The position numbers and the translations under genes are program-made. A DNA stretch of 42,163 bases from Calditrichota bacterium (GTDB lineage: Bacteria > Calditrichota > Calditrichia > JAJRVZ01): positions 1 to 42,163 of the forward strand of contig JAJRVZ010000247.1 in NCBI GenBank assembly GCA_024277055.1, given 5' to 3'. Positions 1 to 42,163 of this stretch are shown piece after piece. The notes below the pieces were generated by a model that did no database searches, had not been told where the DNA came from, and worked only from the letters and a program-made list of their open reading frames with translations. Every line of letters begins with the position of its first letter. Position 1 is the stretch's first letter.

Positions 1-446
1 ATATTGTTATGGCCTCGCAGTTCGAATCGCTGGTACATCCGTTCATTATTATTTTTACCATACCGATGGCATTTATCGGCGTGATCCTGTTTCTGTATGT
101 GCTGAATATTTCGGTGAGTGTTGTGGTTTTTCTCGGTGCGATCATGCTGGCGGGAATCGTAGTGAACAACGCCATCGTTCTGGTGGATTACATCAACCAG
201 TTGCGCGGCCGCGGATTGAAGAAGATAGATGCCATCATCACGGCCGGGCGGGTTCGCCTGCGGCCGATTATGATGACGACCTCGACAACGGTGCTGGGCT
301 TGCTGCCCATGGCGCTGGGGCTGGGCGACGGCGCTGAAATCCGTACGCCGATGGCGATCACGGTGATTGTCGGACTGATCACCTCAACGATCTTAACCCT
401 GGTGGTTATCCCCACGGTTTATTACCTGGTGGATCGGAACGATTGA
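1..446 (+). CDS. RND efflux permease, C-terminal fragment (cut by window edge)
   Basis: This is the C-terminal end of an inner-membrane RND (HAE-type) proton-driven efflux permease. The reading frame is open through the left edge (codons Ile-Val precede the first Met of the track), so the true start lies outside the window. The visible part covers the last transmembrane helices. It has the MASQFESL segment typical of the region after the second periplasmic loop, the TM10 motif GIVVNNAIVLVDY and the loop RLRPIMMTTSTTVLGLLPMA. The Lys of AcrB TM10 (K940) is replaced by Asn. The next gene, 39 bp downstream, is a second complete RND permease, so the pair may work together. A membrane-fusion protein and outer-membrane channel would be expected upstream, outside the window. 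Family assignment is secure; substrate is unknown. Confidence 0.93.
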   Translation, partial: IVMASQFESLVHPFIIIFTIPMAFIGVILFLYVLNISVSVVVFLGAIMLAGIVVNNAIVLVDYINQLRGRGLKKIDAIITAGRVRLRPIMMTTSTTVLGLLPMALGLGDGAEIRTPMAITVIVGLITSTILTLVVIPTVYYLVDRND

Positions 447-485
447 GAATGAGTCAGGTAAAAAGAATTTCAAAAGGAGCGATAT

Positions 486-3400
486 ATGAAACAAGATAAA
501 TCCAGCCTGTTGCCCCGGTTTGCCGTTAACCGTCCGGTGACGGTTCTGATGAGTCTCGTTGCTCTGCTGGTAGTCGGTTATATCGCTTCTACGCAAATCG
601 CGGTTGAATTGATGCCCGCCGGTTTCAGTCCGCCGTTTCTGGGAGTGTGGACACCCTATCCGAATTCCAATCCGAAAGAAGTTGAAGAGCAGATCGCCAA
701 ACCCATTGAAGAAATGGTGCAGACCATCAGCGGTGTGAAGCGGGTGTACACAAGCAGCAGCAGCAACGGCTGCTGGACCATGCTGCGTTTCGAACAGGAA
801 ACCGACATGGACCTGGCATACAGTCAGCTGCGCGACCGAATGGACCGGGTAAAGTCGGAACTGCCGGATGATATCGAACGCTTGTATGTTCGTAAATGGA
901 GTAACGAAGATGAACCGATCATGTGGGTTGCCCTGATTGAAAAGGAACCGCAGGAAGACGCCTATTTCCTGGTGGAACAACGCATTCAGAAAGTACTGGA
1001 AAGAGTGGACGGGGTGGCCAAAGTAGAGATCTGGGGTGCCGAGGAAAAATCAATTCAGATTTTGATTAACCAGAACAAGGTAAAAAGTTACAGAATCAAC
1101 CTGTATGATGTGATACAAAGATTACGCGCCGATAATTTCAATATATCCAGCGGCTTTGTGGAAGAAGGAAACCGCAAGATATTTGTGCGATCCATCGGAA
1201 AATTTCGTTCGCTGGAAGATATCCGCAATCTGCCCGTACGTGGTACCAACCTGCGTCTGAAAGACCTGGCCGAGGTTACCTATGATGTACCCGAACGTCG
1301 CTGGCGGCAATCGATAGATGGAAAAAAAGCGATCAGTCTCGGCGTATTCAAGGAATCAATGGCCAATACCGTAGCCCTTACCCATGTTCTGAATGAAAAG
1401 TTTGAAAACGAAATCAAAAACGATGCGAAACTGTCCGGCTTTGAAATTGAAATTCTTTTTAACCAGGGTCAGTATATCGAAGAATCGGTTGACAACCTGC
1501 GCAGCGCAGGCATCTGGGGGGGCTTTTTTGCCCTGTCCGTACTTTTTTTCTTTCTGCGCCGTTTTCGAATGACCATCATCGTCAACCTGGCAATACCCCT
1601 GTCGGTACTGATCACCATCACCGTACTGTATTTCATGGGCTGGACGTTAAATGTTATTACGATGATGGGACTGATGATATCGGTTGGAATGGTTGTCGAT
1701 AATTCCATTGTAGTACTGGAAAATATTTACCGCAAGCGGTCGGAAGGCAAGAGCAGCAAAGAAGCTGCGCTGTGGGGCACCAGTGAAGTAGGGCTGGCGG
1801 TGACCATGGCGACCATGACCACCGTGGTGGTGTTTTTACCCCTGATCCTGATGAACGACAGCGCCGGATTCCGGTTCTACATGTTTCGTATCGGTATGCC
1901 GGTTATCATTTCTCTGATTGCTTCGCTCTTTGTAGCCATGATATTCATCCCCCTGGCTGCCACCCGTATCGTCAGCAAAAAAGAAGTTAAGGAACCGCGC
2001 ATTATCACTCGGACAAACAACCTGTATCGCAAAATTTTAGGCTGGTCCGTTACGCATCGGATGGAGACATTCGTAATCCTGATCCTGCTGATGGGTTCGA
2101 TGATTTACGCTTCCGGCAATACTCCTTCGACCGACGACAGTCAGGGCAACATAAACGATTTTCGACTCTGGTTTGAACTGCCGGAAAATTTTACCATCGA
2201 CGATACGAAACGGGTCTTCGATGCGGTGGAAGATACCATTAATGTCAAAAGAGATATTTACAACATCCGGAATATAAATACGCGTTATTCTCACAACTGG
2301 GGGCAAATTCGCGTATTTTTAAAGCCGAATGAAGTCCGGGAATGGTATGATGTGCTTGTGGAGAATATCGCGCTGGTGACCGGCCTCAAGGAAAAGAAAA
2401 TAATGAACCGTAAAGAGGTGGTAGAAGATATTAAAAAACGGTTACCCAAATTTCCCGGAGTTACGATCCGCACCAACTGGCGTCGGGAGGGAAACGATGA
2501 CGCCTCGCTGACCGTCATGCTTTACGGAGACGACACAGGCACCCTGACCACCCTGGCCAGGGAAGTTGAGCGGCGCATGGCTTCTATTGAAGAAATCATC
2601 AGTCTCGAGACCGACGCGGAAAAGGGTGCTGATGAAATTCATCTGCACATCAAACGGGAGCAGGCCAAGAAGTACGGAATATCACCACAGGTAATATCCG
2701 GGACCGTACAATATGCCCTGCGCGGAATTCCGTTACCGAAATACCAGACCGAAGAAAAGGAAATCGACGTACGCATTCAGCTGCGGGAAGATGACCGGCG
2801 TAACCTGTACCAACTGCGCAATCTGACTTTTTTCAGTGAAAACGGCGCGGAGATTCCGCTGGATGCCGTGGCGACTTTTGCGATCAACAAGGGATTCGGG
2901 GAAATTCAGCGAGAGAACGGAAAAACATTTCTTGCCGTGAAAGCCGTTTCCACCATGGAAAATGTTGAGCAACTGAAGGGCAGGGTAACACGCGCCATGC
3001 AGGGCTTTGAAATGCCCTACGGCTATACGTGGAGTCTCGGCGAACGCTCACGGAGAATGGACGAAAGCAATGAGAGTCAACAATTCGCGTTGATTCTTTC
3101 CGGCACGTTCGTTTTCCTGCTCATGGGTATACTATTTGAATCTTTCGTACTGCCGCTTTCGGTTATTGTCTCCATTCCGTTCTCCTTTTTCGGAGCATTC
3201 TGGATTCTGTTTCTGACGGATACACCGGTCGATATCATGAGCCGGATCGGCTTTATAATACTGGTCGGCATCGTAGTGAACAATGCCATCGTATTAATCG
3301 ACCTGGTAAATCGTCTGAGAAGTGAGGGCTATTCGCGTTACGACGCGATCATCGAAGCGGGAAGGCACCGGTTCCGTCCGATTCTGATGACCGCCTTCAC

Positions 3401-3641
3401 GACCATCGGCGGACTGATTCCGATGGCCGTCGGCAATGCAGCCATGATCGGTATCCCCTATGCACCGATGGGGCGTACGATTATCGGCGGCCTGATGACC
3501 TCGACGATGATTTCGCTGGTGGCGGTGCCCTGGGCTTATACGGTTTTTGACGATATGCGCCTGTATTTTAAAAAACTTACGGCACTGTATCTCAGCAAAG
3601 GAGAAGCATCGGCGGAACCTGTTACGCAAAGCGCCGAATAA
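486..3641 (+). CDS. RND efflux permease, complete (HAE family)
   Basis: A complete RND-superfamily inner-membrane permease of 1051 aa, the usual length (about 1,020-1,060). It begins with a short cytoplasmic segment and TM1 (residues ~15-35), followed by the first periplasmic domain, TM2-6 (~335-490), the second periplasmic domain and TM8-12 (~865-1030). TM4 reads VGMVVDNSIVVLEN. Asp405 matches AcrB Asp407, but the next residue is Asn rather than the second Asp of AcrB, and TM10 has VVNNAIVLID in place of the AcrB Lys. The charge relay is therefore reduced compared with AcrB, though such variants occur in related permeases. The ATG start has an AAAGGAG ribosome site about 8 bp upstream. It is co-directional with the preceding RND gene and is followed by an intrinsic terminator. 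Substrate cannot be told from sequence. Confidence 0.95.
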   Translation: MKQDKSSLLPRFAVNRPVTVLMSLVALLVVGYIASTQIAVELMPAGFSPPFLGVWTPYPNSNPKEVEEQIAKPIEEMVQTISGVKRVYTSSSSNGCWTMLRFEQETDMDLAYSQLRDRMDRVKSELPDDIERLYVRKWSNEDEPIMWVALIEKEPQEDAYFLVEQRIQKVLERVDGVAKVEIWGAEEKSIQILINQNKVKSYRINLYDVIQRLRADNFNISSGFVEEGNRKIFVRSIGKFRSLEDIRNLPVRGTNLRLKDLAEVTYDVPERRWRQSIDGKKAISLGVFKESMANTVALTHVLNEKFENEIKNDAKLSGFEIEILFNQGQYIEESVDNLRSAGIWGGFFALSVLFFFLRRFRMTIIVNLAIPLSVLITITVLYFMGWTLNVITMMGLMISVGMVVDNSIVVLENIYRKRSEGKSSKEAALWGTSEVGLAVTMATMTTVVVFLPLILMNDSAGFRFYMFRIGMPVIISLIASLFVAMIFIPLAATRIVSKKEVKEPRIITRTNNLYRKILGWSVTHRMETFVILILLMGSMIYASGNTPSTDDSQGNINDFRLWFELPENFTIDDTKRVFDAVEDTINVKRDIYNIRNINTRYSHNWGQIRVFLKPNEVREWYDVLVENIALVTGLKEKKIMNRKEVVEDIKKRLPKFPGVTIRTNWRREGNDDASLTVMLYGDDTGTLTTLAREVERRMASIEEIISLETDAEKGADEIHLHIKREQAKKYGISPQVISGTVQYALRGIPLPKYQTEEKEIDVRIQLREDDRRNLYQLRNLTFFSENGAEIPLDAVATFAINKGFGEIQRENGKTFLAVKAVSTMENVEQLKGRVTRAMQGFEMPYGYTWSLGERSRRMDESNESQQFALILSGTFVFLLMGILFESFVLPLSVIVSIPFSFFGAFWILFLTDTPVDIMSRIGFIILVGIVVNNAIVLIDLVNRLRSEGYSRYDAIIEAGRHRFRPILMTAFTTIGGLIPMAVGNAAMIGIPYAPMGRTIIGGLMTSTMISLVAVPWAYTVFDDMRLYFKKLTALYLSKGEASAEPVTQSAE

Positions 3642-4026
3642 CTAGGGGAATCAGGTATCCGGGTACCGGATTTTTTTTCTGACGGGTGTCGCCCGGGGCA
3701 AAGGGTTTATTGAAGTACGCTTTCCTTCCGTGATGCAAAATCTTCAGGTCTTTATGTGATGCCGTTCCGAGGGTAAGATTTTTACATATAAGGGATTTGC
3801 AAAAAGGGGATTAATTCCCGGTAATCCGGAAACCTGAATCAACAATGTTTCATTAACAAATGAAATATCCCTGCTCAATACTCAAATTCTCATCACCCAT
3901 CACTTTTCACACCTTACATCATAACCGGCACACTTTGCCGGCGTCGATCTCCTTTCTGAGAATTATTTTCCTGAAATCTGCGTTAAGTGACCCCTGGAAG
4001 TAACTATTTCAAAAACGGGGGATGTC
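3642..4026. other. Intergenic region, 385 bp
   Basis: It contains the terminator described separately. A second inverted repeat, CCGGCA-CACTT-TGCCGG at 3925-3941, lacks a T tract. A pyrimidine/A-rich stretch with loosely repeated TCA/CAC words lies around 3870-3920. The start of the next gene is preceded by GGGGGA, a good ribosome site. I see no RNA gene and no credible coding frame, and no promoter that I would commit to. Confidence 0.5.
3657..3678 (+). terminator. Intrinsic terminator after the RND genes
   Basis: A six-base-pair stem (ATCCGG / CCGGAT) with a three-base loop is followed directly by a run of T. It sits 16 bp after the stop codon of the second RND permease on the same strand, which fits a Rho-independent terminator for the efflux operon. 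Confidence 0.6.
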
Positions 4027-4614
4027 ATGTCATCGGAAAACTCCAAACAGGGAACGCTTTCGGGAAAGAATTTTTTCTGGTATGTACTTAGCGGCTTGTT
4101 GGTTATTGTAGTCCTTTATACTTTGTTCAAAGGAAATTTGCTTGAAAGTTTTTCCTTTGCCGGAGTCGAGCTGAAATTCAATTCCCCGACATCGAACAAA
4201 GAAATCGCCGGGATCGATTCATCGGTGATAGAGGAAAGGCAACAGCAGCTGCAGCAGGAACTGGCAGATTATGTACAAATGGAAGACTCGTCGCATTATG
4301 ATACGAATTCGGTTTCCGATGATGTGGTAGATGTGAATGTCACCGGGACCTATATTTCCAACGACGGCATGAGTTATATCCTGCAGCAAAACGGTCTGTA
4401 TGTGAATATGCAGGAAATAAGCCCGGTTTACGGCATAACCGCAGCCGGCCAGGGTATGTTTACGGAAGAAGGCTTGCAGATAAACTACAATACAATTCTC
4501 GGAACTCAGGGTACAATGCTGCTTAATCCTGCTGAAAATGGGTTACAACTGGCAGGAAGTTTCGTTGACCATACCTCAGGGGTATCGGGCCGGTTTATTC
4601 TGACACGGCAATAA
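4027..4614 (+). CDS. Membrane-anchored protein of unknown function
   Basis: I do not recognise a family. The 195-aa product has a short N-terminal cytoplasmic segment, one hydrophobic helix (residues ~16-36, FFWYVLSGLLVIVVLYTLF) and a soluble remainder. After a Gln/Glu-rich, probably helical linker (~65-90), residues ~105-195 are rich in Gly, Thr, Tyr and Asn with alternating hydrophobic residues. They start with GTYISNDG and end in SGRFILTR, which suggests a small beta-sheet domain in the periplasm. There is no lipobox and no cleavable signal peptide. The ATG start has a GGGGGA ribosome site. It stands alone between the RND genes and the outer-membrane protein gene, separated by more than 160 bp on each side. 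The call of a real gene rests on the ribosome site, composition and lack of a competing frame. Confidence 0.75.
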   Translation: MSSENSKQGTLSGKNFFWYVLSGLLVIVVLYTLFKGNLLESFSFAGVELKFNSPTSNKEIAGIDSSVIEERQQQLQQELADYVQMEDSSHYDTNSVSDDVVDVNVTGTYISNDGMSYILQQNGLYVNMQEISPVYGITAAGQGMFTEEGLQINYNTILGTQGTMLLNPAENGLQLAGSFVDHTSGVSGRFILTRQ

Positions 4615-4779
4615 AACAGTGAAGAAGAAAAAGATTCATCCCCCGGTCGTCGTTTTTTGCGGAATACCGGACCTGGGTGTGTTCGTGCAAAATAATCCCG
4701 GAAAAAGAGGTCCGTAACCCCTTGATATATTGCTGCAACTGTTTTAAGCTTACGGCTGTTTTATCATCCGGATTTTGAA

Positions 4780-6738
4780 TTGAAAAAGTCTGCTTTAGTT
4801 ATAAAACTGCTGATAATTTTCCTGCTGCTGTTATCTGCTGCAGCCGTTGCGCAGGAAAAAGAAAAGCCAAAAAAAAAGAGACGGGTTCCAAAAAAGCCGA
4901 AAAAAGAACAGGTGATCCAGGCGCCCGAAGATACCACACAATCTCTATTTGCTACACCGGAAACGCTTAAAACCCAGGCCATCAATTCCGCCGTTTACTG
5001 GTACGATTCCTCAAACCGCATGCACGCGCGCGGGGAAAAAAGCGAGGCTCCGCTTTTTCATCGTTCAGATGAAAAACTGATAAATTATATGGACATGAGC
5101 GACATCTTCCGCACGCAACCCATGTGGCAAGTATTCCATTTTAAAGAAAGGGGCAGACCGGCATATATCGCACCGGTCAATCGCTACCCGCAACAGGCCG
5201 GATTTTTTTTCGGTTCGGTTTTAATGAATGACCTTACCCACGGCATGTACAACAGCCAGCATATTCCACTTAATTTTATTCGAAATATTGAAAGCAGTAT
5301 CGCCGTCGGACAGATGCAGAACCTGGGAATGGGTTCGGCCGCGAGTATATATGTAACGCCGGACAGCCGGCACACGAAAGCCTCGTGGACACGGATAGTG
5401 TACAAACAGGGCAATTTCGGTTATTCGGACCTGGATATTTCCTTTGTTCAGCCTGTCAGTGAATCCTTTGCCGTGCAGCTCGGCGGCATTAACAGCCTGT
5501 ACGACGGCAGCATTCAGGGCGGGAACGCCCAGCATCAGAATTACCGCGGGGAAGTAACCTGGCAATACAATCCGCAATTCTATGTACGCGGTCAGTTCTT
5601 TTTAAACCGGGTTCGTGCCGGCATGACCGCTCTTGACTTTCCGCAGGAAATTGCTTTTCCGCGCCACGTTGAATTGCGGGATGATTATTTTATTGATGCT
5701 ACCTGGATACAAAACGATTCCACCGGGCAACGCGTACATGCTGTTCTTTTTAACAATTATGTTTCCCGCCGATTCAGGGATTCCGGCTCTCCTTACCGCG
5801 TTTATACCAAACAGAAGAAGTGGGGAGCGGATGTCAATTATAACCTGTTTCTAGGAAAAAATGAAATTCTTGTGGGGGCCGGAGCCATCGTGCCGCGTAT
5901 TAACGGAGTGGCATATAAAAAATCACACTATCCGACGGCGGCCAATGCCTACCTGCAACTGCGGATTCCGTTTCTTTCACAAATCGAACTGACAACGCGG
6001 GCACAGCTTGATCTGCACCGTCTGTTTAATCCGCAGCTTTCGACATCGCTGATAGCCGATGTCAAGCCGGCGGAAAATCACGAACTGAAGCTTTCCGCTG
6101 GCCGCAGCGTACGGTTCCCGGTCGTCAACGAACTGTTTTTCAGTTTTGATTCCCTTTTCGGCAATAGCCTGTTAACGCCCGAAGAACATATTTCATTCGC
6201 CGGAGAATACCGAATCGATAACGGTTGGTGGAGTGTCGAAATGAAAGGACAGTATACGCGCATCAACAACGAAATCATTTGGGACAGCACCCGTTTCGTC
6301 AACCGCTTTGAAACCCGGGATTTTGCCGCTTTCGGAATAGCTGCCAACATTCAATTATGGAAATTCCGTCTCGCAGCAGGGGGGCACTATCTGTTCGCTG
6401 ATGAGTATCTCACGCCGCGCAGCAGTGCACATATACAATTGCGTTTCAACGATGTCTGGTTGAAAGGTGCTTTAAAAGTTGACGCAGTTGCCGGCATCTA
6501 CTACTACGACCGCCACACGGCCATAAACTACGAACCGCGTCTGGAACGCTTTTATCCGGGGAAAGACATTACAACCGCCTACAGCATCTTCAATTGGAAA
6601 ATTGTAGGCACAGTACAAACTGCCAGGATTTTCTTTGAAATGGATAATCAGTTTGCCGAAGAATATGAGATAATTAACGGCTACGGAGAACTGTTCCAGC
6701 GCTGGCGGTTCGGGGTAAACTGGGTTCTCTGGGACTGA
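4780..6738 (+). CDS. Outer-membrane beta-barrel protein, TonB-receptor-like
   Basis: A 652-aa predicted outer-membrane barrel. I chose the TTG start because only it gives a full signal peptide (residues ~1-24, ending AAAVAQ). The mature N-terminus is strikingly basic (KPKKKRRVPKKPKK). Residues ~110-215 resemble a diverged TonB-receptor plug: a short helix (DIFRTQPMW), a loop with a promoted NDLTHGMYN, then IPLNFIRNIESSIAVGQ and a GSAASIYV segment. The rest consists of alternating aromatic/hydrophobic strands with charged turns, ending in WRFGVNWVLWD, as expected for barrel strands. It is shorter than typical TonB receptors (over 700 aa) and I see no TonB box or carboxypeptidase-like domain. 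It could be a porin or a reduced receptor; substrate unknown. Its stop codon abuts the stop of the convergent ogt gene with no spacing. Confidence 0.75.
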   Translation: MKKSALVIKLLIIFLLLLSAAAVAQEKEKPKKKRRVPKKPKKEQVIQAPEDTTQSLFATPETLKTQAINSAVYWYDSSNRMHARGEKSEAPLFHRSDEKLINYMDMSDIFRTQPMWQVFHFKERGRPAYIAPVNRYPQQAGFFFGSVLMNDLTHGMYNSQHIPLNFIRNIESSIAVGQMQNLGMGSAASIYVTPDSRHTKASWTRIVYKQGNFGYSDLDISFVQPVSESFAVQLGGINSLYDGSIQGGNAQHQNYRGEVTWQYNPQFYVRGQFFLNRVRAGMTALDFPQEIAFPRHVELRDDYFIDATWIQNDSTGQRVHAVLFNNYVSRRFRDSGSPYRVYTKQKKWGADVNYNLFLGKNEILVGAGAIVPRINGVAYKKSHYPTAANAYLQLRIPFLSQIELTTRAQLDLHRLFNPQLSTSLIADVKPAENHELKLSAGRSVRFPVVNELFFSFDSLFGNSLLTPEEHISFAGEYRIDNGWWSVEMKGQYTRINNEIIWDSTRFVNRFETRDFAAFGIAANIQLWKFRLAAGGHYLFADEYLTPRSSAHIQLRFNDVWLKGALKVDAVAGIYYYDRHTAINYEPRLERFYPGKDITTAYSIFNWKIVGTVQTARIFFEMDNQFAEEYEIINGYGELFQRWRFGVNWVLWD

Positions 6739-7245
6739 TCAGGGGAACAGGGTGCAGCCCTCATGGGATAGCAGCCATCTTTTTACTTCAATTCCACCGC
6801 CATAACCGGTCAGGTTGCCGTTGCTGCCAATGACCCGGTGGCAGGGCACAATGATTGAGATCGGATTACTGCCGTTGGCCAGTCCCACGGCACGACTCAG
6901 TTTTCTTCCCCCCAGCTTTTCGGCGATCCGGCCGTAGGTACATGTCTGCCCAAAGGGAATCTGAAGCAACCGCCGCCACACCTGTATCTGAAAATCAGTG
7001 CCCTGTAAATCCAGCGGAACCGTGAAATCCCTGTTCGTACCCTCAAAATAGGCTTTGATTTCCCCGGTTGCCGTTTTCAATTCTGCGGCGGGAAACTTAT
7101 CTGGTATTTGACCGAATTTACTTTTGAACCAGTGGAAAAAAGCATTGTCATTCGAGTGAAACGTGAGGCTGCACAGCCCCTTTTCGGAAGCGGCCAGGTA
7201 CAGCCGCTTTCCGAAGGGAGCCGTAAAATGATGGTAATTATACAT
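6739..7245 (-). CDS. ogt: Methylated-DNA-[protein]-cysteine S-methyltransferase
   Basis: Suicide DNA-repair protein that transfers the alkyl group from O6-alkylguanine to its own cysteine. The 168-aa length fits the Ogt/MGMT family. The active-site motif VPCHRVIG is complete (acceptor Cys135), preceded by the helix-turn-helix region with the arginine finger (LSRAVGLANGSNP) and followed by LTGYGGGIEVKRWLL. The N-terminal ribonuclease-like domain occupies about residues 1-75. It is the last gene of a minus-strand group: the DUF4920 lipoprotein gene ends 10 bp upstream and the two are probably co-transcribed. No Ada-type regulatory domain is fused to it. Confidence 0.96.
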   Translation of the reverse strand: MYNYHHFTAPFGKRLYLAASEKGLCSLTFHSNDNAFFHWFKSKFGQIPDKFPAAELKTATGEIKAYFEGTNRDFTVPLDLQGTDFQIQVWRRLLQIPFGQTCTYGRIAEKLGGRKLSRAVGLANGSNPISIIVPCHRVIGSNGNLTGYGGGIEVKRWLLSHEGCTLFP

Positions 7246-7255
7246 TGTTCGGCGA

Positions 7256-7732
7256 TCAGCTTTCGCTCTTTTCCTTTATAACAACCGAACTGGCCGTAAA
7301 AGAATAGGACGGCTTTTCTTCCTTAACTTCGGCGCCCTGTGCGGCCGTTTCTTCTTCAACATGTTTGTCGGTTTTCGTGCTGAAAATTCCCTGTACGGAA
7401 ACCAGGTTGCCGGCGCCGTCTTTTGGAACGAAAAAAGCATAATCTTTAAACCGTACGGTGATATCATATTCACCTTGTTTCAGTTTCAGCCAGCATCCCT
7501 TTTTCTGGCAAACATCGATTATCTGCCCGTCCAGCCGAACTTCTTTGCCTTCGTACTGTTCCGGGTGCTGGTACAGTTCCGCCAGCGACGTTGCGGCGTT
7601 CATTGTCATTTCCGCACCGTAGGTTTTTACACTGGTCTCGGTTTTCTGCTGTGTTTCCTCCTTTTTTCCACAGGAAAATACCAGCAGAACCGTCAGAATG
7701 AATACACTTGCTGTCATCCATTTTGATTTCAT
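7256..7732 (-). CDS. DUF4920 family lipoprotein
   Basis: A 158-aa predicted lipoprotein. The signal peptide ends in a lipobox-like VFSC with lipidation at Cys21, followed by a charged linker (GKKEETQQK). Residues ~40-130 match the DUF4920 pattern, a small OB-like fold. The motifs are YEGKEVRLDGQI, VCQKKGCW, VRFKDYAFFVPKD and VSVQGIF. The function of DUF4920 is not established. The paired Cys in VCQKKGCW could bind a metal, but that is only a possibility. The start codon overlaps the stop of the upstream PepSY-like gene (ATGA) and has an AAAGGAG ribosome site within that gene, so translation of the two is probably coupled. Confidence 0.87.
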   Translation of the reverse strand: MKSKWMTASVFILTVLLVFSCGKKEETQQKTETSVKTYGAEMTMNAATSLAELYQHPEQYEGKEVRLDGQIIDVCQKKGCWLKLKQGEYDITVRFKDYAFFVPKDGAGNLVSVQGIFSTKTDKHVEEETAAQGAEVKEEKPSYSFTASSVVIKEKSES

Positions 7733-8142
7733 TTTGTACTCCTTTTTTTAAATTTTGGATTTAAGATAAAAAACATATAAATGCCCGTGACCGACAAAAC
7801 GATCAGGGCCGCGGCGATAAAATCGTAATAATATACGGCATATTCTCCGAAAAAGATACCGGCATGCAGGTCGTACACGACCCATGAAAGGGGAACACTG
7901 CCGCTGTCGTCTTTATAAAGCCCGAGCGTTCCCTGTTGCTTGCGGATTTCGATCAGGCGCTGCTGATAACTGTCCGGCAGCCAGGCGGTACTGATGCGCA
8001 TACGATCCATAAATGAAAAGTCATTTTTATGCTCCAGTAAAATTCCGGTCGCAGAAATAATGATAATAACCAGTGCCGAAAGGGTACTGAGCCAGCGCCA
8101 GTAGCCGAAAGCAAAAATATGAACTTTACGCCATTTTTTCAT
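7729..8142 (-). CDS. PepSY-associated transmembrane-type protein
   Basis: A small inner-membrane protein. I start it at the internal Met (MKKWRKVHIFAFGYW, 137 aa) because the 43 residues upstream in the open frame look non-coding, and this start puts the usual Lys/Arg-His N-terminus directly before the first membrane helix. TM1 is about residues 18-40 (LSALVIIIISATGILLEH), and TM2 about 108-130 (FIAAALIVLSVTGIYMFF). Between them is an extracytoplasmic segment with the WVVYDLHAGIFFG stretch. The SATGI/SVTGIY repeats and the DLHAGIFFG motif are characteristic of PepSY-associated TM proteins. These often accompany membrane redox or metal-uptake proteins, but no such partner is seen here. It overlaps the downstream lipoprotein gene by 4 bp. 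Confidence 0.78.
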   Translation of the reverse strand: MKKWRKVHIFAFGYWRWLSTLSALVIIIISATGILLEHKNDFSFMDRMRISTAWLPDSYQQRLIEIRKQQGTLGLYKDDSGSVPLSWVVYDLHAGIFFGEYAVYYYDFIAAALIVLSVTGIYMFFILNPKFKKRSTK

Positions 8143-8268
8143 CGTGTATAAATTCCCGGTGGTCAGCAAATTAAAGTCAAAAGACTTAGCCTTTGCAGAT
8201 TTCAAAATCAATAGGTAAAAAAAGGGAACTCTGCATTTGGGAAATTTGAAATTTTTTACTATTTTTTC

Positions 8269-8309
8269 CATACTTACCCGACTCGAAGAAAATAAACATA
8301 CTTGCCCGA
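8269..8309. promoter_or_regulatory. Pair of 13-bp direct repeats upstream of nadC
   Basis: CATACTTACCCGA (8269-8281) and CATACTTGCCCGA (8297-8309) differ at one position and start 28 bp apart, in the 216-bp divergent gap between the PepSY-like gene and nadC. The second copy ends 50 bp before the nadC start. This arrangement fits a binding site for a dimeric regulator or a tandem operator. No NAD-responsive regulator is encoded in the window, so the assignment is inference. Confidence 0.4.
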
Positions 8310-8358
8310 TTTTATTGAAACAAAGTAAATGTGCGATTGAAGGGCGGAAACGAAATAA

Positions 8359-9195
8359 ATGGATAAGTCGTTACATGATATAATCGAACGAGCCTTACTG
8401 GAAGACATCGGGCGCGGAGATATTACTACGGACGCGACCATCGATCAGGGGCGGCGGGGCAGCGCCAGAATAATTGCCAAACAGGAGGCGGTTATTGCCG
8501 GGATGGTTGTTGCCGACCAGGTTTTCAGAAATATTGACGGTCAGCTACGAATTAAAAAGAATTTCATGCCGGGTGACCGGGTTACAGCCGGTACGGTGGT
8601 TATGAACCTTTCCGGCCGTGTCGCCTCGATGCTGAAGGCTGAAAGAGTGGCACTGAATTTCCTGGGGCATTTGTCAGGCGTAGCCACACTAACCGCTTAT
8701 TTCGTAAAGCTGATCAAAGGAACCAAAGCGAAAATAACCGACACACGCAAAACCATGCCCCTGCTGCGCGTAATGGAAAAAGAGGCCGTTGTTGCAGGCG
8801 GCGGCGTGAACCATCGCATGGGTTTGTACGACCTGGTGCTGATCAAACAAAACCATATCCGCGCAGCCGGCAGCATCAAAAAAGCCGTTGAACAGACCAG
8901 GCATTTCATGATTCAAACCGGGATTTCCGCCAAAGTTGAAGTGGAGGCGTCAGAACTGAAGGATGTAAAAGACGCCCTGTTGTCAGGGGTTGACCGTATC
9001 ATGCTGACCAACATGGATACGGTACAAATGCATGCAGCGGTAAAACTAATCGACGGTGCAGCGGAAGTGGTGGCGACCGGCGAGGTGCATAGCAAAAACA
9101 TACGCGAAATCGCCGAAACCGGTGTTGATTATATTTCCGTCGACTCCATTACCAATTCGGTACCTTCAATGGAGTTTTCACTTTTGATCGATTGA
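8359..9195 (+). CDS. nadC: Nicotinate-nucleotide pyrophosphorylase (carboxylating)
   Basis: Quinolinate phosphoribosyltransferase converts quinolinate and PRPP to nicotinate mononucleotide, releasing CO2 and pyrophosphate, in de novo NAD synthesis. The 278-aa length is standard. Family signatures are intact: LLEDIGRGDITTDATI at the N-terminus, AERVALNFLGHLSGVAT, TRKTMPLLRVMEKEAVVAGGG, HRMGLYDLVLIKQNHI, and VEVEASELKDV in the barrel. The ATG start has an AGGGCGG box about 11 bp upstream. nadA and nadB are not in the window, but nadD, which acts later in the same pathway, lies about 29 kb downstream. A direct-repeat pair precedes the gene. Confidence 0.97.
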   Translation: MDKSLHDIIERALLEDIGRGDITTDATIDQGRRGSARIIAKQEAVIAGMVVADQVFRNIDGQLRIKKNFMPGDRVTAGTVVMNLSGRVASMLKAERVALNFLGHLSGVATLTAYFVKLIKGTKAKITDTRKTMPLLRVMEKEAVVAGGGVNHRMGLYDLVLIKQNHIRAAGSIKKAVEQTRHFMIQTGISAKVEVEASELKDVKDALLSGVDRIMLTNMDTVQMHAAVKLIDGAAEVVATGEVHSKNIREIAETGVDYISVDSITNSVPSMEFSLLID

Positions 9196-9250
9196 TCTGC
9201 AACTTTCCCGCACGAATTCTGTACTACAATAAAAACACCGGGGATAATAA

Positions 9251-9445
9251 ATGAACGATAAACCGCTGTGGGAAGATATTGTTGAATTTGCACGTAAAAA
9301 GAAGTGGCTGGCTGCAGCACTGATAATTATCGGCTTATTCGGCCTTATTGTACCTGTTATACCCGGTTTACTGCTGATCGGTGTCGCGGTTTTTCTGCTG
9401 AAGCCCGAATGGTGGGATCGATTAAAAAAAAAGGTAGGCATGTAA
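9251..9445 (+). CDS. Small membrane protein, PGPGW-like
   Basis: A 64-aa protein with an amphipathic, charged N-terminus (WEDIVEFARKKKW), a hydrophobic hairpin (~19-50) containing GLIVPVIPGLLLIG, and a basic C-terminus (WWDRLKKKVGM). The G-x-x-x-P-V-I-P-G-x-x-L-I pattern resembles the small PGPGW/DUF454-like transmembrane families, whose roles are unknown. The ATG has a GGGGATA ribosome site. It follows nadC by 55 bp on the same strand and ends 3 bp before the convergent mutase gene. I judge it a real gene on the ribosome site and clear membrane topology. Confidence 0.75.
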   Translation: MNDKPLWEDIVEFARKKKWLAAALIIIGLFGLIVPVIPGLLLIGVAVFLLKPEWWDRLKKKVGM

Positions 9446-9448
9446 CAG

Positions 9449-11101
9449 CTATACGCCGCCTTCGGTGTACTCGCCGAATACTTCACGTAGTTTCCCGGCA
9501 ATTTCGCCCAGTGTGGCGTAGACCTCCACACAGTCAATAATTGCCGGCATCAGGTTTTCGGTTCCTGCAGCTACGCGGGCAAGTGCTGCAAGTTTTTCCG
9601 ATACTTTTTCATTGTCCCGTTCCTGTTTCAGCTGTTTAACCCGCCGGACCTGACGCTCCGTCATTTGCTGATCAATCTTCAGTATATCGGCGGGCGGTTT
9701 CTCCTCGGCCTGATACTTGTTTACCCCGACAATCGTTTTGTCACCGTCTTCAATGGCCTTTTGATAGTTGTAAGCGGAGCGTGTGATTTCATCCTGGTAA
9801 AATCCCTTTTTGATTGCTTCAATGGAGCCGCCCATTTTATCGATAGTGTCGATATATTCCTTCGCACGTTGTTCGATCTCATCGGTTAGTTTTTCGATAA
9901 AGTAGGATCCGGCCAGCGGATCAACGGTATCGGCGGCCCCGCTTTCATGGGCGATGATCTGCTGAGTGCGAAGGGCAACCTGCACCGACTCCTCTGTCGG
10001 CAGCGCCAGCGCTTCATCGAAGGAGTTGGTATGCAGCGATTGCGTACCTCCCAGTACCGCTGCCAGCGCCTGCAGCGTAACCCTTACGATATTGTTTTGC
10101 GGTTGCTGTGCGGTAAGGGTACTGCCCCCGGTCTGGGTGTGAAAACGCAGCAACATGGATTTCACTTTTTTTGCCCCGAAACGCTCTTTCATGATGTGGG
10201 CCCACATGCGCCGTGCCGCCCGGTATTTGGCCACTTCTTCGAACAGGTTATTATGAGCGTTGAAGAAAAACGACAGGCGGGATGCAAAATCATCGACATC
10301 CAATCCCGCATCGATGGCGGCTTCAACGTAGGCAATGGCATTGGAGAGGGTGAAGGCGACTTCCTGAACGGCATCGGAACCGGCTTCGCGGATGTGATAG
10401 CCGGAAATTGAAATCGTGTTCCAGCGCGGAAGGTATTCATTGCAGTATTTAAATATATCGGTGATGATGCGCATGGAAGCATCGGGCGGAAAAATATAGG
10501 TACCCCGGGCGATATACTCTTTCAGGATATCATTTTGAATGGTGCCGCTCAGTTTTTCATCCGCTACCCCTTGCTTGCGGGCGATGGCGATGTACATGGC
10601 CAGCAGAATCGATGCCGTAGAATTAATCGTCATTGATGTGCTGACTTTATCCAGCGGGATGCCGTCCAGCAGGATTTCCATATCCTGCAGCGACGAAATG
10701 GGTACACCGACTTTACCGACTTCGCCCTCGGCCAGCGGGTGGTCGGAATCATACCCGATCTGGGTGGGCAGGTCGAAAGCGACCGAGAGTCCGGTTGTGC
10801 CGCTGTTCAGCAGGTATTTGTAACGAGCATTGGAATCTTCCGCGGTGGCAAATCCGGCGTACTGACGCATGGTCCAGAATTTGCCGCGGTACATGGTCGG
10901 TTGCACCCCCCGCGTGAAAGGAAATTCTCCGGGGAATCCCAGTTTTTGTTCATAATTAAATTCTTCTTCGGCGATGTATAAACGATCGATGGGTATGCCG
11001 GCATCGGTGGAAAAGGTCTTTCTGCGTTCGGGAAAGCGTTCGATTGTATTTTTTACCGTGGATTGTTCCCAGGATTTTTTTCTGGATTTCAGATCAGACA
11101 T
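9449..11101 (-). CDS. mcmA1: Methylmalonyl-CoA mutase, catalytic (large) subunit
   Basis: Adenosylcobalamin-dependent isomerase interconverting methylmalonyl-CoA and succinyl-CoA. The 550-aa product is only the catalytic TIM-barrel part; the B12-binding domain is missing and must come from a separate gene outside the window. I start at the internal ATG ([11 protein letters not shown]) because it has an AAAAGGGGA ribosome site. Motifs: [71 protein letters not shown] and [10 protein letters not shown]. Tyr in RQYAGF and Arg in SMRIITD correspond to the pair (Tyr89/Arg207) that marks methylmalonyl-CoA specificity; isobutyryl-CoA mutases have Phe/Gln. It is the third gene of a minus-strand operon after the biotin carboxylase and biotin carrier. 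Confidence 0.94.
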
Positions 11102-11200
11102 ATATATTCCCCTTTTCGCCCAAAACACAAATGCGGATTGTGAAAACAAAATCAGCTTTACATACCGGCAGTCGGATTATTTGAAATCGAACCGGGTGAT

Positions 11201-11704
11201 TTATTCGATTAAAATAAGTTTCTGGTCTTTTTCAACGGCAGCGCCTGCTTCAACAAATATCTGCTTTACCTGTCCGTCCGATTCTGCCTTGATTTCATTT
11301 TCCATTTTCATGGCCTCGAGCGTCAGCAGGCTGTCCCCTTTTGAAATCGTTTCCCCTTCCTGAACATTGACTCTGGTTACCAGCCCGGGAATCGGTGCGC
11401 ATATCAGTAAGGTACCGCTTCCTCCGGCAGCAGCGCCGACCAGTTCGCGCAATTGACGCATGCGTTCGTCTTCAACACGGATCGGAAAATACTCTCCGTC
11501 AACATGTATATGATAAAGACCGTTATCACGAATGATCTGAAGGTAGTAGGATTTCCCGTTCACAACCAGAGAGTAGCGGTTATGACCGAGAGCGATAAGT
11601 TCATGTTCCAGAACTTTACCCTCCTGCAGTACTTTCAGCCCCCCATTATCTTCGATCAATTCGAAAACAAAGGTTCTGTCTTTAATATCCGTAAAGACTT
11701 TCAT
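11201..11704 (-). CDS. Biotin carboxyl carrier protein of an acyl-CoA carboxylase
   Basis: A 167-aa biotinyl carrier. Residues ~98-167 form the biotinyl domain, with the attachment motif EAMKMENE (biotinylated Lys133) preceded by APIPGLVTRVNVQEGE and followed by the mirror hairpin VKQIFVEAGAAVEKDQKL. Residues 1-80 form a beta-rich N-terminal domain like that between the carboxylase and carrier parts of propionyl-CoA-type enzymes. Its start overlaps the stop of the biotin carboxylase gene (ATGA), which points to translational coupling and fixed stoichiometry. BirA, encoded about 10 kb away, is the expected modifying enzyme. The carboxyltransferase subunit is not in the window. Confidence 0.92.
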   Translation of the reverse strand: MKVFTDIKDRTFVFELIEDNGGLKVLQEGKVLEHELIALGHNRYSLVVNGKSYYLQIIRDNGLYHIHVDGEYFPIRVEDERMRQLRELVGAAAGGSGTLLICAPIPGLVTRVNVQEGETISKGDSLLTLEAMKMENEIKAESDGQVKQIFVEAGAAVEKDQKLILIE

Positions 11705-13197
11705 CGTACATCCAGCATATTTTTTCGGTGAATCAACTTCCAGTTAATAGTATTTTGTCCATTGGGAGACACGAGTTTTTTGCGTGATTTTTGAACCTGA
11801 TGCAAGAGAAGAGCGGCGAGGGCGGCTACTTTTTCATGGCTGGTTTGGCCGTTGAACAAGCCGGTCTCTTCATTCAGGAAATTGGTCGTAAAATCCCCCC
11901 TGATGAATCTTTTGTGTTGAAATACTTTTTTCAAAAACGGAATAGTCGTGTGAATTCCCTGGATTTCGTATTCGCTGAGTGCTAGAACCATTTTCCGAAT
12001 GGCATGCATCCGGTCCTGATCCCATACGATAAGTTTTGAAATCATCGGATCGTAATAGAGTGAAATCTCGTTGCCGTCGGTAACGCCGCTGTCCTCGCGT
12101 ATACACGGACCGTCCGGCGGAGAAATGTGGTGAATGCGCCCCGGGGAAGGGGCAAAATTGTTTTCAGGGTCCTCCGCATAAATCCGGCATTCAAAAGCGT
12201 GACCCCAGGGCTGTTCTATGCTTGATTGCCGTGTCATCGGCTGGCCGGAGGCGATCAATATCTGTTCACGCACCAGGTCCAGACCCGTCACGAGTTCGGT
12301 GACCGGATGTTCGACCTGCAGGCGGGTGTTCATTTCCAGAAAGTAAAATTTACGGTGTTTATCAACCAGAAACTCAACGGTTCCTGCGTTGCGGTACCCG
12401 CAGGCGGAAGCGGCGCGAATGGCTGCTTCACCCATTTCCCTGCGCAGATTTTCATCCAGCAGGATCGAAGGTGATTCTTCGATGATTTTCTGGTGTCGCC
12501 TTTGAATTGAGCATTCGCGTTCACCGAGGTGAATCACATTTCCTTCTGCATCGGCGAGAATCTGAAATTCAATATGCCTTGGCTCTTCGACATATTTTTC
12601 AATATAAACAGCACTGTCGCCGAAAGCCGAACCGGCCTCGCGCTGCGCTCCTTCCACCGCCGAACGGAAATCGGCAGGATCACTTACCAGGCGCATACCC
12701 TTGCCTCCCCCGCCGGCGGAAGCCTTTACCAGCACCGGGTAGCCTGTTTTTTCCGCAACCCCGGCTGCGTCGTTAATATCTTTGATGGCGGATTCCGTTC
12801 CGGGCACCACCGGTACCCCGGCTTCGATCATAGATTTTCGTGCTCTGGTTTTGTTTCCCATCAGTTCAATCGCTTCCGGCGGCGGACCGATGAACGTGAT
12901 TCCGGCTTTGGACACTTCCCGGGCGAAGTCGGCATTCTCAGCCAGAAAACCGTAGCCGGGATGAATGGCATCCGCTTTACACTTTTTAGCAATTTTGATG
13001 ATTTTTTCCGAGCGCAGGTAGCTTTCCTGTGATGTTTTACCATTTAGGGCAAAGGCTTCATCGGCATGATAAACGAACGGAGCCTTCCGGTCCGGTTCGG
13101 AATAAACCGCAACGGAGGCAATTCCCATTTCTTTACAGGTGCGAATAATGCGCAGGGCGATTTCCCCGCGATTGGCAATAAGTACTTTTTTTATCAT
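11701..13197 (-). CDS. accC: Biotin carboxylase subunit of acetyl-/propionyl-CoA carboxylase
   Basis: ATP-grasp enzyme that carboxylates biotin on the carrier protein using bicarbonate. I start at MIKKVLIANRGEIALR (498 aa), because that is the canonical N-terminus; the 26 residues upstream in the open frame are not conserved-looking. Motifs: the glycine-rich ATP loop KASAGGGGKGMRLV, EKYVEEPRHIEFQILAD, GERECSIQRRHQK and FLEMNTRLQVEHPVTE. A C-terminal extension of about 50 residues beyond the usual ~450 aa is present (SHEKVAALAALLLHQ...). Context with the carrier and methylmalonyl-CoA mutase suggests propionyl-CoA rather than acetyl-CoA as the final acceptor, but the carboxylase subunit alone cannot decide this. 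Confidence 0.94.
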   Translation of the reverse strand: MIKKVLIANRGEIALRIIRTCKEMGIASVAVYSEPDRKAPFVYHADEAFALNGKTSQESYLRSEKIIKIAKKCKADAIHPGYGFLAENADFAREVSKAGITFIGPPPEAIELMGNKTRARKSMIEAGVPVVPGTESAIKDINDAAGVAEKTGYPVLVKASAGGGGKGMRLVSDPADFRSAVEGAQREAGSAFGDSAVYIEKYVEEPRHIEFQILADAEGNVIHLGERECSIQRRHQKIIEESPSILLDENLRREMGEAAIRAASACGYRNAGTVEFLVDKHRKFYFLEMNTRLQVEHPVTELVTGLDLVREQILIASGQPMTRQSSIEQPWGHAFECRIYAEDPENNFAPSPGRIHHISPPDGPCIREDSGVTDGNEISLYYDPMISKLIVWDQDRMHAIRKMVLALSEYEIQGIHTTIPFLKKVFQHKRFIRGDFTTNFLNEETGLFNGQTSHEKVAALAALLLHQVQKSRKKLVSPNGQNTINWKLIHRKNMLDVR

Positions 13198-13349
13198 CAG
13201 GTTGTTCTTCAGTAGGATTTGACAATTCCAAAATATAGGAGTAGCAACCGGTATTCGCAAGCTGACATTGTACAAATATCAGAAATAAGTTTGCTTGCCT
13301 GCAAAATCTTTATTCTTTAATTTCAGGTGCAGTTTTGAGAAGGAGCAAA

Positions 13350-14390
13350 ATGAAAACCATTGATCTGCGCAGTGATACGCTGACACGCCCCAGTCGACCG
13401 ATGCGTGAATACATGATGTACGCGGAAGTCGGCGACGATGTATTCGCGGAAGACCCGACGATAAACCAGCTGCAAAGTATGATCGCTGAAATGACCGGCA
13501 AGGAAGCCGCCCTTTTTGTTACCAGCGGCACGCAGGCCAATCAGATTTCGATCAATGCGCATACGCAGCCCGGCGACGAAGTGATCTGTGACTACAATGC
13601 GCACATATTCAACTACGAATCCGGGGCGGCGGGCATGCTTTCCGGGGTTCAGCTGCATCCGGTAACCGGCCGGAACGGACACCCCACCGTTGAACAGATT
13701 GAAGCGGTTATAAGACCCTTTGATGATCATTATCCGCAAACGAAACTGATCTGCCTGGAAAATACGCATAACCGCGCCGGCGGTACCGTATTCCCGATCG
13801 AACAGATTGCGGCCGTTGCAGAACTGGTTGAAAAACATAGGTTAAAAATGCATCTTGACGGTGCCAGACTGTGGAACGCAGCCATTGCCACCGGTTTGAA
13901 AATAGCTGATTATGCACAGTATTTCGATTCGGTTGCTCTTTGCTTTTCAAAAGGGCTCGGCGCTCCGGCCGGTTCGATTATCGCCGGCTCGAAGGAGTTT
14001 ATTAAACGGGCGCATTTTTACCGTAAAGCCTGCGGCGGTGGAATGCGCCAGGCCGGAATCCTGGCGGCAGCGGCCATTTATGCGGTCGAGAATCATTTCG
14101 AATTGCTGAAACGGGATCATGAACACGCGAGGTTGCTGGCGGAGGCGCTGAACGATTGCCCCGGTATTTCAGTGAATATGGAACAGACAAAAACCAATAT
14201 CGTCATTGCCGAATTAACCGACGGTCGAATGACGGCGGAAGAGATGGTTGAAAAACTGGCGGGCGAGGGTATTCTGGTTTTTCCCTTCAGCCCGGTGAAA
14301 GTACGCTTTGTTACCCACCTGGATGTGAGCCGCGCTGCCATTGAAGAGGCGGTGACGATTATTCATAAATTATTCGGGCAGGGAAAATAA
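13350..14390 (+). CDS. ltaE: Low-specificity L-threonine aldolase (PLP enzyme)
   Basis: Pyridoxal-phosphate enzyme that splits L-threonine/allo-threonine to glycine and acetaldehyde. The ATG at 13350 (MKTIDLRSDTLTRP, 346 aa) is preferred over the TTG used in the track because an AGAAGGAG ribosome site lies just upstream of it. Signatures: the N-terminal DLRSDTLTRP, AEVGDDVFAEDPTINQLQ, TSGTQANQISI, LENTHNRAGGTV, HLDGARLWNAA and the PLP-lysine motif CFSKGLGAPAGS. The stop codon is followed without a gap by the TTG start of trkA, so the two genes are likely co-transcribed and coupled. The divergent promoter region shared with the biotin carboxylase gene is about 150 bp. Confidence 0.95.
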   Translation: MKTIDLRSDTLTRPSRPMREYMMYAEVGDDVFAEDPTINQLQSMIAEMTGKEAALFVTSGTQANQISINAHTQPGDEVICDYNAHIFNYESGAAGMLSGVQLHPVTGRNGHPTVEQIEAVIRPFDDHYPQTKLICLENTHNRAGGTVFPIEQIAAVAELVEKHRLKMHLDGARLWNAAIATGLKIADYAQYFDSVALCFSKGLGAPAGSIIAGSKEFIKRAHFYRKACGGGMRQAGILAAAAIYAVENHFELLKRDHEHARLLAEALNDCPGISVNMEQTKTNIVIAELTDGRMTAEEMVEKLAGEGILVFPFSPVKVRFVTHLDVSRAAIEEAVTIIHKLFGQGK

Positions 14391-15731
14391 TTGTATATCG
14401 TCATCATAGGCGCCGGCGAGGTCGGATATAATCTGGCTAAAATGCTCTCATATGAGCACCACGATATCGTTCTGATCGAAGTGGATCAGGATCGAATTAA
14501 AAGGGCGCAGGAGCATATTGATGCGCAGATCATTCAGGGAGACGGCTGCAGTTTTTCCGTTTTGAAAAGAGCGGGATTGCAGAAAGCGGATATGCTGGTT
14601 GCCGTCAGTAATAAAGATGAGATAAATTTACTGGTATGTCAGATCGCGCACAAATTCGGTGTAAAGAAGAAAATCGCCCGTGTCCGCAATCCGGAGTTCA
14701 CAGCCCCCGATGCTCCTCTATCCGCTGAGGATCTGCACATCGATATGATCATTCATCCCGATTCGGAAGTCGCACACGCCGTGGTGAACCTGCTGAAGCA
14801 AAGTGCGGCCACGGATATTGTCGAATTTGCGGACGGCGGGATCGTACTGGTCGGCATTCAGCTGGACCGGGAGTGCACGATTCTGCGAAAAAAAATGTTG
14901 GATCTGGCCGGGGAGCACCAGGAATTGCAATTCAGGGTAGTGGCCATCCTGCGCCGGGACCGAACCATTATTCCCGGCGGTGATGATATTTTGATGGCCA
15001 ACGATCGTGTGTTTTTCATGACCCGCAAAGAAAATGTCGATGAAGTTGTGCGTCTGGCCGGAAAGGAAAAAGCGACGGTCAACAATGTCATGATTCTCGG
15101 CGGCGGACAGACCGGGGCAACCATTGCCCACGAACTGGAAGATGAATTGAATGTTAAGATTATTGAATCCAATGTGGATAAATCGGACAGGCTGGCTGAA
15201 AACCTGGACCGGGCGCTGGTTATCCGGGGAGACGGCCGCGATTTGAACCTGCTGGCACTGGAAGGTATCATTGATATGGATGCCTTTATCGCCGTAACCG
15301 GCGATGACGAAACCAATATTATCTCATCCCTCATGGCAAAGCATTTACAGGTGCCGAGGATAATCAGTCTGATTAACAAAACCGATTATACACCGATCAT
15401 CCCCACTATCGGAATTGACGCTTATATTTCCAAACAAATGGTTACGGTTGATAATATTCTGAAATTCATCCGCCGCGGATCCATCGTCAGTGTGGCCTCG
15501 ATTCCGGGCATTGCCGCCGAAGCTATCGAGTTTATTGCCGGTGAGCATTCTAAAATTACGCGAAAACCGTTAATGAAACTGGGATTGCCCAAAGGAGCCA
15601 TTCTCGGTGCCGTGCAGCGCAACGGAGATGTTTTTATCCCTGTCGGCAGCACGGTGATCGAAGCCGGTGATAAAGTGGTGACGTTCGTTATACCGGCTTC
15701 GATCCGGGAAATCGAAAAACTGTTTAACTAA
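14391..15731 (+). CDS. trkA: Trk potassium uptake regulator TrkA
   Basis: Cytoplasmic nucleotide-binding subunit that gates the Trk potassium channel. The 446-aa protein has the typical duplicated layout: RCK_N at ~1-120 (IIGAGEVGYNLAKML, dinucleotide-binding loop, then a conserved Glu/Asp ending strand 2), RCK_C at ~135-215, a second RCK_N at ~225-345 (MILGGGQTGATIAHEL) and RCK_C at ~360-446. The start is TTG directly adjoining the TAA of the threonine aldolase gene. Starting here is needed to include the first glycine-rich loop. trkH follows 29 bp downstream. Confidence 0.95.
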   Translation: MYIVIIGAGEVGYNLAKMLSYEHHDIVLIEVDQDRIKRAQEHIDAQIIQGDGCSFSVLKRAGLQKADMLVAVSNKDEINLLVCQIAHKFGVKKKIARVRNPEFTAPDAPLSAEDLHIDMIIHPDSEVAHAVVNLLKQSAATDIVEFADGGIVLVGIQLDRECTILRKKMLDLAGEHQELQFRVVAILRRDRTIIPGGDDILMANDRVFFMTRKENVDEVVRLAGKEKATVNNVMILGGGQTGATIAHELEDELNVKIIESNVDKSDRLAENLDRALVIRGDGRDLNLLALEGIIDMDAFIAVTGDDETNIISSLMAKHLQVPRIISLINKTDYTPIIPTIGIDAYISKQMVTVDNILKFIRRGSIVSVASIPGIAAEAIEFIAGEHSKITRKPLMKLGLPKGAILGAVQRNGDVFIPVGSTVIEAGDKVVTFVIPASIREIEKLFN

Positions 15732-15760
15732 TACCTTCCTTTAAGCCGAAAACAACAATT

Positions 15761-17203
15761 ATGAATATCCGTCTTGTACTGTACATCCTGGGAGCGCTGC
15801 TGATCTTCATGGGATTAAGCCTGCTGGTACCTGCCATGGTTGCCTATATTTATCAGGAGGGTGATCTGAATTCATTTCTGATTACTGCGGGGATCACAAT
15901 TGTAGCCGGCCTGCTGATGATGCTTGTCTTCCGTTCAAAAGAAGAGATCAGGATAAAAGAAGGATTTGCCCTGGTAACGCTGGGCTGGTTGTTTTTTGCG
16001 CTGTTCGGTGCTTTGCCGTTTGTAATTTCGGGGTTTATTCCTTCCTACACCGATGCTTTTTTTGAAACGATGAGCGGTTTTACCACAACGGGAGCGACTA
16101 TTCTGACCGATATTGAAATCCTTCCGCACGGATTGCTTTTCTGGCGTTCTTTCACCCACTGGCTGGGTGGGATGGGTATCATCCTGCTTTCGCTGGCTAT
16201 TTTACCGTTACTGGGTGTAGGCGGCATGCAGCTGTATCGCGCCGAAGTGCCCGGCCCCGAGGCAGACAAACTCAGTCCGAGAATCAAAGATACGGCAAAA
16301 ATACTTTGGGAAGTATATTTGCTGATCAGCGTTATCGAAGCGGTATTGCTGTATGCGGCAGGGATGAATATTTTTGATTCAATTTGCCACACTTTCGGAA
16401 CCATGGCCACCGGGGGCTTCTCGACTAAAAATGCCAGTATCGGATATTATAACAGTGCCCCGATTGATTACATCATTATTATCTTCATGCTGATGGCGGG
16501 AACAAATTTTTCCCTGCATTACAAGGCGTTGCGCGGAAAAGTTTTTGCGTACTGGAAAGATCCCGAAGCCGTTTTTTATATTTTCCTGGTCTATACGGGA
16601 ACCCTGATCATTGGAATCGATATTTTTGTTTTTCGGGACTATGGTTTTTTCGAGGCCATTCAAAAGGGGCTCTTTCAGGCGGTTTCGATAATCACTACTA
16701 CCGGTTTCGGTACGGATGATTACGAGAAATGGGGCGCCTCCGCGCAGGTGATCCTTTTCCTGTTCATGTTTTTCGGCGGCAGTGCGGGTTCGACCGGGGG
16801 CGGAATAAAAATTATAAGGCTGCTGATCCTGGTAAAATTCGGTATCAATGAATTAAAAAGAATGCTTCACCCTTCGGCTGTTCTGCCGGTGCGTATCGGC
16901 AAGCGCACGGTTCCGAAAGAAATCGTAGGTAACATCACCGGCTTTTTTATGTTTTATATGGCATTGTTCGTGGTCGGTGTTATGGTCATGTCATTGCTGG
17001 GACTCGATTTTCTCAGCGCCTTCGGGGCTGTGGCGGCGACTATCGGCAATATCGGTCCCGGACTGGGCAGTGTTGGTCCGACGGACAATTACGCCCATAT
17101 TCCCGTTGTTGGCAAATGGGTGCTGTCGTTCCTGATGCTGGTGGGCCGGTTGGAAATATTTACGGTAATCGTGATTCTGACCCCGGTTTTCTGGCGAAAG
17201 TAA
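15761..17203 (+). CDS. trkH: Trk/Ktr potassium channel subunit TrkH
   Basis: Inner-membrane potassium-conducting subunit partnered with TrkA. At 480 aa it matches TrkH. The four pore-loop selectivity segments can be seen in order: FTTTGATIL, ATGGFSTKNAS, ITTTGFGTDDY and TIGNIGPGLGSVGP, each with the key glycine. The intramembrane gating loop region GGSAGSTGGGIKI, near the third pore repeat, is also present. About ten hydrophobic helices flank these. Co-directional with trkA, so a functional trkAH unit. It ends convergently to the unknown gene at 17.4 kb, with about 200 bp between them. Confidence 0.95.
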   Translation: MNIRLVLYILGALLIFMGLSLLVPAMVAYIYQEGDLNSFLITAGITIVAGLLMMLVFRSKEEIRIKEGFALVTLGWLFFALFGALPFVISGFIPSYTDAFFETMSGFTTTGATILTDIEILPHGLLFWRSFTHWLGGMGIILLSLAILPLLGVGGMQLYRAEVPGPEADKLSPRIKDTAKILWEVYLLISVIEAVLLYAAGMNIFDSICHTFGTMATGGFSTKNASIGYYNSAPIDYIIIIFMLMAGTNFSLHYKALRGKVFAYWKDPEAVFYIFLVYTGTLIIGIDIFVFRDYGFFEAIQKGLFQAVSIITTTGFGTDDYEKWGASAQVILFLFMFFGGSAGSTGGGIKIIRLLILVKFGINELKRMLHPSAVLPVRIGKRTVPKEIVGNITGFFMFYMALFVVGVMVMSLLGLDFLSAFGAVAATIGNIGPGLGSVGPTDNYAHIPVVGKWVLSFLMLVGRLEIFTVIVILTPVFWRK

Positions 17204-17217
17204 GGCAGGTTTACCGT

Positions 17218-17232
17218 GATGCATAATGCATC
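17218..17232. repeat. Near-perfect palindrome GATGCATAATGCATC
   Basis: Seven bases (GATGCAT) are mirrored by ATGCATC around a single central A, 15 bp after the trkH stop in the convergent gap. No T tract follows. A loop of one base is too tight for an RNA hairpin without unpairing, so a protein-binding site is as likely as a terminator. The remainder of the gap (17233-17405) is A/T-rich with loose TTAAAC words and holds nothing else that I can identify. Confidence 0.3.
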
Positions 17233-17405
17233 CCGCGAGACCACTGCGTGGTTATGAATGAAGATTTTCAGGTAAATCGAGTTCAATAAAACTGCTCAAC
17301 GCTTAAACTCTTAAACTTTTAAACAAATAAACTCCTTAACCGCCGGCCTCCGGTATTCAATTCCCGATTCCATGATAAACCGGATTAACAGTCAGACTTC
17401 CTTGG

Positions 17406-18047
17406 TCAGTTCTCTTCCTGTCCGGCCAGTTTACCGATGCTGTTATGCAGGTTATTAACTTTTTCGGCAATCTCACCGATGGGAATGCCGTCACCGAGAT
17501 TAAGGCTGCCGGAAAAGGCATTAAAGTCGCCTTCCTTTTGGAGCAAAGTGAAATCCTGGTAACGAATAGAACCGGCCAGGCTGGCCTCAGTGATCGATAT
17601 TTCCATAATACAGCCGCTGCGGATTTTCAGAATCGCACCCTTCAAACTGATTTTGAGATCAACATCGAATTGTATCTCGCCGATGGAAATATCATTAATC
17701 GTCGGTCTCAGTTTAGGGTGGAGTTCGGAAACGATGCTGTGTTCCGCAAGCGGTAAAAATATAATATCGTCGTCACCGTATGTTTTCGGATCCATATACT
17801 TGTGCAAATTCCCGCTGGCGTTCCAGGCCTGTAGCAGTATACCCTGAAGATCGATATTCAACAGTGTCCCCAGTTCACGGATTATTTTTTCATACAAAAT
17901 GTCCGGAACGACAAAACTTTTCAGTTCCTTAGAGATTTTTTTCTGGATCGGTTTGAACTGGTCGCTGTCGATCAATGCCGTTATTTGTTCGACAGGCATA
18001 TCACGGATATTAAAAAAATTACCTAGATTCGATGAAATTTGTGACAT
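17406..18047 (-). CDS. Unknown protein paired with the ASH-repeat membrane protein
   Basis: I do not recognise a family. The track's open frame begins 76 codons earlier, inside the neighbouring gene. I start at MSQISSNLGNFFNI (213 aa), which has an AAAAGGGGGAAA ribosome site. There is no signal peptide or membrane helix, so it is probably cytoplasmic. Residues ~20-75 look helical (SDQFKPIQKKISKEL). Residues ~110-190 alternate hydrophobic and polar positions (ISIGEIQFDVDLKISLKG, IMEISITEASLAGSIRYQDF), suggesting a beta-sheet sandwich. The C-terminus is again helical (IGEIAEKVNNLHNSIGKL). The gene starts 28 bp after the stop of the 919-aa protein gene, so the two probably form one operon and may act together. 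Confidence 0.75.
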   Translation of the reverse strand: MSQISSNLGNFFNIRDMPVEQITALIDSDQFKPIQKKISKELKSFVVPDILYEKIIRELGTLLNIDLQGILLQAWNASGNLHKYMDPKTYGDDDIIFLPLAEHSIVSELHPKLRPTINDISIGEIQFDVDLKISLKGAILKIRSGCIMEISITEASLAGSIRYQDFTLLQKEGDFNAFSGSLNLGDGIPIGEIAEKVNNLHNSIGKLAGQEEN

Positions 18048-18075
18048 GATTTTCCCCCTTTTCAGTTCCCGCTCT

Positions 18076-20835
18076 TTACGATTTGACTGAACGACCGCCC
18101 TTAAGCCTGCGTTGCAAGGTTTTGAGTTTTGCCCACTTGCCGCCTGACGCCAGACCTGCCTGTCGCGGCCATGTCGCCGGATCGGCAATATATATTTTCG
18201 AACGGTACAATATCCGGTGCAGCTGTTCAGAATCGGTCGCGGCCAGATGCGCATAGGTCGAAATGCCGGCTGCATTCAGCAGAACGGAAATTTTCGGCCC
18301 GATCCCTTCGATTTTTGTCAGATCATCCACACCGATGATATCCCGGTTCCTGCCGGCAATTTCCTGTGGTGCTTTTTCAATTCTGATCTTTTCATGCCGG
18401 AACAGTTTGCCTCTTTTTAATTTGACGGTACTGCTGCCGGGGTCGCGGATCGGTTTCAAACGCAATTCAAACGAACGGCCTGCTTCTTTATTAAGTACTT
18501 TTGTCGTTCCGAAGTCCATCTCCGTTTTGAACTGCACGGTCAGTGCTCCGACTGTTACCGTTCCCGCCGCCGGTGCAGAAGTTGACGCAACCGATCCGGT
18601 GACCGTTTCTCCGGCGGAAATGATCTTGCTAAGAGCCGTGATGCCGGATTTTAACACCGGAACAAGATTCAATCCGTACACCAGTCCGGCGGATAAAACC
18701 GCCACAACAACGAATAATCCGATTGTTTCCCCGGTCGGCCATCCGTAGTCCTTATCAGGATTAAACGGCGCTGCTACCATTGTCGTTGATGCAAAGGTGA
18801 GCCGGGAATCGTTTACGGCAAACATAATCTCCGCGTCATGCCTTCCTGCGGTTTTTGAACGGAAACGAATGATAATCGGCCGGCTTTCACCGGCGGTAAG
18901 CGTGAATGCCCCGGCGGTTTGCAGGCTGTAACCGGATGATATGCTGACCAGGGCGACTGGAAGGTCTTCGGTTCCGTTATTGGTTACAACAATGGTTTTC
19001 ATTGTCGATGAATCCGATTCCAGTATTCCCAGATCGATGGGGATACGCTCTTCGAAAACAACGGGCTGATCATCGATTGAAATGCTGACGGGTGGTAATG
19101 ATTCCCTTCCGCAAAATGCAAAAAATGGTACGGAAAAAATATTACCGTCTATTTTCAGTTTGAATGATCCGCTGAAATCCCCCGTCGAATCGGACGAAAA
19201 TCGCAGTAAAACCCCTTCTTTAGCAAAAGGGGGAATGATTCCGGGAACGAATTCACCGGTGGTTAAAACAGCGGGTAAATCGGCAATCTGCAGTTGCCGC
19301 GGTTCGGAACCGTTATTACTGATCATTAATAATTTTTCGCGGATTTTTCCCGGCGGTATCCGGCCGAAATCAATCGGATTTATCGAAAGGGCATTCGATC
19401 CGTCTGCACTGAATTCAATTACATCTTTTGTGCGGGCCAGCGCCGCTACACGAGCGCGAAGCGGAATGCGGAATGGTTTCATATCAACGTCCAGCACAAG
19501 GTCACCGCCGAATCGGTCAATAATATCCCCGTTGAATTCCACCGTGACCATTGCATTCTCGCCGGGATTAATCCGTTTCGGCGGTTTTTCGAGGAATCGA
19601 AAACCAGGTGGAAGGGCAGTATTGGCAAGTTGGATTATTTTATTGCTGTTGTTCGGAAATACGATGGTTCTTTGCTGCGGCTCGCCGGAAATGATCGCCC
19701 CGAATTCAACAGGGGATATTTTGCCGTTCCGTATTTCCGCGGGACTGATCAGGACGTTGCTTCCGACGACCGCAACCCGGCGGCCAGAAACGGGAATATG
19801 CAGCGATTCCCCGTTCGTCTGAAACGAAATTGTACCCGAAGAAGAATTTCCATCGAATTCAATCGTCAGGCTTGCCGATGTATTGGGTTGAATTTCGAAA
19901 GGAAACGATTCTGCAACGGAAAAGCCTTCCGGAAGCGATACGGATTTAATCTCAACGCTTTTATTTAAAGTGTTTTCGAAGGAAATGGATTTTGTTGAAG
20001 GCAGATCGGTTTCGGATTGCAGAAATTCAAGTGGGTCGGAATTCCGAACGGAAAAATTTTGTGTGCCGGAGGTTATTTTTAAAACCTTTACACGAGGCTT
20101 TAAAACGGTTCCGGTAACTGAAAACCGGAATTGATTGCCATTTGTTTCGGTAATTATTATCTGGCCTCCGTAAGTGCCGGCTTTTGCAGTAGTTAGCTGA
20201 AAATGGAAATAGGAAATGGCACCCTGCGGTAAATGGGAGGGGAATTTTTCCAGCAGTTCAAAACCGTTCGGCATCTGTATGCCGGAAAACCGAAGCATAT
20301 TTTGTCCGGAATTTTTCAATTGGAAGGTGAAAAAATCCTGCAGGCCGTTTTTAACCGTATCCAGTTGAACGTATTTCCATCCGTTTGGAATCCGGCTGTT
20401 TTTATAGGAAATTTCAAGTCCGGTATGCGTGATATCCGGCGACGGCTTTTTCAACAGGAATGATCTGTGTGAGACATGAGTCACCTTCATTTCGATCCCG
20501 TAAGTTCCGGTTGCCAGTTGTTCTGGGGCCAGAACCGTGAGAATTATCTTTTTTTCTGATATAACGGCCGCTTTGATTTGTTCGGCAAAATAGCCGCCGA
20601 TAAATACGGAATCAATGCTCGTTAATTCCGACAGATTACGGCCGAACAACTCAATTTCCGCCTTTTTACCCCGTTTAATCTGGTTTTCCTTTGCACCGGT
20701 AATAACAGGTTGGGCAACCGTCGCAGATATTATTGTCAGCAGGAATATTAAAGTTGACACATATTTTATCGAAAAATACACGGAAATTGACAAACGACCG
20801 GTGGTAAGGGTGCTTCCGGCAGGAATGTTTTGCAT
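18076..20835 (-). CDS. ASH/Ig-like repeat membrane protein with C-terminal helix-hairpin-helix
   Basis: A 919-aa protein begun at MQNIPAGSTL because of its AGGGGAGAAAA ribosome site (the track starts 17 codons earlier). After a signal or anchor helix (~residues 23-43, ending TVAQ), residues ~45-150 form an IPT/TIG-like domain (ITGAKENQIKRGKKAEIELFG). Residues ~160-690 hold about six Ig-like repeats with ASH/choice-of-anchor-D features: phrases such as PIDFGRIPPGK, VEFGAIISGEP, DLGILESDSS and MVTVEFNGD recur at roughly 100-residue intervals. One membrane helix follows (~703-727, IGLFVVVAVLSAGLVYGL). The remaining ~190 residues end in a helix-hairpin-helix segment, LTKIEGIGPKISVLLNAAGI, like that of DUF4332-type domains. 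This would place long extracytoplasmic repeats and a basic intracellular tail on one chain. Function unknown. Confidence 0.85.
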   Translation of the reverse strand: MQNIPAGSTLTTGRLSISVYFSIKYVSTLIFLLTIISATVAQPVITGAKENQIKRGKKAEIELFGRNLSELTSIDSVFIGGYFAEQIKAAVISEKKIILTVLAPEQLATGTYGIEMKVTHVSHRSFLLKKPSPDITHTGLEISYKNSRIPNGWKYVQLDTVKNGLQDFFTFQLKNSGQNMLRFSGIQMPNGFELLEKFPSHLPQGAISYFHFQLTTAKAGTYGGQIIITETNGNQFRFSVTGTVLKPRVKVLKITSGTQNFSVRNSDPLEFLQSETDLPSTKSISFENTLNKSVEIKSVSLPEGFSVAESFPFEIQPNTSASLTIEFDGNSSSGTISFQTNGESLHIPVSGRRVAVVGSNVLISPAEIRNGKISPVEFGAIISGEPQQRTIVFPNNSNKIIQLANTALPPGFRFLEKPPKRINPGENAMVTVEFNGDIIDRFGGDLVLDVDMKPFRIPLRARVAALARTKDVIEFSADGSNALSINPIDFGRIPPGKIREKLLMISNNGSEPRQLQIADLPAVLTTGEFVPGIIPPFAKEGVLLRFSSDSTGDFSGSFKLKIDGNIFSVPFFAFCGRESLPPVSISIDDQPVVFEERIPIDLGILESDSSTMKTIVVTNNGTEDLPVALVSISSGYSLQTAGAFTLTAGESRPIIIRFRSKTAGRHDAEIMFAVNDSRLTFASTTMVAAPFNPDKDYGWPTGETIGLFVVVAVLSAGLVYGLNLVPVLKSGITALSKIISAGETVTGSVASTSAPAAGTVTVGALTVQFKTEMDFGTTKVLNKEAGRSFELRLKPIRDPGSSTVKLKRGKLFRHEKIRIEKAPQEIAGRNRDIIGVDDLTKIEGIGPKISVLLNAAGISTYAHLAATDSEQLHRILYRSKIYIADPATWPRQAGLASGGKWAKLKTLQRRLKGGRSVKS

Positions 20836-21241
20836 GATTTTTCTCCCCCTGTGGCGATCTAAAGAAAGGTTCTTCAAGGCCGGCAAAATGCAGTTGAAAA
20901 ATCAGCCGAATTGCATCTTACCCGCGGTAAAACAGAAATACAGGATGATCTATTCCTGACCGGTAAAACGATTGTGAGGCAGGAACCGCCAATTGAGATT
21001 GAAAACAGGGGGATGCTGTTGCCCGGAGTAGATCAGTTTATAAATTGAGTAGAATCAGGCCGTTCTGCCGTTCAGCAATTCTTCTCTTCTTGCTCTTCGC
21101 CACCGCCTGTTCCCTCCGGGACGCATCACGCAATAGAACCGCATTTTTTGTTAAAAACCGCCTTCCACTATTTTTACAGTTGTAATTATGCAAAAATATA
21201 TTATATTTTACGACCAATCTTTCTCGGGGATAACCTTAACA
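20836..21241. other. Divergent intergenic region, about 400 bp
   Basis: It separates the ASH-repeat gene (minus) from birA (plus) and must contain both promoters, but I cannot point to a convincing -35/-10 pair. A pyrimidine-rich stretch (TTCTTCTCTTCTTGCTCTTCG) lies near 21080. The track shows a Met at 21188 in the birA frame, but that upstream part lacks a ribosome site. No RNA gene or further coding frame was seen. Confidence 0.4.
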
Positions 21242-22039
21242 ATGTTAGACAAAAAACGAATAGAAAAATATTTGAAAGCAAGCATATTCGGTGAATACCT
21301 GTATGTATTCGACGAAATCGAATCGACGAATGATCATGCAAAAAAACTGGCCGCTGAAGGAGCCCCGGAAGGTACCGTGGTTCTTGCCGATTATCAGAAA
21401 GCGGGTCGGGGCAGGCAGGGACGCAGATGGAGTTCCGCCGCGGGTAAAAATATTTTGATGAGCGTGATACTGAGACCGCAATTGCAGGTGGAAACCGTTC
21501 AGCGAATAACATTGGCTACCGCCGATATCCTCATTCAGTCGCTTGAAAAGTATTTTGAAAAAGAAAGGTACAAATCCCCGGAGTTCGTTGTCAAATGGCC
21601 GAATGATATTCTTGTGGGACCGGAAAAACTGGCGGGAATTCTGACCGAAAGCAGTATCCGCGACAAACGGATCGAATATGCCGTGGTCGGACTTGGTATC
21701 AATGTTAACCAGCCGGCGGAGGAATTGCGCAAGGATGTTGAAGAACCCTTGACATCCCTCTGTGATTTAACGCAATGTGAACATGACCGTGAAAAACTGA
21801 TTGCCCGGTTGCTGAATGATCTGGAAGATCATTATTATTATATTGAGCGAACCAATTACGATTCCGTAATTGAGGACTGGAAAAAACATTGCCACCAGTT
21901 CGGCAACGAGATAATTATCGAAACGGCCGTGGGTATCGAAGAAGCTAAATTTCGGGACGTGAATGCGAAGGGATTGCTGGTTTACGAATGCCCCGACGGA
22001 ACGGTCAAGGAACTGATTGCAGGAAGAGTGAGGCGATAG
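21242..22039 (+). CDS. birA: Biotin-[acetyl-CoA-carboxylase] ligase (monofunctional BirA)
   Basis: Activates biotin to biotinyl-AMP and transfers it to the Lys of the biotin carrier, here most likely the BCCP encoded at 11.2-11.7 kb. Catalytic motifs are complete: FDEIESTNDHAKKLA, the biotin-binding loop QKAGRGRQGRRWSS, VKWPNDILVGPEKLAGIL and VGLGINVNQ. The C-terminal SH3-like domain follows (~215-265). I prefer ATG 21242 (265 aa), with GGGGATAAC upstream, over the track's 21188. There is no N-terminal winged-helix domain, so it cannot act as a biotin repressor of the E. coli type. It lies 9 bp before coaX, a common pairing in bacteria. Confidence 0.93.
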   Translation: MLDKKRIEKYLKASIFGEYLYVFDEIESTNDHAKKLAAEGAPEGTVVLADYQKAGRGRQGRRWSSAAGKNILMSVILRPQLQVETVQRITLATADILIQSLEKYFEKERYKSPEFVVKWPNDILVGPEKLAGILTESSIRDKRIEYAVVGLGINVNQPAEELRKDVEEPLTSLCDLTQCEHDREKLIARLLNDLEDHYYYIERTNYDSVIEDWKKHCHQFGNEIIIETAVGIEEAKFRDVNAKGLLVYECPDGTVKELIAGRVRR

Positions 22040-22048
22040 GAAAAGCGA

Positions 22049-22816
22049 ATGGAAATAATGATTGATATTGGCAATACGCACAGCGTAATCGGCCTTTTTG
22101 AAAACCGTGAACTCAAACGGTCGTGGCGGCTGAGCAGTCAAGCGAATCGAACGGAAGACGAGTGCTGGATTGTACTGCGTTCGTTTTTCAAAAGCAGTAA
22201 TCTGGATGCCCTGAAAATAAAAGGTGCCTGTATTTCTTCGGTCGTACCGGAACAGACCCTTATTTTTTCACGGATGATAGAAAAGTATCTCAAAATTATG
22301 CCGTTTATAATATCGGCCGACAGCAAGATGGATATGAATATACTGTACCAGGATCCCCACGCCGTCGGCGCTGACCGTTTGTGCAATGCCGTCGCCGGCA
22401 AAAGTAAATACGGGAGTCCGTTGATCATCCTCGATTTCGGCACGGCTACAACTTTTGATTGTGTGAATAAAAACGGAGATTACCAGGGTGGGGTAATTTC
22501 ACCCGGCCTGGAAAGTGCAGCCGGTATATTGCACCGGAAGGCGGCAAAATTACCTAAAATCGAACTGGTTTTTCCAGCCAACCTTATCGGCAGAAACACG
22601 GAAGAAAGCATGCAAAGTGGAATTATGTTCGGTACGCTGATTATGATTGAGGGTATGATCCGAAAATTGAAGAAAGAATTGGGTGGGGAGCCGAAAGTTA
22701 TTGCCACCGGCGGTTTATCGAAACTGATTGCCGAGCATACCGAACTGATTGATGCGGTGGAACCGGATTTAAATCTCCACGGCATTTACCAGATATACCG
22801 AATGAACAAAGCCTGA
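22049..22816 (+). CDS. coaX: Type III pantothenate kinase
   Basis: First step of coenzyme A synthesis: ATP-dependent phosphorylation of pantothenate. CoaX-type (ASKHA fold) rather than CoaA. The 255-aa length is standard. Motifs: MIDIGNTHSVIGLFE (phosphate-1), DPHAVGADRLCNAVAG (pantothenate site), LDFGTATTFDCV (phosphate-2 with catalytic Asp context), GGVISPGLE and ATGGLSKL near the C-terminus. An AGGAAA ribosome site overlaps the end region of birA, consistent with coupled expression. CoA supply links logically to the acyl-CoA enzymes elsewhere in the window. Confidence 0.96.
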   Translation: MEIMIDIGNTHSVIGLFENRELKRSWRLSSQANRTEDECWIVLRSFFKSSNLDALKIKGACISSVVPEQTLIFSRMIEKYLKIMPFIISADSKMDMNILYQDPHAVGADRLCNAVAGKSKYGSPLIILDFGTATTFDCVNKNGDYQGGVISPGLESAAGILHRKAAKLPKIELVFPANLIGRNTEESMQSGIMFGTLIMIEGMIRKLKKELGGEPKVIATGGLSKLIAEHTELIDAVEPDLNLHGIYQIYRMNKA

Positions 22817-22829
22817 TCAGTTAACAATT

Positions 22830-25800
22830 ATGATACAGAACAGAATCCTGATACTGCATAAAAATCCTGTTATTCTGGAACGCCTGTCGCAATCGTTGCG
22901 GACTGCAGGTTACTCCACCGTTCTTGCCTCGAATGCGGAAGATGCCTACAACCTTTTCAACAGCATGCGTCCGGAAATTGTGTTGTGGGGCGAACCGCTG
23001 ACACAACACAGCAAACAAATGATCAGCAAAATGACTAATTCCGGTACAAATAACGAAGTAGCGATTATTGCCGTTTCGGAGAGCCGTGAACTGTTCGATC
23101 GAATTGCTGCGCAGAAATTCGGTGTGAATGATTTCGTAGCCAGTTTTGAAGACTTCAGTGAACTGAAGGCGCGAATTCGCTTTCACCAGCAGCATTTACA
23201 ACAAATCAGGAAACTTTCAAGAGATTCACACCGCTATCGTCATCTGGCGGAATCCAATTTTAATATGATGTTGTCACAGGACGTATCCAATCTGTGCGAA
23301 ATCCTGTATGAATATCTGGATAACTGCTACACATTGAATTTCGCAATGGTAGCGGTTTATAATTATGCCGGCCGGAATTATGACTATTTCAATTTATTCT
23401 CCCAGAATACGGTGAACGAAAGCATCCTGGAAGATATTGCCCGACAACCGGTCTGGAAACAGGTGTATTTTTCCGAAGGTCCCGTTGAAAGTGAAGAAAT
23501 CAGCCATCCATCGGTGATAAAAACACTGCAGCAGTGGCAACTGGAATTCGACAAGGTTTACCAGTTTCCGATGCAATACCGCAGTAAAAATCTCGGCATA
23601 CTGATCCTGTCTCTTCAACCGGGATCCGAACTGGATGAGCAGGATGAAATACAGATTTCCACCCTGACGCAGGCCCTGGCCTTTCGTATTTCCGAGATCC
23701 GGCGCATGTTCGGGACGCGCCGGGAGGGCAGCTCCGAAACCATGGTGATGCGTGATATTTTTCATCGTTTATCGGAAGATGAGATCTACATTTACCTTTG
23801 CCGTCATCTTTTAAGTATCCTGCAGGCCGACCGTTGCCTCTACATGAATTATCACGAAGGATTTCATTTCCTGTACCCGAAGTATCTGTTCCAGGCGGGA
23901 AGAGACCTGAATCATTTTGAAAATGAAAAACCGCCGGTTCTGCTGGTGCGCGACTATCCGGTTTTCGAAGGTTTAATCAGTGAACGTAAACCGTTGATAC
24001 TTGAGCAACAGGACTCGGAGCGGATGCACGAGGTCCTGTCGCTTCCGGGGCTGCACGGCAAACGTTTCAGGCATACCATCATCCTGCCGTTGATTATGGG
24101 AAACGCCATTCAGGGATTTTTTGTGCTGGCGAAAGAAAGTATTGTTAAAAAATACACGCGCCGTGAAATCGGTGAAGCAGAGCAACTGATCAAACAGGCC
24201 ACCGTATCCCTGAATGAAAACCGCATACTGAAACAGGCCAATCTGACCATAAAACAGCTGGATCGTATCTTCGACCTTGGAACGGAACTCACCCTGGACA
24301 TCCCCCTGAAAAATATTCTGAAAAAGATAGCCACGGCAATCCGGCGTACTCTGGGCTGGAATATTGTTATCCTCGACATGAAACGGCCCTATGAAGATGA
24401 ATTTGAAAATGTGGCTGTGCTGGGACTGAAAGATTCGGATTATCAGAAAATGATCCGTAAAGATGAGTATCCGCCTTTTCGTGATAAACTGGATTACTGC
24501 TTTCGTATGGGAAACAGTTTTTTTTATGATCATCTGCGGGCCTATTCGCAGGACCCGAATGAATCCTGGCAGGAGTTTGCCATGCAGATCGGAGCCGAAT
24601 GGAACGATAACGACTGGCTGTACGTACCCATTGAAAGCCGTGGGGATTTAATGGGAATGATATCACTGAATGATCCCGTCGAACGGCGCAGGCCCAGTGT
24701 TGACCGCGTAAAAGCCATTGAGTATTTTGCCAACCAGGCGGCTGTGGTTATGGAAAACACCCGCTTATTCGAGAGTCTGCGCAGCTCGGAATTGAAATAC
24801 CGGTTGCTGGCCGAGACGATGACCATGGGACTGGTTACCTGCGATTTCAGCGGAAGAATTATTTATGCAAACCAGAGCCTGGCACGGCTGCTGGGCTATT
24901 CCGATCAGAACGAACTGACCGGTACGGTTTTTTATGAATTGTGCAAGGCGCAATCGCTGCCCAAACTGGAAAAAGACGTCACCTCTATCCTGGATGAAGA
25001 AGTTGGAGAGAATGGTCTCCATTCTTCGGACGGACCGCTCGAAATTGAATTGATCAGCAATGAAGGGGAAGAGATACCGTTCATGGTTTATACTTCTCCC
25101 TATTTTGAGCATAATGTGAAGATCGGTTTTTTTGCCGTACTTTCCGATCTGCGTGCCCGCAAACGGCTGGAACGGTTGCGCAGCGATTTTAATTCGATGA
25201 TCGTACACGATTTGCGTTCCCCGTTGAATATTATTCAGGGCTATATTGATATGGTGCGTCAGAAGGTTGCCGGCGAGGTAACCCCGGAGCAGGAAGAATA
25301 TCTTGGGATTGCAAAGGAAAATGTATACAAGGTTTTAAAACTGGTCGATAACTTTCTGACGGCGTCCAAAATTGAAGTGGGGCAGTTCTCCATTGAACCT
25401 GAAGTGGGATCGATAAACGACATAATTGAAGATTTGTATGAGCAGCACCTGGTACTGGTTCGCAAAAAACAGATAAATCTAGAAAAAGAGCTGGATGCTA
25501 ATATTCCGCTTCTGCATTTCGACAAATTCAGAATCGAGCAGGTTCTGACCAATTTCCTCAGCAATGCAATCAAGTTTACACCGGAAGAGGGTAATATCCG
25601 GATCACAAGCAAACTGAAGAAAAAAACCAAAGTGCTGACCGGTGAGAATGAGATGTATGTTGAAATATCGGTGGCTGATTCCGGTGTCGGAATTTCACCG
25701 GAAGAACAGGCCAAAGTATTCAATAAATATGAGCAAACGGAGGCTTCCAAAAACGCTTCGCTGAAAGGTACCGGGCTCGGACTGGCCATTTGCCGGGAAA

Positions 25801-25928
25801 TCATCGAATTGCACAAAGGTGAGATCTGGGTCGAAAGCGAAGTGAATAAAGGCAGTGTGTTTTCCTTCACCCTTCCGATTCAACCGGTAACCATCCTTTC
25901 CGCACTTACCAAATCCGTCGAACAATAA
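22830..25928 (+). CDS. Sensor histidine kinase with degenerate receiver, GAF and PAS domains
   Basis: A 1032-aa soluble sensor kinase with no membrane helix. Order: receiver-like domain (~1-115), coiled linker, GAF-like regions (~150-300, 310-460, 475-650), PAS (~655-770, GLVTCDFSGRIIYANQSLARLLGY), HisKA (~785-850, phospho-acceptor His793 in IVHDLRSPLN) and HATPase (~890-1020; N box NFLSNAIKFTP, G1 DSGVGI, G2 GTGLGLAI). The receiver is degenerate. Where phospho-Asp is expected, the sequence reads EIVLWGEPL (Gly54); the acidic pair after strand 1 is absent (ILILHKNP), and the conserved Lys is Ser (FVASFED). The catalytic kinase part looks intact. No cognate response regulator is adjacent. It follows coaX by 13 bp and may share its transcript. 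Confidence 0.93.
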   Translation: MIQNRILILHKNPVILERLSQSLRTAGYSTVLASNAEDAYNLFNSMRPEIVLWGEPLTQHSKQMISKMTNSGTNNEVAIIAVSESRELFDRIAAQKFGVNDFVASFEDFSELKARIRFHQQHLQQIRKLSRDSHRYRHLAESNFNMMLSQDVSNLCEILYEYLDNCYTLNFAMVAVYNYAGRNYDYFNLFSQNTVNESILEDIARQPVWKQVYFSEGPVESEEISHPSVIKTLQQWQLEFDKVYQFPMQYRSKNLGILILSLQPGSELDEQDEIQISTLTQALAFRISEIRRMFGTRREGSSETMVMRDIFHRLSEDEIYIYLCRHLLSILQADRCLYMNYHEGFHFLYPKYLFQAGRDLNHFENEKPPVLLVRDYPVFEGLISERKPLILEQQDSERMHEVLSLPGLHGKRFRHTIILPLIMGNAIQGFFVLAKESIVKKYTRREIGEAEQLIKQATVSLNENRILKQANLTIKQLDRIFDLGTELTLDIPLKNILKKIATAIRRTLGWNIVILDMKRPYEDEFENVAVLGLKDSDYQKMIRKDEYPPFRDKLDYCFRMGNSFFYDHLRAYSQDPNESWQEFAMQIGAEWNDNDWLYVPIESRGDLMGMISLNDPVERRRPSVDRVKAIEYFANQAAVVMENTRLFESLRSSELKYRLLAETMTMGLVTCDFSGRIIYANQSLARLLGYSDQNELTGTVFYELCKAQSLPKLEKDVTSILDEEVGENGLHSSDGPLEIELISNEGEEIPFMVYTSPYFEHNVKIGFFAVLSDLRARKRLERLRSDFNSMIVHDLRSPLNIIQGYIDMVRQKVAGEVTPEQEEYLGIAKENVYKVLKLVDNFLTASKIEVGQFSIEPEVGSINDIIEDLYEQHLVLVRKKQINLEKELDANIPLLHFDKFRIEQVLTNFLSNAIKFTPEEGNIRITSKLKKKTKVLTGENEMYVEISVADSGVGISPEEQAKVFNKYEQTEASKNASLKGTGLGLAICREIIELHKGEIWVESEVNKGSVFSFTLPIQPVTILSALTKSVEQ

Positions 25929-26198
25929 AAACCGTTTTCCTGCTGTTTTCCCGTCGCCCCGGTGCAATAACTCTATCCGGTAAACTCAGAATACGCTGAG
26001 AACCGAACGATTATTATTCCGAATAATCTGCAGTCAAAGAAATTGATGTTACAACCCCGCAGGTCCGGCCGTTATTTCTCCCAAAGCATATTCCGCAAAC
26101 ATAAAACAATAAGGCCGGAAATTATGCAATCAATATTTTGTTTCAACAGTCCAATCTGTTAAATTTAGCGGCACTTTAAAACGAACTTCGCGGAGAAT
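25929..26198. other. Intergenic region between kinase and mutS with two small hairpins
   Basis: It contains CTCAG-AATACG-CTGAG (25985-26000) and ATTATT-CCG-AATAAT (26013-26027). Neither is followed by a clear T tract, so I do not call a terminator. Some end of the kinase transcript and a promoter for mutS would be expected here. The last part (26110-26190) is A/T-rich. No coding frame or RNA gene was recognised. Confidence 0.35.
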
Positions 26199-28823
26199 AT
26201 GGCCGGAAAAAAAAGTAAAACCACACCCCTGATGGAACAGTATCTGAAAATCAAATCCGATCACCGGGATGCTGTTCTGCTGTATCGAATGGGTGATTTC
26301 TATGAAACCTTTTACGATGATGCGAAAATCATCTCCAGGGTTCTCGGCATTGCGCTTACGAAAAGAGCACACGGGAAATCAGCCCAGGTACCGCTCGCCG
26401 GGTTTCCCTTTCACGCACTGGATAATCATTTACACAAGCTGGTAAGGGCCGGTTACCGGGTGGCGATTTGCGAGCAGGTGGAAGACCCGAAACTGGCAAA
26501 AGGAGTGGTAAAACGGGAAGTGATTGAAATTGTTACTCCCGGCGCAACGCTTTCGGAAAGACTGCTCGATCACAAAACGAACAACTACCTGGGAGCCGTA
26601 TTTATTGAAGGTGATCAGGCCGGGCTGGCTTTTGCGGATGTTTCGACGGGTGAATTCATCGCGACGTCGATTTCCGGGCAGGAACTGCGGGAACAACTGC
26701 TGTCTTTTCAGCCGCGGGAAATTCTGCTGGCGGAAAGTCAATTTGAAGCGTTGCAGAATCGCATCGCAACCACAACCGACCTGATGTTTACCCGCCGTGA
26801 CGACTGGGTGTTCAGTACCGATTACGGGCGGGAAATATTATTGAATCATTTTCACACGCATTCGCTGAAAGGATTCGGAGTAGAGGATAACCCGCTGATG
26901 GTGATGGTCGCGGGTGCGGTGCTTAATTATCTGCAGGAAAATTATAAAAACAGTCTGGAACATATCCGCGAATTGCGCCTGCTGAATCTTTCCGATTACA
27001 TGGTTCTGGATGATTCGACGAGGCGCAACCTGGAAATATCCAATACCTTGCGGGAGAATATCGGCGGGAATACGCTGCTATCCGTGCTGGATGAGACCTG
27101 TACGCCGATGGGCGGGAGATTGCTGCGCAACTGGATGACCCGGCCCCTGCGTAATGTAGCGGCCATTCAACAGCGGCTGGACCTGGTCGAAGAATTATTC
27201 TCAGCGGAGGAAACGAGAAGCGAATTACGGAAAATTTTGAAATCCTGTTCCGATCTTGAGCGCCTGACAGGAAAAATTGCGACAGGGCGGGCAAACGGTC
27301 GCGATCTTATCCATCTGCGAAACTCGCTGCAGATCATACCGGACCTGCAAACCGCCATCGGCGACAGCGGTCTGAAAAATCTGCAGAAGGCCTTTGCGGA
27401 CCTGTCCACCGTTCCGCAGGTTTCTGAACTGATTACGAAATCCATTGTTGATGAACCGCCGCCGACAATTAAAGAAGGGGGGCTGTTAAAATCCGGTTTC
27501 AACAGCGAACTGGACGAATTGAAGGAAATCGCCAGCGGGGGGAAAAAATGGCTGGCGGAGTTGCAGGAGAAGGAACGGAAACGTACCGGAATTCAGACTC
27601 TTAAAGTCAATTTTAATAAGGTTTTCGGATATTATATCGAAATCACAAAAGCGAATTATGACAAAATACCTGAAGATTATATCCGCAAACAGACACTCGT
27701 GAACGCTGAACGGTTCATAACCCCGGAACTGAAGGAAAAAGAGGAAAAGATTCTCGGAGCCGAAGAGAAACTGAAATCAATGGAATATGAATTGTTCCAG
27801 CGGGTACGCGAGGAAATTACCCGGTATACGGAAACCATTCAGCAAAGCAGCCGGCTGATTGCCCGTCTCGATTGCCTGTGCAGCCTGGCCGCCGTCGCTG
27901 TTGAAAATAATTATCAACGACCACAGGTGGATGAGAGCCGCAAACTGCTGATCAAGGAAGGACGTCATCCGGTAGTTGAAAAATTTATGGCTCCCGGCGA
28001 GGAATTTGTCAGCAATGATACCGAATTGGATCCCGAGGAAGAGCAGCTATGGATCATTACCGGTCCGAATATGGCCGGAAAATCTACTTTTCTGCGGCAG
28101 GTCGGGCTGATTGTTTTTATGGCGCAGATCGGCAGTTTCGTCCCGGCAAAGCAGGCACGGGTCGGGGTTGTGGACAGAATTTTTACGCGTGTAGGCGCAT
28201 CCGACAATCTCGCCAGCGGTGAAAGCACTTTTCTGGTGGAAATGAACGAAACCGCGAATATTCTGAATAACGCCAGTGACCGGAGTCTTATTCTGCTGGA
28301 CGAGATCGGGCGGGGTACCAGCACCTTCGACGGCTTATCCATCGCCTGGGCGGTGGCTGAACACCTGCACCAGGAAAAACGCATCCGGGCAAAAACTCTG
28401 TTCGCCACCCATTACCATGAATTAACCGAACTGGCGCTTTTGTTCCCGCGCATCAGAAATTACAATGTTGCCGTCGAGGAATGGGATGATCAGATCATTT
28501 TTGTTCGTAAAATAGTCCCCGGGGGAACGGACAACTCCTACGGAATTCATGTGGCGCAGATGGCCGGGTTGCCGCAGCAGGTAATCGAACGGGCACGGGA
28601 AATACTCTCCAATCTTGAGGCCAATGAACTGACGCCGAATCGGTTGCCGAAACTGGCACGAAAACAACACGGACGTCAAACCGATGTCAATCAACTTTCC
28701 TTGTTTACACCTCAGAAACCATCCGTTGTGGAACAAAAACTGAAAAGTATCGATATTAATAAATTGACTCCCGTCGATGCTTTGGTGCGTTTAAATGAAC
28801 TTAAAAAAATGGTTGACAGTTAG
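26199..28823 (+). CDS. mutS: DNA mismatch repair protein MutS
   Basis: Recognises mismatches and starts methyl-independent or MutL-dependent repair as a dimer. The 874-aa length is typical of MutS1. The mismatch-reading motif FYE is present in MGDFYETFYDDA (domain I, start of protein), followed by connector, lever and clamp domains. The C-terminal ATPase has Walker A GPNMAGKSTFLRQ (from about Gly622), the ABC-like signature region DNLASGESTFLVEM, Walker B LILLDEIGRGTSTFDG and the H-loop FATHYHEL. The C-terminal tail (~800-874) ends the HTH and a tetramerisation-like region. ATG with GGAGA ribosome site. The 3' end overlaps the next gene by 29 bp. mutL is not in the window. Confidence 0.97.
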   Translation: MAGKKSKTTPLMEQYLKIKSDHRDAVLLYRMGDFYETFYDDAKIISRVLGIALTKRAHGKSAQVPLAGFPFHALDNHLHKLVRAGYRVAICEQVEDPKLAKGVVKREVIEIVTPGATLSERLLDHKTNNYLGAVFIEGDQAGLAFADVSTGEFIATSISGQELREQLLSFQPREILLAESQFEALQNRIATTTDLMFTRRDDWVFSTDYGREILLNHFHTHSLKGFGVEDNPLMVMVAGAVLNYLQENYKNSLEHIRELRLLNLSDYMVLDDSTRRNLEISNTLRENIGGNTLLSVLDETCTPMGGRLLRNWMTRPLRNVAAIQQRLDLVEELFSAEETRSELRKILKSCSDLERLTGKIATGRANGRDLIHLRNSLQIIPDLQTAIGDSGLKNLQKAFADLSTVPQVSELITKSIVDEPPPTIKEGGLLKSGFNSELDELKEIASGGKKWLAELQEKERKRTGIQTLKVNFNKVFGYYIEITKANYDKIPEDYIRKQTLVNAERFITPELKEKEEKILGAEEKLKSMEYELFQRVREEITRYTETIQQSSRLIARLDCLCSLAAVAVENNYQRPQVDESRKLLIKEGRHPVVEKFMAPGEEFVSNDTELDPEEEQLWIITGPNMAGKSTFLRQVGLIVFMAQIGSFVPAKQARVGVVDRIFTRVGASDNLASGESTFLVEMNETANILNNASDRSLILLDEIGRGTSTFDGLSIAWAVAEHLHQEKRIRAKTLFATHYHELTELALLFPRIRNYNVAVEEWDDQIIFVRKIVPGGTDNSYGIHVAQMAGLPQQVIERAREILSNLEANELTPNRLPKLARKQHGRQTDVNQLSLFTPQKPSVVEQKLKSIDINKLTPVDALVRLNELKKMVDS

Positions 28824-30786
28824 GCTTTTCCTCTACCTGCTTTTTGCGGGCGCTTCAATTTCCGTGCAGGCGCAGTCCTTCCAATTACTGACCGGTGATG
28901 ATTCGATTCCAATTCTGAATGAAGACGAGGTAAACAAGCTGACCCGAAAATTACGTTTTTCCCGCGGCAAACCACAGGATTATCTGAATGCCGCCCAGGG
29001 TCAGATCAACAAAGGAACGATTTACGGCCGTCAGGCGGCAAAAAAGTTGCTGAACAAAGCGGTTCTTTATTACCCTGACGACGCACGGCTGCAAACCGCG
29101 CTGGCAATGCTTCTTTACCACCAGGGATACCGGGGCATGGCGGCCGATCATCTGGAGGAAATGGTGGAAAAAGGCAGGGCCGACGGACAGGCCTGGTTTT
29201 TGCTGGGAACCATTTTTCAGTCCAAAATGGAAAAACTGCATCATCAGGTATCTTCCGTTTCTTCGGCCATTACCTATGAGAAATATGCCCTGGAATATTA
29301 TGACAAAGCGCGTGTCGCCTACGAACATTGCCTGGAAAGCGGTTTCGGAGCCGATTCGCTGCGACGAAAACTTTTCTGGTTGTACGCGGATATGAATGAA
29401 TACCGGCGTGCCGTAAATGCACTGGGGGAGCTTTCTAACAACACAAGCTGGAAAAACAACCGGCTCGCCGGATTGGGGTTTTATTTCATGAAAAATTACG
29501 AGCGCTCGCAGGTGTTTTTCGAGCGTGAACAAAAAACCTGGCCGCAACAGGAAGCCTGGGCTTACCAGCAGTCGTTGCAGTATTTACAAAAGGATGATGA
29601 GCAACCGGTGCAGGGAATTCTCGCCAGCCGCGATCCGCTTTTAATCACAAAGGTGAATGAACGGGAAGTGGAACACCGGGCGCGGTTTACCTACGCGCAG
29701 GAGCGTTTTACGATTCCGAAACTGGATGTCCAGGGCTGGAAAAGTGATCGCGGACAGATACTCATCCGTTACGGTTTTCCAAAACATATTCTGAAAAACA
29801 GAGCGGAAATGGAAAGCGGCGATGTGTACCTGCCCATGTTATACTGGTTTTATCCCGGGTTTGAAATGGTGTTTTCAGACGATTTTATGAACGGTAATTA
29901 TCGTTTTTCCGAACAGGACCTGCTGGGTACTTCCAGTTTCAAGTCACGCGCTCCGGGATCCTATTCCCTGCACGCCGAAAACCTGGCCAATCGCAATCCC
30001 GATCTATTTACCCTGGAAACCGCAGGGGGCACTCCCGATTTGTATTATGAACTGCTTGACATGCGTGATCTGGAGCGGCGAGGAAAGCTGGACCTGGTAT
30101 GGGCGATAAAAACGGAATTTCCAAAGGACAGTTTACCGGGCTGGGATTTCAGGCTGTTCAGGACGGATAGCGGTCGCGTCGATCCCCTGGAATTCAGTCG
30201 CGGTTTAAAAATATGGCAACGTGATTCGTTGTTTTATTTATTTACCGGTTTGCAACTGGCGGATGCACGGGATGAGGCTGCGAAGGAATTGCGATTCGAA
30301 GGGTATAACCGCAAAACGCGGGAATATTTCCTGCAAAAAATTCCCCTGAATCTGAAATCCCTTCTAGCGGACAGCTTAATCATCAGTGGCATGCGACTGT
30401 CTTTTTACCATCCGTCCGGAAAGGAAACACCAACGCCGCTGCACCGCTTTCATCCATGGGAACGCATGTCGGTTCGATTCAACCTGTCCAACCTTACCTA
30501 TCGGGGATCGCCGGATGACATTGTTATCGCCAGTTACAGAATTTTGTGGATTGAACCGCCGCGAACGATCTGGAAACAGATCGGTGAACTGTTTTCACCG
30601 GACGATGAAAGGAAACCGCGGCTGGAGCTGTCCAATGAATACCAGGTACGTTCGGAAAAAGAACAGGTACAAATGATATTTGATATGCGGACATTACCGC
30701 CCGGGCAGTATGAATTCAGTGTTAAAATAACGGAACCGGCCAGCGATCGGCAGGCAATCCGTAAAACAAAATTGGAAATACAATAA
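28795..30786 (+). CDS. GWxTD domain-containing TPR protein
   Basis: A 663-aa exported protein. The signal peptide covers ~1-26 (FLYLLFAGASISVQAQ). Residues ~55-300 contain TPR-like helical pairs (LLNKAVLYYPDDARLQTALAMLLYHQG, WFLLGTIFQ). The GWxTD domain starts around residue 300 with VQGWKSDRGQILIRYGFPKHI (Gly314, Ser in place of the usual Thr) and continues through YWFYPGFEMVF and DDFMNGNYRF. The remainder, ~430-660, is probably beta-rich. GWxTD proteins are common in the FCB group and are of unknown function. The gene begins inside mutS in another frame, so it relies on the mutS transcript. No lipobox or membrane anchor apart from the signal peptide. Confidence 0.85.
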   Translation: MNLKKWLTVRLFLYLLFAGASISVQAQSFQLLTGDDSIPILNEDEVNKLTRKLRFSRGKPQDYLNAAQGQINKGTIYGRQAAKKLLNKAVLYYPDDARLQTALAMLLYHQGYRGMAADHLEEMVEKGRADGQAWFLLGTIFQSKMEKLHHQVSSVSSAITYEKYALEYYDKARVAYEHCLESGFGADSLRRKLFWLYADMNEYRRAVNALGELSNNTSWKNNRLAGLGFYFMKNYERSQVFFEREQKTWPQQEAWAYQQSLQYLQKDDEQPVQGILASRDPLLITKVNEREVEHRARFTYAQERFTIPKLDVQGWKSDRGQILIRYGFPKHILKNRAEMESGDVYLPMLYWFYPGFEMVFSDDFMNGNYRFSEQDLLGTSSFKSRAPGSYSLHAENLANRNPDLFTLETAGGTPDLYYELLDMRDLERRGKLDLVWAIKTEFPKDSLPGWDFRLFRTDSGRVDPLEFSRGLKIWQRDSLFYLFTGLQLADARDEAAKELRFEGYNRKTREYFLQKIPLNLKSLLADSLIISGMRLSFYHPSGKETPTPLHRFHPWERMSVRFNLSNLTYRGSPDDIVIASYRILWIEPPRTIWKQIGELFSPDDERKPRLELSNEYQVRSEKEQVQMIFDMRTLPPGQYEFSVKITEPASDRQAIRKTKLEIQ

Positions 30787-30848
30787 AGCCTTTGCAGGAA
30801 AAACAAGCCATAACTCTAATATATATTGAAGATAATTTACTTTTTTTC

Positions 30849-30877
30849 TTGCATTAATTTTGATTCTACCTTAGATT
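30849..30877 (+). promoter_or_regulatory. Candidate sigma70-type promoter for the HU gene
   Basis: TTGCAT (30849-30854) and TAGATT (30872-30877) are separated by 17 bp, within an A/T-rich stretch 50-80 bp before the HU-like gene start. The match to TTGACA/TATAAT is partial and FCB-group bacteria often use other consensus elements, so this is a tentative call. Confidence 0.3.
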
Positions 30878-30929
30878 AAAAATCGTAATTACTAATTAAG
30901 CCTGCTTTTCGTATTTGGGAGGACCTCGT

Positions 30930-31247
30930 ATGGAAACCGTAACGAAGAAAGATGTTGCCAAACGAACTGCGAAAGAGTTAAATGAGAAGATCTACACTAC
31001 CGAACGGTTCGTCGATGCGATATTCAAAGTTCTTCGTGAAATCTTAGCCGAAGCAAATCCGGAAGTTCGTATCGAAATTCGTGATTTCGGGGTCTTTGAA
31101 GTAAAAAAGACGAAACCCAAACCAAAGGCCCGTAATCCGCGTTCGGGAGAAATTATTTATGTTCCCGCCCGCCGGAAAACCCATTTCAAAGCCGGCAAAT
31201 TGTTAAAGGATGTATTGAAAACCCCCCTGCCTGCGGAAGAGGAATAA
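30930..31247 (+). CDS. HU/IHF-family DNA-binding protein
   Basis: Small histone-like DNA-bending protein, acting as a dimer on the nucleoid. The ATG at 30930 (105 aa) is chosen because the track's TTG at 30915 lies within the ribosome site TTGGGAGGA. The N-terminal helices (VTKKDVAKRTAKELNEKI, FVDAIFKVLREIL) and the signature EIRDFGVFEVKKTKPKPKARNPRSGE, in which the arm reads KARNPRSGEIIYVPA with the conserved Pro, are present. Extra C-terminal residues (LKTPLPAEEE) extend beyond the ~90-aa average. It could be HU or an IHF subunit; the family cannot be split safely from sequence. It is followed by ruvX after 91 bp. Confidence 0.93.
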   Translation: METVTKKDVAKRTAKELNEKIYTTERFVDAIFKVLREILAEANPEVRIEIRDFGVFEVKKTKPKPKARNPRSGEIIYVPARRKTHFKAGKLLKDVLKTPLPAEEE

Positions 31248-31338
31248 CCGGTTGGTCCTTTTATAACACACACAATTTTCTTCATTTGATTTAACCGCAT
31301 TTATTAAATAAATTTGCGCCTGTTAATCAACGGCATAT

Positions 31339-31758
31339 ATGTATCGAATTCTGGCAGTAGATATCGGTGAAAAGCGTATCGGAATCGCAATTTCTGATCT
31401 GATGCAGATAATTGCCCAACCGCTCGAAACCTGGAAATGGACGGGCTACAGACCGTTCCTTGATCACCTGAAGCAGGTTGTTCGTGAGCAGGATGTGAAA
31501 ATTCTCGTGGTGGGGATACCCTATCGCATGCGCGGAGGCAATTCAGGCAAGACGGATGAAATTTTGAAACTGATCGATCGGCTTAAAAAAGACCTTGACA
31601 TCCGAATAGAAGGTCAGGATGAACGTTTAACGACCGTGATGGCCGAGCGCAGTTTGAGAGAAATGGGCCGGGAACCGAGCCGCGAAAGGGATAAGATCGA
31701 TCAGATTGCGGCCGTTCACATTCTTCAGGCCTGGCTGGAAAAACAAAAACCAAATTAA
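31339..31758 (+). CDS. ruvX: Putative pre-16S rRNA nuclease / Holliday junction resolvase YqgF
   Basis: RNase H-fold nuclease of the YqgF/RuvX family, implicated in 16S rRNA 5'-end maturation and possibly in junction resolution. The 139-aa length is standard. The catalytic Asp is in ILAVDIGEKRIGIAISD; further family features are VVGIPYRMRGGNSGKTDEI, EGQDERLTTVMAERSL (conserved DERLTT) and KIDQIAAVHILQAWL with the second Asp. It begins the closely packed run of genes leading to nadD, with only 14 bp to aroF. Confidence 0.95.
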   Translation: MYRILAVDIGEKRIGIAISDLMQIIAQPLETWKWTGYRPFLDHLKQVVREQDVKILVVGIPYRMRGGNSGKTDEILKLIDRLKKDLDIRIEGQDERLTTVMAERSLREMGREPSRERDKIDQIAAVHILQAWLEKQKPN

Positions 31759-31772
31759 GAAAGAATCCAATT

Positions 31773-32786
31773 ATGGTAATTACAATAGAGCCGGAAACCC
31801 CGGAACAACAGATAGAAGCGGTTATAAAAAAACTGAATGAAATGGGGTTCGATGTTCACCGTTCCACGGGTGTTAACCGCACCGTGCTGGGTGTTATCGG
31901 CAATACGGCCGCTATCGATATTCGTGACCTGAAGATAATGCCGGGTGTTGCGGATGCCTATCGCATCACCGAACCGTACAAACTGGCGTCGAGATCCTAT
32001 CATCATGAAAACACCGTGCTCCAAATAAAAGATATCGAGATCGGCGGCGAAGAAATCATTATTATCGCCGGACCGTGCTCGGTGGAATCCCGCGAGCAAA
32101 CCATGGAGATTGCGGAGCAGGTCAGCGCCAAAGGAGCCAGGGCACTGCGCGGAGGGGCGTTCAAACCGCGTACTTCACCCTATGCCTTTCAGGGCCTTGG
32201 CGAAGAGGGATTAAAATACCTGCGCGAGGCCGCGGATAAATTCGGTATGCTGGTAATCACCGAGGTGATGGATAAGGACCAGATCGAGCTGGTCAGTGAA
32301 TATGCCGATATTCTGCAGGTCGGCGCGCGCAATATGCAGAATTTTACCTTTATCCGTGAACTGGGAAAGGCAAAACGGCCGGTGTTTCTGAAACGAGGCA
32401 TGTCCGCTACGATTCAGGAGTGGCTGATGGCGGCTGAATATGTTCTTTCCGGCGGGAATCATAATGTAATTCTTTGCGAACGCGGCATTCGTACGTTTGA
32501 AACCTACACCCGTAATACACTGGATATCAGTGCCATTCCCGTGGTTAAAAAACTGAGTCACCTGCCGGTATTTGCAGATCCGTCGCACGGTACCGGCATC
32601 CGCGATAAAGTAATTCCGATGGCCCGTGCATCCATCGCCGCCGGTGCGGACGGTATTATGGTGGAAGTTCATAATGATCCCGATCATGCCCAGTCGGACG
32701 GGGCGCAATCGCTGTATCCGGAGCAGTTCGCGGAACTTATGGTTCAATTGAAAACGATTGCCGGTGTAATCGGGCGTAAATTATAG
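31773..32786 (+). CDS. aroF: 3-deoxy-7-phosphoheptulonate synthase (type I-beta, regulated)
   Basis: First enzyme of the shikimate pathway: condenses phosphoenolpyruvate and erythrose 4-phosphate to DAHP. The 337-aa protein has an N-terminal ferredoxin-like domain (~1-70, TPEQQIEAVIKKLNEMGF...) as in the Thermotoga-type enzyme, where it mediates feedback control by aromatic amino acids. The barrel follows: IIIIAGPCSVES, GARALRGGAFKPRTSPYAFQG (phosphate-binding), LQVGARNMQNF, VFLKRGMSATIQEW, CERGIRTFE and PVFADPSHGTG with the metal-ligand His. tyrA follows 52 bp downstream, which supports a role in tyrosine and phenylalanine supply. Confidence 0.96.
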   Translation: MVITIEPETPEQQIEAVIKKLNEMGFDVHRSTGVNRTVLGVIGNTAAIDIRDLKIMPGVADAYRITEPYKLASRSYHHENTVLQIKDIEIGGEEIIIIAGPCSVESREQTMEIAEQVSAKGARALRGGAFKPRTSPYAFQGLGEEGLKYLREAADKFGMLVITEVMDKDQIELVSEYADILQVGARNMQNFTFIRELGKAKRPVFLKRGMSATIQEWLMAAEYVLSGGNHNVILCERGIRTFETYTRNTLDISAIPVVKKLSHLPVFADPSHGTGIRDKVIPMARASIAAGADGIMVEVHNDPDHAQSDGAQSLYPEQFAELMVQLKTIAGVIGRKL

Positions 32787-32838
32787 AAGGCAGTTGACCG
32801 GGGTAATCCCGTACTCATAAAAATACGAAACGCATTCC

Positions 32839-33909
32839 ATGAAAATTGTTATCGCCGGCCTGGGGCTGATGGGCGGTTCGCTGGCCCTGGCTCTCTCCCG
32901 TCAAAAAAATAAACACCGGATAATCGGTTGGGATTTTCCACCGATACTTGAACAGGCAGTAAAGAACGGCGTAGTTGGCGAGGCCGTTAAAAACTGGCCG
33001 CAGGATTGTGCCGGCGCCGATGTTGTTTTTCTGGCCACACCTGTTTCGGTTATCAAACAGCAGATGCGGGAATTGAACGGTGTTGTGGACAAGTCAACGG
33101 TTGTCAGTGACCTGGGCAGCACCAAATCGGAAGTACTGGAGGAAGTGGAGCGCATTGAATTTACCGGAACATTTGTTGGCGGGCATCCGCTGGCCGGTTC
33201 GGAAAAAAGCGGTCTGCAGGCGGCAGATACCCTGCTGATGGAAAACGCTATCTATGTACTTTGCAATGCGACGTTTGACACTCCGCCCCTGCCGGATAAA
33301 CTGGTGCAATTGCTGGAATCGCTCAAAGCGCGTCTGTTGCATTTGCCGGCAGTGGAACATGACCGTATTGTCGCCTATATCAGCCATTTGCCGCAAATTA
33401 TATCGGTGGCATTGATGAATCTGGTCGGTGGTAAAAACGAATCCAATCCGTTATATGTGAAGATGGCCGCCGGCGGTTTCCGGGATCTGACGCGTATCGC
33501 CTCCAGCCCGTACAGTATGTGGAAGGACATCGTTGACAGCAATGCGAAGAATATATCGAAAGCTGTGAACGAATTCAGTAAACAGCTGGATCAACTGGCA
33601 CAACGGCAGGCTGATCTCGAAAAGGGTTTTAACCGAGCCAATCAATACCGGTCGGAAATCCCGCGCAGTCACAAAGGATTTATCTCCCCGTTGATCGATG
33701 TATTGGTTAAGGTGCGCGATGAAGTGGGGGTGATTGCAAAAATCTCCAATGCGCTGTTCAATGAAGCGGTGGATATCCGTGATATCGAACTGATAAAAAT
33801 GCGCGAGGGAGAGGGTGGTATTTTCCGGTTGTCGTTCGCATCGGAACACGACGCTGAAAGAGCGGTGGGTATTTTAAATTCATTAAATTTTGAAGCCTAT
33901 ATCAGGTAA
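32839..33909 (+). CDS. tyrA: Prephenate dehydrogenase with ACT domain
   Basis: Oxidative decarboxylation of prephenate to 4-hydroxyphenylpyruvate using NAD(P), in tyrosine synthesis. The 356-aa protein has a Rossmann N-terminus (IVIAGLGLMGGSLALAL), VFLATPVSVI, SDLGSTKSEVLEEVE, FVGGHPLAGSEKSG and the HDRIVAYISHLPQ motif with the catalytic His context. A C-terminal ACT domain (~292-356, DEVGVIAKISNALFNEAVDI) is the likely site for tyrosine feedback. No chorismate mutase domain is fused. It lies between aroF and an oxidoreductase gene 12 bp downstream. Confidence 0.95.
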   Translation: MKIVIAGLGLMGGSLALALSRQKNKHRIIGWDFPPILEQAVKNGVVGEAVKNWPQDCAGADVVFLATPVSVIKQQMRELNGVVDKSTVVSDLGSTKSEVLEEVERIEFTGTFVGGHPLAGSEKSGLQAADTLLMENAIYVLCNATFDTPPLPDKLVQLLESLKARLLHLPAVEHDRIVAYISHLPQIISVALMNLVGGKNESNPLYVKMAAGGFRDLTRIASSPYSMWKDIVDSNAKNISKAVNEFSKQLDQLAQRQADLEKGFNRANQYRSEIPRSHKGFISPLIDVLVKVRDEVGVIAKISNALFNEAVDIRDIELIKMREGEGGIFRLSFASEHDAERAVGILNSLNFEAYIR

Positions 33910-33921
33910 AAGGGAGAGACG

Positions 33922-34932
33922 ATGGAAAAAGTAAAGATCGCGCTGGTCGGAATCGGCGGTATTTCCCAGGTGGTGCGCATCCCCATGCTCAAAAAAAATG
34001 AGGCGGTGGACCTGGTCGCGCTCTGCGATATTGATGCTTCCAAGGTCAGTTTCGTCGCCGATAAATACGATGTCCCCCATGTTTATTATGATATTCAGAA
34101 TTTATTGAAAAAAGAAGAACTGGACGGCATCCTGATCTGTACACCGAATAATCTGCACTATCCGATGGCACTTGCGGCGCTGGGCAAAGGGGTGCACACC
34201 ATGGTGGAAAAACCGATAGCCCTGAATGCCGTGCAGGCGCAGCGCATGGTGGATAAAGCAAAAGACAACAGGGTGAATCTTATTTGCGGAATGAACAACC
34301 GTTTCCGCGATGATGCGGTTATCCTGCGCGATTTTATTGCCAACAATGAACTGGGCAAACCGTTTTACGCCAAGTGCGGCTGGCTGAAACGCTGGGGCCG
34401 GCGTGCACAGCAAAACTGGATCAGCGATTCGAAAATTGCCGGCGGCGGAGTTGTAATGGACCTGGGCATTCAGCTGATCGACCTGGCACTGTGGCTCCTG
34501 GGCAAGCCGAAGGTTACCGGTGTAAAATCCTATTTCTATAACCTGTTCGGCAGCGGTGATGTGGAAGATTCCGCGCTGGTGGTGATCGAAACGGCGGATG
34601 GCGTGGCGATCACTATCGAGGTGTCCTGGCGTTTGCACCTGCAAAAAGATCTTGTGTACACCCATGTCTTCGGAAATGAAGGCGGGGCGTTTCTCAACCC
34701 GCTCAGTCTGAACAAAGAACTGCACGGCAATCTGGTCAACGTCTCTCCCATGCAGGTCGACGCCAACGCCGATATGTTCAAGAAAGCCTATGAATCGGAG
34801 ATTAAAAATTTCGTGGATGTGATCCGAGGAGAAGCGGAGCCGGTCACGCCCGGAGAAGATGCCGTTTATCTGATGAAAATAATGGATGCCGTTTACGAAT
34901 CGGGCAAAACAGCTAAAGCTGTTGAGCTTTAG
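33922..34932 (+). CDS. Gfo/Idh/MocA family oxidoreductase
   Basis: An NAD(P)-dependent dehydrogenase of 336 aa. The Rossmann fold starts with VKIALVGIGGISQVVRIPMLKK. The family motif EKPIALNAVQAQRMVD (Lys of EKP) and the C-terminal substrate domain with CGWLKRWGRRAQQNWI and GGVVMDLGIQLIDLALWLLG, including the metal/catalytic-type Asp, follow. The substrate, normally a sugar or cyclitol, cannot be told from sequence. The gene sits between tyrA and lnt with tight spacing (12 and 9 bp) and a GGGAGAG ribosome site. It is therefore part of the operon, but its link to aromatic amino acid or envelope metabolism is not evident. Confidence 0.92.
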   Translation: MEKVKIALVGIGGISQVVRIPMLKKNEAVDLVALCDIDASKVSFVADKYDVPHVYYDIQNLLKKEELDGILICTPNNLHYPMALAALGKGVHTMVEKPIALNAVQAQRMVDKAKDNRVNLICGMNNRFRDDAVILRDFIANNELGKPFYAKCGWLKRWGRRAQQNWISDSKIAGGGVVMDLGIQLIDLALWLLGKPKVTGVKSYFYNLFGSGDVEDSALVVIETADGVAITIEVSWRLHLQKDLVYTHVFGNEGGAFLNPLSLNKELHGNLVNVSPMQVDANADMFKKAYESEIKNFVDVIRGEAEPVTPGEDAVYLMKIMDAVYESGKTAKAVEL

Positions 34933-34941
34933 ACGTTTGCA

Positions 34942-36402
34942 ATGACAACCGAGCGCAAACTGTGGCTGGCCGTGCTGTCCGCCCTGCTGACAGCCATCTC
35001 CTATCCGCCGTCGCCGTTCGCTTTCCTGATTTTTATCGCTTTCATTCCACTGCTGCGTTTGCTGCGATACTGCAATCCGGCCGAGGGGTTCCTGTTTGCC
35101 TGGATCAGCGGGTTGCTGGTAAATCTTGTTCAGTTGCACTGGATATTTCCCTATCGACAGGAAGGCTACTGGATCATTTCGCTGCTCAATCCGCTGCAGT
35201 TTGCATTTTTCGGATTGCTGTTTGCCTGTCTTTTGCGCCGCTTTAATTCAAAATCCCTGTGGTTTTTTCCTTTCATCTGGACGGCATTGGCTTTTATCCG
35301 CCAGTACAGTGACATCGCTTTCACCTGGCTTAGCATCAGCCATACGATGAGCGGTTATCCGCTGCTGGTACAGTTCGCTGATATCACCGGCGCCTACGGA
35401 ATCGTTTTCTGGATTTGTGTTGTTAACCTGCTGTTGTACCGGATGGGCGATACTTTTTCGGCCGAACAAAGAAAATGGTTGTCAATTTCGCTGGCGGTAA
35501 TTTTTTTCCTGCCGCTCTTCTACGGCTGGTTCAGCGTTTCACGAACGGAAAAAGGAAGGGAGATTTCCGTAGCGGTTGTGCAACCGAATATTGATTCCCG
35601 GCGCAAATGGCAGCCGGATTTTCTGCCGCGCAACATTGTGCTGCTGGACAGCCTGACACGTGCCGGGATTTACCGCCCGGTGGACCTGATTGTCTGGCCG
35701 GAAACGGCAATTCCTTATTCCATCCCGCAGGATTCGGCGGCAATGCGGATACTGCGCAATCTGGCTGCGGAATTCGATTGTGCCCTAATGACCGGATTTC
35801 TGGAAGAGAGCGAAGGGGGACGATTCAATTCGGTTCTGATTCTGCCGGGGGATACGGCATCCGTGCAGGTTTACCGCAAAAGGCAACTGGTACCGTTCGA
35901 GGAAGGTATTCCGTTCAGCGATTTTTTCGGAATTAACGCAGAAAACTTTCTGACCGGCGGGCAGGATGCCGTACCGCTGGTTTTCCGCGTGGGGCGGAAT
36001 TCGGTGAAAACAGCTGCAGCGATCTGTTATGAATCGATCTTTCCGAACCTGGTACGGGACAGCTTCGGACAGGGGGCGCAGCTGCTGTGTGTTCTCACCA
36101 ACGACGGCTGGTTTGCGCCGACGGTGCAGTCTTTCCAGCACATGCTGATCTCACGCTTGCGGGCCATCGAACACCGGGCGCCGGTAATCCACTGCGGCAA
36201 TGACGGCGTTTCGGCGCTGATTGATGAAAAGGGCCGGGTATTGCAGAAACTGGCGAGGGGCGGCCGGGGAGTGATAATTGGTGTAATTAATTTGCGTCGC
36301 CAACCATCGGTATATTCGCGGGTGGGAGACTGGCCGGGAATTTTTTCTGTTTTTGTAACATTAGCCGCTTTAACAGTAGCCATTTTGAAAAAAAACCGCT
36401 AA
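34942..36402 (+). CDS. lnt: Apolipoprotein N-acyltransferase
   Basis: Adds the third, N-linked acyl chain to the lipidated Cys of lipoproteins at the periplasmic face of the inner membrane. The 486-aa protein has about seven or eight membrane helices in ~1-195 and at the C-terminus (~460-480), flanking a periplasmic nitrilase-fold domain. The catalytic triad is visible: Glu in VWPETAIPY, Lys in YRKRQLVPFEEGIPF and Cys in AAAICYESIFP. This is consistent with an outer membrane that carries lipoproteins; two lipoproteins (BamD-like and DUF4920) are encoded in the window. Very close to the preceding gene (9 bp). Confidence 0.95.
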   Translation: MTTERKLWLAVLSALLTAISYPPSPFAFLIFIAFIPLLRLLRYCNPAEGFLFAWISGLLVNLVQLHWIFPYRQEGYWIISLLNPLQFAFFGLLFACLLRRFNSKSLWFFPFIWTALAFIRQYSDIAFTWLSISHTMSGYPLLVQFADITGAYGIVFWICVVNLLLYRMGDTFSAEQRKWLSISLAVIFFLPLFYGWFSVSRTEKGREISVAVVQPNIDSRRKWQPDFLPRNIVLLDSLTRAGIYRPVDLIVWPETAIPYSIPQDSAAMRILRNLAAEFDCALMTGFLEESEGGRFNSVLILPGDTASVQVYRKRQLVPFEEGIPFSDFFGINAENFLTGGQDAVPLVFRVGRNSVKTAAAICYESIFPNLVRDSFGQGAQLLCVLTNDGWFAPTVQSFQHMLISRLRAIEHRAPVIHCGNDGVSALIDEKGRVLQKLARGGRGVIIGVINLRRQPSVYSRVGDWPGIFSVFVTLAALTVAILKKNR

Positions 36403-36417
36403 TTTACCCGGTTGCCG

Positions 36418-37083
36418 ATGAAAGATTCACAAAAGCGAATGATAAAATTGACAATAAATGACAGGCTGGTTAAATTTTGCGCCTTTTTTGTACTGATCGG
36501 ATGGCAAAGTTTATTTGCCGTTGAAAACAACCAGACGGTTGTCGAAAAATTATTGCGCGAAGCTGCTGCAACGCTTGACCGGCAGTTGAAAGAGGCGGGA
36601 AGTACCGGCGCCGTTGCCCTTCGCACCATCGGGCTGGACTATATGACCGCTTCTTTCATGCAACAGCAGATGGGCAACGAACTGCACCGATCGGGCCGGA
36701 AAGTGATCAGAAACTTTACGACCGATTCAACGTTTGAGGGGGCGGTTGTCGAACTGACGGCGCTCGATGTCGTCATCGTCTATTCGCGGCCGCAAAGCAG
36801 CGGCTTTTTTTCGGACGATTCGGTTCAGCGGCGTATCGTGGTTCAGGTGGAAGGGCAGGTGTTCGCGCAACCCGGCGGTAAAGTGCTGGCCGCCGTAAAA
36901 ATTGAACAGGCGCAGGAAGACCGCATAAAATATAAAGAAATAGTTGAACTGGAACAGTCGCCCTATTCATTCAGTAAAGGGGTGCGTGCCGGTTTGAGCA
37001 GTATGGATAAAATTATTGAACCGGCCCTGATCGTTTCCGGTCTGGCCGTGATTTTTTACTTGTTTTTTTCACAACGGGGATAA
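36418..37083 (+). CDS. Unknown membrane protein between lnt and bamD
   Basis: I do not recognise a family. From ATG 36418 the product is 221 aa; the track's TTG at 36412 and a later Met (36439) are also possible and none has a strong ribosome site. A hydrophobic N-terminal helix (LVKFCAFFVLIGWQSLFAVE) looks like a signal peptide. A helical segment follows (~45-65, VVEKLLREAAATLDRQLKEA), then a mixed domain with alternating strands (AVVELTALDVVIVYS, RRIVVQVEGQVFAQPGGKVLAAVKIEQ). A C-terminal membrane helix (~198-216, ALIVSGLAVIFYLFF) ends the protein. It would be periplasmic with a C-terminal inner-membrane anchor. Its position between lnt and bamD suggests an envelope role, by inference only. 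Confidence 0.8.
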   Translation: MKDSQKRMIKLTINDRLVKFCAFFVLIGWQSLFAVENNQTVVEKLLREAAATLDRQLKEAGSTGAVALRTIGLDYMTASFMQQQMGNELHRSGRKVIRNFTTDSTFEGAVVELTALDVVIVYSRPQSSGFFSDDSVQRRIVVQVEGQVFAQPGGKVLAAVKIEQAQEDRIKYKEIVELEQSPYSFSKGVRAGLSSMDKIIEPALIVSGLAVIFYLFFSQRG

Positions 37084-37091
37084 TATAACGC

Positions 37092-37874
37092 ATGATGCGA
37101 TATTTGAAACTATTATTGTTTGCAGTTACAGCCATTACGTTACTCAGCAGTTGTTCGGGAGTGAAACCGCAACCGGACTGGACGGCGGAAGAATACTATA
37201 AATATGCCAAAGCCAAGTTTGACGATGAAAATTATCTGGAAGCGGTCAACGATTTTACGGTAGTTGTGCTGCGGTTTGCCGGCAGTTCGGTTGCCGACAG
37301 CGCCCAGTTCTACCTGGCATATTGCCATTATAATATGGATGAATACATCATTGCTGCCGCGGAATTCGGTAAGATTGTCACGGATATGCCGCAGAGTCCT
37401 CTGGTACCGATGAGCCAGTACATGCTGGCCGAAAGCTACTATCAGATGTCGCCCCGTGCGGAGCTGGACCAAGAATACACCCTGAAGGCCCTGAAACAGT
37501 TTCAGATTTTTCTTGAAGATTATCCGACCCACGAGAAGAAAGAGGAAGTTGAAAAAAAGATACTGGAATTACGTAATAAACTGGCGGAAAAGCAGCTGCG
37601 CAATGCCGATATCTATCGTCTCATGCGCCGATACAAAGCCGCTCTGATCTACTACGACATTGTGCTGAGTAAGTATTACGACAGTGATTATGCCGATGAT
37701 GCACAATACGGCAAAGCCCTGACCTATTACGAAAAAGAGGACTGGTTGAACGCGAAAGAGCAACTGTTGATTTTCAAAGAAAAATTTCCGGATTCGGAAT
37801 ATCTTTCGGCGGTTGAGGAAATGCTTCGGGAGGTGATGAATATTCCCGATGTCGAAATGCGTGCATCCAATTAA
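37092..37874 (+). CDS. bamD: Outer-membrane protein assembly factor BamD-like lipoprotein
   Basis: Lipoprotein of the BAM complex that inserts beta-barrel proteins into the outer membrane. The 260-aa protein has a signal peptide with a lipobox-like LLSSC (Cys21). TPR-like helices follow: EEYYKYAKAKFDDENYLEAVNDFTVVVLRFAGS, AQFYLAYCHYNMDEYIIAAAEFGKIV, and further repeats to ~250. The spacing and the early YYKYAKAKFD motif match BamD/YfiO. Lies 8 bp after the unknown membrane protein gene. BamA is not in the window. Confidence 0.9.
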   Translation: MMRYLKLLLFAVTAITLLSSCSGVKPQPDWTAEEYYKYAKAKFDDENYLEAVNDFTVVVLRFAGSSVADSAQFYLAYCHYNMDEYIIAAAEFGKIVTDMPQSPLVPMSQYMLAESYYQMSPRAELDQEYTLKALKQFQIFLEDYPTHEKKEEVEKKILELRNKLAEKQLRNADIYRLMRRYKAALIYYDIVLSKYYDSDYADDAQYGKALTYYEKEDWLNAKEQLLIFKEKFPDSEYLSAVEEMLREVMNIPDVEMRASN

Positions 37875-37915
37875 TTGACCGGCCGTACCGATAACCGTTT
37901 GAACGGAAAAAAAAC

Positions 37916-38503
37916 ATGCAAAAAATAGGATTGTACGGCGGTACATTTGATCCCATTCACATCGGTCACCTGCTGCTGGCCGAGTGGGCCCAGCAGGACC
38001 TTGGTCTGGACCGCGTTTATTTTATCCCCGCTTCCATCCATGCTTTCAAAAGAAACGGTGAACTCAGCGACAGTAAACTGCGTTTCAGACTGGTACAAAC
38101 CGCGATAAGAGATTTTCCCGGATTTTCCGTGAGTCGTATCGAACTGGACCGGGACGGCATATCCTACGCGGTCGATACGGTAACAGACTTTCGCCGCTAC
38201 GAACAGGTGGAAGGAGCTGATTTGTATTACCTGATGGGTATGGATAATCTGAAGGATTTTCACCGCTGGAAACAACCGGATGAAATTATGAAACAGGCAC
38301 AAATAACCGTATTCGCCCGTCCCGGCTATGAGCAGCAGGAAATTCATGAACGCTACAAAGATTCGGTTCTGTTTCTTAATTCCCCGGTACTTGATCTCTC
38401 CGCTTCGGGGATTCGCAGCCGCATCGCCGCCGGAAAAAGTGTGCGAGGTATGGTGACGCCCGCCGTGTATGAAATTATCAATGCAATGAATCTTTATCGT
38501 TAA
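37916..38503 (+). CDS. nadD: Nicotinate-nucleotide adenylyltransferase
   Basis: Adenylylates nicotinate mononucleotide to deamido-NAD in NAD synthesis, the same pathway as nadC in this window. The 195-aa length is typical. The nucleotidyltransferase motif GLYGGTFDPIHIGHLLLAE includes the (T/H)xGH signature; YLMGMDNLKDFHRWKQPDEI and the C-terminal LDLSASGIRSRIAAGKSVRGMVTPAVYEII with the ISxTxxR-like segment complete it. It is the last gene of the run from ruvX, 41 bp after bamD. Downstream lies the remnant tail and the BMC locus. Confidence 0.95.
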   Translation: MQKIGLYGGTFDPIHIGHLLLAEWAQQDLGLDRVYFIPASIHAFKRNGELSDSKLRFRLVQTAIRDFPGFSVSRIELDRDGISYAVDTVTDFRRYEQVEGADLYYLMGMDNLKDFHRWKQPDEIMKQAQITVFARPGYEQQEIHERYKDSVLFLNSPVLDLSASGIRSRIAAGKSVRGMVTPAVYEIINAMNLYR

Positions 38504-38855
38504 TTTGAGAACAACAAATCCACGTTTCTGTCGGCCTGAAGTTACAATGCCACGGTTTATACCGGGAAGTTGTCAAGTGGAATCTACGGTTACCAGTTAA
38601 ACGCCGGAGAATTTAAAGCCGTGAAATGTATGCTGCTGATCAAATAAAGTTGAAAGAGCCCGTTTTACGGAACGGCGGATATTTAAAAATTTAAATGTGG
38701 GCTGCACACAGTAATTCACATTCCGACCCAGGGGCCGGTGTTTTATCTGCCGTAAAAAACAGCGCTATTCCGTCCGCTAAAATCTATACGCACTTATTGC
38801 TTGCATGAAAAGCCGCTGAATGATAAATTTTTGCTCATTTAGCCGGAGATGCCAT
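38504..38855. other. Intergenic region upstream of the BMC locus
   Basis: It holds the sorting-tail remnant (38540-38647), an A/T-rich part with TTTAAA words around 38680-38700, and the ribosome site of the EutN-like gene. A promoter for the BMC genes is expected between about 38700 and 38840. I cannot identify a convincing one. Confidence 0.4.
38540..38647 (+). pseudogene. Remnant of a T9SS-type C-terminal sorting tail
   Basis: A short frame (no start; TGA just upstream) ends in LSSGIYGYQLNAGEF and KCMLLIK followed by a TAA at 38645. This closely resembles the conserved C-terminus of type IX secretion cargo proteins of the FCB group, typically SSGIYFYRLxAG-x4-KKMxLLK. Just upstream, another frame reads YREVVKWN, which fits the preceding part of the same domain (Y-x-V-x-W-N/D), so the fragment also appears frameshifted. 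No body of a secreted protein remains. I interpret it as the decayed end of a lost gene. Confidence 0.6.
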
Positions 38856-39158
38856 TTGTTTTTAGGAAAAGTGATCGGGACGGTCTGGGCCACAAAAAAA
38901 TCCGATACCTGCGCCAACCTGCGCTTTCTCGTCGTTCATCCCCTTAATCTCAAAAAGGCGCCGTCCACCGATGTAGTGATCTGTGCCGACACGCTGGGCG
39001 CCGGTCCCGGCGAAACGGTGATCTGCGCTTACGGACACGCCGCACGCAAGGCCATTCACCCGGACGCCCCGGCGGAACTCAGCATCGAAGCGGCGGTTAT
39101 CGGTATCGTCGACCGCGTGGATATCGACGAGGACGCCTCGGACGGCAAAATAACATGA
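38856..39158 (+). CDS. eutN: BMC vertex protein, EutN/CcmL/PduN family
   Basis: Pentameric shell protein that caps the vertices of bacterial microcompartments. I start at TTG 38856 (100 aa; MFLGKVIGTVWATKKSD) because CGGAG lies 7 bp upstream and the conserved family start is Met-x-x-G-x-V-x-G-T-V-W-A-T. The track's ATG at 38820 adds 12 unlike residues. Family features: LRFLVVHPLNLKK, VVICADTLGAGPGETVICAYGHAAR and the C-terminal AAVIGIVDRVDI. It overlaps the PduS-like gene by 4 bp (ATGA), indicating coupled translation. One vertex gene is seen; hexameric shell proteins (BMC-H) are not present in the window and must be encoded further to the right or elsewhere. Confidence 0.9.
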   Translation: MFLGKVIGTVWATKKSDTCANLRFLVVHPLNLKKAPSTDVVICADTLGAGPGETVICAYGHAARKAIHPDAPAELSIEAAVIGIVDRVDIDEDASDGKIT

Positions 39159-40465
39159 TTGATAGAATACGCAACGGGGGGGTTGTCGGTGCGGGAGGGG
39201 CCGGTTTTCCAACGCATATCAAACTGGATAATAAAGTTGATACGGTCATCGCCAATGGTGTGGAATGCGAACCGTTGCTGGCTAACGATAAATACCTGAT
39301 GACGCATCATGCCCGGGATATTATCGAAGGTCTGCTTCTGGCTCAACAGCAGACGGGGGCTGATCGGGCCGTTTTGGCCATTAAGGAAAAATATACCGCA
39401 GTAGAAGATAAACTCGAAGTTATTCTGCAGGAAGTCGGCGTCGATCTTTTTCTGATGCCCGATTATTATCCCGCCGGGGATGAACTGGAGATCATTTACG
39501 AAGTTACGAACCGCATCGTTCCGGCCGGCGGAATACCGGTGCAGGCAGGGGTGCTGGTACAGAACGTGGAAACACTGTTCAACAGTGCCCGCGCAGTGAA
39601 CGATGAACCGGTTACTCACCGCTTTTTAACCGTAAACGGGGCGGTGGAGGAGGGCGCTGTTGTACGTGCACCGATCGGCATCTCCTGCCGTGAAGTGCTG
39701 AATCAATTGTATCCCGGCAAGAGTTTTGATGGTTTGACCGTCACCACCGGCGGCGTGATGATGGGCGCCATCCACCGCGATTTTGATTTTCCGGTTACGA
39801 AAACCACGGGGGCGTTGCTGCTGCTGCCGGAGCATCACACCGTCGTGCTGCAGAAAAGCAGGCGCATTCGCAACGTCGTGCAGCAGGCCATGGCGTACTG
39901 TACTCAGTGCACCAAATGCAGCGATGCCTGTCCGCGCGATATGTTGGGACACACGGTAAAACCCCATCTGTCCATGCGCCGCGTGGCTAGTGGACTGAAT
40001 TACGAGGGGCAACCGTCCATCAACGCCTATGCCTGTTCGGAATGCGGCATCTGCGACCTGTACGCCTGTCCCATGGGATTGTACCCCCGGCGCGTCAACC
40101 GGGAACTGAAAGAAATAATGCGCGGGCAGGACGTACCGTTCGAAATCCAGCAAAAAGAATACCGTGTGCATCCGCTGCGAGAGAGCGCAAAGATTCCTTC
40201 CTACAATCTGAAAAAGAAATTGCAGTTACTGGATTATGACCGGGAAGTAACCCGTTTCGAAGATCTGAAAGCAAAAGAAGTTACCATTCCGCTGAAACAG
40301 CATATCGGTGCAGCGGCCAAATGTGTGGTAAAAGCCGGACAGAAAGTTGAAAAAGGTGAAAGGATTGGCGAAATTCGGGAAAATGAAATCGGCTCTACCA
40401 TTCATGCGTCCATCAGCGGCAGGGTGAAAGAGATTACGGGGGCTGCAGTACGGATTGTGGCATAG
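39155..40465 (+). CDS. pduS: PduS-like BMC electron-transfer flavoprotein (SLBB, Fe-S)
   Basis: A RnfC-related protein that in propanediol compartments reduces cobalamin and is thought to move electrons across the shell. The 436-aa length is close to PduS. The N-terminal flavin/NADH-binding region has GGVVGAGGAGFPTHIKL (from about residue 6) and VECEPLLANDKYLMTHH. An SLBB-like region follows (~150-230, VNGAVEEGAVVRAPIGISCREVL). Two [4Fe-4S] motifs are intact: CTQCTKCSDAC (Cys249/252/255/259) and CSECGICDLYAC (Cys294/297/300/305). The C-terminal barrel-sandwich domain (~350-436) is as in RnfC. Start ATG overlaps eutN. The PduT-like shell protein is 58 bp downstream. Whether the electron partner is cobalamin cannot be shown here. 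Confidence 0.92.
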   Translation: MIDRIRNGGVVGAGGAGFPTHIKLDNKVDTVIANGVECEPLLANDKYLMTHHARDIIEGLLLAQQQTGADRAVLAIKEKYTAVEDKLEVILQEVGVDLFLMPDYYPAGDELEIIYEVTNRIVPAGGIPVQAGVLVQNVETLFNSARAVNDEPVTHRFLTVNGAVEEGAVVRAPIGISCREVLNQLYPGKSFDGLTVTTGGVMMGAIHRDFDFPVTKTTGALLLLPEHHTVVLQKSRRIRNVVQQAMAYCTQCTKCSDACPRDMLGHTVKPHLSMRRVASGLNYEGQPSINAYACSECGICDLYACPMGLYPRRVNRELKEIMRGQDVPFEIQQKEYRVHPLRESAKIPSYNLKKKLQLLDYDREVTRFEDLKAKEVTIPLKQHIGAAAKCVVKAGQKVEKGERIGEIRENEIGSTIHASISGRVKEITGAAVRIVA

Positions 40466-40523
40466 GTCGGTTAAATCCCGGGGAAGTTCGGAAGTCCACG
40501 GGGATTGACAACGAGGAGATTTA

Positions 40524-41069
40524 ATGCAGGCAATAGGATTACTGGAATACAACAGCATCGCCGCGGGAATCGAAGCGACCGATGAAATGATGAAAGCGGC
40601 ACAGGTGGACCTGCTGTTTGCCAAAGTGGTTTGTCCGGGAAAGTTTATCGGGCTGGTTGCCGGTGAAGTGGCTGCCGTAAAAAGCAGTATAGATGCCGGA
40701 AAAAAAACGGGCGGTATGTACGTGGTTGATGAATTCGTGCTGCCCAATCCGCACCCGGAAATTATCCCGGCCATGAATGCGGCTACGGTCATTGAGCAAT
40801 ACCAGGCACTGGGTGTAATCGAAACTTTTTCCGTGGCTTCAACCATCGTTGCCAGCGACGCTGCGGCTAAAACCGGGCTGGTAAACCTGATTGAAGTACG
40901 CCTTGCGGTGGGCATGGGCGGAAAGTCTTTTGTAACCATGACCGGGGAAGTGGCTTCCGTGCGCTCGGCGGTGGAAGCCGGCAATGCGGAGGCGAGCAGC
41001 CGCGGATTCCTGGTAAAATCCGTCGTCATCCCGCACCCGACCCGCGAACTGATTGAAGGATTAGTGTAG
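40524..41069 (+). CDS. pduT: Tandem-BMC-domain shell protein, PduT-like (BMC-T)
   Basis: A trimer-forming microcompartment shell protein of 181 aa with two BMC domains. Domain 1 is ~2-85 (AIGLLEYNSIAAGIEATDEMMKAAQVDL, VVCPGKFIGLVAGEVAAV). Domain 2 is ~93-181 (YQALGVIETFSVASTIVASDAAAKTGLV, VGMGGKSFVTMTGEVASV). The match to PduT is strong in both halves, and its position directly after the PduS-like gene follows the Pdu partnership. However, PduT carries a [4Fe-4S] cluster ligated by a Cys (Cys134 in Salmonella) in the GGKCY segment; here the equivalent reads GGKSF, with Ser135. The pore is therefore unlikely to bind the cluster in the same way. GAGGAGAT ribosome site. Confidence 0.93.
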   Translation: MQAIGLLEYNSIAAGIEATDEMMKAAQVDLLFAKVVCPGKFIGLVAGEVAAVKSSIDAGKKTGGMYVVDEFVLPNPHPEIIPAMNAATVIEQYQALGVIETFSVASTIVASDAAAKTGLVNLIEVRLAVGMGGKSFVTMTGEVASVRSAVEAGNAEASSRGFLVKSVVIPHPTRELIEGLV

Positions 41070-41239
41070 GTGCTTTGACAGGTTAACAGGATTAACCGGA
41101 TAAAAGATGAAAAACGAATCCCGGCTTTCAGGCAGGGATCACGATAAACGATAATAACCAACCCGGGGACTTCTCTCCGGGAACAGGTGTAGCTGATAAA
41201 ATCATGCGGACTTAGTCCACTAATGTAATTGAGGAAAAA
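41070..41239 (+). other. Intercistronic gap with stem-loops between shell and ACT genes
   Basis: This 170-bp gap on the locus strand contains three inverted repeats. GGTTAA-CAGGA-TTAACC is at 41081-41097. A strong hairpin at 41162-41181 has an 8-bp stem with one G-U pair and a CTTC loop. A small GGAC-TTA-GTCC hairpin is at 41208-41218. None is followed by a T tract. They may be RNA processing or stability elements that set the ratio between shell and downstream genes, or simply an intervening promoter region. GAGGA before the ACT gene is its ribosome site. Confidence 0.4.
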
Positions 41240-41704
41240 ATGCCGGAACTATCAACCGAAAAAATCCGCGAGCTGGCCCGTGAGGCCGTTAAACAGCTGG
41301 GGCCGAAAGCCACGCCGGAGCTGGTGAATCGAGTAGTGCGCGAGGCCATGAAAAAGGTAAATGCAGAGCAGCAGCAACAGCCGGAAATTGACGAACACCA
41401 TCTTCCGAGTAATGAATCGCTGCGCGGCGGGGGTACCCGCATCATCGTAACCGCGTTCGGGAAAAACCACCCCGGAATATTGGCCGGAATTACCGGCGTG
41501 CTGGCCGATCATGACTGTGATATACTCGACCTGACACAGAAAATGCTGCAGGATTTCTTCACCATGATGCTGCTGGTTGACATCGGGAAGAGTTCCTGCA
41601 CCTTCGAAGAGCTGAAGCAGCGGATTATCGACCGCGGAGAAGAACTGGATCTGAAGGTCATCGTACAGCATGAAGAACTGTTTAACGCCATGCACCGGGT
41701 GTAG
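41240..41704 (+). CDS. ACT-domain (UPF0237) protein with BMC encapsulation-like N-terminus
   Basis: A 154-aa protein. Residues ~66-154 are a complete ACT domain of the UPF0237 type (RIIVTAFGKNHPGILAGITGVLADHDCDILDLTQ, DFFTMMLLVDI, LFNAMHRV), a family of about 90 aa normally encoded alone next to a UPF0210 gene, as here. The extra ~65 residues are unusual. Two short amphipathic helices, TEKIRELAREAVKQL (6-20) and PELVNRVVREAMKKV (26-40), are followed by a Gln-rich linker (NAEQQQQPEIDEHH). Such helices with a flexible linker are the hallmark of BMC encapsulation peptides. With shell genes directly upstream, this suggests the protein is directed to the compartment lumen. ATG with GAGG ribosome site. 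The enzymatic or regulatory function of the family is not established. Confidence 0.85.
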   Translation: MPELSTEKIRELAREAVKQLGPKATPELVNRVVREAMKKVNAEQQQQPEIDEHHLPSNESLRGGGTRIIVTAFGKNHPGILAGITGVLADHDCDILDLTQKMLQDFFTMMLLVDIGKSSCTFEELKQRIIDRGEELDLKVIVQHEELFNAMHRV

Positions 41705-41706
41705 CC

Positions 41707-42163
41707 ATGCCGTTTACCATTGAAGAAATTCTCGATACCATCCGCATGACCGAGGTGGAGCATTTTGACATTCGCACAACGACGCTCGGAATAAACCTCA
41801 AGGATTGTGTAAGTGACGATTTTAAAAAACTGCGCGCCAAGATTTACGATAAAGTATGCCGTGTCGCCGAAAAGCATGTAAAAGCAGCCGAGCAGGTGGA
41901 AATGGAATACGGTATTTACATTGCCAACAAGCGTATTTCAATCACCCCGCTGGCGCTGGTAGCCGATCACTGCTCGCAGAGCGAATTCGTCCGTCTGGCT
42001 GAAACGCTGGACGCCGCCGCCGATGAAGTCGGCGTGGATTTTCTGGCCGGGTTCAGTGCGCTGGTACAGAAGGGTTTCTCCAAAGGGGACCGGAATCTTA
42101 TCCGCGCAATTCCCGAAGCGCTGGCGGCAACCGAGCACATCTGTTCATCGGTAAACGTGGCCA
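41707..42163 (+). CDS. UPF0210 (DUF711) family protein, N-terminal part (cut by window edge)
   Basis: Open reading frame from ATG 41707 to the right edge (152 codons visible), absent from the supplied track because no stop is reached. The N-terminus is typical of UPF0210: EEILDTIRMTEVEHFDIRTTTLGINLKDC, IANKRISITPLALVADHC, AADEVGVDFLAGFSALVQKGFSKGD and HICSSVNVA. The full protein is normally about 450 aa with a fold related to pyruvate formate-lyase-like glycyl-radical enzymes but lacking the radical Gly motif in known members; that part lies outside the window. It begins 2 bp after the ACT gene stop, the usual ACT/UPF0210 pairing. Function unknown. No encapsulation-like extension is seen on this protein itself. 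Confidence 0.9.
   Translation, partial: MPFTIEEILDTIRMTEVEHFDIRTTTLGINLKDCVSDDFKKLRAKIYDKVCRVAEKHVKAAEQVEMEYGIYIANKRISITPLALVADHCSQSEFVRLAETLDAAADEVGVDFLAGFSALVQKGFSKGDRNLIRAIPEALAATEHICSSVNVA

Follow-up and report, generated by a model that had tools for sequence, protein, structure and literature searches.

The ACT protein encoded at the right end of the window (the whole 42,163-nucleotide stretch analysed here) has a genuine N-terminal extension of 65 residues laid out like an encapsulation peptide. We propose that this extended protein, ACTx, probably tethers its DUF711/UPF0210 partner inside a metabolosome, with DUF711 as a candidate signature enzyme. The proposal is based on the extension itself, its likeness to the tags of aldehyde dehydrogenases (AldDH), the linkage to EutN, the co-occurrence of ACTx and DUF711 with microcompartment (BMC) genes, and the description of the Caldithrix abyssi BMC as lacking a signature enzyme. 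That ACTx and DUF711 are BMC cargo, as an earlier note on this DNA had suggested, is supported: it is likely and well supported in silico. Targeting to the lumen and an enzymatic role there are what we infer from it, and a role for DUF711 as the signature enzyme is plausible.

The EutN-ACTx-DUF711 locus and the main BMC loci

The window is the whole of contig C192 in an assembly (G000) of 3.96 Mb, and the named relatives retrieved with its ACT protein belong to the phylum Calditrichota. The features of its right end are given in Table 1. The earlier note had read the EutN, PduS and PduT genes, upstream on the same strand, as shell genes. EutN and the PduT-like BMC-T protein are confirmed as such, the latter scoring 137.9 against TIGR02526, under the cut-off of 250.3; PduS was misassigned, being an electron-transfer flavoprotein/Fe-S protein. 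DUF711 is cut by the contig end, with 152 of about 454 residues present. The fragment passes the PF05167 cut-off (161.5 bits against 25), and no further piece of the gene was found elsewhere in the window's assembly. The best explanation of the window is that it holds part of a metabolosome gene set.

Table 1. Features at the right end of the window
Feature	Position	Strand	Evidence or remark
BamD	37092-37874	+	
NadD	37916-38503	+	
EutN/CcmL-type pentamer (BMC-P, shell vertex)	38856..39158	+	PF03319, E=4.6e-23; opens the conserved EutN-ACTx-DUF711 order of relatives
PduS-like NuoF/RnfC-type flavoprotein with 4Fe-4S clusters	39155..40465	+	PF01512, E=4e-40; RnfC_N; Fer4_17
PduT-like BMC-T shell protein, two BMC domains	40524..41069	+	PF00936, two stretches, E=1.3e-45
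ACTx, 154 aa	41240-41704	+	
ACTx residues 1-65, encapsulation-peptide-like N-terminal extension	41240..41434	+	AlphaFold2; conservation in 33 homologues; AldDH tag likeness
ACTx residues 67-154, UPF0237-type ACT domain	41438..41701	+	PF13740; NF001220 over cut-off; 1zpv fold match
DUF711/UPF0210, first 152 residues	41707..42162	+	PF05167 positions 1-140 of 413, E=3.7e-47

The check proposed earlier, that DUF711 should lie close to shell genes in related genomes, is borne out: the order EutN-ACTx-DUF711 is kept in 19 of 19 loci of other Calditrichota, often with BamD-NadD upstream. Compared with these 19 loci, only the window has PduS-PduT between EutN and ACTx; in relatives these two genes lie in a separate main BMC locus or in a third locus. 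A CN_hydrolase gene (nitrilase superfamily) follows DUF711 in all 17 loci uncut by a contig end. It lies at 8650-9522 of locus L035, recurs at the corresponding place in 16 further Calditrichota loci, and may encode an enzyme of the same pathway.

The BMC-H, AldDH and phosphotransacylase (PTAC) genes of Calditrichota carriers lie outside this locus. The main BMC locus of carriers contains AldDH, PTAC, BMC-H, PduS and BMC-T; no credible EutN was found in the 7 main loci tested, and the main loci that were read show no further candidate for a signature enzyme. The order in the presumed C. abyssi genome (G004) is extended BMC-H, ParA-like ATPase, EutQ-like 109-aa protein, PTAC, two BMC-H, AldDH with an N-terminal tag, EutJ-like protein, PduS and BMC-T. 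The first three of these stand in a row at 7472-9106 of locus L075 (G004, contig C1). By analogy, the ParA-like ATPase may position compartments, for which carboxysome McdA is the comparison.

The window's own genome has shell genes of the BMC-P, BMC-T and BMC-H kinds, with EutN and BMC-T in the window and two further BMC domains on contig C261. The latter belong to two BMC-H genes (locus L026, 4989-8482), the second with a C-terminal extension, and their neighbours encode a VWA-domain protein and an AAA+ ATPase, not enzymes. The only AldDH seen in this genome is an acetylating one on contig C117, away from the shell genes, whereas the main-locus AldDH of relatives is tagged. It is found at 5331-7565 of locus L185 (TIGR02518, over cut-off), ends in a linker and a short helix-like, tag-like C-terminal tail, and is followed by a 218-aa protein. 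We considered that protein as a PTAC and rejected it for want of Pfam, NCBIfam or PDB support; no PTAC was identified in the loci of this genome that were read. The C117 region is a candidate for the BMC core of this genome.

The N-terminal extension of ACTx

At 154 residues, ACTx departs from the unextended norm of about 90 residues for ACT/UPF0237 proteins, a norm that the earlier note had given and that agrees with the 91 residues of 1zpv and the 90-position model NF001220. The ACT domain is placed at residues 67-142 by Pfam (PF13740, E=7.8e-15) and at 67-154 by NCBIfam (NF001220, 93.6 bits, over the cut-off of 74), so that residues 1-65 are extra, as had been claimed. The closest solved homologue, 1zpv from S. 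pneumoniae, is unextended, and its alignment covers only residues 66-153 of ACTx. The AlphaFold2 model, built from 34 sequences, predicts helices at residues 6-23 and 26-45 (mean pLDDT 88-93 over residues 11-40), a stretch with pLDDT below 50 at residues 46-58, and then the ACT fold, for which the top structural match is again 1zpv. The arrangement described in the earlier note, two helices and a Gln-rich linker (NAEQQQQPE) ahead of the ACT domain, is present and agrees with the model.

The extension is common to 33 aligned ACTx homologues. The mean majority frequency per column is 0.57 in helix 1, 0.41 in helix 2, 0.21 in the linker and 0.64 in the ACT domain; within helix 1, L20 is invariant and R10 nearly invariant across phyla. 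The ATG start codon is preceded at 5 bases by GAGG, and an in-frame stop lies 9 codons upstream. A start-site error as the source of the extension is ruled out by the upstream stop, the ribosome-binding-like site and the conservation in homologues. The 65-residue extension is therefore confirmed as genuine.

The layout of encapsulation peptides in the literature matches the extension except for the second helix (PMC12339742, PMC11157265). A terminal amphipathic helix of about 15-20 residues is present in ACTx, as the two predicted helices, and so is a flexible, poorly conserved linker, as the stretch of low pLDDT and low column conservation. The hydrophobic moments of the helices are near the 90th percentile and by themselves do not distinguish the extension. 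We searched the 1120 ORFs of the collected loci with a profile derived solely from the extension; its top match after the ACTx proteins was a main-BMC-locus protein with a EutQ-like orthologue, though the E-value of 0.03 is weak. When this profile was used to rank the 1084 non-ACTx ORFs by their first 30 residues, the N-termini of 11 BMC aldehyde dehydrogenases came out well ahead of the remainder, with an AUC of 0.991 (p=8.5e-9) and 10 of the 11 within the top 17. None of 100 column-shuffled profiles reached this AUC (mean 0.76, maximum 0.98). Against the cargo reading, the reversed profile gave a nearly equal AUC of 0.97, which means that the likeness to AldDH tags lies largely in an amphipathic pattern and not in exact sequence. 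With that qualification, the claim of an encapsulation-peptide layout holds.

These features raise the alternative that the extension is a hairpin for binding DUF711 or for dimerisation in a cytosolic complex, its association with BMCs being due to shared ancestry and chance gene order. The conservation of helix 1 across phyla goes beyond what is usual for tags, part of the resemblance to AldDH tags is generic amphipathy, and the carriers sampled in one class form a single clade (see below), all of which would suit a hairpin. It is nevertheless quite improbable: adjacency to EutN is conserved in 19 loci, PduS-PduT is inserted into the same cluster in the window, 1zpv does without the extension, and carriers without shell genes are nearly absent in three lineages.

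Distribution of ACTx, DUF711 and BMC genes

Extended ACT proteins were found in 20 Calditrichota genomes, 19 of which have PF00936 genes. Across the 40 genomes of the Calditrichota set, which are mostly incomplete MAGs, 19 have both ACTx and PF00936, 1 has ACTx only, 10 have BMC genes only and 10 have neither (p=0.003, ignoring kinship). For ACTx and the C. abyssi-type AldDH, 16 genomes have both, 4 ACTx only, 2 AldDH only and 18 neither (p=1.7e-5, again ignoring kinship).

The exception is G034, a MAG that is 98% complete and has ACTx, DUF711 and four EutN genes with no PF00936 gene, which counts against the cargo reading. It lends itself to another explanation, in which EutN is a free-standing cytosolic pentamer working with ACTx and DUF711 rather than a shell vertex. 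We regard this as very improbable indeed, since BMC-H or BMC-T genes occur in 19 of the 20 ACTx-bearing Calditrichota, the window's genome has its two BMC domains on C261 as well as the BMC-T gene, and G034, as a MAG, may have lost a single cluster in assembly. The sole ACTx-bearing Calditrichota genome without PF00936 also has, at 5979-8529 of locus L193 (G079, contig C107), a EutN gene with genes for a deoxyribose-phosphate aldolase (TIGR00126, tag-like N-terminus) and a pyrimidine nucleoside phosphorylase. The group resembles a portion of a satellite locus of the sugar-phosphate (SPU-like) kind.

Outside Calditrichota, ACTx occurs in 19 genomes whose names place them in Ignavibacteria, Chlorobia or allied groups, and all matches reach into the extension. 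PF00936 is found in 18 of these and EutN in 18, each carrier having at least one of both; G077 has EutN without PF00936. Most carriers from Ignavibacteria and Chlorobia have three or more EutN copies. That EutN might be unrelated to BMCs is ruled out, nearly all carriers having PF00936 genes. Five carriers in which no DUF711 had been seen next to ACTx were checked, and in all five it lies elsewhere in the genome. Counting against the cargo reading, no recognised shell gene was found beside the ACTx-DUF711 pair in carriers outside Calditrichota.

We also surveyed 294 genomes from the class to which G061, a Melioribacteraceae MAG, belongs. ACTx occurs in 46 of them, DUF711 in the same 46 and in G291, and PF00936 in 124. 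All 47 DUF711 carriers are BMC-positive, and none of the 170 BMC-free genomes has ACTx or DUF711 (Fisher p=5e-21, a value that overstates the evidence because the carriers form essentially one clade). That clade appears in a RecA tree of 90 genomes of the class, including 10 DUF711 carriers, with a sister group that is mostly BMC-positive. With just 2 changes of DUF711 label on the tree, we abandoned a count of independent gains and losses; the class amounts to one or two independent contrasts, added to those of Calditrichota and Chlorobia. The 77 BMC-positive genomes without DUF711 count against the cargo and signature reading. The earlier note had also named the extension in BMC-free genomes as a check. 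It was not found there in the sets searched: every carrier in Calditrichota and outside has PF00936, EutN or both, and the 170 BMC-free genomes of the class have none.

DUF711 as a candidate signature enzyme

Aligned with 2ha9 (SP0239), full-length DUF711 proteins of relatives match over the whole length (E=2.6e-155). No tag-like extension was seen on them, their lengths being 453-455 residues against 446 for 2ha9. Across 19 aligned sequences there is little or no variation at cysteines 34, 146, 185 and 364 (numbered as in G004) or at a C-terminal RGG. The ten-stranded barrel of DUF711 is also that of ribonucleotide reductase and pyruvate formate-lyase (PMC4390871). Judged by titles and abstracts, none of the papers found that name UPF0210 concerned its function; the one that names DUF711 dealt with ribonucleotide reductase evolution (PMC4390871). 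No earlier link between UPF0210/DUF711 and microcompartments was found in the open-access main texts searched.

DUF711 is also present in control genomes of organisms without BMC genes, so its reaction does not require a compartment, and the simplest history is that an older ACT-DUF711 pair was recruited into the compartment by tagging of the ACT protein. The same distribution would fit a more modest role, in which ACTx and DUF711 are BMC cargo but serve an ancillary part (regulation, or the handling of a cofactor or side product) while the aldehyde is made by some other enzyme, for instance a tagged aldolase, whose gene lies elsewhere. According to Sutter et al. (PMC8217296), a main BMC can acquire further functions from satellite loci, and carrier G079/G034 has its deoxyribose-phosphate aldolase with a tag-like N-terminus beside a EutN gene. 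This role seems unlikely: the tagged aldolase occurs in one carrier only, the main loci read offer no competing signature enzyme, and none is reported for C. abyssi in the main text of PMC4207490.

We favour DUF711 as the candidate signature enzyme, and the proposed mechanism is as follows. Two amphipathic helices, forming an encapsulation-peptide module, would have been added to the N-terminus of an ACT subunit. ACTx would bind the untagged DUF711 and carry it into a shell built from BMC-P, BMC-T and BMC-H proteins. The ACT domain would respond to a small molecule, which is probably an amino acid or a metabolite related to one, and adjust the activity of DUF711. As the first or dedicated enzyme of the compartment, DUF711 would deliver an aldehyde or acyl product to the shared core of acylating AldDH, PTAC and PduS/PduT electron transfer. 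Binding of ACT to DUF711, lumen targeting, allostery and aldehyde supply are steps that we infer. In its fullest form the proposal would make DUF711 the signature enzyme of a family of metabolosomes, as yet unassigned, in Calditrichota, Ignavibacteria and Chlorobia, drawn into the shell by its tagged ACT partner and producing the aldehyde for the core AldDH; we put this forward tentatively, as possible.

Several microcompartment types of uncultured phyla lack an assigned signature enzyme, and UPF0210/DUF711 is a widespread protein of solved structure to which no reaction has been assigned. Should DUF711 be cargo, each of these gaps would help to narrow the other, and its product should suit the co-encoded AldDH and PTAC. 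Tagging a regulatory ACT subunit instead of an enzyme would be an unusual way of loading a compartment. The cultured relative C. abyssi is a possible test organism.

The nearest known system is in the same phylum. Axen et al. (2014) described in C. abyssi a locus with AldDH, a pta-type PTAC and PduS and with no apparent signature enzyme, a metabolosome with an incomplete core (MIC); the presumed C. abyssi main locus has these three genes as described, and the main text of that report makes no mention of a EutN-ACTx-DUF711 locus, a tagged ACT protein or a candidate signature enzyme (PMC4207490). FRAG BMCs, which occur in Ignavibacteriae and related phyla and are defined by FRAG-clade shell proteins with a BMC-P triplet, are similar in the dispersal of their shell genes among several loci, in multiple EutN copies and in mostly having no known enzyme nearby; the part of the article consulted does not name DUF711 or a tagged ACT protein (Sutter et al. 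2021, PMC8217296). In glycyl-radical-enzyme microcompartments (GRM), the PFL-type enzymes share the ten-stranded barrel superfamily with DUF711 (PMC4390871), but DUF711 is a separate family, and the loci read yielded neither a PFL glycyl-radical domain nor an activase. By profile and fold, the window's ACT domain and DUF711 are ordinary members of the families of 1zpv (SP0238-type, ACT/UPF0237) and 2ha9 (SP0239), to which the Calditrichota pair adds the 65-residue extension and the link to BMC genes. What is plausibly new here is a metabolosome in which a regulatory subunit bears the tag and for which there is a new candidate signature enzyme. Compared with the encapsulation peptides of metabolosome cargo such as PduP, PduD and AldDH, ACTx has two helices in tandem, and they are borne by the regulatory ACT subunit rather than by an enzyme.
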